Notes under the pieces: generated by a model | Databases searched by the model: none | What the model was told of the DNA's origin: nothing | What the model saw: the letters and a program-made list of their open reading frames with translations, nothing else | Made by a program: the position numbers and the translations under genes | Shown: positions 1-64,000 of the stretch, piece by piece | Layout of the letters: each line of letters begins with the position of its first letter | Numbering within the stretch: position 1 is the stretch's first letter | DNA from: Paracoccus salipaludis | GTDB lineage: Bacteria; Pseudomonadota; Alphaproteobacteria; Rhodobacterales; Rhodobacteraceae | NCBI RefSeq assembly: GCF_002287065.1 | Contig: NZ_NSJZ01000007.1 | Span: forward strand, 1 to 64,000 | Length of the DNA: 64,000 nucleotides | Reading direction: 5' to 3'

Positions 1-125
1 GGCGGGCGGCACCCGTCGCCGCCACGCCCGCACGTGCCGCACCCCTGGCCGGCGGCGCGCCTTCGGCCGAGCCGCAGCCCGGCGCCCGCCGCCTGCACGC
101 GGTTCGCCGCACCGACCGGAGCTGA
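1..125 (+). CDS. tatB: Sec-independent translocase TatB, C-terminal tail (partial)
   Basis: The window opens inside a frame that stays open to a TGA at 123-125, three bases before the tatC start. About 40 codons are visible, rich in Ala, Pro and Arg, as the disordered C-terminal tail of TatB usually is. TatB is the single-span membrane component that receives twin-arginine substrates together with TatC. The call rests mainly on position, since tatB directly precedes tatC in alphaproteobacterial tatABC operons; the tail carries no diagnostic motif. The GGAG at 118-121 in its last codons is the ribosome site of tatC. Confidence 0.6.
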   Translation, partial: RAAPVAATPARAAPLAGGAPSAEPQPGARRLHAVRRTDRS

Positions 126-128
126 GGC

Positions 129-977
129 TTGGCCCAACGTCCTGACGAGATCGACGACAGCTCGGCCCCGCTGATCGAGCACCTGGCCGAACTGCGCACC
201 CGCCTGATCTGGTCGGTGCTGGCCTTCGTCGTGGCCGCGATCCTGTGCTATTTCGTGTGGCAGCCGGTCTTCAACTTCCTGACCCACCCCATCTGCGGGG
301 CGCTGGCCAAGCGCGGGCAGGAATGCGGGCTGATCATGCTGAAGGTGCAGGAAGGTTTCTTCCTGGCCATGCAGATCGCCATGTTCGGGGGCTTCATTCT
401 CGCCTTTCCGGTGATCGCCTACCAGCTGTGGCGCTTCATCGCGCCGGGTCTCTACCGCTCGGAAAAGCAGGCCTTCCTGCCCTTCCTCATCGCCTCGCCG
501 GTGATGTTCGCCCTGGGCGCGGCCTTTGCCTATTTCATCATCCTCCCCTGGGCCTTCGACTTCTTCCTCGGTTTCCAGAGCGGGCCCCTTGCCCTGCCCG
601 ATGACCCGGCCCAACCGGTCCCGAGCGACCCCAAGATGGCGGGGATCGTGTTCCAGGGGTCGATCAGCGAATACCTGTCGCTGACCACCAAGTTCATCCT
701 GGCGTTCGGGCTGTCCTTCCAGCTGCCGGTGGCCCTGACGCTGATGGGCAAGGCGGGGCTGGTGTCCGCGGCGGGGCTGGCCTCGATGCGCCGTTATGCG
801 ATCATCCTGATCCTGGTGCTGGCGGCCATGGTGACGCCCCCCGACATCATCAGCCAGCTGGTGCTGTTTTCCGTGATCTACGCGCTTTACGAGATCGCGA
901 TCCAACTGGTGAAGCGGATCGAAACCAAGCGCGAGGCGCAGCTGCGCGCCGAAGGGCTCTGGGTCGATGACGACTGA
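129..977 (+). CDS. tatC: Twin-arginine translocase subunit TatC
   Basis: TatC is the multi-spanning inner-membrane receptor that binds the twin-arginine signal and, with TatA and TatB, exports folded proteins. The 282-residue product has the family pattern: a cytoplasmic N-terminus with the conserved [10 protein letters not shown] motif (residues 17-26), whose Glu takes part in signal recognition, and six hydrophobic segments, ending in a short charged tail. The start is TTG, chosen because GGAG lies 7 bases upstream and no ATG is nearby. The last 11 bases overlap the following DUF815 gene, so the two are probably translationally coupled. Confidence 0.97.
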
Positions 978-1809
978 TCCCGCGCTGACGCGCATCGCCG
1001 ACGCGCTGGACCGCCTGTCGCCGCCGCCTGCCCCCGCACCCAGCTTCACGGAAGCCGAGGCCTATGTCTGGCACACCGCCCCCGACCGGCTGGAGCCCGT
1101 GCGCCGCGTTTCCCGCGTGCCGCTGGACCAGCTTGTCGGCATAGACCGCGCGCGCGACACGCTGCTGGCCAATACGCTGCAATTCGCGCGGGGCCACGCG
1201 GCCAACAACGCGCTGCTGTGGGGCGCGCGGGGAATGGGCAAGTCCAGCCTCGTCAAGGCGGCCCATGCCGAGGCCGTGGCCCGGGGACTGCCGCTGGTGC
1301 TGGTGGAAATCGCCCGCGACGACCTCGATTCGGTCGGGCGCCTGCTGGCGATCCTGGGCGACAGCGACCGCCGCTTCCTGTTGTTCGCCGACGACCTGTC
1401 GTTTTCCAGCGATGACGCGCAGTACAAGTCGCTGAAGGCCGTTCTGGACGGCGGGCTTTCGGGCCGTCCGCCGAACGTCGTGCTGTATGCGACCTCGAAC
1501 CGGCGCCACCTGATGCCGCGCGACATGATCGACAACGAGCGCGCGACCGCCATCCACCCGGGCGAGGCGGTCGAGGAAAAGGTCTCGCTGTCCGACCGCT
1601 TCGGGCTCTGGCTTGGCTTCCATCCCTGCGGGCAGGACGAATACCTTGCCATGATCCAGGGCTACTGCGCGGCCTACGGGCTGGACGTGGCGCCCGAGGT
1701 GCTGCGTGCCGAGGCGATCGAATGGCAGGCAACGCGCGGGTCGCGGTCGGGCCGCGTGGCCTGGCAGTTCTTCACCGATCTTGCGGGCCGCAGGGGGCTG
1801 GCCCTCTAG
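967..1809 (+). CDS. DUF815 family AAA+ ATPase
   Basis: A 280-residue cytoplasmic AAA+ type ATPase of the DUF815 family. Walker A is GARGMGKS (residues 86-93), Walker B is LLFADDLSF (about 138-146), and a sensor-1-like YATSNRRHL follows near residue 175. The family's biochemical role is not established. Its N-terminal 70 residues look like an adaptor region, without a recognised domain. The gene overlaps tatC by 11 bases and lies in its operon; this adjacency may point to a link with export or membrane-protein maturation, but that is inference only. Confidence 0.88.
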
Positions 1810-1813
1810 GCCG

Positions 1814-1828
1814 CTAACCGGGTGGTAA
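1814..1828 (+). promoter_or_regulatory. Degenerate CtrA-like site upstream of the FliM-like gene
   Basis: CTAA-N7-GTAA, one mismatch in each half of the CtrA consensus TTAA-N7-TTAA. It lies 51 bases before the ATG at 1879. CtrA controls flagellar genes in many alphaproteobacteria, which makes the position suggestive, but the match is weak. Confidence 0.25.
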
Positions 1829-1878
1829 GGTTTGCCTGCGACAGTTGTTGCAGGGAACCACGGCGATTCGGACGAACG

Positions 1879-3054
1879 ATGCAGGGCGCAGCGGACAGCA
1901 CGGAGGCGACGGCTCGGGGCGGGCAAGTGCTGCGACGCCACGTTGCCGCCTTGGCCGCGCGCCGCCGCGCGACCGGGGCGACCGAGGATCCCCCGCAGTC
2001 ATCCCCCGGCAGGCCAGTCCCCCGACCGCCCGAACGGATCATCTCCGGCGCGCTCGGCCGCGCGGCCGAGCGGGTGCATGGCCTGCCGCTGTTCTTCGAC
2101 CGCGTCGAGGTGCGCCAGGCCGGGCTTGCGGAACTGGCCGAGTGTCTGCCCGAACCTGCGCTGATCCTTGTGGCCGAGGGGCCTGCCGAGGCCTTGGGCG
2201 CAGTGGCGATCTGCCCCGGCCTGCTCGCCTCGGTGATCGAGATGCAGGCGGTCGGGCGCGTCTCCTCCCGTGTCCTTCCGATGCGCCGTCCCACCCGGAC
2301 CGACGGCGCGATCTGCGCCGATCTCGTGAATGCCTGCCTGTTCGAGCTGGGCGACGAGCTTGCGTCGCAGCCGGGGTTCGAGGGCCTGCGCGGCTTCCGA
2401 TACGCCAGCTTCCTGGATGACGCGCGCCCCCTTGGGCTGATGCTCGAGGACACGGCGTTCCATCTGCTGTCGGTCCATCTGCGCGCGGGAAACGCCGGGC
2501 AGCGCGACGGGCGCATGGTCATCGCGCTTCCGGTCGCCACGGCCGTTCGGCAGGCCGAGACAAGAGCCATTCTGCTTGAACCCAAGCCCGAGGAGCCGCC
2601 GCCCGAAGCGGCCGGCGAAATCTGCCCGGCGGGCTCTCTGGCCGGGACGGTCAGAACCGTTCCCATCGATCTGGTCGGGATCTTGGGCCGGCGCATGATC
2701 TCTCTGGGTGAACTGCGCAGCCTGTCTCCGGGCGACACGATTGCCCTGCCGGCGGCCCTCCTTTCGGCCGCGACGCTCGAAACGACCGGGGGGCAGGTCC
2801 TGTTCCGGGGCAAGCTGGGGGAATTCGCCGGCCGCCACGCCCTGCGGCTGGTCGGCGGCGCGGAAGGCGCGACCGCCCCGGCGAGCGGCTGGACCCAGCA
2901 CGAGCAGGCGTCCGTCCGGGCCCTGGCGCATGAGCCGCCCATTGCCGATCTGGGCACCCCGGATGCCTTCCGGGATGGCGAGGCCGTGCCGTCCGTGCCG
3001 CGATCGGCTCTGCCGGCCGGACCGGAGGCGGCCGGGGCCGCGCTTGCCGTCTAG
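1879..3054 (+). CDS. FliM/FliN-family (SPOA domain) protein, orphan
   Basis: A 391-residue soluble protein. Its C-terminal third (about 258-326) resembles a SPOA (FliM/FliN surface-presentation) domain: it begins VPIDLVGILGRRMISLGEL, continues with SPGDTIALP and ends in GEFAGRHALRLV. Residues 52-225 could correspond to the FliM middle (CheC-like) domain but are divergent, and the last 60 residues are low-complexity. FliM forms the flagellar switch ring with FliG and FliN. No other flagellar gene is in the window. The ATG at 1879 was chosen over a GTG at 1822 because homologous-looking sequence begins here; the ribosome site is poor. Confidence 0.68.
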   Translation: MQGAADSTEATARGGQVLRRHVAALAARRRATGATEDPPQSSPGRPVPRPPERIISGALGRAAERVHGLPLFFDRVEVRQAGLAELAECLPEPALILVAEGPAEALGAVAICPGLLASVIEMQAVGRVSSRVLPMRRPTRTDGAICADLVNACLFELGDELASQPGFEGLRGFRYASFLDDARPLGLMLEDTAFHLLSVHLRAGNAGQRDGRMVIALPVATAVRQAETRAILLEPKPEEPPPEAAGEICPAGSLAGTVRTVPIDLVGILGRRMISLGELRSLSPGDTIALPAALLSAATLETTGGQVLFRGKLGEFAGRHALRLVGGAEGATAPASGWTQHEQASVRALAHEPPIADLGTPDAFRDGEAVPSVPRSALPAGPEAAGAALAV

Positions 3055-3726
3055 GCTGCTGCGGCTGCACCCAGGACGGCCGTCCGGGAAAGCCTCAGGG
3101 CGCTCAGCCGAGAGTCGGTGCTGTCATGGTCCGCTCTGCTGCAGGACCGGTCCTCCCCTGCCTCTCGTCCGTGGAAGCGCGCTGACAGCGGCTGGGCGCG
3201 CCGGTCAAGTCGGGACCGGGCCCTTCGGTCAATCCTGCGAACAACCGCACGAACGCCACCCGCAACGCAGGACAATGGGGGCGGACGGGCAACCCATCCT
3301 CTCCCTGTCGCGCGGCATGCTCCTTTGCGGCAGCTACCCGGATGAACCGGTCGGGGCATGCGGGCCGGCGCCGTGGATCACGACGGTGCCCGAACGCAGC
3401 AGGGAGGTCCTGAAATGGCAAGTCCCGGCTTGAGAGAGGCACAAGCACCCAGAGCCGCATCGGCCCGTGAGGGGGGATACCGGGCACGAAACGGGACACC
3501 GTCCCTAAGCGCCTTTCTTCCTTGCCGCCCGAAGGGGCCTCATCGCCGGCCCCACAGAACCTTGAACGGCAGGGATCACCATGCCCGCCGGCAAGGCTGC
3601 GAAGGCCCCCTCACGCCTTCCGCGCCGTCTGCCGCCCGCGGGCTTGCTGCAAGCGGGCCGGCCTGCCGCCCCAGAGACCTTGCCGACAGGACGCTGCGGG
3701 TCCCTCGGGCCGCCAGCATCCCTGTT
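3055..3726. other. 672-base stretch with no convincing gene
   Basis: This gap separates the FliM-like gene from the 3' end of dprA. It seems somewhat less GC-biased at third positions than its neighbours. Short palindromes occur (GGACGGCCGTCC at 3074-3085, GGACCGGTCC near 3150). A GGAGG about 7 bases before an ATG at 3415 would open a 192-codon frame running antisense into dprA, but its product has no recognisable features and looks like a composition artefact. No tRNA arms, terminators with T-tracts, or transposon ends were seen. It may be a decayed gene. Confidence 0.5.
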
Positions 3727-5085
3727 CTATCCCGCCAGGGCGATCCGGCCGCCGGGCAGGCGGATGACGCGGCCCTCGAGTTCGAGGTCGAGAAGCGCAG
3801 GCGCGAGATGGGCGGGCGAGACGCCGAGGTCGCGGATGACGCTGTCTTCCTCGGCAGGCGAGGGACCCAGCAGGTCCAGCAGCCGGAGGCGCAGCTCGAC
3901 GAGGTCTGCGCCCGGAGCCTGCGCCGGTGCGCCGCGCGCCTTCGGGTCCTGCAGCGATTGCCGAGGAGCCGGGCCTGCCTCCATCCCCGGTGATGTGGCA
4001 GAGGGGCCGGAGATCCCCGGGCACGCTTTCCCCTCCGGATCAGGCGAGGCCGATGGTCCGGTTTCGTCCTCCCGGCGCGCCACCGCCGCGGCACCCGAGC
4101 GGGGCACGCCGGAATCAACTCCAATCCGCTGCCCTTCCGGCGCTTGCCCCCGGGCGGCCCGCGTCACCGCGCCGCTCTCCCCGAGCGCCGCGATGACATC
4201 CTCGGCGTTGCGCACCAGCGTCGCGCCGTCACGGATCAGCGCGTTGCAGCCGGCGGCGCGGGCATCCAGCGGATGGCCAGGAACCGCCATGATCTCGCGT
4301 CCCTGATCGGCGCCGCAGCGTGCGGTGATGAGGCTGCCCGAGCGGTGGGCGGCCTCGATCACCACCACGCCCGCCGACAGGCCCGAGACGATGCGGTTGC
4401 GGGCGGGAAAGTGGCGGGCGACCGGCTCGACGCCCGGCGGCTGCTCGGTCAGCAGGCAGCCGGTCTCGGCGATGCGATCGGCCAGGGCGCGGTTCTCGGC
4501 CGGGTAGATGACGTCGATGCCCCCCGCCATGACGGCCACGGTGCCCGCGTCGCAGCTTGCCTCATGCGCGGCGGTGTCGATGCCGCGCGCGAGGCCTGCC
4601 GTCACGGTCAGCCCCGCCTCGGCAAGGCCGCGCGCAAGTCCCCGCGCCATGCGCAGCCCCAGCGAAGAGGCGTTGCGCGCCCCGATCACCGCGATCGCAG
4701 GGCGTTCCAGCGCCTCGACCCGGCCGCGCATCCACAGCACCGGCGGCGCATCAGCGACGGTCGCCAGAAGGGGCGGATAGGCCGGGTCGTCGAATCGGAT
4801 CAGCCGCGCCTTGGCTCGCGCTCCGGCGGCGAGTTCGGCTTGGGCAACGCCGGGGGGGCAGGGTGCGTAGCCCTCGATCCCCGCCTCGGCGGCGATGCCG
4901 GGCAGGGCCTCGAGCGCGGCGGCCGCGCTGCCGTGTTCGGCCAGAAGGCGGTGAAAGGTCGCCGGTCCCACGCGGCGCGAGCGGATGAGGCGAAGGACCG
5001 CAAGGTCATCTTCCCTCGGGGTGGGTGGGGCTTCGGGGGTAACGAGAGAAAACGATCGCGCCTGCAAAGCCGGTCCCTGCCTCAT
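3727..5085 (-). CDS. dprA: DNA-processing protein DprA
   Basis: DprA binds incoming single-stranded DNA and loads RecA during transformation; in Rhodobacter it is needed by recipients of gene transfer agents. The 452-residue product has an N-terminal helix-hairpin-helix region (about 28-75), then the Rossmann-like DprA core with GARNASSLG (136-144), TAGLARGIDTAAH (162-174), ARNRIVSGLS (228-237) and SLITA (251-255). A low-complexity linker of about 80 residues leads to a C-terminal winged helix (about 390-450). The usual Ser in SGLAxGID is Ala here. The start at 5085 lacks a strong ribosome site. A CtrA-like motif lies 29 bases upstream. Confidence 0.95.
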   Translation of the reverse strand: MRQGPALQARSFSLVTPEAPPTPREDDLAVLRLIRSRRVGPATFHRLLAEHGSAAAALEALPGIAAEAGIEGYAPCPPGVAQAELAAGARAKARLIRFDDPAYPPLLATVADAPPVLWMRGRVEALERPAIAVIGARNASSLGLRMARGLARGLAEAGLTVTAGLARGIDTAAHEASCDAGTVAVMAGGIDVIYPAENRALADRIAETGCLLTEQPPGVEPVARHFPARNRIVSGLSAGVVVIEAAHRSGSLITARCGADQGREIMAVPGHPLDARAAGCNALIRDGATLVRNAEDVIAALGESGAVTRAARGQAPEGQRIGVDSGVPRSGAAAVARREDETGPSASPDPEGKACPGISGPSATSPGMEAGPAPRQSLQDPKARGAPAQAPGADLVELRLRLLDLLGPSPAEEDSVIRDLGVSPAHLAPALLDLELEGRVIRLPGGRIALAG

Positions 5086-5113
5086 CCGCAGGGACGGTCT
5101 CGCACGGGATTGG

Positions 5114-5128
5114 TTAAGATTCCGTTAG
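5114..5128 (-). promoter_or_regulatory. Candidate CtrA site upstream of dprA
   Basis: Read on the dprA strand this is CTAA-N7-TTAA followed by CC: one mismatch to the full TTAA-N7-TTAA(CC) consensus. It lies 29-43 bases before the dprA start. In Rhodobacter capsulatus, dprA and other competence genes needed for gene-transfer-agent uptake are known to depend on CtrA, so the location makes sense. TTAA is rare in this GC-rich sequence. Confidence 0.5.
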
Positions 5129-5138
5129 CGCGGCCCGG

Positions 5139-6557
5139 TCAGGCCGCCGAGCCGCCGACCGTGAGCCCGCCGATCAGCAGCGTGGGCTGGCCCACGCCCA
5201 CCGGCACCCACTGCCCCTGCTTGCCGCAGTTGCCGACGCCGGGGTCCAGCGCGAGGTCGTTGCCCACGGCCCGGATCTGGCGCAGCGCGGTGGCGCCGTC
5301 ACCGATCAGGGTGGCGCCGCGAATCGGCTCTCCGACCTCGCCGTTCTTCACGCGGTAGGCCTCGGTGCAGGAAAAGACGAACTTGCCGTTGGTGATGTCC
5401 ACCTGGCCCCCGCCGAAGCCCACGGCATAGATGCCGTCCGCGAGGCCCGACAGGATGGCGGCCGGATCGTCGGTGCCGGGGTCCATCATGGTGTTGGTCA
5501 TGCGCGGCATGGGCGCGTGCGCGTGGCTTTCCCGCCGCCCGTTGCCCGTGGGCGCGACCCCCATCAGCCGGGCGTTCTGCCGGTCCTGAAGATAGCCCAC
5601 CAGGATGCCGTCCTCGATCAGCACGTTGCGCTGGGGTGGCGTGCCCTCGTCGTCCACGGTGATCGAGCCGCGCCGGTCGGGCAGGGTGCCGTCGTCCACC
5701 ACCGTCACGCCGGGCGCGGCGATGCGCTGGCCCATCAGGCCCGAGAAGGCCGAAGCCTTCTTGCGGTTGAAGTCGCCTTCCAGCCCGTGGCCCACCGCCT
5801 CGTGCAGCAGGATGCCGGGCCAGCCCGGTCCCAGCACCACGTCCATGACGCCCGCGGGCGCGGGGACGGACCGCAGGTTGACCTGCGCGATCCGCAGAGC
5901 CTCGCGCACCAGACCCTGCCAATGCGCGGGCTCCATCAGCGCGGACAGGCCGAATCGCCCGCCGCCGCCCGCCGTGCCGGTTTCGCGGCGCGCGTTCGAT
6001 TCCACGATCACCGACACGTTCAGCCGCGCCATGGGGCGGATGTCGGACACGATGCCTCCCTCGGGCCGCAGGATCACGACCTCCTGCAGCGAGGAGGCGA
6101 GCGAGGCCGTCACCTGCACCACGCGCGGGTCGAGGTCGCGGGCGAAGGCGTCGATGTCGCGCAGGGTGGCGATGCGGGCGCCGAACTCGATCCCGCCCAC
6201 GGGGTCCGCGTCGGTGTAAAGCCGCGGCCCCGGCCCGGCCGGGGCTGGCGCCAGCACGCCGCCGCCGGTGCCCACGGCCAGCCGCGCCATGGAGGCCGCG
6301 TCGCGCAGCGCGGCTTCGGTGATGTCGGTGGAATGGGCGTATCCCGTGACCTCGCCGCGCACGGCGCGCAGGCCGAAGCCCTGAGAGGCGTTGTAGCCCG
6401 CGCTGCGCAGCCGCCCGTCGTCGAAGACCAGGCTTTCGCCGCGGGCGCGTTCCAGGAACAGCTCGCCATCCTCGGCGCCGAGCGTCGCCTCGCGCAGGAT
6501 GGCAAGGGCCCGGTCGGGGTCGATCAGGTCGGCGAAGGGGTCGAAGCGATCACTCAT
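5139..6557 (-). CDS. tldD: Metalloprotease TldD
   Basis: TldD pairs with TldE (PmbA) to form a cytoplasmic zinc protease that trims peptides such as microcin precursors and CcdA. The 472-residue product carries the zinc motif HEAVGH (residues 252-257), followed by GLEGDFNRK, and near the end the conserved FSCTEAYRVKNGEVGEP segment with the third ligand Cys. The ATG at 6557 (MSDRF) was preferred to one three codons upstream as it fits the usual N-terminus. It is divergent from the cta operon, an arrangement common in Rhodobacteraceae. Confidence 0.96.
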   Translation of the reverse strand: MSDRFDPFADLIDPDRALAILREATLGAEDGELFLERARGESLVFDDGRLRSAGYNASQGFGLRAVRGEVTGYAHSTDITEAALRDAASMARLAVGTGGGVLAPAPAGPGPRLYTDADPVGGIEFGARIATLRDIDAFARDLDPRVVQVTASLASSLQEVVILRPEGGIVSDIRPMARLNVSVIVESNARRETGTAGGGGRFGLSALMEPAHWQGLVREALRIAQVNLRSVPAPAGVMDVVLGPGWPGILLHEAVGHGLEGDFNRKKASAFSGLMGQRIAAPGVTVVDDGTLPDRRGSITVDDEGTPPQRNVLIEDGILVGYLQDRQNARLMGVAPTGNGRRESHAHAPMPRMTNTMMDPGTDDPAAILSGLADGIYAVGFGGGQVDITNGKFVFSCTEAYRVKNGEVGEPIRGATLIGDGATALRQIRAVGNDLALDPGVGNCGKQGQWVPVGVGQPTLLIGGLTVGGSAA

Positions 6558-6587
6558 GATTGCCACCGGAGGTAGGGGTTTTTTGGG

Positions 6588-6640
6588 GACAAGTCGATAG
6601 CAATGGCTTGTCGGGTGGCGTCAGATGTGGTTGTGACAAG
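6588..6640. promoter_or_regulatory. GACAAG/CTTGTC repeats between tldD and ctaC
   Basis: Three copies of one hexamer: GACAAG at 6588-6593, its inverse CTTGTC at 6607-6612, and GACAAG again at 6635-6640. The first two form an inverted repeat with a 13-base spacer. They sit in the 166-base divergent region before tldD and ctaC and could bind a regulator. The factor is unknown. Confidence 0.35.
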
Positions 6641-6723
6641 ATGACGCGATGGGGAGAAGGGCGCCGTCCGCGGCCGGCCCGACCGGACCCTGTCGAGACG
6701 CAGGACAGAACGGGAATCGACGA

Positions 6724-7626
6724 ATGGCGAACTGGGCAAGGGGCCGCGTGACGGCAGGGCTGATGGCGGCGGGCCTCCTCGCGGCGAACCTGGCGATGAC
6801 GGGCACGGCGATGGCGCAGGACGTGCTGGGCGATCTGCCGATCATTGGCAAGCCGCAGCCCGGCGCGATCGGGTTCCAGCCCGCGTCCAGCTCGCTGGCG
6901 CATGACCAGCAGTGGCTGGACCGCTTCGTGCTGTGGATCATCACCGGCATCACGATCGTTGTCTGCCTGCTGATCCTGTGGTGCATCGTCCGCTTCAACC
7001 GCCGCGCCAACCCGGTGCCCGCGCGCTTCACCCACAACACCCCGGTCGAGGTGCTGTGGACGGTGGGGCCTGTCCTGATCCTGCTGACCATCGGCATCTT
7101 CTCGCTGCCGGCGCTGTTCCGGTCGCAGGAAATGCCGTCCGACCCGGACCTGGTCATCAAGGCGATCGGCCACCAGTGGTACTGGTCCTACGAATATCCC
7201 AACGACGCCATCGCCTTCGATGCGCTGATGCTGGCGCGCGAGGAACTGGGCGACTACGGCTACACCGAGGACGAGTATCTGCTGGCCACCGACAATCCCA
7301 TCGTGGTCCCGGTCGGCGCGACGGTGCTGATGCAGGTGACGGCCACCGACGTGATCCACTCCTGGGCGATGCCTGCCTTTGCGGTGAAGCAGGACGCCGT
7401 GCCCGGCCGGATCGCGCAGCTGTGGTTCGAGGTGGACAAGGAAGGCGTCTACTTCGGCCAGTGCTCGGAGCTTTGCGGCATCAACCACGCCTACATGCCG
7501 ATCGTCGTGAAGGCCGTCAGCCAGGAGAAGTATGACGCCTGGCTGGCCGAGGCGAAGACGACCATGTCGGCCGACGCCTCGTCCCACCTGCCCGCCGCGC
7601 CCGTGCGGCTGGCCCAGGCGAACTGA
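6724..7626 (+). CDS. ctaC: Cytochrome c oxidase subunit II (aa3 type)
   Basis: Subunit II carries the CuA centre that takes electrons from cytochrome c and passes them to haem a. The 300-residue precursor has a signal peptide cut after Ala31 (AMA|QDVLG), two membrane spans (about 68-90 and 110-132) and a periplasmic cupredoxin domain. CuA ligands are visible: His212, Cys247, Glu249, Cys251, His255 and Met258 ([12 protein letters not shown]). The mature N-terminus QDVLGDLP is nearly that of Paracoccus denitrificans. The ATG at 6724 gives a proper signal peptide. First gene of the cta operon. Confidence 0.98.
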
Positions 7627-7634
7627 TCAGGCCG

Positions 7635-8573
7635 GTGAGCGACATCCGCGCATATGAGTCCGCGTCCCCCCGCATCGCGGCCGGGGGCGAGGGCGAGTTC
7701 GGCGACTATGTCGCGCTGCTGAAGCCGCGCGTGATGTCGCTGGTCGTCTTCACGGCCTTTGTCGGGCTGTATGTGGCCCCCGTGTCGGTGAACCCGGTCG
7801 TGGCCTTTGCGTCGGTGCTGTTCATCGCGCTGGGCGGGGGCGCCTCGGGCGCGCTGAACATGTGGTACGACGCCGACATCGACGCCGTGATGAACCGGAC
7901 CCGCAAGCGCCCCGTTCCCGCGGGCCGCGTTTCGGCCGAGGAGGCGCTGGGCGTCGGGCTGTTCCTGTCGGGCCTGTCCGTGCTGATGCTGGGGCTTGCG
8001 GCCAACTGGTTCGCGGCCGGCTTCCTTGCCTTCACGATCTTCTTCTACGCGGTCATCTACACGGTCTTCCTCAAGCGCTCGACACCGCAGAACATCGTGA
8101 TCGGCGGCGCGGCGGGCGCCTTCCCGCCCATGATCGGCTGGGCCTGCGCCACCGGCGGCCTTTCGATCGAGCCGCTGCTGATGTTCGCGCTGATCTTCTT
8201 CTGGACCCCGCCCCATTTCTGGGCGCTGGCGCTGTTCATGAAGGAGGATTACCACAACGCCGGCGTGCCCATGCTGACGGTCACGCACGGCCGCGAAGCC
8301 ACGCGCCGCCACGTCTTCGGCTATACGCTGGTGCTGGCCCCGTTCGCGGTGGCGATCGGCCTCACGTCGGTCGGCGGGCCGGTCTACATGGCGGTCGCGC
8401 TGGTGCTGAACGCGCTGTTCATCCGCGGCGGCTGGCAGATCCTGCGCCGCACCGAGGAACAGGCGCAGGCCGACGGCTATCGCGCCGAGAAGGGCTTCTT
8501 CCGCCTGTCGCTGTACTACCTGGCGCTGCATTTCGCGGCGCTGGCGGTCCAGGCCACGCTGGGGACATGGTGA
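7635..8573 (+). CDS. ctaB: Haem O synthase (protoheme IX farnesyltransferase)
   Basis: CtaB attaches a farnesyl group to haem b to make haem O, the precursor of haem A for the oxidase. This 312-residue UbiA-family membrane enzyme has the prenyl-diphosphate motif [15 protein letters not shown] (residues 75-89) followed by KRPVPAGRV, and a second Asp-rich loop after [12 protein letters not shown]. About eight or nine membrane segments are evident. The start is GTG at 7635, 8 bases after ctaC; the stop overlaps the next ATG (TGATG). Confidence 0.97.
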
Positions 8574-8839
8574 TGGGACTGCAGGCCGAACATGAACTGC
8601 ACCGCCGTCGCAGCGGCCGTAACATCGGGCTGGGCATCGTGCTGGCCCTGTTCGTGGCGCTGGTCTTCATCCTGTCGGTGGTGAAGATCCGGCAGGGTGA
8701 CACGATGCAGGCATTCGATCACCGCCCGCAGACCCCGGCGCCCTCGGCGCTGCCCGGGCCGGCGGCGAACCCGGTGGCCGCACCCGGCACGCCCGGCGCG
8801 GCCCTGCCCAACGCGCAACCCGCGCCGGTGCGGCCATGA
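8573..8839 (+). CDS. Small single-span membrane protein of the cta operon (CoxF-like)
   Basis: An 88-residue protein with a charged N-terminus ([12 protein letters not shown]), one hydrophobic span (about 18-38) and a Pro/Ala-rich tail of about 40 residues. Small proteins with the same EHELHRRR-then-span layout sit between ctaB and ctaG in Paracoccus and Rhodobacter and are usually labelled oxidase assembly or CoxF-like; their function is not proven. The Pro/Ala tail is longer than I would expect. It overlaps ctaB (TGATG) and ctaG (ATGA), so it is coupled to both. Alternative in-frame starts lie at 8567 and 8570. Confidence 0.8.
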
Positions 8840-9420
8840 CCGCGCGGCCTGACGCGAACAGGCGGCTGGTCTGGCGGCTGCTGGCCGTGGTCGTCACCAT
8901 GGGCGCGCTGTCCTGGGCGGCGGTGCCCTTCTATTCCTGGTTCTGCCAGGTGACGGGCTTCGCCGGCACCACGCAGGTCGCCTCCCAGGGCGCTGACCGC
9001 GTGCTGGACCGCACCGTGCGGGTCCGCTTCGACGCCAACGTCATGCCGGACCTGGGCTGGACCTTCCGTCCCATGCAGACCGAGATGACCGTCCGCCTGG
9101 GCGAGACCGCGATGGCCTATTACGAGGCGGTCAACACCTCGGACCAGACCGTGACCGGCAGCGCGACCTACAACGTCGCCCCCGACGACGCGGGCTATTT
9201 CTTCGAGAAGATCGAGTGCTTCTGCTTCACCGAGCAGACGCTGGCCCCCGGCGAACGGATCGAGATGCCGCTGACCTTCTTCGTCAGCCCCGACATGGTG
9301 GACGACCGCGACGCGGGGCATATCCGCGACATCACGCTCAGCTACACCTTCTTCCGCCAGGACGCGCAGAAATCGGCCAGCGCCGAGGTGGACGCAGCCC
9401 CGGCGACCGCCCTAAACTGA
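8836..9420 (+). CDS. ctaG: Cytochrome c oxidase assembly protein CtaG/Cox11
   Basis: CtaG (Cox11) inserts copper into the CuB site of subunit I. The 194-residue protein has one N-terminal membrane span (about 12-33) and a periplasmic immunoglobulin-like domain with the copper-binding CFCF motif (Cys128 and Cys130), plus Cys37 just after the span, which is also conserved. Its ATG overlaps the stop of the preceding small gene. Confidence 0.97.
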
Positions 9421-9453
9421 ACGCCCACGACGACCCCAGAGAGAGCCCGCGAC

Positions 9454-10272
9454 ATGGCCCACGCCAAGAACCACGATTATCACATCCTGCCGCCCTCGCT
9501 GTGGCCGTTCCTGGGCGCGATCGGCGCATTCATCATGCTGATGGGCGCGGTCTTCTGGATGAAGGGCATGGGCGTCCTGGGGCTGCCCTCCTGGGCGATG
9601 TTCGCCGTCGGGGCGCTGATGGTGGCCTACACCATGTGGGGCTGGTGGTCCGACGTCACGCACGAGGGCAACAGCGGCGACCATACGCCCGTGGTCCAGA
9701 TCGGCCTTCGCTACGGCGTGATCCTGTTCATCATCTCGGAGGTGATGTTCTTCGCCGCCTGGTTCTGGGCCTTCTTCAAGAACGCGCTCTACCCGATGGG
9801 CGAGATGAGCCCGATCGTGGACGGAGTCTGGCCGCCCGAAGGGATCCAAACCTTCGATCCCTGGCACCTGCCCTTCATCAACACGCTGATCCTGCTGCTG
9901 TCGGGCTGCGCCGTCACCTGGGCGCACCATGCGCTGGTGCATGACAACGACCGCAAGACGGTGATCCGCGGGCTGGCCGTGGCGGTGATCCTGGGCGTCG
10001 CCTTCACCTTCCTGCAGGCCTATGAATACAGCCACGCGGCCTTCGGCCTGTCGGACACCGTCTATGGCGGCGTCTTCTTCATGGCGACCGGCTTCCACGG
10101 CGTCCATGTCATCATCGGGACGATCTTCCTGCTGGTCTGCCTGATCCGCTTCATGCGGGGCGAGATGAACGACCGCCAGCACATCGGCTTCGAGGCGGCC
10201 GCCTGGTACTGGCACTTCGTGGACGTGGTCTGGCTGTTTCTCTTCGCCGCCATCTACGTCTGGGGCCGCTGA
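9454..10272 (+). CDS. ctaE: Cytochrome c oxidase subunit III
   Basis: Subunit III stabilises the aa3 oxidase and supports proton uptake during turnover. The 272-residue product has the expected seven membrane segments and family motifs: WWSDVTHEG near residue 67, [13 protein letters not shown] near 95-107, and [14 protein letters not shown] near the C-terminus. GAGAG at 9438-9442 precedes the ATG by 11 bases. Subunit I (ctaD) is not in the window, as in Paracoccus where it is encoded elsewhere. Confidence 0.98.
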
Positions 10273-10293
10273 TCCCCGCATCCGATCCCCGAG

Positions 10294-10317
10294 GCGCGCG
10301 GGCCCGTCCCCGCGCGC
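10294..10317 (+). terminator. GC-rich hairpin after ctaE
   Basis: Nine-base perfect stem GCGCGCGGG / CCCGCGCGC with a six-base loop, followed by only TTTC. It may weaken rather than end transcription into the SURF1 gene. Confidence 0.45.
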
Positions 10318-10371
10318 TTTCGCCGTTTCAGGGCCTTCCGCCCCGTTGCCGCCCCCTCAAGGCACCTGCCC

Positions 10372-11046
10372 ATGCTGCGCCGCCTGCTTGTCCTGCTGAT
10401 CCCCGGCCTTGCCCTGACCGCCGTGCTGGCGTCCCTCGGCGTCTGGCAGCTGCACCGGATGGAGTGGAAGGCCCAGCAGCTTGCCGCCATCCAGCGCGGG
10501 ATCGAGCAGCCTCCCGGTCCCCTGCCGCCTGCCATCGATCCCTCAATGCGCTACCTGCCCGTCATCGTCCCGGGCCGCACCACCGGAGAGGAGATCCTGG
10601 TCCTGTCCGGCACGCGCGAACTGGGCGGCGGCTACAATGTCATATCGGCCTTCCAGACCGATGACGGCCGCCGGATCATGGTGGACCGGGGCTTCATCCC
10701 GCAGGACGACCGCCACGCGGCCCGCCCTTCCGTGGCGCTGACGGTCACGGGCAACCTGCACTGGCCCGACGAGAAGGGCCGCTCGACCCCCGAGCCGGAC
10801 CTGAAGGCCGGGATCTGGTTCGCCCGCGAGGTGCCGCGCATGGCCGAGCATCTGGGCACCGAACCCGTGCTGGTCGTCGCCAGCGCCGTTCAGGGCGACG
10901 CGCAGGGTGTGATGCCGATGCCGCTGGACATCGGCGGCATCCCGAACAACCACCTGTCCTATGCGGTGCAGTGGTTCACCTTCGCGCTGATCTGCTTCGG
11001 GATGACAATGGCGCTGGCGTGGCGTATCCGGCGGCAAACCGACTGA
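10372..11046 (+). CDS. SURF1 family oxidase assembly protein
   Basis: SURF1 (Shy1) helps place haem a in cytochrome oxidase; Paracoccus homologues bind haem. The 224-residue protein has the SURF1 layout: an N-terminal membrane span followed by LGVWQLHRMEWKAQQL (about 23-38), a periplasmic domain, VDRGFIPQ (about 103-110), and a C-terminal NNHLSYAVQWFTFALIC (about 191-207) leading into a second span. In many relatives a DUF983 gene lies between ctaE and this gene; here there are only 99 bases. Confidence 0.93.
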   Translation: MLRRLLVLLIPGLALTAVLASLGVWQLHRMEWKAQQLAAIQRGIEQPPGPLPPAIDPSMRYLPVIVPGRTTGEEILVLSGTRELGGGYNVISAFQTDDGRRIMVDRGFIPQDDRHAARPSVALTVTGNLHWPDEKGRSTPEPDLKAGIWFAREVPRMAEHLGTEPVLVVASAVQGDAQGVMPMPLDIGGIPNNHLSYAVQWFTFALICFGMTMALAWRIRRQTD

Positions 11047-11056
11047 AGGGAAGACG

Positions 11057-12445
11057 ATGCGCTATATCTCGACCCGCGGGCAGGCGCCCGTGCTGCCCTT
11101 TGCCGAGGCGATGATGACCGGGCTCGCCCGCGACGGCGGCCTGTATGTCCCCGAAGCGATCCCGCAGATGGATGCGGGCGCCATCGCGGCGCTGGAAGGG
11201 CAGTCCTACGAGGAGGCCGCCTTCCGGGTCATGCAGCCCTTCGTGGCGGAAAGCTTTTCCGAAAACGAACTGCGCCAGGCCATCCGCCGTGCCTACCAGG
11301 GCTTCGGCCATGCCGCGCGCGCGCCGCTGGTGCAGCTCGCGCCGGGCCATCACCTGCTGGAACTGTTCCACGGGCCGACGCTGGCCTTCAAGGACTTCGC
11401 CATGCAGCTGATCGGCCAGCTGTTCCAGGTGGCGCTGGCCCGCGAGGGCCGCCGCGTCACCATCGTCGGCGCGACCTCGGGCGATACCGGCTCGGCCGCG
11501 ATCGAGGCCTTCCGCGGCCTGCCGAACGTCGATGTCTTCATCCTCTACCCGCACGGCCGGGTCAGCGAGGTGCAGCGGCGGCAGATGACGACGCCCGACG
11601 ACGCCAACGTCCATGCCCTCGCCATCGACGGCACCTTCGACGACGCGCAGGCGCGGCTGAAGGACCTGTTCAACGACCACGGCTTCCGCGATGGCGTGGG
11701 GCTGGCCGGGGTGAACTCGATCAACTGGGCGCGGGTGCTGGCGCAGGTGGTCTATTACTTCACAAGCGCCGTGTCGCTGGGGGCGCCCCACCGCCCGGTC
11801 AGCTTCACCGTGCCGACCGGCAACTTCGGCGACATCTTCGCGGGCACCATCGCCCGCGCCATGGGCCTGCCGGTGGACCGGCTGGTGATCGCCACGAACC
11901 AGAACGACATCCTCGACCGCGCCATGCGGACCGGCAGCTACGAGGTCGGCCGGGTCGAGCCGTCCGTCTCGCCGTCCATGGACATCCAGGTCAGCTCCAA
12001 CTTCGAGCGTGCGCTGTTCCACGCGCTGGACGGCGATGGCGCGGCCGTCGCGCAGCTGATGCAGGAACTGAAGGGCGGTTCCTTCAGCATCCCCCAAGGT
12101 GCGCTGCAGCACCTGCGCGAAATCTACGACTCGGGCCGGGTGTCAGAACCCGAGACGCTGGCGACCATCGCCCGCGTCCGCGCCGAGACGGGCGAGGTCG
12201 TCTGCCCCCATACCGCCGTCGGCATCAAGGTCGCGGACGAGTATCGCAAGGCGGGTGTCCCCATGATCACGCTGGCCACCGCCCATCCCGCCAAGTTCCC
12301 CGACGCGGTGGAACAGGCCATCGGCATCCGCCCGCCCTTGCCGCCCCACATGGCCCGGCTGTTCGACCTGCCCGAACGGGTGACCCGGGTTGAAAACGAC
12401 AACGAGGCGCTTAAGTCCCTGATCCTTGAACGGAGAATGGCTTGA
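11057..12445 (+). CDS. thrC: Threonine synthase
   Basis: ThrC converts O-phosphohomoserine to threonine with pyridoxal phosphate. The 462-residue protein begins MRYISTRG, typical of the long proteobacterial form. The PLP lysine is Lys112 in TLAFKDFAMQ, and the cofactor phosphate loop is ATSGDTGSAA (about 142-151). It follows SURF1 by 10 bases with GAAGG upstream, and its end overlaps the TTG start of the M16 peptidase by 4 bases. Confidence 0.97.
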   Translation: MRYISTRGQAPVLPFAEAMMTGLARDGGLYVPEAIPQMDAGAIAALEGQSYEEAAFRVMQPFVAESFSENELRQAIRRAYQGFGHAARAPLVQLAPGHHLLELFHGPTLAFKDFAMQLIGQLFQVALAREGRRVTIVGATSGDTGSAAIEAFRGLPNVDVFILYPHGRVSEVQRRQMTTPDDANVHALAIDGTFDDAQARLKDLFNDHGFRDGVGLAGVNSINWARVLAQVVYYFTSAVSLGAPHRPVSFTVPTGNFGDIFAGTIARAMGLPVDRLVIATNQNDILDRAMRTGSYEVGRVEPSVSPSMDIQVSSNFERALFHALDGDGAAVAQLMQELKGGSFSIPQGALQHLREIYDSGRVSEPETLATIARVRAETGEVVCPHTAVGIKVADEYRKAGVPMITLATAHPAKFPDAVEQAIGIRPPLPPHMARLFDLPERVTRVENDNEALKSLILERRMA

Positions 12446-13707
12446 ACGACGTCCAGATCACGACTCTTCCCAATGGCCTGCGGGTCGCCACGCGGCTGAT
12501 GCCGGGACTGCATTCCGCCAGCGTCGGCATCTGGGTCAATGCCGGCGGGCGCGACGAACGCGCCGAACAGAACGGCATCGCGCATTTCCTGGAACACATG
12601 GCCTTCAAGGGCACCGCGCGCCGGTCCGCCCTGCAGATCGCGGAAGCCATCGAGGACGTGGGCGGCTACATCAACGCCTATACCTCGCGCGACGTGACGG
12701 CCTATTACGCGCGCGTCCTGTCGGGCGACGTGGAGCTGGCGCTGGACGTGATCGGCGACATCGTCCTGAACCCGGCCTTCGACCCGCGCGAGATCGAGGT
12801 CGAGCGCGGCGTGATCCTGTCCGAGATCGGCCAGAGCCTCGACACCCCCGACGACGTGATCTTCGACTGGCTGCAGGAAGCGGCCTATCCGGGCCAGCCG
12901 ATCGGGCGCACGATCCTCGGTCCCGCCGAACGCGTCTCGGGTTTCTCGCGCGAGGATCTCGCGGGCTTCGTGGGCGAGCATTACGGCCCCGGCCAGATGA
13001 TCGTGGCCGCCGCCGGCGCCGTCGATCACGACGCGCTGGTGCGGCAGGCCGAGGAGAACTTCGGCCACCTCACGCCGCTTCTGGGCGTCGCGCGGGAGGC
13101 CGCCGTCTGGCAGGGTACCGAGGCCCGTCGCGTCAAGAAGCTGGAACAGGCGCATTTCGCGCTGGCCTTCGAGGGGCCGGGCTACCTGGACCCCGACTTC
13201 TATGCCGCGCAGATCTGGACCAGCGCGCTGGGGGGCGGCATGTCCTCGCGCCTGTTCCAGAAGATCCGCGAGGAACGGGGGCTCTGCTATTCCATCTTCG
13301 CGCAGTCGGGCTTTCATGACGACACCGGCATGGTGACGATCTATGCGGGCACCTCGGGCGACCAGGTCGCGGACCTCGCGCACCTGACCATCGACGAGAT
13401 CCGCCGCTCGGCCGAGGATCTGGGCGAGGCCGAGGTTGCGCGCGCCAAGGCGCAGCTGAAGGCCGGTCTGCTGATGGGGCTGGAAAGCCCCTCGGGGCAG
13501 GCGGAACGCATCGCCCGGGCGTTGTCGATCTGGGGCCGGGTGCCGGATGCCGAAGAGGTTGCGCGGCGCATCGACGCGGTGACGGCCGGCGACGTGCGCG
13601 ACCACGCGCAGCGCATGATCGCGCGGGCGCAGCCGGCGCTGGCGCTTTACGGTCCCGTCCGCAAGGCGCCGCTGCGCGAGGCGCTGGCCGAACGGCTCGC
13701 CGCCTGA
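12442..13707 (+). CDS. M16 family zinc peptidase (processing-peptidase like)
   Basis: A 421-residue inverzincin peptidase related to the beta subunit of mitochondrial processing peptidase. The zinc motif HxxEH is His48-Phe-Leu-Glu51-His52, and the third ligand is probably Glu128 in ERGVILSEI. The inactive-half signature with RLFQKIREERGLCYS appears near residue 270. It is a single-gene bacterial form; the natural substrate is unknown. The start is TTG overlapping the thrC stop, and the stop overlaps the next ATG, so thrC, this gene and the acetyltransferase form a tight unit. Confidence 0.95.
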   Translation: MNDVQITTLPNGLRVATRLMPGLHSASVGIWVNAGGRDERAEQNGIAHFLEHMAFKGTARRSALQIAEAIEDVGGYINAYTSRDVTAYYARVLSGDVELALDVIGDIVLNPAFDPREIEVERGVILSEIGQSLDTPDDVIFDWLQEAAYPGQPIGRTILGPAERVSGFSREDLAGFVGEHYGPGQMIVAAAGAVDHDALVRQAEENFGHLTPLLGVAREAAVWQGTEARRVKKLEQAHFALAFEGPGYLDPDFYAAQIWTSALGGGMSSRLFQKIREERGLCYSIFAQSGFHDDTGMVTIYAGTSGDQVADLAHLTIDEIRRSAEDLGEAEVARAKAQLKAGLLMGLESPSGQAERIARALSIWGRVPDAEEVARRIDAVTAGDVRDHAQRMIARAQPALALYGPVRKAPLREALAERLAA

Positions 13708-14288
13708 TGTTCCTGCGCCGCCATGCGCCCCGGCTGGAAACCGAGCGCATGGTGCTGCGCCTGCCCGCGCATGGCGACTTTGCCGCCTGGACAAGCCTGC
13801 GTGCGGAAAGCCGCGAGTTCCTGACGCCCTGGGAACCGGTCTGGCATGCCGACCACCTGTCGCGCCGCGCCTTCACCAACCGTGTCTACTGGGCCGCGCG
13901 GGCAAGCCGCAGCGGCACCTCTCTGCCGCTGTTCCTGGTGCGTCAGGACGGCGTGCTGCTGGGGGCGATCACGCTGGACGGCATCCGGCGCGGCCCGGCG
14001 CAGATGGGAACGCTCGGCTACTGGGTCGGCGCGCCCTTTGCCCGGCAGGGCTACATGCGCGAGGCGATCGGGGCGGTGGTGAGTCATGCCTTCGGCCTGA
14101 TGGACCTGTCCCGGATCGAGGCCGCCTGCCTGCCCGAGAACGTGGCCAGCCGGGGCGCGCTGGAAAGCTGCGGTTTCAAGTACGAGGGCGTTGCGCAGTC
14201 CTACCTGCAGATCAACGGACGCTGGCGCAACCACGTGCTTTATTCGATCCTGCGCGCCGACCGGCGCGGGCGGACCGAGGCGGGCTAG
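13707..14288 (+). CDS. GNAT family N-acetyltransferase (RimJ/RimL type)
   Basis: A 193-residue GNAT protein. Its opening LETERMVLRLPAHGDFAAW is typical of the RimJ/RimL subgroup, and the acetyl-CoA region is GYWVGAPFARQGYMREAIGA followed by an ENVASRGALESCGFKYEG segment. Such proteins acetylate ribosomal proteins or small amines; the substrate cannot be told here. The ATG overlaps the M16 stop. Confidence 0.9.
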   Translation: MFLRRHAPRLETERMVLRLPAHGDFAAWTSLRAESREFLTPWEPVWHADHLSRRAFTNRVYWAARASRSGTSLPLFLVRQDGVLLGAITLDGIRRGPAQMGTLGYWVGAPFARQGYMREAIGAVVSHAFGLMDLSRIEAACLPENVASRGALESCGFKYEGVAQSYLQINGRWRNHVLYSILRADRRGRTEAG

Positions 14289-14290
14289 AA

Positions 14291-14350
14291 GGGGGCGCTG
14301 CTCCCGCCACTCTGGCGAGTGGCTCCCCCGGGATATTTGGGCAAAGGAGA
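14291..14350 (+). repeat. Dispersed intergenic repeat, copy A
   Basis: GGGGGCGCTGCTCCCG, then a GCCACT/AGTGGC hairpin (14306-14323), then the core CCGGGATATTTGGGCAAAG. Related copies lie near 18946, 38681, 44312 and 51271. Its end supplies the AAAGGAGA ribosome site of the next gene. Confidence 0.6.
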
Positions 14351-14355
14351 ACTGC

Positions 14356-15750
14356 ATGCTGAACCCCGCCGATGACCGGCTGATCGCGGCGCTGCCCGAG
14401 GGCGTCGTCCGTCCGCTCGAGCCGCGGCACCTGGACGAGCCGCGCGGCTATTTCGCGGGGCAGGGCGGGCTGCTGGCGGTGCCGCGCAACGTCGAGGAAG
14501 TGGCGGCGGTCGTGCGTGCCTGCGCCGAGGCGCGGGTGGCGGTGCTGCCGCGGGGGGGCGGGACCGGTCTGGTCGCGGGATCGGTCATGCCGGAAGGGCC
14601 CGCGCCGCTGGTCCTGTCCATGGAACGCATGACGGCCATCCGCAACGTCTGGCCCGACGAGGATGCGCTGGTGGCCGAAGCCGGCGTCACCCTGCAGCAG
14701 GTGCAGGACGCCGCCGCCGCCGTGGACCGCCAGTTCCCGCTGTCGCTGGCAAGCCAGGGCACGGCCCAGATCGGCGGCGTGCTGGCGGCGAACGCCGGCG
14801 GCACGGGCGTGCTGCGCTGGGGCAATGCCCGCGCGCTCTGCCTGGGGATCGAGGCGGTGATGCCCGACGGGTCGATCCTGCGCGACCTCAAGCGGCTGCG
14901 GAAGGACAACACCGGCTATTCCATCCGCGATCTCATGATCGGGGCCGAGGGCACGCTGGGGATCATCACGGCGGCCACGCTGAAGCTCGCGCCCCGCCCG
15001 GCGGCGGTGGCGACGGCGATGCTGGCCGTGCCGGACCCGCAGGCGGCGCTGCAACTGCTGTCGCTGGCGCAGGGCATGATGGCGGGCTGCGTCACGACCT
15101 TCGAGCTCATCTCGGGGCAGGGCCTTGCCTTTGTCGCCGAAACGCTGCCGGAAATCCGCCAGCCTTTGCCCGGGGCGCCCTGGTCGGTTCTGCTGGAGCT
15201 GTCGCTGCCGAAGGGGATCGACCCGGACGCGGCGGTCGAGGACCTGCTGGGACAGGCGATGGAGGAGGGCCTCGTGCTGGACGGCGCCATCGCCCAGTCG
15301 GGCCAGCAGGCCGCCGAGTTCTGGAACCTGCGCGAGCACCTGCCCGAGGCGAACCGGCGCATCGGCGCGATCTCCTCGCATGACATCAGCCTGCCCCTGT
15401 CCGAAATCCCGCGCTTCATCGAGGACGCGGGCGCGATGATCGCGGGCATGGGCGACATGCGGATCAACTGCTTCGGCCACCTGGGCGACGGCAACCTGCA
15501 TTACAACGTCTTCCCCGGCGCAGGCCGCTCGCGTGCGGATTACGCCGACCTTCGGTTCAGGCTGCCCGAGGCGATCTACGGGATGGTGGTGGAACGCGGC
15601 GGCTCCTTCTCGGCCGAGCATGGGGTGGGACGGCTCAAGGTCGCGGACCTCGAACGCTGGGGCGACCCGGTGAAGCTGTCGGCCATGCGGGCGATCAAGG
15701 CGGCGCTGGACCCGCAGGGGATCATGAACCCCGGCGCGATCCTCGCCTGA
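14356..15750 (+). CDS. FAD-binding oxidoreductase (GlcD / D-lactate dehydrogenase type)
   Basis: A 464-residue flavoenzyme of the VAO/PCMH fold, oxidising a D-2-hydroxyacid (D-lactate, glycolate or 2-hydroxyglutarate class). FAD-binding motifs are PRGGGTGLVAGS (65-76) and the GAEGTLGIIT segment; the C-terminal FAD-oxidase domain has GHLGDGNLHYNV and EHGVG near the end. No iron-sulfur domain or partner subunit is present, so it is probably a single-subunit enzyme; the exact substrate is undetermined. AAAGGAGA lies 6 bases before the ATG. Confidence 0.92.
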   Translation: MLNPADDRLIAALPEGVVRPLEPRHLDEPRGYFAGQGGLLAVPRNVEEVAAVVRACAEARVAVLPRGGGTGLVAGSVMPEGPAPLVLSMERMTAIRNVWPDEDALVAEAGVTLQQVQDAAAAVDRQFPLSLASQGTAQIGGVLAANAGGTGVLRWGNARALCLGIEAVMPDGSILRDLKRLRKDNTGYSIRDLMIGAEGTLGIITAATLKLAPRPAAVATAMLAVPDPQAALQLLSLAQGMMAGCVTTFELISGQGLAFVAETLPEIRQPLPGAPWSVLLELSLPKGIDPDAAVEDLLGQAMEEGLVLDGAIAQSGQQAAEFWNLREHLPEANRRIGAISSHDISLPLSEIPRFIEDAGAMIAGMGDMRINCFGHLGDGNLHYNVFPGAGRSRADYADLRFRLPEAIYGMVVERGGSFSAEHGVGRLKVADLERWGDPVKLSAMRAIKAALDPQGIMNPGAILA

Positions 15751-15751
15751 G

Positions 15752-15789
15752 TTGAACCCCGTCGCCGCCCGGCCTATATCGGGCGGCGA
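15752..15789 (+). promoter_or_regulatory. Promoter with perfect inverted repeat upstream of the PACE gene
   Basis: TTGAAC (15752-15757), 17-base spacer, TATATC (15775-15780). A perfect 10-base inverted repeat, TCGCCGCCCG (15762-15771) and CGGGCGGCGA (15780-15789), has the -10 in its 8-base centre. This may be an operator. It could also be a terminator stem of the upstream gene, although no T-run follows. Confidence 0.5.
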
Positions 15790-15848
15790 AGGACGACCTT
15801 CCCCGTCATGGGCAGCATTCGGGACGGCCCGCAAAGGAACCGTTTCCC

Positions 15849-16301
15849 ATGCGCACGACCCTTGACCGCATCCGCCACGCCATCGTGTTCGAACTGGTCG
15901 GCCTTGTCCTGATGATCGGCGGCGGCCCGATCCTGACCGGCTTCGACGCCCATTCCCTGGGCGTCATCGGCGTGGTCTCCTCGCTGGTCGCGACCGCCTG
16001 GAACTATGTCTACAACCTGGGTTTCGACCGGGCGATGCTGCGGCTGCGGGGCAGCGTCCTCAAGACCCACCCCCTGCGCGCCCTGCACGCTCTGCTGTTC
16101 GAGGGCGGGCTGCTGGTCCTGCTGCTGCCCTTTGTCGCCTGGATGCTGGGCGTGTCGCTGTGGCAGGCCTTCCTGTTCGACCTTGCCATCGCGGTCTTCT
16201 ACATCGTCTATGGCTACGCCTATAACTGGGTCTATGACCGGGTGTTCCCCATGCCCGAGGCGCGGGAGGCTTACACCCCGTCGAACTCGCAAAGGGCGTG
16301 A
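15849..16301 (+). CDS. PACE family multidrug efflux transporter
   Basis: A 150-residue inner-membrane protein made of two bacterial transmembrane pair domains, hence four spans. Family signatures are [13 protein letters not shown] near the N-terminus, [12 protein letters not shown] (about 50-61) and its second-half counterpart [12 protein letters not shown] (about 121-132). PACE proteins (AceI type) export chlorhexidine and other biocides or short-chain diamines. The gene has its own predicted promoter containing an inverted repeat. Its last 31 bases overlap the 3' end of apt on the opposite strand. Confidence 0.93.
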
Positions 16302-16810
16302 ACCTCGACGCCCAGCGCCTCGATCACCTGCCGTCCGCCGAGTTCCGGCAGGTCGATGACGAAGGCCGCGCCGACGACCTCGGCGCCAAGGCGGCGGCAA
16401 AGCTCGATGGCGGCGCTGGCGGTCCCGCCCGTGGCCAGCAGGTCGTCCACGATCAGCACGCGCTCGCCCGGGCGGATGGCGTCGTCGTGGATTTCCATCA
16501 CGGCCTCGCCGTATTCCAGGGCATAGGCCTGGCTGATGACGGCGCCGGGCAGCTTGCCCTTCTTGCGGATCGGGACAAAGCCGGTGGTCAGCTGGTGCGC
16601 CACCGCGCCGCCCAGGATGAAGCCGCGCGCTTCCAGCCCCACGACCTTGTCGATGGGAATGCCGGCATAAGGCGACAGCAACTGGTCCACGCAGATGCGG
16701 AAGCCGCGCGCGTCCGCGAACAGCGTGGTCACGTCGCGGAACAGGATCCCCTCGTGCGGGAAATCCACGATGGTGCGGATGTAATCCTTGACGCTTTTCT
16801 GCCGGTTCAT
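16271..16810 (-). CDS. apt: Adenine phosphoribosyltransferase
   Basis: Apt salvages adenine to AMP using PRPP. The 179-residue protein has the type I phosphoribosyltransferase motif [14 protein letters not shown] (118-131), the adenine-enzyme segment [14 protein letters not shown] (58-71) and the [12 protein letters not shown] start (17-28). It is coupled to the flavin reductase gene upstream (ATGA overlap), and its 3' end overlaps the convergent PACE gene by 31 bases. Confidence 0.97.
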
Positions 16811-17406
16811 GCCGGGCGCTCCATCTCGAACAATTCGGTGACGATCGCATAATCGCGATAGCCCATCCGTGCCAGCCAGCCGTTGCGTGACAGGTCGAAG
16901 CGGCCGTCCACCACGCAGTCGTCGCGCAGGTGGATGCCGGTGACGACGCCCAGCACCATGTGGTTCGATTCGCCCGCCAGGCGGATGATCCGCGTGGCCC
17001 GGCATTCCAGGCTGGCCGCCGCCTCCGCCACGCGGGCGCAGTCGATCGTCTCGCAGGGCAGGGCGGTCAGGCCCGCTGCGGTGAACTCGCTGGTGCCCGC
17101 CGCAAGCGGGGCCGAGGAAGCGTTCATCGCCTCCTTCAGCGCCCCGTCCGCGATGTTGACGCAGAAGACGCGGGTTTCGGCGATCTGCGCCACGGTGTCC
17201 TTGGTGTTCGGCCGGTCCTTCTTGGCCCCGGTCGAGGCGAACATCACCTGCGGCGGAACGTAGGCCGTGGCGTTGAAGAAGGAATAAGGGGCAAGGTTGT
17301 CGCCCTGGTGCCCGCGCGTGGAAATCCAGCCGATGGGCCGGGGCGCCACGATGGCGTTCCAGGGATTGTGCGGCAGGCCGTGGCCCGCTTCGGGACGATA
17401 GAACAT
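16807..17406 (-). CDS. Flavin reductase family protein
   Basis: A 199-residue FMN-binding protein of the flavin reductase (DIM6/NTAB) family. It shows [17 protein letters not shown] (about 13-29), [13 protein letters not shown] (about 36-48) and the later [13 protein letters not shown] segment. Members reduce flavins or act as flavin-dependent oxidoreductases; the partner is unknown. The start MFYRPEAG at 17406 was chosen because AGGAAAGG lies upstream; longer frames add an unrelated N-terminus. It sits in one unit with apt. Confidence 0.9.
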
Positions 17407-17541
17407 GGGGCGGGACCTTTCCTGCTGCGGCGCGGCCATATGAACACGCCCGCCACCTGCGGCAACCTCCTGCACGGCATTGTTTCTTTCCCCCCTCGCG
17501 GGTCGGTGCTAAGGGCGCGCGACTTGCGGCGATGAGGTCCG

Positions 17542-18174
17542 ATGTACACGCTGTGCCCCGAAACAGACGCCGACACGCCCGAGGTCGAGGCACTGCTGGA
17601 CCTGTGTTTCGCGCCGGGCCGCACGGCGCTGTCCTCTTATCGGCTGCGCAACGGCGTGCCCCCGGTGCGCGAGCTGTGCCTGACCATGCGCGCGGGCGAC
17701 CCCGACGAATCGATGGTGGCCGCGATCCGCTACTGGCCCGTGCGCGTGGGCGGCAAGCCCGTCCTGCTGCTGGGTCCGGTCGCCGTCCACCCGACCGCGC
17801 AGGGCGAGGGGCTGGGCGGGTTCCTGATGCGCGAAAGCCTGTCCCGCGCCGCCGCGATGGGCTGGGAACGCGTGATGCTGGTGGGCGACGCGCCCTATTA
17901 CGGCCGCTTCGGATTCAGCAAGCTCGAGCATGTCGAGATGCCGCCCCCGACGAACCCCGACCGGGTGCTGGGGCTGGAACTTCGCCCCGGCGCCTGGGTT
18001 GGGGTGCGGGGCGCAGTCAGGCGCGAGACCCGGCCCGAGGTGCTGGCGGGGCTTGCGGAACTGGATGCCCCCGATCTGCGCTCATCCTGCGCCGAGGTCG
18101 AGGTTACGAAGGACGGTCCCCATGCCCGCGACAAGCATCAGCTCACGGCAAGCCATTCTGCCGCCGATCGATGA
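17542..18174 (+). CDS. GNAT family N-acetyltransferase
   Basis: A 210-residue acetyltransferase of the YhbS-like GNAT group. The acetyl-CoA loop region is [22 protein letters not shown] (central part near 80-95), followed by the characteristic [13 protein letters not shown] stretch near 115-127. Substrate unknown. The C-terminal 17 codons overlap the start of the EcsC gene in another frame, so the two are cotranscribed. Confidence 0.92.
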
Positions 18175-18940
18175 CCCGTCGGTCCATGTCCAGATCGACA
18201 AGCTGGCGCGCCGCTACGACGACGCCGGCGGGCTGATCATGGAGATGCTGGCCTCGGTCGGCGGCGGCGCGCAGGGGCTGATCGACCGGCTGCCGGGCTT
18301 CGTGCGCAAGCGGCTGGACCGGATCACCCTGGTGGCGCTGAACCGCGCCTTCGACGCGGCCACGCAGTCGCGGCGCTATGTCCGCGACCGGGGCGACTGG
18401 TTCAACCGGCTGGCCTCGACCGTGTCCGGGGCGGCGGGCGGCATGGCGGGCCTGCCGGGCGCGATGGTCGAACTGCCGCTGACGGTGACGATGCTGCTGC
18501 GCGCGATCCTCGAGATCGCGGCCGAGCACGGGCTCGATCCCGAAAGCGACGAGGTGCGGATGGAGGCGCTGCGCGTCTTCGCCGCCGCCGGGCCGATGTC
18601 CGAGGACGACGGCACCGACCTGGGCCTTCTGGCCGCGAAGCTGTCGATCACCGGCCAGACCGTGCAGGGCATCATCGCCCGCATCGCGCCGCGCCTGTCG
18701 CTGGTGCTGGGCCAGAAGCTCGCCGCGCAGGCCACGCCGGTCTTCGGGGCGATGGCGGGGGCATCCATCAACTTCGCCTTCGCCGGCTACTATCAGGAAA
18801 TCGCCCGCGTCCACTTCGGCATCCTACGGCTGGCGCGCGAAACCGGCCTGCCGCGCGAGGCGCTGACCGAGGCGCTGCGCGACCGCATCGAGCAGCTTCA
18901 GGCCCAGCGCGGCACCAAGGTCCGCAAGGCCACGCCCTGA
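18122..18940 (+). CDS. EcsC family protein
   Basis: A 272-residue protein matching the EcsC family. Markers are IDKLARRYDDAGGLIMEMLA near the N-terminus, a Gly-rich hydrophobic centre (GAAGGMAGLPGAMVELPLTV), and INFAFAGYYQEIARVHFG near residue 222. The molecular role of the family is not settled; in Bacillus the name comes from the ecs ABC transporter locus. The ATG at 18122, preceded by AAGGA, overlaps the acetyltransferase by 53 bases, which is unusually long. Confidence 0.87.
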   Translation: MPATSISSRQAILPPIDDPSVHVQIDKLARRYDDAGGLIMEMLASVGGGAQGLIDRLPGFVRKRLDRITLVALNRAFDAATQSRRYVRDRGDWFNRLASTVSGAAGGMAGLPGAMVELPLTVTMLLRAILEIAAEHGLDPESDEVRMEALRVFAAAGPMSEDDGTDLGLLAAKLSITGQTVQGIIARIAPRLSLVLGQKLAAQATPVFGAMAGASINFAFAGYYQEIARVHFGILRLARETGLPREALTEALRDRIEQLQAQRGTKVRKATP

Positions 18941-18945
18941 GCCCG

Positions 18946-18969
18946 CATCTTCTGTCCTGAAATATCCCC
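18946..18969 (-). repeat. Dispersed intergenic repeat, copy E (inverted)
   Basis: On the minus strand it reads GGGGATATTTCAGG then ACAGAAGATG, matching copy D near 51291 almost base for base in the core. It lies between convergent genes, next to a 7-base GC hairpin (18968-18986). Confidence 0.55.
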
Positions 18970-18995
18970 GCCGGATGCCCCGGCGGCGCAACCCG

Positions 18996-20546
18996 TCACT
19001 CCGCTTCCGCTTCGGGAGCCGACAGTTCCAGGGGCAGGCTTTCGGCCGCCAGGTCATCCACCGACAGCCCCGCCCTGGGCCGCGCCAGCGCCGCGCGGGT
19101 GACCCAGAACAGCCGCTCCTGCGCGCGGGTGATGGCGACATAGGCGAGGCGCTTCCACAGGGGCAGCCCGGCCTCGGTCCGGTTCGACCAGGCGGCGGCG
19201 GACAGGTCGGGGGCGAAGACCTGCACCTCGGGCCATTGCGAGCCCTGCGCCTTGTGGATCGTCACCGCCGCGCCGTGCAGGAAGGTCGCGCCCATGCGGG
19301 CGGCGAAGGGGATGAAGGGCTCCTCGACATCCGGCGTCTCGATCTTGACGATGCTGGCGGCGGACAGGCGCGGCTCGGGCGTGCCGATCACATGCAGGCG
19401 GGAAAAGCCCGGCTTCTTTCCCGGCCCCAGATAGATCACCTGCGCGCCCTTGATCAGCCCCCGCGCCTCGAGGTCGATGCGCTTCTTGCGGTGCTTCAGC
19501 GGCAGCTCGATCCCGTCACAGACCAGCGGCTCGCCCGGCAGCAGCAGGTCGCCCGGCGCGCCATGGGCCGCGCGGAAGGCGGTGATCAGCCGCACGCGCG
19601 TCGCGTTGCGCCAGACCAGGGCCGGGCTGCGGGCCATCAGGTCGGCATCCATCCGTTCCGCCCAGACCACGCGCGGATCGCTGGCGGCCGCCTCGCGCAC
19701 CAGCCGCTCGAACGCCGGGAAGTCCACGGCAGGGTCCGACAGCGCATGGGCGAGGTCGAGGATCGGGCTGTCGTCCGCCTGCCGGTGGATGCGGTGCAGC
19801 TCCAGCTTCTGCGAGGCCGCCAGCCGGTCGAAGACCATCTCGCCCGACTGCCCCACGGGGGCAAGCTGCGCGGGATCGCCGAACAGGACCAGCAGCGGAA
19901 AGATCTCGCGCAGGTCGTCGAACTGGCGCTCGTCCAGCATCGAGGCCTCGTCGATCAGACCGATGTCCAGCGGGTCCTCGCGCCGCTTCCAGCCCTGGAT
20001 GAAGTCCGACCCCCGCAGGCCCGCCGCCGCCAGCGCGCCGGGGATCGAGCCGTGTTCCTGGTAGAACATGAGCGCCCGGTCCAGCGCCTCGTCGGTCAGC
20101 CCCTCGATCCGGGGCCGGTCGCCGGTGCCGGTCAGCCATTCGGCCAGGCGTTCGTATTCCGGGTCGTAGACGGGGGTATAAAGGATGCGGTGGATCGTCG
20201 TCGCGGGCACGCCGCGCGTGCGCAGCACGAAGGCCGCCTTGTTGGTCGGCGCAAGGATCGCGACCGTGCGGGCGTCCTTCTTGCGCTTGCTTTCGTAATC
20301 GCCGCTGACGACCTGCACGCCCGCCCCCACCAGCGCGCGGGTCAGTTCCGACAGCAGCAGCGTCTTGCCCGATCCCGCCTTGCCGAGGACGGCCATGACC
20401 CGGCCCTTGCCGGGCTGGGCAGGGGCAAGTTCCTCGGACAGAAGGTCGATGCCCGCGACGGCCAGCGCCTCGGCCAGCGCATCCCATGCCTCGGCCTGGT
20501 CGGGCGAGAAGCTGGGCCGGGTGGGGGAGGAGGGGGAAAGTTCCAT
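18996..20546 (-). CDS. RecD-like superfamily 1 DNA helicase
   Basis: A 516-residue ATP-dependent helicase-like protein. Walker A is GKAGSGKT (55-62), Walker B is LIDEAS (197-202), followed by GDPAQLAPV (223-231). The C-terminal UvrD-type half has TIHKAQGSQWPEV and YVAITRAQERLFWVT. This matches the stand-alone RecD-like ATPases of alphaproteobacteria, shorter than RecD2 and without its N-terminal extension. No recB or recC gene is nearby, so it probably works alone in repair; the exact function is not known. Confidence 0.9.
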   Translation of the reverse strand: MELSPSSPTRPSFSPDQAEAWDALAEALAVAGIDLLSEELAPAQPGKGRVMAVLGKAGSGKTLLLSELTRALVGAGVQVVSGDYESKRKKDARTVAILAPTNKAAFVLRTRGVPATTIHRILYTPVYDPEYERLAEWLTGTGDRPRIEGLTDEALDRALMFYQEHGSIPGALAAAGLRGSDFIQGWKRREDPLDIGLIDEASMLDERQFDDLREIFPLLVLFGDPAQLAPVGQSGEMVFDRLAASQKLELHRIHRQADDSPILDLAHALSDPAVDFPAFERLVREAAASDPRVVWAERMDADLMARSPALVWRNATRVRLITAFRAAHGAPGDLLLPGEPLVCDGIELPLKHRKKRIDLEARGLIKGAQVIYLGPGKKPGFSRLHVIGTPEPRLSAASIVKIETPDVEEPFIPFAARMGATFLHGAAVTIHKAQGSQWPEVQVFAPDLSAAAWSNRTEAGLPLWKRLAYVAITRAQERLFWVTRAALARPRAGLSVDDLAAESLPLELSAPEAEAE

Positions 20547-20606
20547 GCCGCATCCTAGCGGGACCGGCGGCGCACTGCCACGGCCGACGGCAATTTTCGC
20601 CGCGAC

Positions 20607-20631
20607 GGACCCAGGGCCGGGTCAGGGCGTT
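20607..20631 (+). promoter_or_regulatory. Near-match to an EcfG (general stress) promoter
   Basis: GGACC-N16-CGTT: one mismatch to the EcfG consensus GGAAC-N16/17-CGTT. It lies 52 bases before the ATG of the ESFPASDPP protein. Exact consensus copies precede dps and the DUF1523 gene in this window. Confidence 0.35.
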
Positions 20632-20682
20632 GAGCGGCTGAAGACGCCTGGGCGCGTCGCCACCAACAGGAAAGGACATTCC

Positions 20683-20997
20683 ATGAGATACCGGCACCAC
20701 CACCGCTCGGACCCGCTGCTGCCGCTGCTGGCGCTGGCCGGGATCGCCGCGCTGACGGTCTCGTTCCTGCGCGACAGCGCACCCCGCCGCGCGGCCCGCC
20801 ACGCGGCCCGCAGCCCGGAAGGGCTGGCCGCCATCCACCCGAAGGTCGCCGAAGGGGCCGAGGAGGTCGCCGGCCCGACCTTCGTCCGCGATGCGGGGCC
20901 TGAATCGATGCGCGACCGCCCGCGCCGCGGCTGGGACCGCGTGGACGAGCAGGTGGATGAATCCTTCCCCGCCAGCGATCCGCCCGGCAACTACTGA
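20683..20997 (+). CDS. Small membrane protein with C-terminal ESFPASDPP motif
   Basis: A 104-residue protein with a His/Arg-rich N-terminus, one hydrophobic span (about 10-28), a basic segment (PRRAARHAARS), and a C-terminal DEQVDESFPASDPPGNY. The ESFPASDPP motif recurs at the ends of small uncharacterised proteobacterial proteins; its role is unknown to me. AGGAAAGGA lies 6-14 bases before the ATG. It is isolated between the helicase (divergent) and the lipocalin. An EcfG-like promoter candidate upstream would make it a stress protein; this is inference. Confidence 0.82.
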   Translation: MRYRHHHRSDPLLPLLALAGIAALTVSFLRDSAPRRAARHAARSPEGLAAIHPKVAEGAEEVAGPTFVRDAGPESMRDRPRRGWDRVDEQVDESFPASDPPGNY

Positions 20998-21022
20998 TCG
21001 TCAGGGCGCCTGACCGATCGGC

Positions 21023-21049
21023 GCGGCGGGACGGGTGTCGTCCCGCCGC
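21023..21049 (+). terminator. GC-rich hairpin before the lipocalin gene
   Basis: Ten-base perfect stem GCGGCGGGAC / GTCCCGCCGC with a 7-base loop and no T-tract. It may end the ESFPASDPP transcript or act in the lipocalin leader, as it is 21 bases from that ATG. Confidence 0.4.
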
Positions 21050-21070
21050 AAGATGACAGGAGATTCAACG

Positions 21071-21628
21071 ATGAGATTCGCACTCGGCCTTGCCGCGTCG
21101 CTGATGATGGCCGCGCCCGCCCTCGCGCAGGACGCAGGAACCACGGCCTCGACCGAGATCGACCCGCAGGCCTATGCCGGCATCTGGTACGAGATCGCCC
21201 GCACCCCCGCCCCCTTCCAGGAGATGTGCGCGGGCGGCGTCACCGCCACCTACGAACTGGTGGGTGCCGGGACGGTGAAGGTCACGAACCGCTGCGACGG
21301 GGAGGACGGCCAGCCGCAGGGCATCACCGGCGAGGCCGAGGTCGTGAGCAACAACTTCAACACCCTGAACGTCGAGTTCTCGATGGGCGAGCAGAACCAG
21401 GGCGTGAACTATGTTGTGGCCGCCGCCAGCGACATCGAGGACGGGAAATACCAGTGGGCCGCCGTGCAGTCGCCCGAAGGCCCCATCGGCTGGATCCTCG
21501 CGCGCGAGCCGCAGATCGACGCCGAGACCCGCAGCCAAGCCGAGGCCGCGCTGACCGAGGCCGGAATCGACGTGTCGCAACTGTCCGACACCGCCCAGCC
21601 GCCGCAGACCTACCAGCCTGCCCAGTAA
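21071..21628 (+). CDS. Lipocalin family protein (Blc-like, periplasmic)
   Basis: A 185-residue exported protein with a Sec signal peptide (cleavage near APALAQ|D). The lipocalin hallmark YAGIWYEIARTPAPFQ follows, then a barrel with CAGGVTATYEL and the late IGWILARE strand. It resembles bacterial lipocalin Blc but has no lipobox Cys, so it is soluble in the periplasm. Lipocalins bind fatty acids or other small hydrophobic ligands. The ATG at 21071 follows ACAGGAGA. Convergent with ccr across a hairpin. Confidence 0.9.
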   Translation: MRFALGLAASLMMAAPALAQDAGTTASTEIDPQAYAGIWYEIARTPAPFQEMCAGGVTATYELVGAGTVKVTNRCDGEDGQPQGITGEAEVVSNNFNTLNVEFSMGEQNQGVNYVVAAASDIEDGKYQWAAVQSPEGPIGWILAREPQIDAETRSQAEAALTEAGIDVSQLSDTAQPPQTYQPAQ

Positions 21629-21647
21629 CGGGCGGTGAAATGAAGAA

Positions 21648-21669
21648 GGCCGGCGTCAAAGCGCCGGCC
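21648..21669. terminator. Hairpin between lipocalin and ccr
   Basis: Eight-base stem GGCCGGCG / CGCCGGCC with a 6-base loop, followed by CTTGCATTT on the plus strand and preceded by CTTCATTTC on the minus strand. It could serve both convergent genes. Confidence 0.6.
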
Positions 21670-21685
21670 CTTGCATTTCAGAACC

Positions 21686-22978
21686 TCAGCGGCGCGGGCC
21701 GGCTTCCAGCGCGTCCTCGAAGGTGCGCAGGCCGGTGCGCGGGGCCTGCACCAGCACGGCCATGTTGCCGGGCTTGTGCTCGTTCTTCATCATCTTCACA
21801 TGCGCCTGCGGGATCTCGTCCCAAGGGAAGACCTCGGACATGCAGGGGTCCAGGCGGCGCTCCAGCATCAGCCGGTTGGCGGCGGCGGCCTGCTTCAGGT
21901 GGGCGAAGTGCGACCCCTGCAGGCGCTTCTGGTGCATCCACATGTAGCGGACGTCGAAGGTGCAGTTGAAGCCGGTGGTGCCCGCGCAGATCACCACCAT
22001 GCCGCCCTTCTTGCAGACGAAGACCGACACCGGGAAGGTCGATTCGCCGGGGTGTTCAAAGACGATGTCGACGTTCTGGCCCTTGCCGGTGATGTCCCAG
22101 ATGGCCTTGCCGAACTTGCGGACCTCGTTGAACCACTGCTTGTATTCCTCGGACCCGACCTTCGGCAGCTGGCCCCAGCAGTTGAAGTCCTTGCGGTTCA
22201 GCACGCCCTTGGCCCCGAGCCCCATGACGAACTCGCGCTTGTCCTCGTCCGAGATGACGCCGATGGCGTTCGCGCCCGCCGCGTTGATCAGCTGGATCGC
22301 ATAGGAGCCAAGACCCCCCGAAGCGCCCCAGACCAGAACGTTCATGCCGGGCTTCAGTTCGTGGGGCTCGTGCCCGAACAGCATCCGGTAGGCGGTGGCC
22401 AGCGTCAGGGTATAGCAGGCGGCCTCTTCCCAGGTCAGGTGCTTGGGACGCGGCATCAGCTGCTGGGCCTGGACGCGGGTGAACTGCGCGAAGGAGCCGT
22501 CGGGCGTCTCGTAGCCCCAGATGCGCTGGGTCGGCGAATACATCGGGTCGCCCCCGTTGCATTCCTCGTCGTTGCCGTCGTCCTGGTTGCAGTGGATGAC
22601 GACCTCGTCGCCGACCTTCCAGTTGCGGACCTTGTCGCCCACCTTCCAGACGATCCCCGAGGCGTCCGAGCCCGCGATGTGGTAAGGCTGCTTGTGGACG
22701 TCGAACATGCTGATCGGCACGCCAAGCCCGGCCCAGATGCCGTTGTAGTTGACGCCCGCCGCCATCACCAGGACCAGCACCTCGTTGCTGTCGATCTCCC
22801 AGGTGTCCACGACCTCGACCTGCATCGCCTGGTCGGGCTCGCCCTGGCGCTCGCGCCGGATCGCCCAGGCATACATCTGCCTGGGCACATGGCCGAGGGG
22901 CGGCATCTCGCCGATTTCGTACAGGTCCTTGATCGGCGCGTCGTAGGGGGCGATCGCGGATGGGGCGTCCAGGGCCAT
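21686..22978 (-). CDS. ccrA: Crotonyl-CoA carboxylase/reductase
   Basis: Ccr carries out NADPH-dependent reductive carboxylation of crotonyl-CoA to ethylmalonyl-CoA, the key step of the ethylmalonyl-CoA pathway for acetyl-CoA assimilation. The 430-residue enzyme belongs to the medium-chain dehydrogenase family. It shows AAGVNYNGIWAGLG (73-86), the Ccr-specific insert around CNQDDGNDEECNGGDPM, the NADPH loop WGASGGLGSYA, and a long C-terminal part with MWMHQKRLQGSHFAH. GAGGAGA lies 5 bases before the ATG. It is divergent from the pathway partner ecm, sharing a 237-base control region. Confidence 0.98.
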   Translation of the reverse strand: MALDAPSAIAPYDAPIKDLYEIGEMPPLGHVPRQMYAWAIRRERQGEPDQAMQVEVVDTWEIDSNEVLVLVMAAGVNYNGIWAGLGVPISMFDVHKQPYHIAGSDASGIVWKVGDKVRNWKVGDEVVIHCNQDDGNDEECNGGDPMYSPTQRIWGYETPDGSFAQFTRVQAQQLMPRPKHLTWEEAACYTLTLATAYRMLFGHEPHELKPGMNVLVWGASGGLGSYAIQLINAAGANAIGVISDEDKREFVMGLGAKGVLNRKDFNCWGQLPKVGSEEYKQWFNEVRKFGKAIWDITGKGQNVDIVFEHPGESTFPVSVFVCKKGGMVVICAGTTGFNCTFDVRYMWMHQKRLQGSHFAHLKQAAAANRLMLERRLDPCMSEVFPWDEIPQAHVKMMKNEHKPGNMAVLVQAPRTGLRTFEDALEAGPRR

Positions 22979-22998
22979 GATGATCTCCTCGCGTTCAT

Positions 22999-23146
22999 GC
23001 CGCAGCGCAGAAGCCGGGCTTGTGAATCGAGTGCTATGCGCCGCAGCGCAACATTGCAATAGATGTGCCGCAAGGTGACGCAACAATATGTCCAAGGCGT
23101 GAAACGATGTTGCGGGCGCCACGTTACGCCTGTGCCGCACTGCGGC
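22999..23146. promoter_or_regulatory. Cluster of GCCGCA hexamers in the ccr-ecm control region
   Basis: GCCGCA occurs at 22999-23004, 23040-23045, 23067-23072 and 23134-23139, and inverted at 23141-23146; the last two form GCCGCA-C-TGCGGC. Two copies belong to longer related units (23036-23052 and 23063-23084) ending CGCAAC, flanking the palindrome ATTGCAAT (23053-23060). This looks like binding sites for a pathway regulator. Confidence 0.45.
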
Positions 23147-23149
23147 GAG

Positions 23150-23178
23150 TTGACGGCGCAGCATCCTGTCCCTTAACT
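23150..23178 (+). promoter_or_regulatory. Candidate ecm promoter
   Basis: TTGACG (-35, five of six consensus bases), 17-base spacer, TTAACT (-10, weak). It lies 37 bases before the ecm ATG and just after the GCCGCA-C-TGCGGC inverted repeat. The poor -10 would fit activator dependence. Confidence 0.45.
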
Positions 23179-23215
23179 CGCCCCAAGCGACAGATTCTTG
23201 CGAGAGGGGCGCCGC

Positions 23216-25174
23216 ATGGCCCAGAAGGACAAACCCTGGCTGTTCCGCACCTATGCCGGTCACTCGACGGCCGCCAAGTCGAACGAACTGTACCGCACCA
23301 ACCTTTCCAAGGGGCAGACCGGCCTGTCGGTGGCCTTCGACCTGCCCACCCAGACGGGCTATGACAGCGACCACGTGCTGGCGCGGGGCGAGGTCGGCAA
23401 GGTCGGCGTCCCGGTCTGCCACCTGGGCGACATGCGGGCGCTGTTCGACCGGATCCCGCTGGAACAGATGAACACCTCGATGACGATCAACGCGACGGCG
23501 CCCTGGCTGCTGTCGCTGTATGTCGCGGTCGCCGAGGAGCAGGGGGCGGACGTGTCCAGGCTGCAGGGCACGGTGCAGAACGACATCATCAAGGAATACC
23601 TGTCGCGCGGCACCTACATCTGCCCGCCGAAGCCGTCCCTGCGGATGATCACGGACGTGGCGGCCTATACGGCGCAGGCCCTGCCCAAGTGGAACCCGAT
23701 GAACGTCTGCTCCTATCACCTGCAGGAGGCGGGGGCGACGCCGGAACAGGAACTCGCCTATGCGCTGGCCACCGGGATCGCGGTGCTGGACGATCTGAAA
23801 GGCAAGGTCGAGCCCGCCGAGTTCCCCGCCATGGTCGGGCGCATCAGCTTCTTCGTGAACGCGGGCATCCGGTTCGTCACCGAACTGTGCAAGATGCGGG
23901 CCTTCACGGAGCTCTGGGACGAGATCTGCTGCGACCGTTACGGGATCGAGGACGAGAAATACCGCCGCTTCCGCTATGGCGTGCAGGTGAACTCGCTTGG
24001 CCTGACGGAACAGCAGCCGGAAAACAACGTTTACCGCATCCTGATCGAGATGCTGGCGGTGACGTTGTCGAAGAACGCCCGCGCCCGCGCCGTGCAGCTG
24101 CCCGCCTGGAACGAGGCGCTGGGCCTGCCGCGCCCCTGGGACCAGCAGTGGTCGCTGAGGATGCAGCAGATCATGGCCTACGAGACCGACCTGCTGGAAT
24201 ACGGCGACCTGTTCGACGGGAACCCCGTCGTGGCGGCCAAGGTCGAGGAACTCAAGGACGGCGCCCGGGCGGAGTTGAAGCTGCTGGACGAGATGGGCGG
24301 CGCCATCGCCGCCATCGACTACATGAAAGGGCGGCTGGTCGAATCGAACGCGGCGCGGCTGAACCGGGTCGAGGACGGCGAGACGGTCGTGGTCGGCGTG
24401 AACCGCTGGCAGGGGGGCGAACCCTCGCCCCTGACCGCGGGGGACGGAGGCATCATGGTCGTCGATCCGGCGGTCGAGCAGGACCAGGTTTCCCGCCTGA
24501 ACCAGTGGCGGGCGACCCGCGACACGGCGGCCGTCGAGGCGGCGCTTGCGCGCCTGCGCGCCGACGCCGAGGCGGGGCGCAACATCATGCCCGCCTCGAT
24601 CGCGGCGGCCAAGGCCGGGGCCACGACCGGCGAATGGGCGGGCGTCATGCGCCAGGTCCATGGCGAATACCGCGGCCCGACCGGCGTGTCCCCCAACCCC
24701 TCGAACCGCACCGAGGGGCTGGAGCCGATCCGCGAGGCGGTGGACGCGGTCAGCACGCGGCTGGGGCGGCGGATGAAGTTCGTCGTGGGCAAGCCGGGCC
24801 TCGACGGCCATTCCAACGGGGCCGAGCAGATCGCCTTCCGCGCGCGGGACTGCGGCATCGACATCACCTATGACGGCATCCGCCTGACGCCGGAACAGAT
24901 CGTGGCCGCCGCCCGCGATCAGCAGGCGCATGTGGTGGGCCTTTCGATCCTGTCGGGCAGCCACCTGCCCCTGGTGCGCGACGTGATGGAGCGGATGCGG
25001 GCGGCAGGCCTCGGCAACATCCCGGTGATCGTCGGCGGCATCATCCCCGACGAGGACGCCGCGCAGTTGCGGGCGATGGGCGTGGCGCGGGTCTACACGC
25101 CCAAGGACTTCGAGCTGAACCGGATCATGATGGATCTGGTCTCGCTGGTGGACCCCGAGGCGCAGGCGGCCTGA
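23216..25174 (+). CDS. ecm: Ethylmalonyl-CoA mutase (coenzyme B12 dependent)
   Basis: Ecm rearranges (2R)-ethylmalonyl-CoA to methylsuccinyl-CoA using adenosylcobalamin. The 652-residue protein has the mutase barrel in its N-terminal 500 residues (LFRTYAGHSTAAKSNELYR, FDLPTQTGYDSDH, SMTINATAPWLL). A C-terminal B12-binding domain carries the DxHxxG signature as Asp530-Gly-His532-Ser-Asn-Gly535. Length and the AGHSTAAKSNELYR opening fit Ecm better than methylmalonyl-CoA mutase. The ATG at 23216 follows GAGAGGGG. Its divergent partner is ccr. Confidence 0.97.
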   Translation: MAQKDKPWLFRTYAGHSTAAKSNELYRTNLSKGQTGLSVAFDLPTQTGYDSDHVLARGEVGKVGVPVCHLGDMRALFDRIPLEQMNTSMTINATAPWLLSLYVAVAEEQGADVSRLQGTVQNDIIKEYLSRGTYICPPKPSLRMITDVAAYTAQALPKWNPMNVCSYHLQEAGATPEQELAYALATGIAVLDDLKGKVEPAEFPAMVGRISFFVNAGIRFVTELCKMRAFTELWDEICCDRYGIEDEKYRRFRYGVQVNSLGLTEQQPENNVYRILIEMLAVTLSKNARARAVQLPAWNEALGLPRPWDQQWSLRMQQIMAYETDLLEYGDLFDGNPVVAAKVEELKDGARAELKLLDEMGGAIAAIDYMKGRLVESNAARLNRVEDGETVVVGVNRWQGGEPSPLTAGDGGIMVVDPAVEQDQVSRLNQWRATRDTAAVEAALARLRADAEAGRNIMPASIAAAKAGATTGEWAGVMRQVHGEYRGPTGVSPNPSNRTEGLEPIREAVDAVSTRLGRRMKFVVGKPGLDGHSNGAEQIAFRARDCGIDITYDGIRLTPEQIVAAARDQQAHVVGLSILSGSHLPLVRDVMERMRAAGLGNIPVIVGGIIPDEDAAQLRAMGVARVYTPKDFELNRIMMDLVSLVDPEAQAA

Positions 25175-25194
25175 TCCATCTTCCGCGCAAGAAG

Positions 25195-25220
25195 AAAGGG
25201 GCGCAGGGAGGCGCCCCTTT
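25195..25220. terminator. Bidirectional terminator between ecm and the fasciclin gene
   Basis: Ten-base perfect stem AAAGGGGCGC / GCGCCCCTTT with a 6-base loop (AGGGAG), between the convergent stops at 25174 and 25244. TTT closes the stem on the plus strand and TTTCTTC follows on the minus strand. Confidence 0.85.
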
Positions 25221-25243
25221 CCCATTCCACTGCACGCGGTGGA

Positions 25244-25768
25244 TTACGAGGCGGGCAGCAGAACCCCGTCGATCACATGAACCACTCCGTTCCCGGCCTG
25301 AAGGTCGGCGGCCGTCACGGTGACGGGCGTGCCGTCCGCGCCCCCGATCATGACCTTGCCGTCCATGCTGGTCGCGGTCAGGCGGCAGTTGCCCAGCGTG
25401 GTGATCTCGGCGCTGCCGTTGTTGTCGGCGATCAGCTTGGCGACATCCGCCGCCATCGCCTTGCCCTCGACCACGTGGCAGCCCAGCACGGCGGCCAGCC
25501 GGTCCTTGTTCTCGGGCTTGAGCAGGTCATCGAGCGCGCCTGCCGGCAGCGCCGCAAAGGCGCCGTTCGTGGGGGCGAAGACGGTGAAGGGGCCTTCGCC
25601 CTGCAGCGTCCCGGCCAGTTCGGCGGCCGTCACGGCTTGCACCAGCGTGGTGTGGTCGGGCGAGCCCACGGCGACATCGACGACGGTCGCGGGGGCGTCC
25701 TGCGCAAGGGCGGCGCCCGCGCCGAGGGCGAACAGGGCGGCGGCGGTGAAGGTCCGGGCAAAACTCAT
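25244..25768 (-). CDS. Fasciclin (FAS1) domain protein, secreted
   Basis: A 174-residue exported protein: signal peptide (cleavage near AALAQ|DAP) plus one FAS1 domain. The two conserved FAS1 boxes are GPFTVFAPTNGAFAALP (H1 region, about 58-74) and the closing NGVVHVIDGVLLP near the C-terminus. Such proteins mediate adhesion or protein contacts outside the membrane; the specific role here is unknown. CAGGAG lies 6 bases before the ATG at 25768. Confidence 0.93.
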   Translation of the reverse strand: MSFARTFTAAALFALGAGAALAQDAPATVVDVAVGSPDHTTLVQAVTAAELAGTLQGEGPFTVFAPTNGAFAALPAGALDDLLKPENKDRLAAVLGCHVVEGKAMAADVAKLIADNNGSAEITTLGNCRLTATSMDGKVMIGGADGTPVTVTAADLQAGNGVVHVIDGVLLPAS

Positions 25769-25966
25769 GGTCGTCTCCTGCTGGATAGATTGTTTCACTC
25801 GTGCCAGAATAACTGCATGCAGGCCGGGATGGGATCCGTGCCCCCGGCATCAAGTTGGCGTGACGGTTCAGGAGCTTGCCGTGATCCGTTGCCCCGGCGA
25901 AGTTCCTGCTTGTGCCTCGGCGGCGCGTTTCCCATCCTCCACCGGCCTGACCTGCCGGAGATCGCC

Positions 25967-26743
25967 ATGCCCGCCCCCGAGAACCGCTTCAAATCCCGGC
26001 TCGCAGCGGGCGAGACCCTGATCGGCGCCTGGGTGGGGCTGGGTGACGCCTATGCGGCCGAGATCACGGCCACGGCGGGCTTCGACTGGCTGCTGATCGA
26101 CGGCGAGCACGCGCCGAACGACCTCCGTTCCATCCTGTCGCAACTGCGGGTGGTCGAGGGGTCGGCCAGCGCCCCGGTGGTGCGCCTGCCGATGGGCGAG
26201 ACCTGGGCCATCAAGCAGGCGCTGGACATCGGGGCGCAATCGCTGCTGATCCCAATGGTGGAAAGCGCGGCGCAGGCGGAGCAGCTTGTCCGCGCCGTCC
26301 GCTATCCACCGAACGGGAACCGCGGCGTGGGGGCGGCGCTGGCGCGGGCCTCGGGCTTTTCCGCGGTGCCCGACTACCTTGCCACGGCGGATGCCCAGAT
26401 CTGGCTGGGCGTGCAGGTGGAAACCCGCGCGGGCCTTGCGGTCCTGGACGAGATCCTGACGGTCGAGGGCGTGGACGGCGTCTTCATCGGTCCCTCGGAC
26501 CTGGCCGCGGATATGGGCTTCCCGGGGCAGCTGGACCACCCTCTGGTGCAGCGCGCGATCCGCGCCGCGATCCGGGTCATCTGCGCTGCGGGCAAGGCGC
26601 CGGGCATCCTCTGGACGGACGAGGCGAATGCGCGCAACGCCGTGGCCGACGGCGCCCGCTTCGTGGCGACCGCCATCGACGTGACGACCTATGCCGCCGC
26701 GATCCGGGACGCGGCGGCACGGGGGCTGGCGCTGAAACCCTGA
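25967..26743 (+). CDS. HpcH/HpaI family aldolase
   Basis: A 258-residue class II (metal-dependent) aldolase of the 4-hydroxy-2-oxoheptanedioate type, cleaving or forming 2-keto-3-hydroxy acids that yield pyruvate. Active-site positions are visible: the base His48 in IDGEHAPND, Arg73, and metal ligands Glu152 (VETRAG) and Asp178 (FIGPSDLAADMG). The natural substrate cannot be assigned, because no aromatic catabolism genes are nearby. GGAG precedes the ATG by 6 bases. Its stop is one base from the end of the convergent peroxidase-like gene. Confidence 0.93.
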   Translation: MPAPENRFKSRLAAGETLIGAWVGLGDAYAAEITATAGFDWLLIDGEHAPNDLRSILSQLRVVEGSASAPVVRLPMGETWAIKQALDIGAQSLLIPMVESAAQAEQLVRAVRYPPNGNRGVGAALARASGFSAVPDYLATADAQIWLGVQVETRAGLAVLDEILTVEGVDGVFIGPSDLAADMGFPGQLDHPLVQRAIRAAIRVICAAGKAPGILWTDEANARNAVADGARFVATAIDVTTYAAAIRDAAARGLALKP

Positions 26744-26744
26744 A

Positions 26745-27326
26745 TCAGTTCTGCCGGGGCACCCGCCCCAGCAGGAAGAACTCCTCGTTCGGGGGAATGT
26801 CGGCCATGTTCACCAGCCGGTTCGACATGCCGAAGAAGGCCGCGATCGCGCCGATGTCCCAGATCTCGTCGGGGGTGAAGCCCGCGTCGATCATGTCCTC
26901 GTAATCGTCCTGGGTGATGTTGTCGGCATCCGTCGCCACTAGCTCGGCGTAGTAAAGCATGGCGTAATGCCGTTCGCTCAGGCCCGCCTTGCGCCAGTTG
27001 ATCGCCACCTTGTCCGCGATCAGCGGATCCTTCGCCCGGATGCGCAGGATCGCCCCATGCGCCACCACGCAATACTGGCAGCGGTTGATGCCGCTGGTCG
27101 CCACCACGATCATCTCGCGCTCGGCCTTCGACAGCCCCTCGTCCTTTTCCATCAGCGCGTCGTGATAGGCGAAGAAGGCGCGGAACTCGGCCGGGCGGTG
27201 CGCCAGCGCTAGGAAGATGTTCGGAACAAAGCCCGACTTCTCCTGCACGGCGCGGATCATCTCCTGGATATCGGGCGGCAGGCTCCGCAGGTTGGGGATC
27301 TCGAAACGGCTGATCGGCTGGGTCAT
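26745..27326 (-). CDS. Peroxidase-related (AhpD-like, CMD family) protein
   Basis: A 193-residue all-helical protein of the carboxymuconolactone decarboxylase/AhpD superfamily, in the peroxidase-related enzyme group. The redox motif is Cys83-Gln-Tyr-Cys86 followed by His90 (NRCQYCVVAHG), with Glu70 in the KAEREM position, matching the catalytic Glu/CxxC/His set of AhpD. It probably reduces peroxides with a thiol partner. The ATG at 27326 follows AGGAG; an upstream extension lacks a ribosome site. Confidence 0.92.
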   Translation of the reverse strand: MTQPISRFEIPNLRSLPPDIQEMIRAVQEKSGFVPNIFLALAHRPAEFRAFFAYHDALMEKDEGLSKAEREMIVVATSGINRCQYCVVAHGAILRIRAKDPLIADKVAINWRKAGLSERHYAMLYYAELVATDADNITQDDYEDMIDAGFTPDEIWDIGAIAAFFGMSNRLVNMADIPPNEEFFLLGRVPRQN

Positions 27327-27408
27327 GGAGAAGGCTCCTGCGTGTGACTGTTCCTTCTCGCACGCGGCGACCGCCACGACCACTGGCGTCCTGCCTTGCC
27401 TGCGCGGC

Positions 27409-28245
27409 TCAGGTCAGGGCGCCGTGGAGCGCCCGCAGGATGCGCCTTGCGCCGTCGAAATTCGTCGCGATCTCGAAGCTGACAAGAAACAGGAAAGGAT
27501 AACCCAGGTATTCGCGCCGCCAGGTCGCCGGCACACGCGTCCAGGCGGCCGCGATCCCGCGTTGGAAGATCGGAAACAACAGCCAGCCGATCGCCGCGCC
27601 GACGGCAAGGCCGGCAAGGACGTCCGAGGCATAGTGCTTGCCCACCAGGATGCGCGGCAGGGACACGAGCAGGACTGCGTGCAGACCTAGTAGCCACCAG
27701 CCCAGGCGCGGAGCGACGCGGAGCATGGCAACAGCAAAGGCACCGAAGATCATGGCATGATCACTGGGAAACGAACTCCAGTCCTGAAGCCAGGCATCCG
27801 TCTGCGCCAGTTCGCCCGCTACAGCGGGGTCCACGAACGGGCGGGGGCGGTACGGCAGCAGGTTGGCCGTCATGCGCCCGATCAGGATGGCGACCATGAT
27901 GACAGCCACCAGTGCGGCGGCGTCGATCCGCTGGCCGAGTTGGGTCCTTGCAGCGGGACGGAACCAGACCCACCAGATGGCGGTTGCGGCCAGCACCCCC
28001 TTGACCTCGTAGAGGGTCGAGAAATCGCTCAGGTTTGCCGCCACGTCCGGATGTTCGCTCATCCAGATGATCAGGGCGCGTGAAAGCTGCTGGTCAGACC
28101 CGCTCAGCATCAGCCACACGCTGGACGCCAGGCAGCCGAGCGCAACCAGAGCAACCGGCAGGGCAGAGGATGTTCCATGTTCCTTGAAAGGTGAAAGCGG
28201 CTCCGCTGGAAAAGTCATTCTGTCGTGCCTTCGCATAATTGTCAT
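27409..28245 (-). CDS. PAP2 family membrane phosphatase
   Basis: A 278-residue membrane protein with about six spans and the phosphatidic acid phosphatase type 2 motifs: YRPRPF (motif 1), SFPSDHA (motif 2) and PRILVGKHYASDVLAG (motif 3, R-x5-H-x3-D). The usual Lys at the start of motif 1 is not in place (NLLPYRPRP). Likely substrates are lipid phosphates or undecaprenyl pyrophosphate. The start at 28245 has AGGG 6 bases upstream; ATGs at 28236 and 28218 are alternatives. The gene looks less GC-rich than its neighbours. Confidence 0.88.
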   Translation of the reverse strand: MTIMRRHDRMTFPAEPLSPFKEHGTSSALPVALVALGCLASSVWLMLSGSDQQLSRALIIWMSEHPDVAANLSDFSTLYEVKGVLAATAIWWVWFRPAARTQLGQRIDAAALVAVIMVAILIGRMTANLLPYRPRPFVDPAVAGELAQTDAWLQDWSSFPSDHAMIFGAFAVAMLRVAPRLGWWLLGLHAVLLVSLPRILVGKHYASDVLAGLAVGAAIGWLLFPIFQRGIAAAWTRVPATWRREYLGYPFLFLVSFEIATNFDGARRILRALHGALT

Positions 28246-28355
28246 GTTGACCCTTAGAATGCTTTTGCCCTTGAGCAGTATGCAAAAGACGAATCTGGAT
28301 TAACGTCTTGGCCGAAGGGCTCGCAGCCACTGGCCCATCTCGTGGCGCCCTGTCG

Positions 28356-28384
28356 TTGACTTTCGCTCGTCCGCCTCGTATCCG
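28356..28384 (+). promoter_or_regulatory. Candidate ffh promoter
   Basis: TTGACT (28356-28361), 17-base spacer, TATCCG (28379-28384). It lies 115 bases before the ffh ATG, leaving a structured leader of roughly 105 bases. Confidence 0.5.
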
Positions 28385-28395
28385 GTTCCCGATTC

Positions 28396-28468
28396 CCGGA
28401 AGGTCGTCCTTCCGGTCCCCGCCTTGTCCGGGGATCGCCCCCCGTCAGCGCGGATGCGCCCACGGGGG
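28396..28468 (+). promoter_or_regulatory. Structured leader of ffh (three hairpins)
   Basis: Hairpin 1: CCGGAAGG / CCTTCCGG with a 4-base loop (28396-28415). Hairpin 2: CCCCG / CGGGG (about 28417-28433). Hairpin 3: CCCCCGT...GCGC-GGAT-GCGC...ACGGGGG (28439-28468), followed 9 bases later by TTTT. It could attenuate or autoregulate ffh. The conserved loop of SRP RNA is absent, so I do not call it ffs. Confidence 0.45.
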
Positions 28469-28498
28469 CAAATGGTGTTTTCTTGCGGAGGGTCCGCG

Positions 28499-29995
28499 AT
28501 GTTCGAGAGCCTGTCAGACCGCCTCGGCGGAGTCTTCGACCGCCTGACCAAGCAGGGCGCCCTGACCGAGGATGACGTCACCGCCGCCATGCGCGAGGTG
28601 CGCCAGGCGCTGCTGGACGCCGACGTCTCGCTGCCGGTCGTGCGCAGCTTCGTCCGCGCGGTCACGCAGAAGGCCACGGGCGCGGCGGTCACCAAGTCGG
28701 TCAGCCCCGGCCAGCAGGTCGTCAAGATCGTCCATGACGAACTGATCCGCACCCTTCAGGGCGAGGACGCGCCCGAGACGCTGAAGATCGACACCCCGCC
28801 CGCGCCGATCCTGATGGTCGGCCTGCAGGGCTCGGGCAAGACCACCACCACCGCCAAGCTGGCGAAACGCCTCAAGGACCGCGAGAAGAAGCGCGTCCTG
28901 ATGGCCTCGCTGGACACCAACCGCCCTGCGGCGATGGAGCAGCTTGCGATCCTCGGCCAGCAGGTCGGCGTCGATACCCTGCCGATCATCAAGGGCGAGA
29001 ACGCGGTCCAGATCGCCCGCCGCGCCAAGCAGCAGGCGACGCTGGGCGGCTATGACGTCTACATGCTGGACACCGCGGGCCGCCTGCACATCGACGAAGT
29101 GCTGATGGACGAGGTGCAGGCCGTCCGCGACGTGGCGAACCCGCGCGAAACGCTGCTGGTCGTCGACGGACTGACGGGCCAGGACGCCGTGAACGTCGCG
29201 ACCGAGTTCGACGCCAAGGTCGGCGTCTCGGGTGTCGTGCTGACCCGGATGGACGGCGACGGACGCGGCGGCGCGGCGCTGTCGATGCGCCAGATCACCG
29301 GCAAGCCCATCCGCTTCGTCGGCGTCGGCGAAAAGATGGACGCGCTGGAAACCTTTGATGCGGAACGCGTCGCGGGCCGCATCCTCGGCATGGGCGACAT
29401 CGTGGCCCTGGTCGAGAAGGCGCAGCAGGTCCTGGAGGTTGAGCAGGCCGAGCGCATGATGAAGCGCTTCGCCAAGGGTCTGTTCAACATGAACGACCTG
29501 AAGAACCAGCTTGAGCAGATGCAGAAGATGGGCGGGATGCAGTCCATCATGGGCATGATGCCGGGCATGGGGAAGATGGCCAAGCAGGCCGAGGCCGCGG
29601 GCATCGACGACAAGATGATCCGCCGCCAGATCGCGCTGATCAATTCCATGACCAGGAAAGAGCGCGCGAACCCCGAGCTTCTGCAGGCTTCCCGCAAGAA
29701 GCGGATCGCGGCGGGCGCCGGCATGGACGTGGCGGAACTGAACAAGCTGCTGAAGATGCAGCGGCAGATGGCCGACACGATGAAGAAGGTCAGCAAGATG
29801 GGCAAGGGCGCCATGCTCAAGCAGGCGATGCGCGCCATGTCCGGCAAGGGCGGCGGGCTGCCCGACCTGGGCGAGGTCGATCCGGCCAAGATGGCCGAGG
29901 CCACCAAGATGCTGCAGGACCCCAAGGGCTTGGGCGGCCAGCTTGGCGGGCTCAACCTGCCCGGCGGGCTTTCGGGGTTGTTCGGCAAGAAATGA
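28499..29995 (+). CDS. ffh: Signal recognition particle protein Ffh
   Basis: Ffh binds 4.5S RNA and signal sequences and targets nascent membrane proteins to FtsY. The 498-residue protein has the N domain, the G domain with GLQGSGKTTTTAKLA (P-loop), LDTAGRLHIDE and TRMDGDGRGGAALS, then the Met-rich M domain (GGMQSIMGMMPGMGKM) with the RNA-binding SRKKRIAAGAG. GGAGGG lies 6 bases before the ATG at 28499. It heads the cluster running to rpmE. Confidence 0.98.
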   Translation: MFESLSDRLGGVFDRLTKQGALTEDDVTAAMREVRQALLDADVSLPVVRSFVRAVTQKATGAAVTKSVSPGQQVVKIVHDELIRTLQGEDAPETLKIDTPPAPILMVGLQGSGKTTTTAKLAKRLKDREKKRVLMASLDTNRPAAMEQLAILGQQVGVDTLPIIKGENAVQIARRAKQQATLGGYDVYMLDTAGRLHIDEVLMDEVQAVRDVANPRETLLVVDGLTGQDAVNVATEFDAKVGVSGVVLTRMDGDGRGGAALSMRQITGKPIRFVGVGEKMDALETFDAERVAGRILGMGDIVALVEKAQQVLEVEQAERMMKRFAKGLFNMNDLKNQLEQMQKMGGMQSIMGMMPGMGKMAKQAEAAGIDDKMIRRQIALINSMTRKERANPELLQASRKKRIAAGAGMDVAELNKLLKMQRQMADTMKKVSKMGKGAMLKQAMRAMSGKGGGLPDLGEVDPAKMAEATKMLQDPKGLGGQLGGLNLPGGLSGLFGKK

Positions 29996-30048
29996 CCACG
30001 CCCTTCGCCCCCCTGCCGGTGATCGCATCCGGCCGGTTCATACCTTCC

Positions 30049-30081
30049 GTGCATCGGCTGTGCATCAGCCGTGCCTCGCCT
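30049..30081 (+). repeat. Imperfect 11-base tandem repeat (three units)
   Basis: GTGCATCGGCT, GTGCATCAGCC, GTGCCTCGCCT back to back in the ffh-aroQ gap, ending 20 bases before the chorismate mutase ATG. The period is about one helical turn. Function unknown. Confidence 0.5.
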
Positions 30082-30101
30082 GCACAGCCTGGATTCGCCC
30101 G

Positions 30102-30398
30102 ATGACCGACCCCGCCACCCGCGCCGCCGAGGTGCTCGCCGAGCACCGCGCCAGCATCGACCGGCTGGACGCCGTCCTGGTCTTCACCCTGGCCGAGCGG
30201 TTCAAGCACACCCAGTCCGTCGGGCGGCTCAAGGCCCAGCACGACCTGCCGCCCTCGGACCCCGCGCGCGAGGCCCAGCAGATCGCGCGGCTCGAACGGC
30301 TGGCGGCCGAGGCGGATCTGGATCCGGCCTTTGCCCGCAAGTTCCTGAATTTCGTGATCTCGGAAGTCATCCGGCATCACGAGCAATTCCAGAAATAA
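30102..30398 (+). CDS. Chorismate mutase (AroQ type)
   Basis: A 98-residue all-helical chorismate mutase, converting chorismate to prephenate for Phe/Tyr synthesis. It has the type II pattern: [21 protein letters not shown] (first part 15-34), [20 protein letters not shown] and a C-terminal [14 protein letters not shown] helix. The first helix has Ser17-Ile-Asp-Arg and the catalytic Arg/Lys positions fall in these motifs. It stands between ffh and rpsP, as in other Rhodobacteraceae. No strong ribosome site is visible. Confidence 0.92.
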
Positions 30399-30421
30399 CG
30401 CCATATCAAGGAGATGAACCT

Positions 30422-30847
30422 ATGGCCATGAAGATCCGGCTCGCCCGTGGCGGGTCCAAGAAGCGTCCCCACTACGCCATCGTCGCGTCCGACTCGCGCA
30501 TGCCGCGCGACGGCCGCTTCCTGGAGAAGCTGGGCACCTACAACCCGCTGCTGCCGAAGGACTCGGAAGAGCGGATCAAGATGGACCTCGAGCGCGTGCA
30601 GTACTGGCTGGGCCAGGGCGCGCAGCCGACCGACCGCGTGGCCCGCTTCCTGGAAGCCGCCGGCGTGAAGGACAAGACCGAGCGCGCCAACCTCAAGAAG
30701 GGCGAGCCGGGCAAGGCCGCCAAGGACCGCGCCGAGAAGCGCGCCGCCCGCGACGCCGCCGCTGCCGAGGCCGCCAACGCGCCCGCCGCGACCGACGAGA
30801 CCGCGCTGGACGCGTCCGAATCGACCAGCGGCACCGAGTCGCCCTGA
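30422..30847 (+). CDS. rpsP: 30S ribosomal protein S16
   Basis: S16 is an early-assembly protein of the small subunit. The first 80 residues ([33 protein letters not shown]) are clearly S16. The product is long at 141 residues because of an Ala/Glu/Lys-rich C-terminal extension of about 55 residues, common in this family of bacteria. AAGGAGA precedes the ATG at 30422; a second in-frame ATG at 30428 is possible. Confidence 0.97.
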
Positions 30848-30913
30848 TCCACGGATCGCCGGCGGGCGCGTCATGGCGCCCGCCTGTCCTGACGCTCGGC
30901 AGGGGGCACCCGC

Positions 30914-31420
30914 ATGGCTGAACCGTCCAACCGCATCTGCGTCGGCGCCATCGCCGGCGCCTTCGGCGTGCGCGGCGAGGTGCGGCTGAAAAGCTTCTGC
31001 GCCGTGGCCGATGACATCGCCACCTATGGCGAACTGTTCAGCGAGGACGGCAGGCGCCGCTTTGCCGTCAAGCTGACACGCCCCGTCAACGGGGGCCTCG
31101 GTGCCCGGCTGTCGGGGATCGAGACAAAGGAACAGGCGGACGCGCTGAAGGGCGCGACGCTCTGGGCCGACCGCGCGGCGCTGCCCTCGCTGCCGGACGA
31201 CGAATTCTACCACGCCGACCTGATCGGGCTCGAGGTGATGGACACGGGCGGCGCAAGCCTGGGCCGGGTCCGCGCCATCTATGACCACGGCGCGGGCGAC
31301 ATCCTCGAAGTTTACGGGACCTCGGGCATCCTGCTGATCCCCTTCACGCGGGCGGCGGTCCCCACCGTGGACCTGGCTGCAAGGCGTATCGTCGCCGATC
31401 CCCCGGGTTCGGATGAATAG
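30914..31420 (+). CDS. rimM: Ribosome maturation factor RimM
   Basis: RimM binds S19 and helps 30S head assembly. The 168-residue protein has the N-terminal beta-barrel start [21 protein letters not shown] (first part 7-26) and the C-terminal PRC domain with [13 protein letters not shown] and [10 protein letters not shown]. It is followed with an 8-base overlap by a small membrane-protein gene. Confidence 0.96.
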
Positions 31421-31769
31421 GGCGTCCTCGCGCCAGTGGATCGGCCGGGCCCTGATCTTCGTCGGACCCGTGCTGGCGGGTCTTGGCCGGGCAGGGGGCT
31501 GGTCGGTCGGGTTGTTCGCGCTGCTCGCCGTCTGCGGGCTGGTGCTGGCCGCGCCTGCGGAAACCTGGCGCTCGCCCTTTCACCTGGCGGGGGCCACGGC
31601 GCTGGCCGCGCTGGGCTGCGTGGCGCTGTATTTCGGGGGCGGGGCGCTGGCCCGCAGCCTCGGCTGGTCCGGCAACTGGGGTGGCCTCGGCCCTCTGGCG
31701 CTGTCGGGGGCGGGCGCGGTTCTGGCGGGCACCGGCTGGTTTCCGGTCGGCGGGGGCCACGATGGCTGA
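31413..31769 (+). CDS. Hypothetical membrane protein between rimM and trmD
   Basis: A 118-residue hydrophobic protein with three probable membrane spans (about 12-46, 57-77 and 88-108) and short Arg-containing turns. I do not recognise a family. It overlaps rimM by 8 bases and trmD by 8 bases, so it is cotranslated with two translation-related genes. The sequence lacks polar catalytic-looking motifs, and high GC alone can create such Gly/Ala/Leu frames. The tight overlaps on both sides argue that it is real. Confidence 0.7.
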
Positions 31770-32631
31770 GCCGCCCTCCCGTTCGCATGGCCGGGTGGCC
31801 GTCCGCCCCACGCTGCGGCCGCGCGACCTGATGGCGCCGCCCGAACTGGCGGGCGCCTGGACCGCGCAGGTCATCACCCTGTTCCCCGAGGCCTTCCCCG
31901 GCACGCTGGGCCTGTCGCTGACGGGCCGGGCGCTGACCGAAGGGCTGTGGTCGCTGCGCACGATCCAGTTGCGCGACCACGGCATCGGGCGGCACCGCAA
32001 CGTGGACGACACGCCCGCCGGGGGCGGCGCGGGCATGGTGATCCGCCCCGACGTCATGGCCGCCGCCCTGCGCGAGGCGAAATCCGCCGCGCCGGACCTG
32101 CCGGTGGTCTATCTCTCGCCGCGCGGCCGCCCGCTGACGCAGGCGATCGCCCGTCGTCTGGCGCAGGGTCCCGGCGTCACGCTGATCTGCGGGCGGTTCG
32201 AGGGCGTGGACCAGCGCGTGCTGGACGCCTTCGACGTGACCGAGATCAGCATCGGCGATTATGTCCTGACCGGCGGAGAGATCGCCGCTCAGGTCTTGAT
32301 CGACGCGACGGTTCGCCTTATACCGCGCGTGCTGGGGAATCAGGAATCTCTGGCCGAGGAGTCCTTTTCCCACGGCCTGCTTGAGCATCCGCAGTACACG
32401 AAGCCCGCCGAATGGGAAGGCCGCAGGATCCCGGATGTTCTTTTGTCCGGAAATCACGCGGCAATTTCGCATTGGCGGGACGAAGAGGCCGAAAGGCTGA
32501 CAAAGGAACGCCGCCCCGACCTGTGGCGGGCATACCGCGACGGTATGGACCCGAACCGAAGGACGCAGCTCTCGGGCGCATCAGACCAATCGCGGAACCA
32601 CCGCGAGCATGACGAGGATCAATCGCGATGA
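31762..32631 (+). CDS. trmD: tRNA (guanine-N1)-methyltransferase TrmD
   Basis: TrmD methylates G37 of tRNAs that read CNN codons, using S-adenosylmethionine, and prevents +1 frameshifting. The 289-residue protein has the SPOUT knot motifs [23 protein letters not shown] and [13 protein letters not shown], then [15 protein letters not shown] and [10 protein letters not shown]. About 35 residues precede the family core ([11 protein letters not shown]), and the C-terminal 20 residues are polar and unusual. Its stop overlaps rplS by 4 bases. Confidence 0.97.
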
Positions 32632-33020
32632 ACCTGATCGCCCAACTGGAAGCCGAGCAGATCGCCTCGCTCGGCAAAACCATTCCCGACTTCAAGGCCG
32701 GCGACACCGTGCGCGTCGGCTACAAGGTGACGGAAGGCACCCGCACCCGCGTGCAGATGTACGAAGGCGTCTGCATCAGCCGCAAGGGCGGCGAGACCAT
32801 CGGTGCGTCCTTCACCGTCCGCAAGATCTCCTTCGGCGAGGGCGTCGAGCGCGTCTTCCCGCTGTATTCGACCAACATCGACTCGATCGAGGTCGTGCGC
32901 CGTGGCCGCGTCCGCCGCGCCAAGCTGTACTACCTGCGCGATCGTCGCGGCAAATCCGCCCGCATCGCCGAAGTGTCCAACTACAAGCCGAAGGCCGCCA
33001 AGGCCGACGCCAACGCCTGA
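32628..33020 (+). CDS. rplS: 50S ribosomal protein L19
   Basis: L19 lies at the subunit interface. The 130-residue protein shows the family features: [20 protein letters not shown] (about 24-43), [20 protein letters not shown] (about 45-64) and [20 protein letters not shown] (about 94-113). The ATG overlaps the trmD stop (ATGA). Confidence 0.98.
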
Positions 33021-33031
33021 GGTCGCGCGCG

Positions 33032-33253
33032 ATGAAAGCCGATACCCATCCCGAATACCACATGATCACCGTCAAGATGACGGATGGCACGACCTACCAG
33101 ACCCGTTCGACCTGGGGCAAGGAAGGCGACACGATGTCCCTGGACATCGACCCGACCTCGCACCCGGCATGGACCGGCGGCTCGGCCAAGCTGATGGACA
33201 CCGGGGGACGCGTCTCCAGGTTCAAGAACAAGTACGCCGGCCTGGGCTTCTGA
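33032..33253 (+). CDS. rpmE: 50S ribosomal protein L31
   Basis: A 73-residue L31 beginning [10 protein letters not shown], with [12 protein letters not shown] and the closing [12 protein letters not shown]. It has no cysteine, so it is the zinc-independent form. It is the last gene of the cluster and is followed by a strong terminator. Confidence 0.97.
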
Positions 33254-33273
33254 TCCCCGGCACCGGAACCCGG

Positions 33274-33300
33274 AAGCGCCGCCCCGAAAGGGCGGCGCTT
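33274..33300 (+). terminator. Rho-independent terminator after rpmE
   Basis: Eleven-base perfect stem AAGCGCCGCCC / GGGCGGCGCTT with a CGAAA loop, followed by TCTC. It closes the ffh-rpmE cluster. Confidence 0.85.
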
Positions 33301-33429
33301 TCTCATGCCGCAGCGGCGATCGGCAAGGAACCGTCCATGGCGGCGATTGTCCACAGGTGAGCGTCCGGACCGCCATGACTTGTCCCGCCCGGCCCGTTAG
33401 CCTTCCGCCGATCTGAAGCGAGGCGATTC

Positions 33430-34206
33430 GTGGCGCATATCATCGTCGTCGGAAACGAAAAGGGCGGCTCGGGGAAATCCACCACCTCGATGCATGTGGC
33501 CACCGCGCTGGCCCGCATGGGGCATCGCGTGGGGGCGCTGGACCTCGACGTGCGCCAGCGCAGCTTCGGCCGCTACCTGGAAAACCGCATGGCCTTCCTG
33601 GAGCGCGAGGCGCTGACCCTGCCCACACCCACGCTGGCCGAACTGCCCCGCGACGAGGGCGGGGATCCCTTGTCGACCGCCGTGTCGGCGCTGGACCCCG
33701 AGCATGACTTCATCGTCATCGACTGCCCCGGCTCGCACACGAAGCTGAGCCAGATGGCCCATACGCTGGCCGACACGCTGGTCACGCCGATGAACGACAG
33801 CTTCATCGACTTCGACCTCTTGGCGCGCATCTCGCCCCAGGGCGAGGTGCTGGGGCCGTCCATCTATGCCGAGATGGTCTGGTCCGCGCGCCAGTTGCGG
33901 GGGCAGGCGGGGGCGGGACCGATCGACTGGGTGGTGCTGCGCAACCGCCTGGGCACCACCGAGATGCACAACAAGCGCAAGGTCGGCGAGGCGCTGACGC
34001 GGCTGTCCCGCCGCATCGGCTTCCGCGTGGCCGCCGGCTTTGCCGAGCGCGTGATCTTCCGCGAACTGTTCCCGCGCGGACTGACCCTTCTGGACCTGCG
34101 CGACATCGGCACGCAGAACCTGTCCATGTCGAACATCGCGGCCCGGCAGGAACTGCGCGACCTCCTGGTCGAGCTGCGGCTGCCCGGCGTCAAGGTCAAC
34201 ATCTAG
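33430..34206 (+). CDS. mipZ: Division-plane positioning ATPase MipZ (ParA family)
   Basis: MipZ forms a gradient with ParB and keeps FtsZ away from the poles in alphaproteobacteria. The 258-residue protein has the deviant Walker A NEKGGSGKST (residues 9-18), the second switch DLDVRQRSFGRYLENR (about 38-53) typical of MipZ rather than ParA, and IVIDCPG (about 95-101). The start is GTG with GAGG 6 bases upstream. It is a single gene after the rpmE terminator. Confidence 0.9.
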   Translation: MAHIIVVGNEKGGSGKSTTSMHVATALARMGHRVGALDLDVRQRSFGRYLENRMAFLEREALTLPTPTLAELPRDEGGDPLSTAVSALDPEHDFIVIDCPGSHTKLSQMAHTLADTLVTPMNDSFIDFDLLARISPQGEVLGPSIYAEMVWSARQLRGQAGAGPIDWVVLRNRLGTTEMHNKRKVGEALTRLSRRIGFRVAAGFAERVIFRELFPRGLTLLDLRDIGTQNLSMSNIAARQELRDLLVELRLPGVKVNI

Positions 34207-34295
34207 GCACCATCACGTCACTGCCGCAGACGTCGCCATTGTGGCGGGTTATGGTCGCTCTTATGTGCCACCGGCACCAGAGAGACATCAGACCC

Positions 34296-35627
34296 ATGCG
34301 GCGCCTTTTCCTTCTTGCAGCCCTTGTCCTGCTGGCCCCCGGCCCCCTGCTGGCCATGGGCGGCGCCCCTCCCGAGGAAGCGGCCGCCCCTGTCGCGGCC
34401 GCGGTCCCGACCGTCACGGTCGAGCCTGCCGCCATGGCCGAGGTGCAGCGGCGCGTGCCCCTGTCGGGCACGCTGGTCGCCCGGACCGAGGTGCAGGTCT
34501 ATCCGCAGGTCGAAGGGCTCGAGATCGTGTCCCTGGGCGCCGAGGCGGGCGACCGGGTCGAAAAGGGGCAGGAGCTTGCCCGGCTGTCCGATGCGACGGT
34601 GCAGGCGGAACTGGACCAGGCCGCGGCCGAGCTGCAGCGCGCCACGGCCGGCGTCAGCCAGGCCCAAAGCCAGATTTCCAGCGCCCACGCCGCGCTGATC
34701 CAGGCCGTCACCGCGCTGGAACGCGCCCGCAGCCTGCGCCAGAGCGGCAGCGGCACCCAGGCCTCGCTGGATCAGGCCATCGCCGCCGAGGCCGCGGCCC
34801 AGGCCACGGCCATCAACGCGCGTGAGGGACTGGCGGTCGCCCAGGCCACCGAGGCGCAGGCCCGGGTCGCACGCGAGATCGCGCAACTGAATCTGGACCG
34901 CACGCGCATCGTCTCGCCCGTGGAGGGCCGGGTCGCCAGCCGCAGCGCGCAGCTTGGCGGCATCGCCTCGGCGGCTTCGGGGGCGATGTTCACCCTGATC
35001 GCGGATGGCTCGATCGAGTTCCAGGGCGAGGTGATCGAGACCGACCTGCCCCAGCTGCGCCCCGGCCAGCCGGCCGAACTGCAGGTTGCGGGCGTGGGGC
35101 CCGTGACGGGCCGGGTGCGGCAACTGCCCGCCGCCGTGGATGCGACCACGCGGCTGGGCCTTGTCCGGATCGAGCTTGACCACGACGACCGGCTGCTGGC
35201 GGGGCTGTTTTCCAGCGGCGACATCATCACCGACCGCCATGAGGCTGTGACGGTGCCCGCGTCGGCGATCCTGGCCGATGGCTCGGGCTCGCATGTGCAG
35301 GTCGTGGCAGAGGGGGTCGTGGAAACGCGGGCGGTGGACGCCGGCCTTCTGTGGCAGGACCGCCGCGAGATCCGAAAGGGCCTTGCGGCAGGTGAGGCGG
35401 TGATCGCCCGTGCCGGGGCCTTCTTCACGACGGGCGACCGGGTGAACGCGACGACGGGGAACCTGGACGCCCCGGCCGTCGCCTCGGCAGAGCCCGCGGC
35501 CCAGCCGGCCGCCGCCACGCCGTCGGTCGGCCTTGCCACTCCGGCTGCAGCGGCCACCATCGAGAAGGACATGCCGCCCGCGACCGAGCCCGTGGCCCCG
35601 GCGGCTCAGCCCGGGGCGCAGCCATGA
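34296..35627 (+). CDS. RND efflux periplasmic adaptor (membrane fusion protein)
   Basis: A 443-residue exported adaptor linking an inner-membrane RND pump to an outer-membrane channel. It has a signal peptide (about 1-20), the lipoyl/barrel-sandwich half VYPQVEGLEIVSLGAEAGDRV, a coiled-coil hairpin (about 104-195, Ala/Gln-rich), the second half TRIVSPVEGRVASRSAQLG and beta-barrel strands with FQGEVIETDLPQLRPGQ. An Ala/Pro-rich tail of about 60 residues is unusual. The ATG at 34296 gives the signal peptide. The stop overlaps the pump gene (ATGA). Confidence 0.93.
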   Translation: MRRLFLLAALVLLAPGPLLAMGGAPPEEAAAPVAAAVPTVTVEPAAMAEVQRRVPLSGTLVARTEVQVYPQVEGLEIVSLGAEAGDRVEKGQELARLSDATVQAELDQAAAELQRATAGVSQAQSQISSAHAALIQAVTALERARSLRQSGSGTQASLDQAIAAEAAAQATAINAREGLAVAQATEAQARVAREIAQLNLDRTRIVSPVEGRVASRSAQLGGIASAASGAMFTLIADGSIEFQGEVIETDLPQLRPGQPAELQVAGVGPVTGRVRQLPAAVDATTRLGLVRIELDHDDRLLAGLFSSGDIITDRHEAVTVPASAILADGSGSHVQVVAEGVVETRAVDAGLLWQDRREIRKGLAAGEAVIARAGAFFTTGDRVNATTGNLDAPAVASAEPAAQPAAATPSVGLATPAAAATIEKDMPPATEPVAPAAQPGAQP

Positions 35628-38600
35628 ACCTGTCCACCTGGTCCATCCGCCACCCGGTTCCACCCATCGCGGTCTTCCTGGTCCTGATCGTGCTGGGGCT
35701 GGTCAGCTTCCTGCGCCTGCCCGTCACGGCCATGCCGAACGTGGACCTGCCCATCGTCTCGGTCACGGTCGCCCAGCCCGGCGCGGCGCCGACCGAGCTG
35801 ATCTCGCAGGTCGTGCGCCCGATCGAGGACGCCATCGCCAATGTCCAGGGGATGCGCCACATCAGCGCCACCGCTTCGGACGGGTCGGCCAGCCTGACGG
35901 TGGAGTTCGAGCTGGAAACCGACAGCGACCGGGCGCTGAACGACGTCAAGGACGCGGTGGCCAGCGTCCGCGCGGACCTGCCGCAGTCGATCACCGAACC
36001 GCTGGTCCGCCGCGTGGACGTGACCGGGATGCCGATCCTGACCTACGCGGTGGGCGACCCCACCCGGTCCATCGAGGGCCTGTCCAAATTCGTGGACGAC
36101 GTGATCGCACGCGAGCTGACCACCCTTCGGGGCATCGGCCAGGTCAGCCGCATCGGCGGCGCCGACCGGCAGATCGAGGTGGCGCTGGACCCGGACCGGC
36201 TGCTGGCGCACGGGCTGACCGCGGCCGAGGTGTCCGACGAACTGGGCATGCAGAACGTCAACATGGGCGGCGGCCGGGGCGACCTGGCGGGCAAGGAGTA
36301 TTCGATCCGCACGCTGGGCTCGGCCGACACGGTGGCACAGCTGGCGGCAACCCCCGTGTCCATCGCGGGCGGCAAGACGGTGCGGCTGGACCAGTTGGGC
36401 ACCGTGACCGACGGACCCACGGATGAACGCAGCTTTGCGCTGCTGGACGGCAAGCCCGTGGTGGCCTTCGGCGTTTATCGCGCGACGGGCGAATCCGACC
36501 TCATGGCCGGCGACAATGCCAAGGAACGGCTGGCCGAGATCGCCGCGCGCTATCCCAACCTGACCATCACCCTGGTCGACGACACCACGACCTATACCGA
36601 ACAGTCCTACGAGACGGCGATGCACACGCTGTACGAAGGCGCGGCGTTGGCGGTCATCGTGGTGCTGCTGTTCCTGCGCAACTGGCGCGCGACGGTGATC
36701 GCGGCGGTGGCGCTGCCCCTGTCGGTCATCCCGACCTTCTTCGTCATGGACGCGCTGGGCTTCACCCTGAACGGGATCAGCCTGCTGGCGATCACGCTGG
36801 TCACGGGCATCCTGGTCGATGACGCCATTGTCGAGATCGAGAACATCGTGCGCCACATGCACATGGGCTCGCCGCCCTATCTGGCCGCCGAGGAGGCCGC
36901 CAACGAGATCGGCACCACCGTCATCGCCATCAGCTTCTCGATCGTCGCGGTCTTCGCGCCCGTCGGCTTCATGAGCGGGATCGCGGGCCAGTATTTCAAG
37001 CAGTTCGGCCTGACGGTCGCGGTGTCGGTCCTGTTCTCGCTGCTGGTCGCACGGATCGTCACGCCGATGCTTGCCGCCTATTTCCTGCGCGGCGCCGGAC
37101 ACCCCGAGGAGGAACGCGACGGCCCCTTCATGCGCGGCCTCATGGGCGTGTTGCGCTGGACGATGCGGCACCGGGGGCTGACGCTGCTGCTGGGCCTCGG
37201 CGTCTTCGCGGGCTCGATCTATTCGGCCACCCTGCTGCCGACCGAGTTCATCGCCCCCGCCGACGTGGGCCGCAGCCAGATCGAGGTCGAGCTGCCGCCC
37301 GGATCGATCGTGGACCAGAACGAGGAGGTGACGCGCGCCCTGACCGCCCGCGTGGCCGCCATCCCCGAGGTGCAATCCGTCTTCGTCATGGGCGGCACCT
37401 CGGAGCCCACCAAGTCGCGGCTGATGATCAACTATGGCAACACGGCCAGCCGCGAACGCACCCAGTTCGAGATCGAGGAGCAATTGAAGGGCTTTCTGGC
37501 CGACACGCCCGACGTGCGGCTGAACTTCCAGAACGAGGCCGGCGCGAATGACCTGACGGTCAGCGTGCTGGGCGACACCGAGGAGGGCGCGGCGCAGGCG
37601 GCCGCCATGCTGGTGGCCGAGATGCGCGGGATGCCGGAACTGGAAAGCGTCACCTCGTCCTCGGCGCTGCAGCGGCCCGAGATCCAGATCACGCCGCATG
37701 TGGAACGCGCGGCCCAGATGGGCGTGTCCACGGCCGCCATGGCGCAGACGCTGCTGGTGGCGACCCTGGGCGATTCGGAATCGAACCTGCCCAAGTTCAA
37801 CGCGGGCGACGAGCAGATCCCGATCATGGTCCGCCTGAACGAGGCCGCACGCGAGGACCTGCTGCAACTGAGGAACCTGCGCCTTCCGTCCTCGGTCGGG
37901 CAGGTGCCCCTTGGAGCGGTGGCCGACGTGTCGCTGTCGGCGGGGGCCACGCAGATCTCGCGCTATGACCAGCGCTATCGCACGACCGTGTCTGCGAACC
38001 TGGCGGACGGCGCGATCCTCGGGCCGGCCGCGGCCAAGGTGCAGGCGGCGCAGGACCGGTTGAGCCTGCCGCCGGGGACCGAGTTCGAGGCCTCGGGCGA
38101 TGCCGAGATCATGGGCGAGGTTTTCGGCGCCTTCGGCTTCGCCATGGGGGCGGGGGCGCTGCTGGTCTATGTCGTGCTGGTGCTGCTGTTCCACAACTTC
38201 GTGACGCCGGTCAGCATCCTGCTGTCGCTGCCCCTGGCGATCGGCGGCGCGATCCTTGCGCTTTACGCCACCGGAAACGCCATCGGCATGGCGGTCGTCA
38301 TCGGCTTCCTGATGCTGATGGGGATCGTCACCAAGAACGCGATCATGCTGGTCGAGTTTGCGGTGCAGGCGATGGACCGGGGCGTGGCCAAGCGCGACGC
38401 GATCCTTGATGCCGTCCACAAGCGGGCGCGGCCGATCATCATGACCACCATCGCCATGGCGGCGGGGATGCTGCCCTCGGCCATCTCGACCGCCGAGGGG
38501 TCCGAGTTCCGCTCGCCCATGGCCATCGCGGTGATCGGGGGGCTGCTGCTGTCCACGCTGCTGTCCCTGCTGTTCGTGCCCTCGTTGTTCTCGCTGCTAC

Positions 38601-38680
38601 ATGGCGGGCAGCAGCGCGTCGGCGGCTGGCTGCAGCGCCGCCTGGGGCTGAACAAGGCCGAGCCTGCGGCGGCGGAGTAG
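35624..38680 (+). CDS. RND efflux permease (HAE1/AcrB type)
   Basis: A 1018-residue proton-driven efflux pump with twelve membrane spans and two large periplasmic loops. The proton-relay Asp pair in span 4 is Asp399-Asp400 (GILVDDAIVEIENIV). The N-terminal STWSIRHPVPPIAVFLVLIV and the late GIVTKNAIMLVEF match the family. No outer-membrane channel gene follows. The substrate cannot be inferred; it is cotranslated with the adaptor. Confidence 0.96.
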   Translation: MNLSTWSIRHPVPPIAVFLVLIVLGLVSFLRLPVTAMPNVDLPIVSVTVAQPGAAPTELISQVVRPIEDAIANVQGMRHISATASDGSASLTVEFELETDSDRALNDVKDAVASVRADLPQSITEPLVRRVDVTGMPILTYAVGDPTRSIEGLSKFVDDVIARELTTLRGIGQVSRIGGADRQIEVALDPDRLLAHGLTAAEVSDELGMQNVNMGGGRGDLAGKEYSIRTLGSADTVAQLAATPVSIAGGKTVRLDQLGTVTDGPTDERSFALLDGKPVVAFGVYRATGESDLMAGDNAKERLAEIAARYPNLTITLVDDTTTYTEQSYETAMHTLYEGAALAVIVVLLFLRNWRATVIAAVALPLSVIPTFFVMDALGFTLNGISLLAITLVTGILVDDAIVEIENIVRHMHMGSPPYLAAEEAANEIGTTVIAISFSIVAVFAPVGFMSGIAGQYFKQFGLTVAVSVLFSLLVARIVTPMLAAYFLRGAGHPEEERDGPFMRGLMGVLRWTMRHRGLTLLLGLGVFAGSIYSATLLPTEFIAPADVGRSQIEVELPPGSIVDQNEEVTRALTARVAAIPEVQSVFVMGGTSEPTKSRLMINYGNTASRERTQFEIEEQLKGFLADTPDVRLNFQNEAGANDLTVSVLGDTEEGAAQAAAMLVAEMRGMPELESVTSSSALQRPEIQITPHVERAAQMGVSTAAMAQTLLVATLGDSESNLPKFNAGDEQIPIMVRLNEAAREDLLQLRNLRLPSSVGQVPLGAVADVSLSAGATQISRYDQRYRTTVSANLADGAILGPAAAKVQAAQDRLSLPPGTEFEASGDAEIMGEVFGAFGFAMGAGALLVYVVLVLLFHNFVTPVSILLSLPLAIGGAILALYATGNAIGMAVVIGFLMLMGIVTKNAIMLVEFAVQAMDRGVAKRDAILDAVHKRARPIIMTTIAMAAGMLPSAISTAEGSEFRSPMAIAVIGGLLLSTLLSLLFVPSLFSLLHGGQQRVGGWLQRRLGLNKAEPAAAE

Positions 38681-38757
38681 GGGCGCTGCCTCCGTCGCCC
38701 CTGCACGAAGGTGGTACCACCCCCATTCACCCCGCAGGCATTCGGGTCAGAAAGAAG
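38681..38757 (+). repeat. Dispersed intergenic repeat, copy B
   Basis: GGGCGCTGCCTCCG, then a perfect 12-base palindrome GGTGGTACCACC (38710-38721), then the degenerate core CAGGCATTCGGGTCAGAAAG (about 38735-38754). Layout matches copy A: GGGCGCTGC box, dyad, core. Confidence 0.5.
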
Positions 38758-38782
38758 AAGGGCGCCCTTTCGGAGCGCCCTT
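38758..38782. terminator. Bidirectional terminator between the RND pump and pdhC
   Basis: Eight-base stem AAGGGCGC / GCGCCCTT followed by TTT on the plus strand; on the minus strand the stem is followed by CTTCTTTC. It lies between convergent genes. Confidence 0.85.
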
Positions 38783-38806
38783 TTTCCGTCGTCGCTGCCG
38801 GGTGGC

Positions 38807-40204
38807 TCAGGCGAGCATCCCGATCGGGTTCTCGAGGTGGTTCACGATGGCCTCCAGAAGCTGGGCGCCCAGGGCTCCGTCGATGACCCGGTGATCGACC
38901 GACAGCGTCATGGACATGACGTTGCGCACGACCACCTCGCCGTTCTCGACCACGGGCGTCTGGATGCCCGCGCCGACCGCCAGGATCGCGCCGTGGGGCG
39001 GGTTGATCACGGCGTCGAAGTTCTCGATCCCGAACATGCCGAGGTTCGAGATCGCGAAGCTGCCGCCCTGGTATTCGTGGGGCGCGAGCTTCTTGGTCTT
39101 GGCGCGGTTGGCGAGGTCCTTCATCTCGCTCGACAGCGCAGACAGGGTCTTCTTGTCGGCGTCCTTCAGGACCGGCGTGAACAGCCCGCCTTCCACCGCG
39201 ACGGCCACCGCCACATCCGAGGGCTTGAGCTTGATGATCCGGTCGCCCGCCCAGACGGCATTCGCATCCGGCACCTGCTGCAAGGCCAGCGCGCAGGCCT
39301 TGATGATGAAGTCGTTGACCGACAGCTTCACGCCGCGCGCGCCGAGCTGGCTGTTCAGCGTGCCCCGGAACTCCATCAGCGCATCCAGCTTGGCCGACCG
39401 GCGCAGGTAGAAATGCGGGATGGTCTGCTTGGCCTCGGACAGGCGCGCGGCGATGGTGCGGCGCATCCCGTCCAGCGCGACCTCCTCGGTTTCGCGGCCT
39501 TCCAGCATCTTGCGGACGGTCTCGTAGCCCATGCCCTGCGGCGCGGCGGCAGCGGGCTTGGGGGCCGCGGCCGCCGGTTGGGCAGGGGCCTGGGCCTGCG
39601 CGGCCTCGGCGGCGGCAGGCTGGGCCGCAGGCTTTGCCGCGCCGGGCCGGGCATTCTCGACATCGGCCTTGACGATCCGGCCCCTGGGCCCGCTGCCGGT
39701 GAGACCCGACAGGTCGATCCCCCGCTCGGCCGCGATGCGGCGGGCCAGCGGCGAGGCGAAGACGCGCTCGCCCTTGTCCCCGGACGGGGCCGCGCCGGAT
39801 GCGGCGGCCGCGCCGCCGTCCCCCGCGACCGGCGCGCCGATGGGGCCGCCATAGCCCTTCTCGGCGGCGGCCCTTTCCTCGGCAGCCGGCGATGCGCTGC
39901 CCGCGCCGCCAGCCGGGGCAACCGAGGGTCTGGATGCGCCCGCCGCGTCATCCACGCTTTCGCCTTCCTCGACCAGCACGGCGATGGGCGTGTTGACCTT
40001 CACCCCCTGCGTGCCCTCGGACACCATGATCCTGCCGATCACGCCTTCGTCCACGGCCTCGAACTCCATCGTGGCCTTGTCGGTCTCGATCTCGGCCAGG
40101 ATGTCGCCGGATTTCACCGTGTCGCCTTCCTTGACCAGCCACTTGGCCAGCGTCCCTTCCTCCATCGTCGGGGACAGGGCGGGCATCAGGATTTCGGTTG
40201 CCAA
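38807..40204 (-). CDS. pdhC: Pyruvate dehydrogenase E2 (dihydrolipoamide acetyltransferase)
   Basis: E2 transfers the acetyl group from lipoamide to CoA and forms the core of the complex. The 465-residue protein has an N-terminal lipoyl domain with Lys43 in ETDKATMEF, a Pro/Ala linker, the subunit-binding domain ([20 protein letters not shown], near 150-170), a second Ala/Pro linker, and the catalytic domain ending in [16 protein letters not shown] with the active His. The start codon is TTG, where the otherwise identical pdhB lipoyl region has ATG. The first 148 bases are identical to those of pdhB. Confidence 0.97.
40056..40203. repeat. 148-base perfect direct repeat, copy in pdhC
   Basis: Identical base for base to 41862-42009 in pdhB. 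It encodes the first 49-50 residues of the lipoyl domain, including the lipoyl Lys. Similarity continues beyond the perfect block for about 90 bases. It stops exactly at the start codon, where pdhC has TTG and pdhB ATG. Confidence 0.97.
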
Positions 40205-40206
40205 GT

Positions 40207-40581
40207 TCAGGTTCCTCCCTGAGGGGGCGGGCAGCGGCCGTCGATCCCCGAAATTTCTATGTCGTGGACGTGCCCATCGCGAAGCACGAAACTCACCTGT
40301 CCGGACGCTGTCCGCCCGGCAACAAGCGCCTCATCACCCTTGCGGAACTGCAACTGGCCCGAGCGTGCCAGCATGGCTTCGGCGAGATCCGCATCCTCGC
40401 CGACCCATGATGCGGACAGGATGTCGCGAAGGTTGTCACGCTCATCCGCCTGCTGTTCCAGTTCGTCACATCGGTAAGCATAGCTGACGCCGGCGTCCAG
40501 CGCCCGGAAGGTCGTGGCGGTGGCGTAAGTCGCGCCACCCCCCACAAGCACTCCTGCCGCGAAATACGCCACTTTCCGCAT
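40207..40581 (-). CDS. Small single-span protein gene inside the pdh operon
   Basis: A 124-residue protein with an N-terminal hydrophobic span (about 4-24) and a polar domain with Cys38, Cys117 and a helical middle ([19 protein letters not shown]). I do not recognise the family. It lies between pdhB (1 base away) and pdhC (2 bases away), so it is in the operon. The ATG at 40581 has its AGG too close; a GTG at 40572 is an alternative start. The region looks less GC-rich than its neighbours, which may mean later insertion. Confidence 0.72.
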
Positions 40582-40582
40582 C

Positions 40583-42010
40583 CTACCGATATGTGACCTT
40601 GCGGACCGCCTCGACCACCTCGTCCGCCGTGATCAGCGCCAGGCGTTCCAGGTTCGCCGCATAGGGCATGGGCACGTCCTTGCCGGTGCAGTTGATCACC
40701 GGGGCGTCCAGCCAGTCGAAGGCATTCTCCATGATCCAGGCCGACAGGTGGTTGCCGATCGAACCCACGGGGAAGCCTTCCTCGACCGTGACCACGCGGT
40801 TGGTCTTCTGGACCGAGCGCAGGATCGCGGGATAGTCGATGGGGCGCAGGGTGCGCAGGTCCAGCACCTCGGCGTCGATGCCGTCGTTCGACAGCTTCTC
40901 GGCCGCTTCCAGCGCATGGGCCATGCCGATGCCGAAGCTGATGATGGTGACGTCCTTCCCCTTGCGGGCGACGCGGGCCTTGCCGAAGGGAATGGTGAAG
41001 TCGTCCATCTGCGGCACGTCGAAGCTGCGGCCGTAGAGGATCTCGTTTTCAAGGAAGATCACCGGGTTCGGGTCCCGGATCGCGGTTTTCAGCAGGCCCT
41101 TGGCGTCCGCCGCCGAATAGGGCTGCACGACCTTGAGGCCGGGGATCGCCGCATACCAGGCGGCGAAGTCCTGGCTGTGCTGGGCCGCCACGCGGGCGGC
41201 GGCGCCGTTCGGGCCGCGGAAGACGATGGGGCAGCCCATCTGGCCCCCGGACATGTAGAGCGTCTTGGCCGCCGAGTTGATGATGTGGTCGATCGCCTGC
41301 ATGGCGAAGTTGAAGGTCATGAACTCGACGATGGGACGCAGGCCGCCGAAGGCTGCGCCCACGCCGATGCCGGCAAAGCCCATTTCCGAGATCGGCGTGT
41401 CCACCACCCGGCGCGGGCCGAAGCGGTCCAGCAGCCCCTGGCTGATCTTGTAGGCGCCCTGGTATTCACCGACCTCCTCGCCCATCAGGAAGACGGCCTC
41501 GTCGCGCTCCATCTCCTCGGCCATGGCCTCGCGCAGCGCTTCGCGGACGGTCATCTGCTTGACGGTCGTGCCCTCGGGCCAGTCGGGGGATTCGTCGGGT
41601 TCGGGCGTGTTCACCTGCTCGACGGCAGATTTCGCCGCGGCGGGGGCGCGGTCGGGCGCCTCGCCGGTCTCGTCGCGGCTGGCCTCGCCGCGGCCGGGCT
41701 GGGCCAGCGGCTCGGCGGCATGGGGGACGGTGGTGCCGCTGTCGCCGGTGCCGGCATCGGCGGATTCGCCCTCGGCCACCAGCACGGCGATGGGGGTGTT
41801 GACCTTGACCCCCTGCGTGCCTTCGGACACCAGCAGGCGGCCCACGGTGCCCTCATCGACCGCCTCGAACTCCATCGTGGCCTTGTCGGTCTCGATCTCG
41901 GCCAGGATGTCGCCGGATTTCACCGTGTCGCCTTCCTTGACCAGCCACTTGGCCAGCGTCCCTTCCTCCATCGTCGGGGACAGGGCGGGCATCAGGATTT
42001 CGGTTGCCAT
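40583..42010 (-). CDS. pdhB: Pyruvate dehydrogenase E1 beta with N-terminal lipoyl domain
   Basis: E1 beta, with E1 alpha, decarboxylates pyruvate and reductively acetylates lipoamide. The 475-residue protein has an extra N-terminal lipoyl domain (1-80, Lys43), an acidic/Pro-rich linker, then the E1-beta core starting [20 protein letters not shown] and containing [20 protein letters not shown] and [22 protein letters not shown] lipoyl-E1beta fusion is known in alphaproteobacteria such as Sinorhizobium and Zymomonas. The lipoyl part duplicates that of pdhC. Confidence 0.97.
41862..42009. repeat. 148-base perfect direct repeat, copy in pdhB
   Basis: Partner of 40056-40203. Both copies lie at the 5' end of their genes in the same orientation, 1806 bases apart, so recombination between them could delete pdhB and leave one lipoyl-E2 frame. 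Confidence 0.97.
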
Positions 42011-42020
42011 GTGTCAGCCC

Positions 42021-43064
42021 TCACACGTTCAGGTCTTCGGCCGCCGTCTGCGGCACGTCGTCGGCATAGATGTCGGTCCACAGCTCATCCAGCGGCGGCT
42101 CGGGGCTTTCGCGCGAGAAGTCGGCCGAGTCGTTGACGATGTCCTTGATCTCCTTGTCGATGGACTTGAGATCGTCTTCCGAGGCGTGGCCGCCCTGAAG
42201 CAGAAGCTGGCGGACATGCTCGATGGCGTCGCGCTCGTCGCGCATCTTCTGCACCTCCTCGCGGGTGCGGTATTTCGCCGGGTCCGACATCGAGTGGCCG
42301 CGGTAGCGGTAGGTCATCATTTCCAGGATGTAGGGGCCGTTCCCCGCGCGGCAGTGCGCGACCGCCTTTTCGCCCGCGGCCTTGACGGCCAGCACGTCCA
42401 TGCCGTCCACCTGCTCGCCCGGAATGCCGAAGGCCTCGCCCCGGCCATAAAGCGTGGTGGACCGGGTGGACCGCTTCATGCTGGTCCCCATGGCATACTG
42501 GTTGTTCTCGATCACGAAGATGACCGGCAGGGCCCAGAGCTCGGCCATGTTGTAGGTCTCGTAGACCTGACCCTGGTTCGAGGCGCCGTCGCCGAAATAG
42601 GTGAAGGTGACGTTGTCGTTGCCTTTGTACTTGTCGGCAAAGGCGAGGCCCGCCCCCAGCGGCACCTGCGCGCCGACGATGCCGTGGCCGCCGTAGAAGT
42701 GCTTTTCGCGGCTGAACATGTGCATCGAGCCGCCCTTGCCCTTGGAATAGCCGCCGATGCGCCCGGTCAGTTCCGCCATCACGCCACGCGCCTCCATCCC
42801 GCAGGCCAGCATGTGGCCGTGGTCGCGGTACGAGGTGATGCGCTTGTCGCCTTCCTTGGTCGTGGCCTCCAGCCCGACGACAACGGCTTCCTGGCCGATG
42901 TACAGGTGGCAGAAGCCGCCGATCAGGCCCATGCCGTAAAGCTGGCCGGCCTTTTCCTCGAACCGGCGGATCAGCAGCATGTCGCGGTAATATTTCAGCA
43001 GTTCGTCGCGCGAGACATTCGCGGACGCGGCTGGCGCGGCAGTCTCGGTCGGCTTTCTGGCCAT
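42021..43064 (-). CDS. pdhA: Pyruvate dehydrogenase E1 alpha
   Basis: E1 alpha binds thiamine diphosphate. The 347-residue protein has the TPP motif GDGASNQGQVYE (158-169) to IENNQYAMG (185-193), the regulatory-loop region YRYRGHSMSDPAKYRTREE and the early LIRRFEEKAGQLYGMGLIGGF (first part). The ATG at 43064 (MARKPTE) was chosen because GGAGG lies 6 bases upstream. The gene is 10 bases upstream of pdhB. Confidence 0.98.
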   Translation of the reverse strand: MARKPTETAAPAASANVSRDELLKYYRDMLLIRRFEEKAGQLYGMGLIGGFCHLYIGQEAVVVGLEATTKEGDKRITSYRDHGHMLACGMEARGVMAELTGRIGGYSKGKGGSMHMFSREKHFYGGHGIVGAQVPLGAGLAFADKYKGNDNVTFTYFGDGASNQGQVYETYNMAELWALPVIFVIENNQYAMGTSMKRSTRSTTLYGRGEAFGIPGEQVDGMDVLAVKAAGEKAVAHCRAGNGPYILEMMTYRYRGHSMSDPAKYRTREEVQKMRDERDAIEHVRQLLLQGGHASEDDLKSIDKEIKDIVNDSADFSRESPEPPLDELWTDIYADDVPQTAAEDLNV

Positions 43065-43150
43065 CTGCATCCTCCGGCGCAGGTAGTTCAACGTTGAACT
43101 AAAACTACGGCGGGGTGCGGGACGCGCGCAAGCCGATTTCTGACGCGGCG

Positions 43151-43450
43151 TCAGCGGACGATCAGTTCGTCCGCGCGCACCAGCCCCAGGACGTCGCGCG
43201 CGCGTTCGTCCAGCAGCTCGAGGTCCAGATACTGATCCGACAGGCGGCGGGTCAGGTTCCGCATCCGCTCGACTTCCGCCTGCAGGTTGTCGCGCTCGGC
43301 CACCAGTTCGGCGGTCTCGGCCTCAAGCTGCACCCGCCGCAGGATGCCCGACGGACCCTGCACAGCGGCAAAGGCGAAGTAGAGCGACAGCAGCAGCGCC
43401 GCGAAGAAATAGATCAGCGCGCCGATCGGCAGGGTCCTGGTCACGGTCAT
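43151..43450 (-). CDS. FtsB/DivIC-like septum formation initiator
   Basis: A 99-residue bitopic protein: membrane span (about 9-29) and a periplasmic coiled coil (LRRVQLEAETAELVAERDN onward, about 38-75), ending ARDVLGLVRADELIV as in the septum formation initiator family. It is part of the divisome FtsQBL complex. The usual neighbours in Rhodobacteraceae are eno upstream and pdhA downstream; eno is not here. Starts at 43471 or 43468 are possible. Confidence 0.9.
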   Translation of the reverse strand: MTVTRTLPIGALIYFFAALLLSLYFAFAAVQGPSGILRRVQLEAETAELVAERDNLQAEVERMRNLTRRLSDQYLDLELLDERARDVLGLVRADELIVR

Positions 43451-43494
43451 GGCCTCATGTCTTTCGGGCATCATGGCACGCCGCCACGTCAAGC

Positions 43495-43520
43495 GGAACG
43501 GGAGGCGATGCAGCGCCGTT
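43495..43520 (+). promoter_or_regulatory. EcfG-type promoter upstream of DUF1523
   Basis: GGAAC (43495-43499), 17 bases, CGTT (43517-43520): an exact match to the alphaproteobacterial general-stress sigma factor consensus. It faces the DUF1523 gene, 80 bases before its ATG. Confidence 0.6.
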
Positions 43521-43599
43521 CTGCCTGCGAGTGTGGCGGGCGTTTCCCTTGCGCGCCCTCGCGTCTATGATTCCGTCAGCCGCAGCCCAGAGGAGCCGG

Positions 43600-44292
43600 A
43601 TGTCCATGCGCAATGTTCAGGTCGTGCTGGGGGTGCTGTTCGGCGTCGCGGTGTTCCTGTTCCTCGACTATGCGCTGCCCTCGCGCGAGACGGTGCGGAT
43701 CACCAACACCTACAACAAGCTGACGGACCTCGGCTGGAACCGCATCTTCTACGCCGCGCCCGATACCGGCACGGTCGAGAACCAGCAGGGACTGCGGGAC
43801 ATCCGCTTCATCGACACGGTGAAGCCCAACGGCAAGCCGCTGGTCTACCGCAACGAGGACACGGGCCTGATCTGGCCGCCCTATTTCAAGTACGACAGCT
43901 CGAACCTCCATGCGGTCGCGGGCGACCTGCGGTCCACATCGGAAAGCCCGCGCTGGGTCAGCATCACCTCCTATGGCTGGCGCAACGACCTGCTGACGAT
44001 CTTCCCCAACGCGATCTCGATCACCCCGGTCGCGGGACCGGGCGAGCGGCCGACGAACTGGCCGGCGCTGGTGATCCTGGTCATCCTGGGCATCCTGCTG
44101 GCGCTGTTCTGGCGGGCCTGGAACCGCTTCCGCGAGGCCCGGATCTCGCCCGCCGTGACGCGGGCCGAGCGTCGGCTGGAGCGGATGGACGCCCGCGCCG
44201 ACCGCGCGCGCGAGCGGCTGGGGTCCGAGGCACGCGAGGCGCGGGGTCGTTTCCGCGGCTGGGTGCAAAGCTGGCGGCCGCCCCGGCGCTGA
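43600..44292 (+). CDS. DUF1523 family membrane protein
   Basis: A 230-residue protein matching DUF1523: an N-terminal span (about 7-24), a periplasmic domain with VRITNTYNKLTDLGWNRIF (start about 32), VYRNEDTGLIWPPYFKYDS and WVSITSYGWRNDLLTIFPNA, a second span (about 155-174), and a basic C-terminal coiled coil (AERRLERMDARADRARERLG). Function unknown. GAGGAG precedes the ATG at 43600; one at 43606 is possible. The exact EcfG-type promoter upstream suggests stress control. Confidence 0.88.
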   Translation: MSMRNVQVVLGVLFGVAVFLFLDYALPSRETVRITNTYNKLTDLGWNRIFYAAPDTGTVENQQGLRDIRFIDTVKPNGKPLVYRNEDTGLIWPPYFKYDSSNLHAVAGDLRSTSESPRWVSITSYGWRNDLLTIFPNAISITPVAGPGERPTNWPALVILVILGILLALFWRAWNRFREARISPAVTRAERRLERMDARADRARERLGSEAREARGRFRGWVQSWRPPRR

Positions 44293-44311
44293 TTCCGCAC
44301 CAAGGCCGTCA

Positions 44312-44334
44312 CGGGTATTTGGGTCAGGAAGAAG
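44312..44334 (+). repeat. Dispersed intergenic repeat, copy C
   Basis: Core CGGGTATTTGGGTCAGGAAG, lacking the GGGCGCTGC box seen in copies A, B and D. It lies between the convergent DUF1523 and acetyltransferase genes. Confidence 0.5.
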
Positions 44335-44344
44335 CCGCTGGTCC

Positions 44345-44899
44345 TCAGCCGGGAGGGGCCTTGGGACCGATCGGCCGGGCCGGGTTGCCCGCCACCGTGG
44401 CGCCTGCCGCCACGTCGCGCGTCACGACCGCGCCCGCGCCGACGATCGCGCCCGCGCCGATGGTGACGCCGGGCAGGATCAGGGCGCCCGCGCCGATCCA
44501 GACGTCGTCGCCGATGGCGACGGGGCGCCCGGATTCCTCGCCCGCCGCGCGGCGGTGGGCTTCCCGCGGATGGTCGGCGGTCAGGACCTGCACCATCGGG
44601 CCGACCTGGACACGGGCGCCAAGGCGGATCTCGGCCACGTCCAGGAAGACGCAGCCGTAGTTCAGGAAGCAGCCGGGACCGAAATGGATGTGGACGCCAT
44701 AGTCCACGTGGAAGGGCGGGCGGATCACCGCGCCGTTCCATGTGCCCAGCAGGTCCGACAGCAGACTGCGGTCCTCGCCGTCGATGGTCGCGTTGTAGGC
44801 CCGCATGAGCGCCTGCGCGCGGCGGCGCAGGGCGGTCAGTTCCGCGTCCTCGGGGTCATAGGGCAGGCCGGCCAGCATCGCCCGGCGGGCAGGCCCCAT
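44345..44899 (-). CDS. Hexapeptide-repeat sugar O-acetyltransferase (Maa/NodL type)
   Basis: A 184-residue left-handed beta-helix acetyltransferase of the maltose/galactoside O-acetyltransferase group. It opens MLAGLPYDPEDAELTALRRRA, then has PFHVDYGVHIHFGPGCFLNY, the catalytic His in VLTADHPREAHRRA, and hexapeptide turns IGDDVWIGAGALILPGVTIG. Sugar acceptor unknown. Its ATG shares one base with the stop of the SufT-like gene (ATGA-type coupling). Confidence 0.94.
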   Translation of the reverse strand: MGPARRAMLAGLPYDPEDAELTALRRRAQALMRAYNATIDGEDRSLLSDLLGTWNGAVIRPPFHVDYGVHIHFGPGCFLNYGCVFLDVAEIRLGARVQVGPMVQVLTADHPREAHRRAAGEESGRPVAIGDDVWIGAGALILPGVTIGAGAIVGAGAVVTRDVAAGATVAGNPARPIGPKAPPG

Positions 44900-45264
44900 C
44901 AGATGAAGCCGAGTTCCAGCCGTGCTTCGTCCGACATCATCTCCATCCCCCAGGGGGGCTGGAAGACCATGTCCACGTCCACCTGCCGCACGCCGGGAAG
45001 GGCGTTGACGGCGTCCGCGACCCAGCCCGGCATCTCGCCTGCCACGGGGCAGCCGGGCGCGGTCAGGGTCATCAGGATGCGGACGGCGTTCGTGTCGTCG
45101 ATGGTGATCGTGTAGACGAGGCCGAGGTCAAAGATGTTGACCGGGATTTCCGGGTCATAAACCGTGCGGCAGGCCTCGACCACGCTGTCATACAGCGGAT
45201 GGTCGGTGGTCGAGGGCGCGATCAGCGGCTCGCCCTCGGTCGGCTGGGTCTGCGGCTGATACAT
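44899..45264 (-). CDS. DUF59/MIP18 family iron-sulfur assembly protein (SufT-like)
   Basis: A 121-residue protein of the DUF59 family linked to Fe-S cluster maturation. It shows VYDPEIPVNIFDLGLVYTI (about 35-53), LTAPGCPVAGEMP with the conserved Cys (about 68-80) and FQPPWGMEMMSDEARLELG (about 101-119). It matches the proteins usually placed last in suf operons, but no other suf gene is near. GGAGG lies 6 bases before the ATG at 45264. Confidence 0.93.
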   Translation of the reverse strand: MYQPQTQPTEGEPLIAPSTTDHPLYDSVVEACRTVYDPEIPVNIFDLGLVYTITIDDTNAVRILMTLTAPGCPVAGEMPGWVADAVNALPGVRQVDVDMVFQPPWGMEMMSDEARLELGFI

Positions 45265-45338
45265 GGGTCGGCCTCCGTCTCGGGTTCGTGTCCGCATATA
45301 GGGGCTGGCGGCCCGGGACGAAAGACCATGGGGAAAAG

Positions 45339-46088
45339 TCAGAAACGCAGGCTGAAGCGGTGAACGAGGCCCAGCCGCAGGGCGGGCTGGTCCTTGTCCT
45401 CGACAAAGGGCGCGTCGGCGGCGTCGCCCGTAAGGCGGGAATATTCGACCTCGCCCACCAGGGCCAGCGCGGGGGTCAGGGCGTAGCGCGCCTCGAGGCT
45501 GGCGCCGACCGCGTAGAAGCCCCCATCGGGCGAATAGGCCTCGTAGCCGCTGCGCGCCGATTCGTCCCCGGACACGCCGAAGAAGGTGCGGGTGAAGTGC
45601 TCGTCGCCGAACTTGCCCTCGATCCCCGGCCAGAGGGTCAGGCGTTCGTTCGGGGCGATGCGGTAGGTCGCGCCCACCGCGCCCACCAGCCCGTCATGGC
45701 CGCCGAAACCCTTGCGCACGACCAGGTAGCCGCTGGCCGGACCCCGGGTATAGCGGAAGCGGACGCCGGCCTCGATCGTGCGGTCGATGTCGTCGAGGCC
45801 CGTCAGCACGTCGGAATCGCCCGGATCCCGCCCGCCGCGCCAGTTCACCGTCGGCACGATTCGCAGCCCGTCGGACGAGCCGTCGCGCGTCGCGGGTTGC
45901 CCCGGCGCAGTCACGTCGAGGTTGCGGAAGATGATCCAGGGCGAGGCCTCCATGTCGCCCGAGCCGGGCCAATCGGGCTCGATCTCGGCGCCAAGCCCGA
46001 TGTCGGCGGCAACGCCCCAGCCCTCCTGCGCCTGGGCGGACAGGGGCATGGCAAGGGCGGCGAGAAGCAGGGGCAGGCTGGCGCGCAT
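45339..46088 (-). CDS. MipA/OmpV-like outer-membrane beta-barrel protein
   Basis: A 249-residue exported protein: signal peptide (cut near LSAQAQ|EG) followed by alternating beta-strand sequence ending in RLGLVHRFSLRF, with a terminal Phe typical of outer-membrane barrels. The opening GWGVAADIGLGAEIEPDWPGS and the overall length fit the MipA/OmpV family (MltA-interacting scaffold or porin-like). The match is moderate and other small barrels are possible. GGAGA precedes the ATG. Confidence 0.75.
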   Translation of the reverse strand: MRASLPLLLAALAMPLSAQAQEGWGVAADIGLGAEIEPDWPGSGDMEASPWIIFRNLDVTAPGQPATRDGSSDGLRIVPTVNWRGGRDPGDSDVLTGLDDIDRTIEAGVRFRYTRGPASGYLVVRKGFGGHDGLVGAVGATYRIAPNERLTLWPGIEGKFGDEHFTRTFFGVSGDESARSGYEAYSPDGGFYAVGASLEARYALTPALALVGEVEYSRLTGDAADAPFVEDKDQPALRLGLVHRFSLRF

Positions 46089-46148
46089 GGGAATGTCTCC
46101 GGGGTTCAGGGCAAGCATTGGACGGCAAGCAATTCCGCGCAAGGGCGA

Positions 46149-47996
46149 TCAGCCGCGCTCGGCAGCCTCCAGCCGTTCGAGCGCCTCGAGCCACAGGGCC
46201 TCGGCACGGGGCAGGGCCTCGGCGGCCTCGGCGTGCTTGCGGCCCCATTTCTCGGCCTCGGACGGGTCGTCGTAAAGCGCGGGGTCGGCCATTCTCTCGC
46301 TGATCTTCGCCATCATGGCGGTCAGCTTCTCGACCCGTTCCTCGCCGCGCCGGACGTCGGCGCGCAACTCCAGGATCTCGTCGCGGCTGGCCTTCTTCGG
46401 CGCGGGCTTCGGGGCGTCCTTCGGGCGCTCGGGCTCATCGGCCGTCAGCAGCGACTTGCGGTAGGTTTCCAGGTCATGCGGATAGGGCGAGACGGCACCC
46501 TCGGCCACCAGCCACAGCCGGTCGGCCACCAGTTCCAGCAGGTGCATGTCGTGGCTGACCAGCACCACGGCGCCGGTGTAATCGTTCAGCGCCTCGGTCA
46601 GCGCCTCGCGCGATTCGATGTCGAGGTGGTTCGTCGGCTCGTCCAGCACCAGCAGATGCGGCGCATCGATGGTGGCCAGCAGCAGCGACAGACGCGCCTT
46701 CTGGCCGCCGGACAGCGCGCGGACCTTCGTTTCGGCCTGCGCCTCCATCAGGCCGAAGCCGGCAAGGCGCGCGCGCAGGCGGGCGGGCGGCTCGTCGGGC
46801 CGCAGGCGGCGGACGTGGTCCAGAGGGGTTTCGTCCAGGTGCAGTTCGTCCACCTGATGCTGGGCGAAGTAGCCCACGCGCAGCCTGGACGAGCGCGCCA
46901 CCTTTCCGTCCATCGCGGGCAGGCGGTCGGCCAGCAGCTTGGACAGCGTGGACTTGCCCTGGCCGTTGCGGCCCAGAAGCGCGATCCGGTCGTCCTGGTC
47001 GATCCGCAGGTTCAGGCGCCGCAGCACCGCGCGGTCCCCGTAGCCGACCGAGACATTGTCCAGCGCAAGGATCGGCGGCGACAACTGGTCGGGCTGGGGG
47101 AAGGTGCAGCGGTGGAACTTCGCCTCCTCGGGCGCGGTGATCGGCTCCATCTTCGCCAGCGCCTTCAGGCGCGACTGCGCCTGCGCCGCCTTGGTCGCCT
47201 TGGCGCGGAAGCGGTCCACGAAGCTTTGCAGGTGGGCGCGGCGGGCTTCCTGCTTCTTGGCCTCGGCCGCCTGAAGCGCCCGGCGCTCGGCGCGGATGCG
47301 GGCGAAGCTGTCGTAGCCGCCCGAGTAGAGGTTCAGCTTGCGGTCCTCGAGATGCAGGATCGAGCCGACCGCGCGATTCAGCAGCCCCCGGTCGTGGCTG
47401 ATGACGATGACCGTGTGGGGATAGCGGGAAAGATAGCCCTCCAGCCACAGCGCGCCTTCGAGGTCGAGGTAGTTTGTGGGTTCGTCCAGCAGCAGCAGGT
47501 CGGGCTGGGCGAACAGGACGCCCGCCAGCGCCATCCGCATCCGCCAGCCGCCCGAGAAATCGCCCGTGGGGCGCGCCTGGTCCTGCGTCGAGAAGCCCAG
47601 GCCCTGCAGGATCGAGGCCGCGCGGCCTTCCGCCGACCAGGCGTCGATGTCGGCCAGTCGCGTCTGGATGTCCGCGATGCGGTGGGGATCGGTGGCGGTC
47701 TCGGCCTCGGCCATGAGCGCGTGGCGTTCCGTGTCGGCGGCCAGCACCGTGTCCAGCACGGACAGGTCGGTCGCGGGCGATTCCTGCGCCACGCCCCCGA
47801 TGCGGGCGCGCGAGGGCAGGCTGATCGTGCCCCCGTCCAGCGTGAGTTCGCCCCGGATCAGCCGGAACAGCGTCGTCTTGCCGGCGCCGTTCGGGCCGAC
47901 AAGGCCCACCTTGTGCCCCGTCGGGATCACCGCCGAGGCGTGGTCGAACAGCGGCCGTCCCGCGATGGAATAGGAGATGTCGTCGATGCGCAGCAT
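46149..47996 (-). CDS. ABC-F family ATPase (Uup/YheS type)
   Basis: A 615-residue soluble twin-ATPase that acts on ribosomes. Domain 1 has GPNGAGKTT (35-43), FSGGWRMRMA and LLLDEPTNYLDLE. A basic linker follows (AKKQEARRAHLQSFVDRFRAKATKA, first part). Domain 2 has GRNGQGKST, LSGGQKARLSLL and LVLDEPTNHLDIESR. A C-terminal coiled coil (about 530-615) completes the YheS/Uup layout. ABC-F proteins relieve stalled or antibiotic-bound ribosomes. Confidence 0.94.
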   Translation of the reverse strand: MLRIDDISYSIAGRPLFDHASAVIPTGHKVGLVGPNGAGKTTLFRLIRGELTLDGGTISLPSRARIGGVAQESPATDLSVLDTVLAADTERHALMAEAETATDPHRIADIQTRLADIDAWSAEGRAASILQGLGFSTQDQARPTGDFSGGWRMRMALAGVLFAQPDLLLLDEPTNYLDLEGALWLEGYLSRYPHTVIVISHDRGLLNRAVGSILHLEDRKLNLYSGGYDSFARIRAERRALQAAEAKKQEARRAHLQSFVDRFRAKATKAAQAQSRLKALAKMEPITAPEEAKFHRCTFPQPDQLSPPILALDNVSVGYGDRAVLRRLNLRIDQDDRIALLGRNGQGKSTLSKLLADRLPAMDGKVARSSRLRVGYFAQHQVDELHLDETPLDHVRRLRPDEPPARLRARLAGFGLMEAQAETKVRALSGGQKARLSLLLATIDAPHLLVLDEPTNHLDIESREALTEALNDYTGAVVLVSHDMHLLELVADRLWLVAEGAVSPYPHDLETYRKSLLTADEPERPKDAPKPAPKKASRDEILELRADVRRGEERVEKLTAMMAKISERMADPALYDDPSEAEKWGRKHAEAAEALPRAEALWLEALERLEAAERG

Positions 47997-48060
47997 GGGC
48001 GGGGCTTGCAGCAGCCGCGCGGTTTCGTCAACGCGGCTGATCGGCCCCGGGCGAATATCC

Positions 48061-48089
48061 TTGTTGGAAGGCCCGGTTTCGCCTATATG
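48061..48089 (+). promoter_or_regulatory. Candidate cspA promoter
   Basis: TTGTTG (48061-48066), 17-base spacer, TATATG (48084-48089). It lies 120 bases before the ATG, leaving a long leader as is usual for cold-shock genes. Confidence 0.4.
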
Positions 48090-48209
48090 GGCCAGGCAAC
48101 GTTTTTCTATCCGCTCTCTGTCTCCGTCTACCGGCTTCAGTATGCTGCTATGACTGACTGCGCCGGGCCATCGCATTTCGCGGATGGCGACATGACAGGA
48201 GATCTCACG

Positions 48210-48416
48210 ATGGCCAACGGCACCGTGAAATGGTTCAACACCACCAAAGGCTTCGGCTTCATCCAGCCGGAAGGCGGCAACCGCGACGTGTTCCTGCACA
48301 TCTCGGCGCTTGAGCGCGCCGGGCTGCAGGCCCCCGCCGACGGTCAGAAGGTCACCTTCGACCTGGAAAAAGGCCGCGACGGCCGCGAATCCGCAGTGAA
48401 CGTCCGCTTCGCCTGA
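48210..48416 (+). CDS. Cold-shock protein
   Basis: A 68-residue cold-shock domain protein with RNP1 KGFGFIQP (residues 15-22) and RNP2 DVFLHIS (about 29-35), which binds single-stranded RNA and DNA. The ATG at 48210 follows ACAGGAGA. It stands alone between a candidate promoter with a long leader and a terminator. Confidence 0.97.
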
Positions 48417-48442
48417 TCGGGCCCGAGCGACGCAAGCAAAGG

Positions 48443-48464
48443 GGGCGGGCCTGCGGGTCCGCCC
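48443..48464 (+). terminator. Rho-independent terminator after the cold-shock gene
   Basis: Nine-base stem GGGCGGGCC / GGTCCGCCC (one G-T pair), 4-base loop, followed by TTTTTC. Confidence 0.85.
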
Positions 48465-48550
48465 TTTTTCATCGGCGCGGCGGGTTTTCTTTGCGCATGG
48501 GCCATGATAGCCGCCCGGCCGATCAGACAACCCCGGACCCCGAGGACATC

Positions 48551-48973
48551 ATGGCCACCGAACGCACGCTTTCCATCATCAAGCCCGACGCCACCCGCCG
48601 CAACCTGACCGGCAAGATCAACGCCAAGTTCGAGGACGCGGGCCTGCGCATCGTCGCGCAGAAGCGCATCAAGCTGTCGCCCGAGCAGGCCGGCAAGTTC
48701 TACGAAGTCCACAAGGACCGCCCCTTCTATGGCGAGCTGGTCGAGTTCATGGCCTCGGAACCGGTCGTCGTGCAGGTGCTGGAAGGCGAGAACGCCATCG
48801 CCAAGAACCGCGAAGTGATGGGCGCGACCAACCCGGCCAATGCCGACGCGGGCACCATCCGCAAGGAATTCGCCCTGTCGGTGGGCGAGAACTCGGTCCA
48901 CGGCTCGGACGCGCCGGAAACCGCTAAGGAAGAGATCGCCTTCTTCTTCTCGGGCCTCGAACTGGTCGGCTGA
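48551..48973 (+). CDS. ndk: Nucleoside diphosphate kinase
   Basis: Ndk balances nucleoside triphosphates by a phospho-His mechanism. The 140-residue protein has [13 protein letters not shown] (9-21), [13 protein letters not shown] (55-67) and the active His117 in [10 protein letters not shown]. The frame could extend upstream but the ATG at 48551 matches family starts. Confidence 0.98.
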
Positions 48974-48997
48974 TCGTCCTGCCCGTTGCCCGATGCG

Positions 48998-49020
48998 AAG
49001 GCCGCCCCCGGGGCGGCCTT
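48998..49020. terminator. Terminator between ndk and the b561-YceI gene
   Basis: Ten-base perfect stem AAGGCCGCCC / GGGCGGCCTT with a CCG loop and TTCC after it on the plus strand. It lies between convergent genes. Confidence 0.8.
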
Positions 49021-49033
49021 TTCCGTTCCGGGC

Positions 49034-50263
49034 CTAGCCCCGGGTCGCGGTCAGATCGACGGTGACAAGGACCGGGAAGGACACGGTGCTTTCATCCGCA
49101 TAGGTGGCCCCCACCCCGAAATCGCGCCGGTCCAGCGTCAGGGTTCCCCTGGCGGTCGCCTGGTCGCCCGCGATCGTCAGGTCGAAGGGCAGGGTCGCGG
49201 GCCGGGTCTGGCCCGCGACGGTCAGCGTGCCGGTGGCCTGGTGCGCCGCACCCCCGTCCGGCGCGCGGCCGATGGTCCCCTCGAAGCGGGCGGTCGGGAA
49301 GGCCGGGGCGTTCAGGAAGTCGGGCCCCGTCGCCATGCCGCTGACCGCGCCCAGTGTCAGCGAGGCGATGTTGACCTCGGCCGCGACCTCGCCGGTGCCG
49401 GTCGCCTCGTCATAGGTGATGGTGGCGGTCCATGTGCCGAACTGCCCTTCGACCGGAACGCCCGCCTGCGTGACCGACAGGCCCAGCGTGCCCGACAGCA
49501 CCGTCCAGGCCGAGCCGGGCCGGGCCGCCGCTGCCGCGGGCGCAGAGGTCTGCACGGGGGCTTCCTGCGGGGCCGCGTCCTGCGGGCGCTCGGTCGTGGC
49601 GGCCCAGACGGCCAGCCCGCCCCACAGCGCCAGCGCCAGCAGCGGCGGAACCCAGGGGTTGGCGCGCGGCCCCTGCGGCGGCTCGGGCACCCGCGCGGCA
49701 TTTCCCGCCATGCGCGCCAGCGTCGCGTCGCGGTCGATGATCGTGTGCTTCAGCGCGCCCGCGACATGCAGCCCGATCAGCGCGGCCAGCAGCCACCAGC
49801 CGTTGACGTGGAAGGCCGTGAAGCGCTCGGACAGTCCGGCATCCTGCGGCACGCCGGGCAGGCGCTGGCCGAAGGGCCAGAGGATATTGGCGAAGCCCCC
49901 GCCCGGCGCGGACGTATGCAGCAGCCAGCCCGCCAGCGGCATCAGCACCATGCCGCCGTAAAGCGCCCAGTGGACGGTCGAGGCGACAAGGTTTTCCAGC
50001 CTGCGTTCGGGATGCAGCGGCCTCGGGTGGCCCTGGACCAGCACCCAGAGGATGCGCGCCAGCGCCAGGAACAGCACCGTGATGCCCACCGTCTTGTGGA
50101 TGGAAAAGGCCTGCACCATCCGGGGCAGCGCCTCGGCGCCGCCCGCGCGGAAGCTTTCGGCGTAAAGGCCCAGCGCGATGGCCGACAGGATCAGGGCGGC
50201 AATGGTCCAGTGCAGGAAGCGGTGGACGCTGCCATAGGCGCGGGAGGTGTTGGCGGCGGGCAT
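49034..50263 (-). CDS. Cytochrome b561-YceI fusion protein
   Basis: A 409-residue two-domain protein. Residues 1-185 are a cytochrome b561 (four spans) with likely haem ligands among His14, His18, His56, His99 and His152. A further span (about 205-222) and an Ala/Pro linker lead to a C-terminal periplasmic YceI lipocalin-like domain (251-409: WTVLSGTLGLSVTQAG, FPTARFEGTI, ATLPFDLTI, RRDFGVG). YceI proteins bind isoprenoids such as quinones, so the fusion may couple quinone binding to haem redox. AGGAGAG lies 4 bases before the ATG. Confidence 0.93.
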   Translation of the reverse strand: MPAANTSRAYGSVHRFLHWTIAALILSAIALGLYAESFRAGGAEALPRMVQAFSIHKTVGITVLFLALARILWVLVQGHPRPLHPERRLENLVASTVHWALYGGMVLMPLAGWLLHTSAPGGGFANILWPFGQRLPGVPQDAGLSERFTAFHVNGWWLLAALIGLHVAGALKHTIIDRDATLARMAGNAARVPEPPQGPRANPWVPPLLALALWGGLAVWAATTERPQDAAPQEAPVQTSAPAAAAARPGSAWTVLSGTLGLSVTQAGVPVEGQFGTWTATITYDEATGTGEVAAEVNIASLTLGAVSGMATGPDFLNAPAFPTARFEGTIGRAPDGGAAHQATGTLTVAGQTRPATLPFDLTIAGDQATARGTLTLDRRDFGVGATYADESTVSFPVLVTVDLTATRG

Positions 50264-50333
50264 CGCTCTCTCCTGCCGTTGCGGGATCGCTGTCCTCGGG
50301 CTATCCCATCGCAAAGCATGGAGGAAGCTCAAG

Positions 50334-51260
50334 ATGCGCGCATTCGTCTTTCCCGGCCAGGGGGCCCAGACCATCGGCATGGGGCGCGCGCTGGCCGACG
50401 CCTATCCGGCCGCGCGCGCCGTATTCGAGGAAGTGGACGAGGCGCTGGGCGAGAAGCTGTCCGCGGTGATCTGGGACGGCGACATCGAGACGCTGACGCT
50501 GACCCGCAACGCCCAGCCCGCCCTGATGGCGACCTCGGTCGCCGCGATGCGTGCGCTGGAGGCGGAAGGCTTCGCCGTGACGGACGCCGCCTTCGTCGCG
50601 GGGCATTCGCTGGGGGAATATTCGGCGCTTTGCGCGGCGGGTGCGATCAGCCTGTCGGACACGGCGCGGCTTTTGTGCATCCGCGGCACCGCCATGCAGG
50701 AAGCGGTGCCCGTGGGCGTGGGCGCGATGGCCGCGATCCTCGGGCTGGACTTCGCGACAGTGGACGAGATCGCCCGCGAGGCGGCCGGGGACGAGGTCTG
50801 CCAGGCCGCCAACGACAACGACCCGGCGCAGGTGGTGATCTCGGGCCACAAGGCGGCGGTGGAACGGGCGGCGGCGCTTGCCAAGGAACGCGGCGCCAAG
50901 CGGGCGCTGATGCTGCCGGTCTCCGCCCCCTTCCATTGCGCGCTGATGCAGCCCGCCGCGACGGTGATGGCCGACGCGCTGGCGGGCGTCGATATCCACG
51001 AGCCTGCCGTGCCCCTGATCGCCAATGTCCGCGCCGAGCCCGTGACCATGCCCGGCGCGATCCGGCAGTTCCTGGTCGAGCAGGTCACGGGGTCGGTCCG
51101 CTGGCGCGAGTCCGTGCAGTTCATGGCCGACCAGGGCGTGACCGAGTTCTGGGAGATCGGCGCCGGCAAGGCCCTGTCGGGCATGATCAAGCGCATCGCG
51201 CCCGGCGTCGAGACGAAGGCGGTCGGCACCCCCGAGGATGTCGCGGCGCTGCGTGGCTGA
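50334..51260 (+). CDS. fabD: Malonyl-CoA-ACP transacylase
   Basis: FabD loads malonyl groups onto acyl carrier protein for fatty-acid synthesis. The 308-residue protein has FPGQGAQ (6-12), the nucleophile Ser92 in GHSLGEYSAL, and the catalytic His in SAPFHCALM (about 200). GGAGGAAG precedes the ATG at 50334. It starts the fabD-fabG-acpP group. Confidence 0.98.
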   Translation: MRAFVFPGQGAQTIGMGRALADAYPAARAVFEEVDEALGEKLSAVIWDGDIETLTLTRNAQPALMATSVAAMRALEAEGFAVTDAAFVAGHSLGEYSALCAAGAISLSDTARLLCIRGTAMQEAVPVGVGAMAAILGLDFATVDEIAREAAGDEVCQAANDNDPAQVVISGHKAAVERAAALAKERGAKRALMLPVSAPFHCALMQPAATVMADALAGVDIHEPAVPLIANVRAEPVTMPGAIRQFLVEQVTGSVRWRESVQFMADQGVTEFWEIGAGKALSGMIKRIAPGVETKAVGTPEDVAALRG

Positions 51261-51310
51261 GGCCGGACCGGGGCGCTGCCCCGGCCCTGATATTTCCAAG
51301 ACAGAAGATG
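51261..51310 (+). repeat. Dispersed intergenic repeat, copy D, with fabD-fabG hairpin
   Basis: The GGGGCGCTGCC box lies inside a perfect 7-base stem CCGGGGC / GCCCCGG (51268-51284). The core CCTGATATTTCCAAG and ACAGAAGATG follows. The core end matches copy E in inverted orientation. Confidence 0.55.
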
Positions 51311-51318
51311 AGGCATCG

Positions 51319-52056
51319 ATGTTCGACCTGACCGGAAAGAACGCTCTGATCACCGGCGCTTCGGGCGGCATCGGTGGGGCCGTGGCGGCCGCGCTGCACG
51401 CGGCGGGCGCAAGTGTGACCCTGTCGGGCACGCGCGAGGCGCCCTTGCGGGAACTCGCCGCGTCCTTGGGCGAACGGGCGCATGTGGTGACGGCGAACCT
51501 GGGCGATCCGGCCGAGGTCGAGGCGCTGCCGAAGAAGGCAGCCGAGGCAATGGGGTCCGTGGATATCCTCGTCAACAATGCGGGCATCACGCGGGACAAC
51601 CTGTTCATGCGGATGTCGGACGAGGAATGGGCACAGGTGCTGGACGTCAATCTGACCTCGTCCTTCCGGCTGGCGCGCGGGGTGCTGCGCGGCATGATGA
51701 AGGCGCGCTGGGGGCGGATTGTCAGCATCACCTCGGTCGTGGGGACCACGGGCAACCCGGGGCAGGGGAACTATGCCGCCGCAAAGGCCGGGCTGGTGGG
51801 GATGTCGAAAAGCCTCGCCTCCGAAGTCGCCTCACGCGGGATCACGGTCAACTGCGTCGCGCCCGGCTTCATCGAGACGGCGATGACCGACAAGCTGAAC
51901 GACGACCAGAAGGCGCGCATCCTGACCCAGATTCCCGCCGGGCGCATGGGCAGGGCAGACGAGATCGCGGCCGCCGTGCTGTATCTGGCCAGCCCCGAGG
52001 CAGGTTACGTCACCGGGGCCACGCTGCATGTCAACGGCGGCATGGCGATGGTCTGA
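51319..52056 (+). CDS. fabG: 3-oxoacyl-ACP reductase
   Basis: FabG reduces 3-oxoacyl-ACP with NADPH. The 245-residue short-chain dehydrogenase has the Rossmann loop TGASGGIG (12-19), NNAG (86-89), Asn111, and the triad Ser139, Tyr152, Lys156 (NYAAAKAG). The N- and C-termini (LTGKNALITG, TLHVNGGMAMV) are typical of true FabG rather than paralogues, and the fabD and acpP neighbours agree. Confidence 0.97.
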   Translation: MFDLTGKNALITGASGGIGGAVAAALHAAGASVTLSGTREAPLRELAASLGERAHVVTANLGDPAEVEALPKKAAEAMGSVDILVNNAGITRDNLFMRMSDEEWAQVLDVNLTSSFRLARGVLRGMMKARWGRIVSITSVVGTTGNPGQGNYAAAKAGLVGMSKSLASEVASRGITVNCVAPGFIETAMTDKLNDDQKARILTQIPAGRMGRADEIAAAVLYLASPEAGYVTGATLHVNGGMAMV

Positions 52057-52072
52057 GGGGCCGCGAAAGCGG

Positions 52073-52100
52073 TTGCGGATCACAATGGCGTTGCTATATG
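52073..52100 (+). promoter_or_regulatory. Candidate acpP promoter
   Basis: TTGCGG (52073-52078), 16-base spacer, TATATG (52095-52100), in the 138-base fabG-acpP gap. It would give acpP its own strong transcript. The -10 is identical to that proposed for the cold-shock gene. Confidence 0.45.
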
Positions 52101-52194
52101 CCGGGGCCAAGGCCGCAGGGACCCGCCCGCGGCTTGTTGCCGGGTGCGTCCCGGTCGCATCCCGGGCGGAGTGCCCGTAACTGAGGAACGAGAC

Positions 52195-52434
52195 ATGAGC
52201 GATATCGCTGATCGCGTGAAAAAGATCGTCGTCGAGCATCTGGGCGTCGAAGAGGACAAGGTCACCGAGACCGCCTCGTTCATCGACGATCTGGGCGCGG
52301 ATTCGCTGGACACCGTCGAGCTGGTCATGGCCTTCGAGGAAGAGTTCGGCATCGAGATCCCCGATGACGCCGCCGAAACGATCCAGACCTTCGGCGACGC
52401 GGTCAAGTTCATCGGCCAGGCGACCGCCGCCTGA
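52195..52434 (+). CDS. acpP: Acyl carrier protein
   Basis: The 79-residue carrier of growing fatty acyl chains. The phosphopantetheine attachment site is Ser37 in [10 protein letters not shown], and the protein is acidic and helical as expected. GAGGAACGAGAC precedes the ATG. Followed by its own terminator; fabF is not in the window. Confidence 0.98.
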
Positions 52435-52460
52435 TCGCTGCCCGCATCGGCATCCTGTGA

Positions 52461-52484
52461 ACGGCGTCCCCGCGGGGGCGCCGT
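52461..52484 (+). terminator. Terminator after acpP
   Basis: Ten-base stem ACGGCGTCCC / GGGGCGCCGT (one T-G pair) with a 4-base loop, followed by TTCCTTTTC. Confidence 0.8.
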
Positions 52485-52520
52485 TTCCTTTTCGGCGCTG
52501 CGGCGGATTGGCGCGGCGTC

Positions 52521-52545
52521 GGAACCCGGGTTCCTGCGGTTCGTT
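52521..52545 (+). promoter_or_regulatory. EcfG-type promoter upstream of dps
   Basis: GGAAC (52521-52525), 16 bases, CGTT (52542-52545): an exact match to the EcfG consensus, 32 bases before the dps ATG. Dps-type genes are common members of general stress regulons. Confidence 0.65.
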
Positions 52546-52577
52546 GAAGGGCAAATCGACGACATCAGGAGAAGGTC

Positions 52578-53051
52578 ATGCCCGTGAACCTGCAGGGACT
52601 GGAAGACAATGCCCGCAAGACCGCGATCTCGGAGCTGCAGGCCTGCATGAGCGACGGGCTGTCGCTGTCGCTGGCGCTGAAGCAGGCGCACTGGAACCTA
52701 AAGGGCCCGAACTTCATCGCCGTGCATGAACTGCTGGACGGGGTGAAGACGCGGCTCGATCCCAACATCGACGACATGGCCGAGCGCATCCAGCAGCTTG
52801 ACGGCACGGCGGTCGGCACGGTCGAGGAGGTCGCCCGCGCGACCCGGCTTGCGCCCTATCCGACGGACCTGACCTCGGCCGAGGACCACCTGCGCGAGGT
52901 CGCGGACCGGCTGCGCGCTTACGGCGAGCGGGTGCGGGCGGCCATCGACAGCGTGGACGAGGCGGGCGACGCCGACAGCGCGGACCTCCTGACCGCCGCA
53001 TCGCGCCAGGCCGACAAGGACCTGTGGTTCATCGAGGCGCACCGCGGCTGA
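52578..53051 (+). CDS. dps: Dps family DNA-protecting ferritin
   Basis: Dps oligomers store iron and protect DNA under starvation and peroxide stress. The 157-residue protein has the intersubunit ferroxidase residues in register with E. coli Dps: His38, His50, Asp54, Asp65 and Glu69 (KQAHWNLKGPNFIAVHELLD and DDMAER). AGGAGAAGG lies before the ATG. An exact EcfG-type promoter precedes it. Confidence 0.95.
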   Translation: MPVNLQGLEDNARKTAISELQACMSDGLSLSLALKQAHWNLKGPNFIAVHELLDGVKTRLDPNIDDMAERIQQLDGTAVGTVEEVARATRLAPYPTDLTSAEDHLREVADRLRAYGERVRAAIDSVDEAGDADSADLLTAASRQADKDLWFIEAHRG

Positions 53052-53083
53052 CCAGGCTGGCCCATCCGGGTTTTCCATTGAAG

Positions 53084-53109
53084 AAGGGCGGGCCCGAGGA
53101 CCCGCCCTT
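53084..53109. terminator. Bidirectional terminator between dps and the BMP gene
   Basis: Nine-base perfect stem AAGGGCGGG / CCCGCCCTT with an 8-base loop, between convergent stops; CCTGCAT follows on the plus strand and CTTCAATGG on the minus strand. Confidence 0.75.
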
Positions 53110-53129
53110 CCTGCATCCGAAGGCGAGGC

Positions 53130-54230
53130 TCAGCTCGGGATCTGCGCGGAAATCCCTTCCACGAAGAAGTTCATCGAGGACAGTTCTTCGTCGGTGGCCT
53201 TCTGTCCCTCGGCCAGCCAGGCGCTGCCGTCCTGCTTGTTCAGCGGGCCGGTGAAGGGGTGATAGGCGCCCGATCCGATCTGGTCGCGCAGGGCCTCGGC
53301 CTCGGCCTTGACCTCGGCGGGCACGGCCTCGGTGATCTCGCCGATCTGGACCTCGCCATCGCCGATCCCCAGCCAGACGCCGTGGGATTTCCAGGTGCCG
53401 TCCAGTACCTCGCCCACGCGCTTGACGTAGTAGGGGGCCCAGTTGTCGATGATCGAACTGACGCGCGGGGTCGGCTTGAAGGCCGCCATGTCGGACGCCT
53501 GCCCGAAGCCGATGCCGCCCTTTTCCTGCAGCTTGGCCAGCGGCGCGGTGGAGTCGGTGTGCTGCAGGATCACGTCCACGCCCTCGGCCAGCAGGGCGGA
53601 GGCCGCGTCCGCCTCTTTCGCGGGGTCGAACCAGGTATAGGCCCAGACGACGCGCATCTCGACGTCGGGGTTCACCTTGCGGGCGTGCAGGAAGGACGAG
53701 TTGATGCCCTGGATCACTTCGGGGATCGGGAAGGACCCGATGTAGCCGATCTTGTTCGACTTGGTCATGCGGCCGGCGATGGTGCCCATGACGGCGCGGC
53801 CCTCGTAGAAGCGGGCGTCATAGGTGGCCACGTTGTCGGCGCGCTTGTAGCCGGTGGCGTGCTCGAACTTCACGTCGGGGAACTTGGCGGCGGTGTTGAT
53901 GACCGCGTCCATGAAGCCGAAGCTGGTCGCGAAGATCAGCTTGCAGCCCGACAGCGCAAGCTGGGTCAGGGCGCGCTCGGCGTCGGCGCCCTCGGGAACG
54001 CTTTCGATGAAGGTCGTCTCGATCCGGTCACCGTATTCGGCCTCGATCGCCTGCCGGCCCAGGTCGTGCTGGTAGGACCAGCCGCCGTCGCCGACCGGGC
54101 CCACGTAGATGAAGCCGACCTTCAGCTTCTCGCCCTCGGGGATCGGGGTCTGCGCGGCGGCCGGCAGGGCGGGCAGCAGGGCCACCAGCGCCGCTGCTGC
54201 GGCCGAGGCCAGAAGGGTTCTGCGGTTCAT
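53130..54230 (-). CDS. BMP family ABC transporter substrate-binding protein
   Basis: A 366-residue periplasmic binding protein of the BMP/PnrA (nucleoside) family. It shows VGFIYVGPVGDGGWSYQHDLGR (first part about 38-57), the ATSFGFMDAVINTAAKFPDVKFEH region, and YIGSFPIPEVIQGINS. The signal peptide carries NRRTLL and an Ala-rich core without lipobox, which looks like a twin-arginine signal. The ATG at 54230 has GAGGAG 6 bases upstream. Purine nucleosides or bases are the likely ligands, inferred from the family. Confidence 0.94.
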   Translation of the reverse strand: MNRRTLLASAAAAALVALLPALPAAAQTPIPEGEKLKVGFIYVGPVGDGGWSYQHDLGRQAIEAEYGDRIETTFIESVPEGADAERALTQLALSGCKLIFATSFGFMDAVINTAAKFPDVKFEHATGYKRADNVATYDARFYEGRAVMGTIAGRMTKSNKIGYIGSFPIPEVIQGINSSFLHARKVNPDVEMRVVWAYTWFDPAKEADAASALLAEGVDVILQHTDSTAPLAKLQEKGGIGFGQASDMAAFKPTPRVSSIIDNWAPYYVKRVGEVLDGTWKSHGVWLGIGDGEVQIGEITEAVPAEVKAEAEALRDQIGSGAYHPFTGPLNKQDGSAWLAEGQKATDEELSSMNFFVEGISAQIPS

Positions 54231-54254
54231 GGACATCTCCTCTGTCGGATCTTG

Positions 54255-55136
54255 TTATCGCAGCGCGTGGAAGGGCCGGCCCAGGGAACCCGGGGCCGTT
54301 CCGCCGCCGCCTGCGTATTTGTGGCGCGCCGATATGATCACCAGGACGATGATCGTGGCAAGATAGGGGGCCATGCTGAGCAGCTGCACCGGCACCGCCA
54401 CGCCCGCTGCCTGAAGGCGAAGCTGCAGAACGGTCACGCCGCCGAAAAGCCAGGCACCGGCGAGAACGCCCCAGGGACTCCACCCCGCGAAGACGACGAT
54501 GGCCAGCGCGATCCAGCCCGCGCCGGCGGTCATGCCCTCGGTCCACTGCAGGACGGTCGCGATGGACACGTAAGCCCCGCCGATCCCGGCCAGCGCGCCG
54601 CCGATGGCGATGGCGGCCATGCGGACGCCGCGCACCTTGTAGCCAAGCGCATGGGCGGCCTCGTGGTTCTCGCCCACGCCGCGCAGGATCAGGCCGGGGC
54701 GGGTGCGGTTCAGCACAAGCCAGATGACGGGAACGAGGATCAGCCCGAGCCAGATCACCCAGTTGATCCCCAGGGGCCCGCCCGGCATCGAGGGCGCCTT
54801 GACCCCCTCATAGGGCTTGCCGAACATCGCCGTCAGGCCCAGCCCGAACATGGTCAGCGCAAGACCCGTGGCGACCTGGTTGGTCAGCAGGTATTGCGTC
54901 AGGACCGCGAAGATCAGCGACAGCGCCGCGCCGGCCAGCGCCCCCGCGACAAAGCCCACCATGGGCGACCCGGTCGCGTGCGCGGCGGCAAAGCCCGCCA
55001 GCGCGCCGGTGATCATCATCCCCTCGACGCCCAGGTTCAGCACGCCCGAGCGTTCGGCGACAGCCTCGCCCAGGGCCGCGAACAGGATCGGGGTCGCCGC
55101 CGAGAGAAGCAGCAGCAAGGTCGTCCATTCCATCAT
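54255..55136 (-). CDS. ABC transporter permease (BMP importer, second permease)
   Basis: A 293-residue permease of the BPD_transp_2 family with about eight to ten spans. The family signature GEAVAERSGVLNLGVEGMMITGA lies at 21-43 (quoted in part: SGVLNLGVEGMM), and GLILRGVGENHEAAHALGY near residue 143 is the coupling loop. It overlaps the first permease gene at the start (ATGA), and the binding-protein gene follows 25 bases after its stop. Confidence 0.94.
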   Translation of the reverse strand: MMEWTTLLLLLSAATPILFAALGEAVAERSGVLNLGVEGMMITGALAGFAAAHATGSPMVGFVAGALAGAALSLIFAVLTQYLLTNQVATGLALTMFGLGLTAMFGKPYEGVKAPSMPGGPLGINWVIWLGLILVPVIWLVLNRTRPGLILRGVGENHEAAHALGYKVRGVRMAAIAIGGALAGIGGAYVSIATVLQWTEGMTAGAGWIALAIVVFAGWSPWGVLAGAWLFGGVTVLQLRLQAAGVAVPVQLLSMAPYLATIIVLVIISARHKYAGGGGTAPGSLGRPFHALR

Positions 55137-56195
55137 CGCGCGGTCCCCCAGCGCAGGCGGTATCGGGTCAGCGTGTCGAAGGCCAACAGGAAGAACAGCA
55201 GCATCCCCTGGAAGACCTGCACGGTCGCGGCGGGCAGGGACAGCATCAGCTGCGCCAGTTCCCCGCCGATGTAGGTCAGCGCCATCAGCAGCCCGGCAAG
55301 CAGGATGCCCACGGGATGCAGGCGGCCGAGAAAGGCCACGATGATCGCCGTGAAGCCGTAGCCCGAGCCGAAGCTGTCGGTGATCTGCCCGCCGGGACCC
55401 GCCACCTCGAACAGCCCGGCCATGCCCGCCAGCGCGCCCGACAGGCCGAGGCAGAAGGCCACCAGCGTTTCGGGACGCACCCCGGCGAAGCGCGCGGCAC
55501 GGGGCGCAAGGCCGGCGACGCGGATGCGGAAGCCGCGGATGTGGCGGCTCATCAGGAACCAGGTCGCGAAGACCGCCACGACCGCCGCGACCACGCCCCA
55601 GTGGATGCCGGTCCCGGCGATCAGTTCCGGGTTCGAGGCCGCCGGATATTGCTGAAGGTTGCGCGAGCCCGGCATCCCGAAGCCCTCGGGGTTCCGCATG
55701 GGCCCGAAGGCCATCCATGCGGCGACCCGCTGGGCCACATAGACCAGCATCAGCGAAACGAGGATTTCGGACGCGCCCGTCCGGTTGCGCAGGATCGCGG
55801 GGATCATCCCCCAGGCCCAGCCCCCGGCCGCGCCGGCCAGCACCATCGCCGGGAAGATCCAGAAGCCCTCGGACGGATAGGCGGCCAGCGCCACCGCCGC
55901 GCCGCAGATGCCGCCGATGATGTATTGCCCCTCGGCCCCGATGTTCCAGATGCCCGCCCGGAAGCCGATGGCCAGCCCGGAGGCGATCAGGATCAGCGGC
56001 CCCGCCTTGACCAGCAGTTGCGGGCGCGAATAGCCCGCCGCGGGGCCGAACAGCGGGTCCCAGAAGATCGTGCGGATCGAGGCGACGGGATCAAAGCCCA
56101 TCAGCGCGAAAAGCAGCCCGCCCGCGAGCATCGTGGCGACAACCGCCATGACCGGAGAAACGACGCCCAGCCACCAGGGCGCGCGGGTCCGGGGT

Positions 56196-56209
<14 letters not shown>
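55133..56209 (-). CDS. ABC transporter permease (BMP importer, first permease)
   Basis: A 358-residue permease of the same family, with an N-terminal span, WNIGAEGQYIIGGI near 108-121, and the coupling segment RIRVAGLAPRAARFAGVRPE near 226-245. It pairs with the second permease to form the membrane channel. The ATG overlaps the ATPase gene by 14 bases. Confidence 0.94.
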
Positions 56210-57719
<1,510 letters not shown>

Positions 57720-57788
57720 GCCATCCCCGTTGTCTTTTTCGTACGTTAGCCGGTTTCGGCGTTCACACAATCATGCTTCCGGCGGCTG

Positions 57789-57817
57789 ATTATAGCGGCC
57801 CCGGTTGAGACTGTCTT
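57789..57817 (-). promoter_or_regulatory. Promoter of the BMP importer operon
   Basis: On the minus strand AAGACA (57817-57812), 17-base spacer, TATAAT (57794-57789). The -10 is a perfect consensus, rare in this GC-rich DNA. The start codon is 70 bases downstream. Confidence 0.6.
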
Positions 57818-57910
57818 CGCGAACCCGACGGCAATCCTGCCGCCCATATGCCGCGCGGGAAGCTGCGGCGCCACCTTCTGCACGGCCCGTTCCGGTGCTA
57901 GCAAAGGCCC

Positions 57911-60900
57911 ATGACCGATCTGCCCAAGTTCATCCACCTGCGCTGTCATTCCGAGCATTCGCTGCTTGAGGGCGCGATCCCCGTCAAGAAGCTGCCGGGC
58001 CTTGCCGCCAGGCACGGGATGCCTGCCGTCGCGCTGACCGACACCAACGCGCTGTTCGCCGCGCTGGAGTTCTCGGTGAAGGCCATGGACGAGGGCGTCC
58101 AGCCCATCGTCGGCTGCCAGATGACGCTGGACGCGGGCCCGATGTGCGGGCCGGTCGTGCTGCTGGCGCAGAGCCAGCAGGGGTGGATGAACCTGATGGC
58201 GCTGTCCACCTGCCTGTATGTGACGCCCCCGCGCGAGTTTCCTCATGTGACCATGGCCGAGCTTGGCAAGCACGCCGAGGGGCTGATCTGCCTGACCGGT
58301 GGCGCCTGCGGGCCGCTGGGGCTGATGGTGGCGGCGGGCAAGATGGCGGATGCCGAATCGCACCTGCGCGATCTGACCGCCATGTTCGGCGACCGGCTGT
58401 ATGTGGAACTGCAGCGCCACATGCAGGACAACGGCCAGCTGATGCAGGCGGAACTGGCCAGCGAGGGCGGGATGATCGACCTCGCCTATGCGCTGAACCT
58501 GCCGCTGGTGGCGACGAACGACGTGTATTTCCCGAAACCCGAGATGTTCGGCGCCCATGACGCGCTGATCTGCATCCGGGAACGCGCGATGGTGGACCAG
58601 TCCGCGCCCCGCCGCCGCCTGACCGCGAACCACGACTTCAAGTCGGAAAAGGACATGCTGGTCCTGTTCGCCGACCTGCCCGAGGCGACCGCCAACACGG
58701 TGGAGATCGCGCAGCGCTGCGCCTTTGCCGTTTCCAAGCACAAGCCGATCCTGCCGCGCTTTGCCGATGACGAGGTCGAGGAACTGCGCCGGCAGGCGCG
58801 CGAGGGGCTTGCCGCCCGCCTTTCCGTGATCCCCCATGCCGTCAGCGTCGAGGACTACAACGCCCGGCTCGACTTCGAGTTGGGGATCATCGAGCAGATG
58901 GGCTTCCCCGGCTACTTCCTGATCGTGGCCGACTTCATCAAGTGGGCCAAGGGGCAGGGCATCCCGGTCGGGCCGGGCCGGGGCTCGGGCGCGGGCAGCC
59001 TCGTGGCCTATGCGCTGACGATCACCGACCTCGACCCCCTGCGCTATTCGCTGCTGTTCGAGCGCTTCCTGAACCCCGAGCGCGTCTCGATGCCGGACTT
59101 CGACATCGACTTCTGCATGGACCGGCGCGAGGAGGTCATCGACTACGTCTGCGGGAAATACGGGCGCGAGAAGGTGGGCCAGATCATCACCTTCGGCGCG
59201 CTTCTGTCCAAGGCCGCCGTGCATGACGTGGGCCGCGTGCTGGGCATGGGCTTCACCCAGCGCGACAAGCTGTCGAAGATGATCCCGGTGGAAGGCGTGA
59301 AGCCCGTCTCGATCACCAAGGCGCTGGCGGACGAGCCGCGCCTGCGCGAAGCGGCAGCGGCCGAGGAAAACGTCAAGCGGATGCTCGACTATGCCGCGCA
59401 GGTCGAGGGGCTTTACCGCAACGCCTCGACCCACGCGGCGGGCGTGGTGATCGGGGACCGGCCGCTGGACCAGCTGGTGCCGCTGTACCGCGATCCGGCC
59501 TCCGACATGCCGGCCACGCAATACAACATGAAGTGGGTGGAACAGGCCGGGCTGGTGAAGTTCGACTTTCTCGGCCTGAAGACGCTGACGGTGATCCAGA
59601 ACGCCGTGGACCTGATCCGCGCGGGCGGGCGGCACCTGCATATCGCCGCCGACGGACGCCAGCTCTACGACCCGCCCGCGGGCGCGGTGGACGAGATCAA
59701 CCTGATCCCGCTGGACGACCCCGCCACCTACCAGCTTTTCGCCAGCGCGCGCACCGTCGCGGTGTTCCAGGTCGAAAGCTCGGGCATGATGGATGCGCTG
59801 CGGCGGATGCGGCCGACCTGCATCGAGGACATCGTGGCCCTTGTGGCGCTTTACCGTCCGGGGCCGATGGAGAACATCCCGGTCTATTGCGACGTCAAGA
59901 ACGGCGTCCGTCCGCTGGAGTCGATCCACCCGACCATCGACCACATCCTGGCCGAGACGCAGGGCATCATCGTCTACCAGGAACAGGTGATGCAGATTGC
60001 GCAGGTCATGGCGGGCTACAGCCTTGGCGGCGCCGACCTTCTGCGCCGCGCCATGGGCAAGAAGATCGCCGAGGAGATGGCGAAGGAACGCCCCAAGTTC
60101 GTCGAGGGCTGCAAGGCCCAAGGCGTGGACGAGAAGAAGGCCGGCGAGGTCTTCGACCTGCTGGAAAAGTTCGCCAACTACGGCTTCAACAAGTCCCACG
60201 CGGCCGCCTATGCGGTGGTTAGCTACCAGACCGCCTGGCTGAAGGCGAACCACCCGGTCGAGTTCATGGCCGCCGTCATGAACTGCGACATCCACCTGAC
60301 CGACAAGCTGGCGATCTACCGGCGCGAGGTGGACCGCATGGGAATCGAGGTCATCCCGCCCTCGGTCAACCGCAGCCAGCCGCGCTTCAGCGTGGACAAT
60401 GGCCGCATCGTCTATGCGCTGGGCGCGCTGAAGAACGTGGGCGTCGAGGCGATGAGAACGCTTGTGACCGCCCGTGGCGACAGGCCCTTCCGCGACCTGA
60501 CCGACTTCGCCCGCCGCGTCCCCATGCGCCAGATCGGCAAGCGCGCGCTGGAAATGCTGGCCCGGGCCGGGGCCTTCGACGAGCTGGACAACAACCGCGC
60601 GAGGGTGCTGAAATCGCTCGACGCGCTTGTGGCATGGTCCACCGCCGTGCAGGAGGCCGCGCAGTCCAGCCAGTCCTCGCTGTTCGGGGCGGGCGAGGAC
60701 CTGCCGCCGCCGCGTCCCGCCTTGGCGTCCGTCTGGATGCCCGCCGAGAAGCTGGCCGAGGAACGCACGGCCATCGGCTTCTACCTGTCGGGCCATCCGC
60801 TGGACGATTATGTCCCCGCGCTGAAGCGCAAGGGCGCGATGACGCTGGACCAGGTGCAGGCCGCCTGCGCCGACGGACCGATGGTCGCGCAGATCGCGGG

Positions 60901-61384
60901 CACCGTGGCCGCCCGGGCCGAGAAGAAATCCGCCAAGGGCACGCGCTATGCCTTTGTGACGCTGTCCGACCCGACCGGGCTTTACGAGGCCACGGTCTTT
61001 TCCGATGTGCTGGACGCCCATCGTGCGCTGCTGGAACCCGGCATGAACGTCCTGCTGACCGTCAACGCCGAGCCGTCCGGCGACCAGGTCAAGATGCTCG
61101 CCCGGTCCGCCCAGTCGCTTGAGGACGCGGTGGCGGACGCGGGCTCGGGCCTGCTGGCGGTCGAGGTGGCCGACCCCCGGACGGCCGTCGCGGTGCTGGA
61201 CCGCCTGCGCGAGACCAGTGCCGAGATGTCCGTGTCGGCCAAGGGCCGCGGCCCCCTGCTGATGCGGGTGCGCGAGGGCAACACCGTTTACGACGTCGAG
61301 GTCGCGCCGGACGTGCCCGTCACTCCGCGGATGCGGCAGGCCCTGCGCGCGGTCGAGGGCGTGATCGACGTGACCGAGGAATAG
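57911..61384 (+). CDS. dnaE: DNA polymerase III alpha subunit
   Basis: The replicative polymerase subunit. The 1157-residue protein starts with the PHP domain (HLRCHSEHSLLEGA, 8-21) and has the catalytic palm with PDFDIDFCMDRREEVIDYV (Asp396, Asp398, Asp400 region) and GPGRGSGAGSLVAY. A fingers/tau-binding region and a C-terminal OB fold (GTVAARAEKKSAKGTRYAFVT) follow. Length and content fit DnaE1, not the damage-inducible DnaE2. It is divergent from the BMP operon. Confidence 0.97.
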   Translation: MTDLPKFIHLRCHSEHSLLEGAIPVKKLPGLAARHGMPAVALTDTNALFAALEFSVKAMDEGVQPIVGCQMTLDAGPMCGPVVLLAQSQQGWMNLMALSTCLYVTPPREFPHVTMAELGKHAEGLICLTGGACGPLGLMVAAGKMADAESHLRDLTAMFGDRLYVELQRHMQDNGQLMQAELASEGGMIDLAYALNLPLVATNDVYFPKPEMFGAHDALICIRERAMVDQSAPRRRLTANHDFKSEKDMLVLFADLPEATANTVEIAQRCAFAVSKHKPILPRFADDEVEELRRQAREGLAARLSVIPHAVSVEDYNARLDFELGIIEQMGFPGYFLIVADFIKWAKGQGIPVGPGRGSGAGSLVAYALTITDLDPLRYSLLFERFLNPERVSMPDFDIDFCMDRREEVIDYVCGKYGREKVGQIITFGALLSKAAVHDVGRVLGMGFTQRDKLSKMIPVEGVKPVSITKALADEPRLREAAAAEENVKRMLDYAAQVEGLYRNASTHAAGVVIGDRPLDQLVPLYRDPASDMPATQYNMKWVEQAGLVKFDFLGLKTLTVIQNAVDLIRAGGRHLHIAADGRQLYDPPAGAVDEINLIPLDDPATYQLFASARTVAVFQVESSGMMDALRRMRPTCIEDIVALVALYRPGPMENIPVYCDVKNGVRPLESIHPTIDHILAETQGIIVYQEQVMQIAQVMAGYSLGGADLLRRAMGKKIAEEMAKERPKFVEGCKAQGVDEKKAGEVFDLLEKFANYGFNKSHAAAYAVVSYQTAWLKANHPVEFMAAVMNCDIHLTDKLAIYRREVDRMGIEVIPPSVNRSQPRFSVDNGRIVYALGALKNVGVEAMRTLVTARGDRPFRDLTDFARRVPMRQIGKRALEMLARAGAFDELDNNRARVLKSLDALVAWSTAVQEAAQSSQSSLFGAGEDLPPPRPALASVWMPAEKLAEERTAIGFYLSGHPLDDYVPALKRKGAMTLDQVQAACADGPMVAQIAGTVAARAEKKSAKGTRYAFVTLSDPTGLYEATVFSDVLDAHRALLEPGMNVLLTVNAEPSGDQVKMLARSAQSLEDAVADAGSGLLAVEVADPRTAVAVLDRLRETSAEMSVSAKGRGPLLMRVREGNTVYDVEVAPDVPVTPRMRQALRAVEGVIDVTEE

Positions 61385-61472
61385 GGCCGGTTGCCCCTTG
61401 GGGGCAGCCTGGGGCAGGGTGGGCGGCAGACGCCCGGCCTGCGGGCCCGCGAGCCGTGAAAGGACCGACGCC

Positions 61473-61733
61473 ATGATCCGACGCCTGATCCCCGCACCCC
61501 TTGCCGGTGCCGCGGCCCTGCTGGCCGCCGCCTGCGGCGGCCCTGCGCCCGGCACGACGACAACCGCCGCCGCGCCCGCCGCGCTGGTCGATCCGGCGGC
61601 GCTCTACTGCCAGGGAACGGGCGGGACGGTGATCCCCCGCATCTCGCAGGGGCGGCGCGCCGACCTGTGCCGGATGCGCGACGGCCGGACCGTCAGCGCC
61701 GCCGCCCTGCTGAACAGCCACAACGACCTGTAG
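61473..61733 (+). CDS. Small DUF333-like lipoprotein
   Basis: An 86-residue protein with a lipoprotein signal (LLAAAC, lipidated Cys near residue 24), a short Thr/Ala linker, and a C-terminal motif YCQGTGGTVIPRIS followed by LCRMRDGRTVSAAALL. This spacing of Cys, GG, Cys and DG resembles the DUF333 putative hemolysin/lipoprotein domain. Role unknown. AAAGGA precedes the ATG by about 9 bases. Confidence 0.75.
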   Translation: MIRRLIPAPLAGAAALLAAACGGPAPGTTTTAAAPAALVDPAALYCQGTGGTVIPRISQGRRADLCRMRDGRTVSAAALLNSHNDL

Positions 61734-61734
61734 G

Positions 61735-61759
61735 ACGCGCCCCCTCACTTGGGGCGCGT
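61735..61759. terminator. Hairpin between the lipoprotein and AI-2E genes
   Basis: Nine-base perfect stem ACGCGCCCC / GGGGCGCGT with a 7-base loop; it includes the last codons of the convergent AI-2E gene. No T-tract. Confidence 0.45.
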
Positions 61760-63004
61760 GGCCTCGGTCAGCCCTTCCATGTCGGTGCGGTCCGACAGCA
61801 GCAGCGCCCAGGGGCGCAGGATCGGCACATGCGCGCCCAGCACGACAAGCGCCACCGTGACGGGGGCCGCCAGCAGTGCGCCGGGAATGCCCCAGATCCA
61901 GGACCAGAACAGCAGCCCCACCAGCACCACAAGCGGCGAGACCGAGATCCGGTTGCCCGACACCTTGGGATCGATGAAGTTGCCCATGACCTGCTCGATC
62001 ACCAGCAGGCCCGCCCCCACCGCCACCGCCGTGCCCAGATCCTGCGTGGCAACGATATAGATGACCGGCAGCAGCCCCGCGATGATGGACCCGACGGTGG
62101 GGATGAAGTTCAGAAGAAAGGTCAGCAGCGCCCAGACGAAGATCAGCCCCGCACCGAAGAACCACAGCCACAGTCCGTAAAGAGCGGCGGTGGCGAGTCC
62201 GAGGACTCCGCGGATCAGCAGGTAGGCGCGCACCTTCTGGGCGATCACCTCGGCGGATTCGGTCAGCCGCCATTCCGTGCGCCAGTGGGTGATCGTGGAA
62301 ATCTTCCGGCCCCAGTCCCGGCTTTCGATCAGGATCAGCAGCGTCAGGAAGAAGATCACCACCAGCGCCGACACGATCCCCACGGCAGACCCAAGCAGAG
62401 TCTTGGCCACCCGTGTCAGGACGCTGACCAGGGTGTCGCCAAAGCGCGAGGCAAGGCCGCCGGCGGATTCGCCACCCGACTCTTGCCCGGCCTGCGGCAC
62501 CTGGCCCAAGGCGCTCGGCTCTGCCACGCCCGAGGGCAGGCCTAACGGCAGGCTGGACCCGGCGTCACCTTGGGGTGGCTGCGCCTCGGTCCCGCCCTGC
62601 GCCTCGGCCCCTTCCTGCGGCATGGCCTGCTCGATGACCTGCGTGATCTGCCCGGTGCCGCCGGGGACCTGGGCGATCATCTGCTGGGCGGCCAGCCAGA
62701 GCGCGCCGAAGAACAGCCCGACCACCAGCAACAGCAACGTCATGGCCGCCACCACGCCCAGCCAGCCGAACTTCCGGGACACCCTGCGCTGCACCCAGTC
62801 CCGCACCGGCATGACGGCCAGCGCGATCATGACCGAGGCGACCAGCGGCACGAAGACGCTGGACATCGCGTGCAGGGCCCAGCCGGACAGCACCAGCGCG
62901 ATGATGACCAGAAGGATCGTGCGGATGGCCGGCCGCTCTCCCGATCCCTCCGAGGGCACGCCCTGCTCCTCGTTCCGTCGGGTGAGGCTGCTTCCATCGA
63001 CCAT
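61745..63004 (-). CDS. AI-2E family transporter (PerM-like)
   Basis: A 419-residue membrane protein with about eight spans of the AI-2E/PerM family. Signatures are FFLTLLILIESRDWGRKI, the re-entrant YLLIRGVLGLATAALYGL, LTFLLNFIPTVGSIIAGLLPV and IEQVMGNFIDPKVSGNRIS. A Gln/Gly/Pro-rich loop of about 80 residues (around 115-190) in the large domain is an unusual insertion. Members export or exchange small molecules; the substrate is uncertain. GAGGGACGG precedes the ATG. Confidence 0.92.
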   Translation of the reverse strand: MVDGSSLTRRNEEQGVPSEGSGERPAIRTILLVIIALVLSGWALHAMSSVFVPLVASVMIALAVMPVRDWVQRRVSRKFGWLGVVAAMTLLLLVVGLFFGALWLAAQQMIAQVPGGTGQITQVIEQAMPQEGAEAQGGTEAQPPQGDAGSSLPLGLPSGVAEPSALGQVPQAGQESGGESAGGLASRFGDTLVSVLTRVAKTLLGSAVGIVSALVVIFFLTLLILIESRDWGRKISTITHWRTEWRLTESAEVIAQKVRAYLLIRGVLGLATAALYGLWLWFFGAGLIFVWALLTFLLNFIPTVGSIIAGLLPVIYIVATQDLGTAVAVGAGLLVIEQVMGNFIDPKVSGNRISVSPLVVLVGLLFWSWIWGIPGALLAAPVTVALVVLGAHVPILRPWALLLSDRTDMEGLTEATRPK

Positions 63005-63034
63005 GATCCGTCCCTCGGCTTGTGCTGGGGGTCA

Positions 63035-63059
63035 AACCGCCGCTTTCCGGGAAGGTTCC
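63035..63059 (-). promoter_or_regulatory. Near-match to an EcfG promoter upstream of the AI-2E gene
   Basis: On the minus strand GGAAC (63059-63055), 16 bases, GGTT (63038-63035): one mismatch to GGAAC-N16-CGTT, 30 bases before the ATG. Confidence 0.35.
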
Positions 63060-63135
63060 CGTGACGGGGCGGCGCCGGGCAGGAAAGGAAAGAATTAACA
63101 ACAATTTGGAAGAAGCCCGCAGGCGGCGGCAAAAA

Positions 63136-63165
63136 AAGAAGGGCGCCGCAGCGGGCGCCCTTCTT
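63136..63165 (-). terminator. Rho-independent terminator of ilvC
   Basis: Twelve-base perfect stem AAGAAGGGCGCC / GGCGCCCTTCTT with a 6-base loop; on the minus strand it is followed by a run of T. It lies 76 bases after the ilvC stop. Confidence 0.9.
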
Positions 63166-63240
63166 CCTTGCTGGAACATCCCGGGATCGTCGCATCCGAC
63201 GATAGGGCAGGGCCCCGGTCCGGCGATGCCGCGGTCGCGT

Positions 63241-64000
<760 letters not shown>

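Follow-up and report, generated by a model that had tools for sequence, protein, structure and literature searches.

A conserved CtrA-like site upstream of dprA in Paracoccus, retained in a strain whose gene transfer agent cluster is a deletion relic

The start of dprA in this Paracoccus strain is preceded by a sequence resembling a CtrA site, which raises two questions: whether CtrA controls the gene, and whether such control ties the strain to gene transfer agents (GTAs). In Rhodobacter capsulatus, dprA and the com genes are reported in later, citing papers to be under CtrA and quorum control, as a GTA recipient regulon (Brimacombe 2014, 2015). The window, the whole stretch of DNA analysed here, spans 64 kb of an assembly of 3.67 Mb (187 contigs, 99.65% complete), labelled G000 among the genomes compared. 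The dprA open reading frame occupies 3727..5085 on the minus strand and encodes 452 amino acids from an ATG at 5085. A domain search matches DprA_N, DNA_processg_A and DprA_WH, all three DprA domains, which marks the product as a real DprA; its top relative in named genomes is from Paracoccus chinensis (77%), followed by other Paracoccus. Upstream on the same strand lies a gene at 5139..6566, which we take from its sequence to be tldD-like. It ends with a stop at 5139, leaving a 53-bp gap inside which the predicted dprA promoter falls. Elsewhere in the window, a Guanidine-II (mini-ykkC) riboswitch match on the plus strand (15785-15832, 34.0 bits, where the gathering score is 32) is followed after 16 bp by a 150-amino-acid frame (15849-16301) that, read by sequence, resembles a small multidrug-type membrane protein, and an ffh sRNA family match lies at 28424-28477 on the plus strand (63.4 bits).

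The CtrA-like full site, delimited by sequence, conservation and logo, is a direct repeat CTAAC-N6-TTAACC with an 11-bp period at 5112..5128 on the minus strand. Read from 5128 to 5112 it is CTAAC GGAATC TTAACC, with the left half at 5128..5124 and the right half at 5117..5112. A direct repeat with this period fits an OmpR-type regulator such as CtrA, not an FNR-type dimer. The preliminary description had correctly reported CTAA-N7-TTAA-CC on the dprA strand, but the distance from the site to the ATG at 5085 is 26 bases, not 29. The CtrA repeat form TTAA-N7-TTAA(C) is present as CTAA-N7-TTAAC, in which the left half starts with C rather than T; this leading C is found in 73% of the aligned sequences of the genus. 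The site is the sole match of YTAA-N7-TTAA, hereafter the strict pattern, in a window that holds five TTAA tetranucleotides. With up to one mismatch, TTAA-N7-TTAA also matches once, against a mean of 0.36 in shuffled windows, 30 of 100 of which reach one match. Taken singly, the window site is not beyond chance; it is significant because it is conserved across Paracoccus.

That conservation was followed through the dprA upstream regions of all 125 genomes of the genus, 30 taken from earlier loci and 95 fetched. The strict site is present in 94 of the 125, against a mean of 0.1 genomes in first-order Markov shuffles and none for the reversed pattern, and NTAAC-N6-TTAAC is present in 107. Of the 31 genomes lacking a strict site, 19 pair TTAAC with GTAAC or ATAAC and so depart from it by nothing but the opening base of the left half, G010 carries ATAAC with TTAAG, eight have an altered half-site and G062 has no recognisable site; the misses also include G057, in which a contig end cuts the upstream region, and G121, in which the 5′ part of dprA is absent. 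Over 40 named Paracoccus loci taken together, the strict pattern matches 30 times in the 15.6 kb that surround the dprA start (from 330 bases ahead of the match to 60 beyond it) and never in the other 221 kb. The logo of 122 aligned Paracoccus genomes reads gCTAACCnnTTnTTAACC, with a −10-like element following 10 nt on.

Beyond the genus, the TTAAC half-site, aligned at its best place within 300 bp, is found at 38/40 Paracoccus and 38/39 other Rhodobacteraceae named dprA loci. An A stands at an equal distance downstream of TTAAC in 92% of the aligned Paracoccus loci and 89% of the others. The left half in the other Rhodobacteraceae is mostly TTTAC (16 loci) or TTCAC (12), and the strict pattern occurs there at 1 of the 39 loci, counted after leaving out L059, which has no upstream sequence. 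Judged from these alignments, a looser form of the dprA site is present across Rhodobacteraceae. In the Paracoccus and CtrA literature, as represented by abstract openings with few subscription papers, a CtrA site at Paracoccus dprA is not named.

The logo also defines the likely promoter. The −10-like element of the window copy, GAGACC, lies at 5096..5101 on the minus strand, 10 nt after TTAACC, and its A at 5100 corresponds to logo position 28, where 83% of the 122 aligned Paracoccus genomes have A. Taking this A as −11, the predicted transcription start (+1) would be at 5089 on the minus strand and the box would span about −39 to −23. The CtrA-activated promoters described in R. sphaeroides serve flagellar genes rather than dprA, and share this arrangement of a CtrA site near −35 and an invariant A at −11 (PMC6180460); the predicted dprA promoter has the same geometry at the level of sequence. 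The window copy's own −10 element is weak, which counts against reading it as a CtrA promoter. With transcription starting near 5089, the ATG at 5085 would be nearly without a leader, so that the true start may lie downstream. Moreover, because this ATG falls within a conserved GATGAGGC-GAGGC stretch that resembles a ribosome-binding region in many relatives, translation of dprA may start further on, for example at TTG 5067.

The regulator on whose presence the preliminary description had made the link depend is encoded in the genome: the CtrA orthologue (G000:C112:39047-39754) scores 406.8 bits with NF045991 against a cut-off of 350, and its best PDB match is the CtrA receiver domain, 4qpj. 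A CtrA match was obtained in 125/125 Paracoccus genomes, of which G103 and G106 have a best match of only ~1e-38, comparable to what other response regulators give, and G009, G012, G023, G026, G052, G079 and G121 a best match that ends at residue 176-193 of 236. Across the strain's own genome, the strict pattern gives 41 strand matches at 26 places, whereas the pattern reversed gives 12. Six of these places belong to ctrA, cckA and fliF (45-55 bp upstream of each), an endolysin/holin pair identified by NF040573 and GTA_holin_3TM (42 bp upstream), radC, where the site and the earliest possible start codon of the frame overlap, and dprA itself; cckA was named from NF046020 (498 bits) and NF046026 (438 bits), both below their 1000-bit cut-offs. 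Three further places lie 41-48 bp before genes for a receiver protein, a PAS protein and a glycosyltransferase with a c-di-GMP domain. The remaining 17 of the 26, including places before Hint-domain, Excalibur-domain, HlyD-type and RTX-repeat genes, are tied to no gene with a link to CtrA, motility, competence, GTA or signalling. Used by itself, the strict pattern thus yields many false positives. An R. capsulatus co-expression module comprises the GTA cluster, endolysin/holin, comM, radC, recA and dprA; its expression falls when ctrA is mutated (PMC4158056).

The competence genes comEC (C57), comM (C155) and comF (C123) accompany dprA in the genome; in none of the 46 genomes searched does comF reach the TIGR00201 cut-off (74.7 bits against 233.55 in our strain). 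The preliminary description had proposed a search of their upstream regions for the same motif, and CtrA-like elements are indeed found at all three, but every one is degenerate and the strict pattern is present in 0/3: each has one TTAA half-site and a degenerate partner, in TTAACC-TTTCGGAAAG for comEC, TTAACC-ATTTGGCAAG for comM and TAAACC-TTCTG-TTAATC for comF. In the best 30 loci of the 46 genomes searched per gene, which include our strain for comEC and comF, comM has a strict site in 25/30, and the upstream regions of comEC and comF have a strict or loose site in 0/30 each. Among these best loci, alignable CtrA-like elements are present at 26/30 (comEC), 28/30 (comM) and 28/30 (comF), with an A at constant distance in 65%, 78% and 100% of them, respectively; in our strain this downstream A is present for comEC and comF and absent for comM. 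At comEC and comF, as far as these alignments go, half-sites with a degenerate partner alone are kept in place.

Direct activation of dprA by CtrA through the 17-bp promoter element is the likely explanation, to which we assign a probability of about 0.8. We infer CtrA binding, dprA activation and the function of the regulon from what can be read in the DNA, that is, the site and its conservation, the promoter geometry, the regulator, the sites at the co-members and the deletion described below. A pair of CtrA subunits would occupy both TAAC half-sites, on one helix face around −35, and recruit sigma-70 RNA polymerase to the weak −10 element with its A at −11. dprA would then be co-expressed with a small CtrA regulon of ctrA, cckA, fliF, radC and the GTA endolysin/holin pair, which comF, comEC and comM would join through weaker sites. 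This putative regulon is similar to the portion of the R. capsulatus GTA regulon concerned with receiving and lysis; with the GTA structural cluster lost by two deletions, the switch would govern DNA uptake and recombination in a strain that makes no GTA particles of its own.

The deletions become apparent on comparison with the GTA cluster of G024, the nearest relative: colinearity (88-90%) extends over three blocks, and two stretches are absent, corresponding to 1856-8416 and 9001-15868 of the reversed locus L381 (about 6.6 and 6.9 kb). Missing with the first stretch are two upstream genes, the portal and, judged by position, the terminase and protease; the second begins at capsid residue 166 and ends at g15 residue 334, and the g15 of our strain is without its first 334 amino acids. 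Portal and capsid were named through genus-wide searches, and the remaining GTA genes by the RcGTA gene order. In G024, g15 is spread over two frames (of 870 and 415 amino acids), and the GTA cluster of this relative may itself not be fully intact. In the genus-wide searches, a GTA portal was not found in our strain's genome (best match 2.4e-18, 31% identity), and of the GTA capsid only residues 6-160 are left, over half being gone. An assembly error is unlikely, because the relic sits inside a 500-kb contig. The genome's single GTA_TIM match (C101:195072) is part of this relic, and we dropped it as a sign of a GTA cluster in the strain.

The genome thus lacks the intact head-tail cluster (terminase, portal, capsid, tail) of an RcGTA-type producer, and it contains a GafA-type activator gene and the endolysin/holin pair. 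The GafA-type protein, encoded at C57:73007 in an open frame of 423 amino acids, has the DUF6456 domain that gafA carries according to PMC9765227. With the head-tail cluster reduced to a deletion relic, building an RcGTA-type particle should be impossible for the strain, which has the look of a GTA non-producer with a recipient-type regulon, a GafA-type gene and lysis genes still in place. The CtrA-dprA link proposed in the preliminary description withstands the refuting conditions set there, with a CtrA orthologue present and CtrA-like elements, if degenerate ones, at the com genes; its further step to gene transfer agents is weakened by the loss of most of the head-tail cluster. The strain may be a recipient of DNA through the GTAs of its relatives, or may take up free DNA.

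PF13547 (GTA_TIM) was not accepted as a GTA marker on its own, as many genomes have several copies, often higher-scoring and probably from prophages. G111 has eight matches, G025 seven, and G090, G013 and G050 six each; the multi-copy frames are mostly about 1300-1400 amino acids long, many score above the presumed GTA copies, and they are probably GTA-related prophages. Two capsid genes in our strain's genome (G000:C112:280837 and G000:C177:105127), with 38% identity to the GTA capsid, are likewise probably of prophage origin. The DUF6456 frame is short in two GTA-less genomes (203 amino acids at G098:C58:5759 and 286 at G123:C9:95399, against about 400), which may reflect decay of the activator; G057, with GTA portal and capsid, likewise has a short DUF6456 frame (195 amino acids).

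A site serving GTA exchange might be expected to change when GTAs are lost. By portal and capsid, 110 genomes were classed as GTA-intact, eight as lost or damaged (G000, G010, G052, G056, G062, G073, G098, G123) and 7/125 were set aside, for unclear GTA status (G023, G075, G100, G103, G104, G121) or a missing dprA upstream region (G057), the 'lost' and 'undetermined' classes being chosen after part of the box sequences was already known. Remnants persist in the lost class: most of the portal in G010, a capsid near a contig end in G056, and portal and GTA_TIM in G073. Half-sites are degenerate, that is, not TAAC with TTAAC, in 6/8 lost against 8/110 intact genomes (Fisher p 2.2e-5, phylogeny-free), and the wider YTAA-N7-TTAA is missing from 6/8 against 23/110 (p 0.003, also phylogeny-free); the six box-degenerate genomes differ partly between the narrow and the wider pattern. 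Four of the six under the narrow pattern, G010, G052, G056 and G062, belong to a single clade whose boxes have each changed differently, and the box variant of G123 is common to its GTA-intact sister G087. On the tree there are five independent pairs, of which two differ in the expected direction, none in the opposite direction and three not at all (p 0.5). Given this tree-based value, the phylogeny-free association was set aside as proof, and the link between GTA loss and decay of the dprA box is suggestive only.

These comparisons bear on what the CtrA-dprA-com set is for. It could serve natural transformation or recombinational repair generally, with the GTA link secondary, and we hold this to be a real possibility that nonetheless falls short of even odds. 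RadC and DprA act in recombination generally, and the box and com genes persist in our strain's GTA-less genome, one of two GTA-lost genomes with a good box; the other is G073, in which no GTA capsid gene was found. Against this stands the clade of four with a damaged or absent GTA cluster, all of whose boxes have lost part of TAAC-N7-TTAAC, each in its own way, as predicted for the loss of a GTA-tied function, but the G052 box still fits YTAA-N7-TTAA.

A somewhat more doubtful alternative is that the strain is a GTA recipient and non-producer whose uptake machinery is kept because the GTAs of neighbouring Paracoccus benefit it. The two deletions are clean against an otherwise colinear relative; the dprA box, comEC, comM, comF, the GafA-type frame and the lysis genes are retained; and 110/125 genomes of the genus were classed as GTA-intact by portal and capsid. 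A recent loss that left no time for decay would, however, account for the same facts, and retention of lysis genes and GafA brings a recipient no benefit. In its fullest form, which we put forward tentatively and as an unlikely rather than a favoured outcome, the strain would be a free-rider that has had its particle genes deleted, has kept the CtrA-driven receiving regulon and takes up GTA DNA from relatives, and the dprA switch would decay once GTA exchange ends for good, as in the clade of four.

It is improbable that the element is another regulator's site, of the LexA/SOS or FNR/Dnr type, or a mere core promoter motif. For Dinoroseobacter shibae, an in silico assignment placed dprA under LexA (PMC6473078), and a Dnr/Fnr site there shares a TTAAC half-site (PMC7232146). 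In Paracoccus, however, the direct TAAC-N7-TAAC is present in 107/125 genomes and the inverted TTAAC-N6-GTTAA in none. As exact patterns, neither the LexA repeats GTTC-N7-GTTC and GAAC-N7-GAAC nor the FNR/Dnr forms TTGAY-N4-RTCAA and TTAAC-N4-GTCAA occur upstream of dprA in Paracoccus (0/125) or in the other Rhodobacteraceae loci (0/39), and on these exact patterns both identities were rejected. A chance match in an AT-poor genome, for which the one-mismatch matches in shuffled windows might speak, is refuted by conservation and spacing across the 125 genomes.

The preferred reading, direct CtrA activation of dprA, places this Paracoccus beside known systems. It shares with R. capsulatus the gene set of dprA, comEC, comM, comF, radC and endolysin/holin, the regulator family and the geometry of CtrA-activated promoters, and differs in that most structural GTA genes are deleted and in that the site is known from comparative genomics. 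The CtrA/LexA network of D. shibae likewise has predicted CtrA sites at comEC, comM and comF; for dprA the assignment there was to LexA, whereas at Paracoccus dprA a CtrA-type site is conserved and a LexA-type repeat is absent (PMC6473078).

CtrA control of dprA had been reported in R. capsulatus; here the site with its promoter geometry is seen across Paracoccus and, in a looser form, across the family, although the dprA of one family member had been assigned to LexA. Our strain and G024 form a close pair, the one without and the other with most GTA particle genes, and both have the receiving genes. The pair allows a direct test of whether receiving outlives GTA production and whether non-producers exploit producers.
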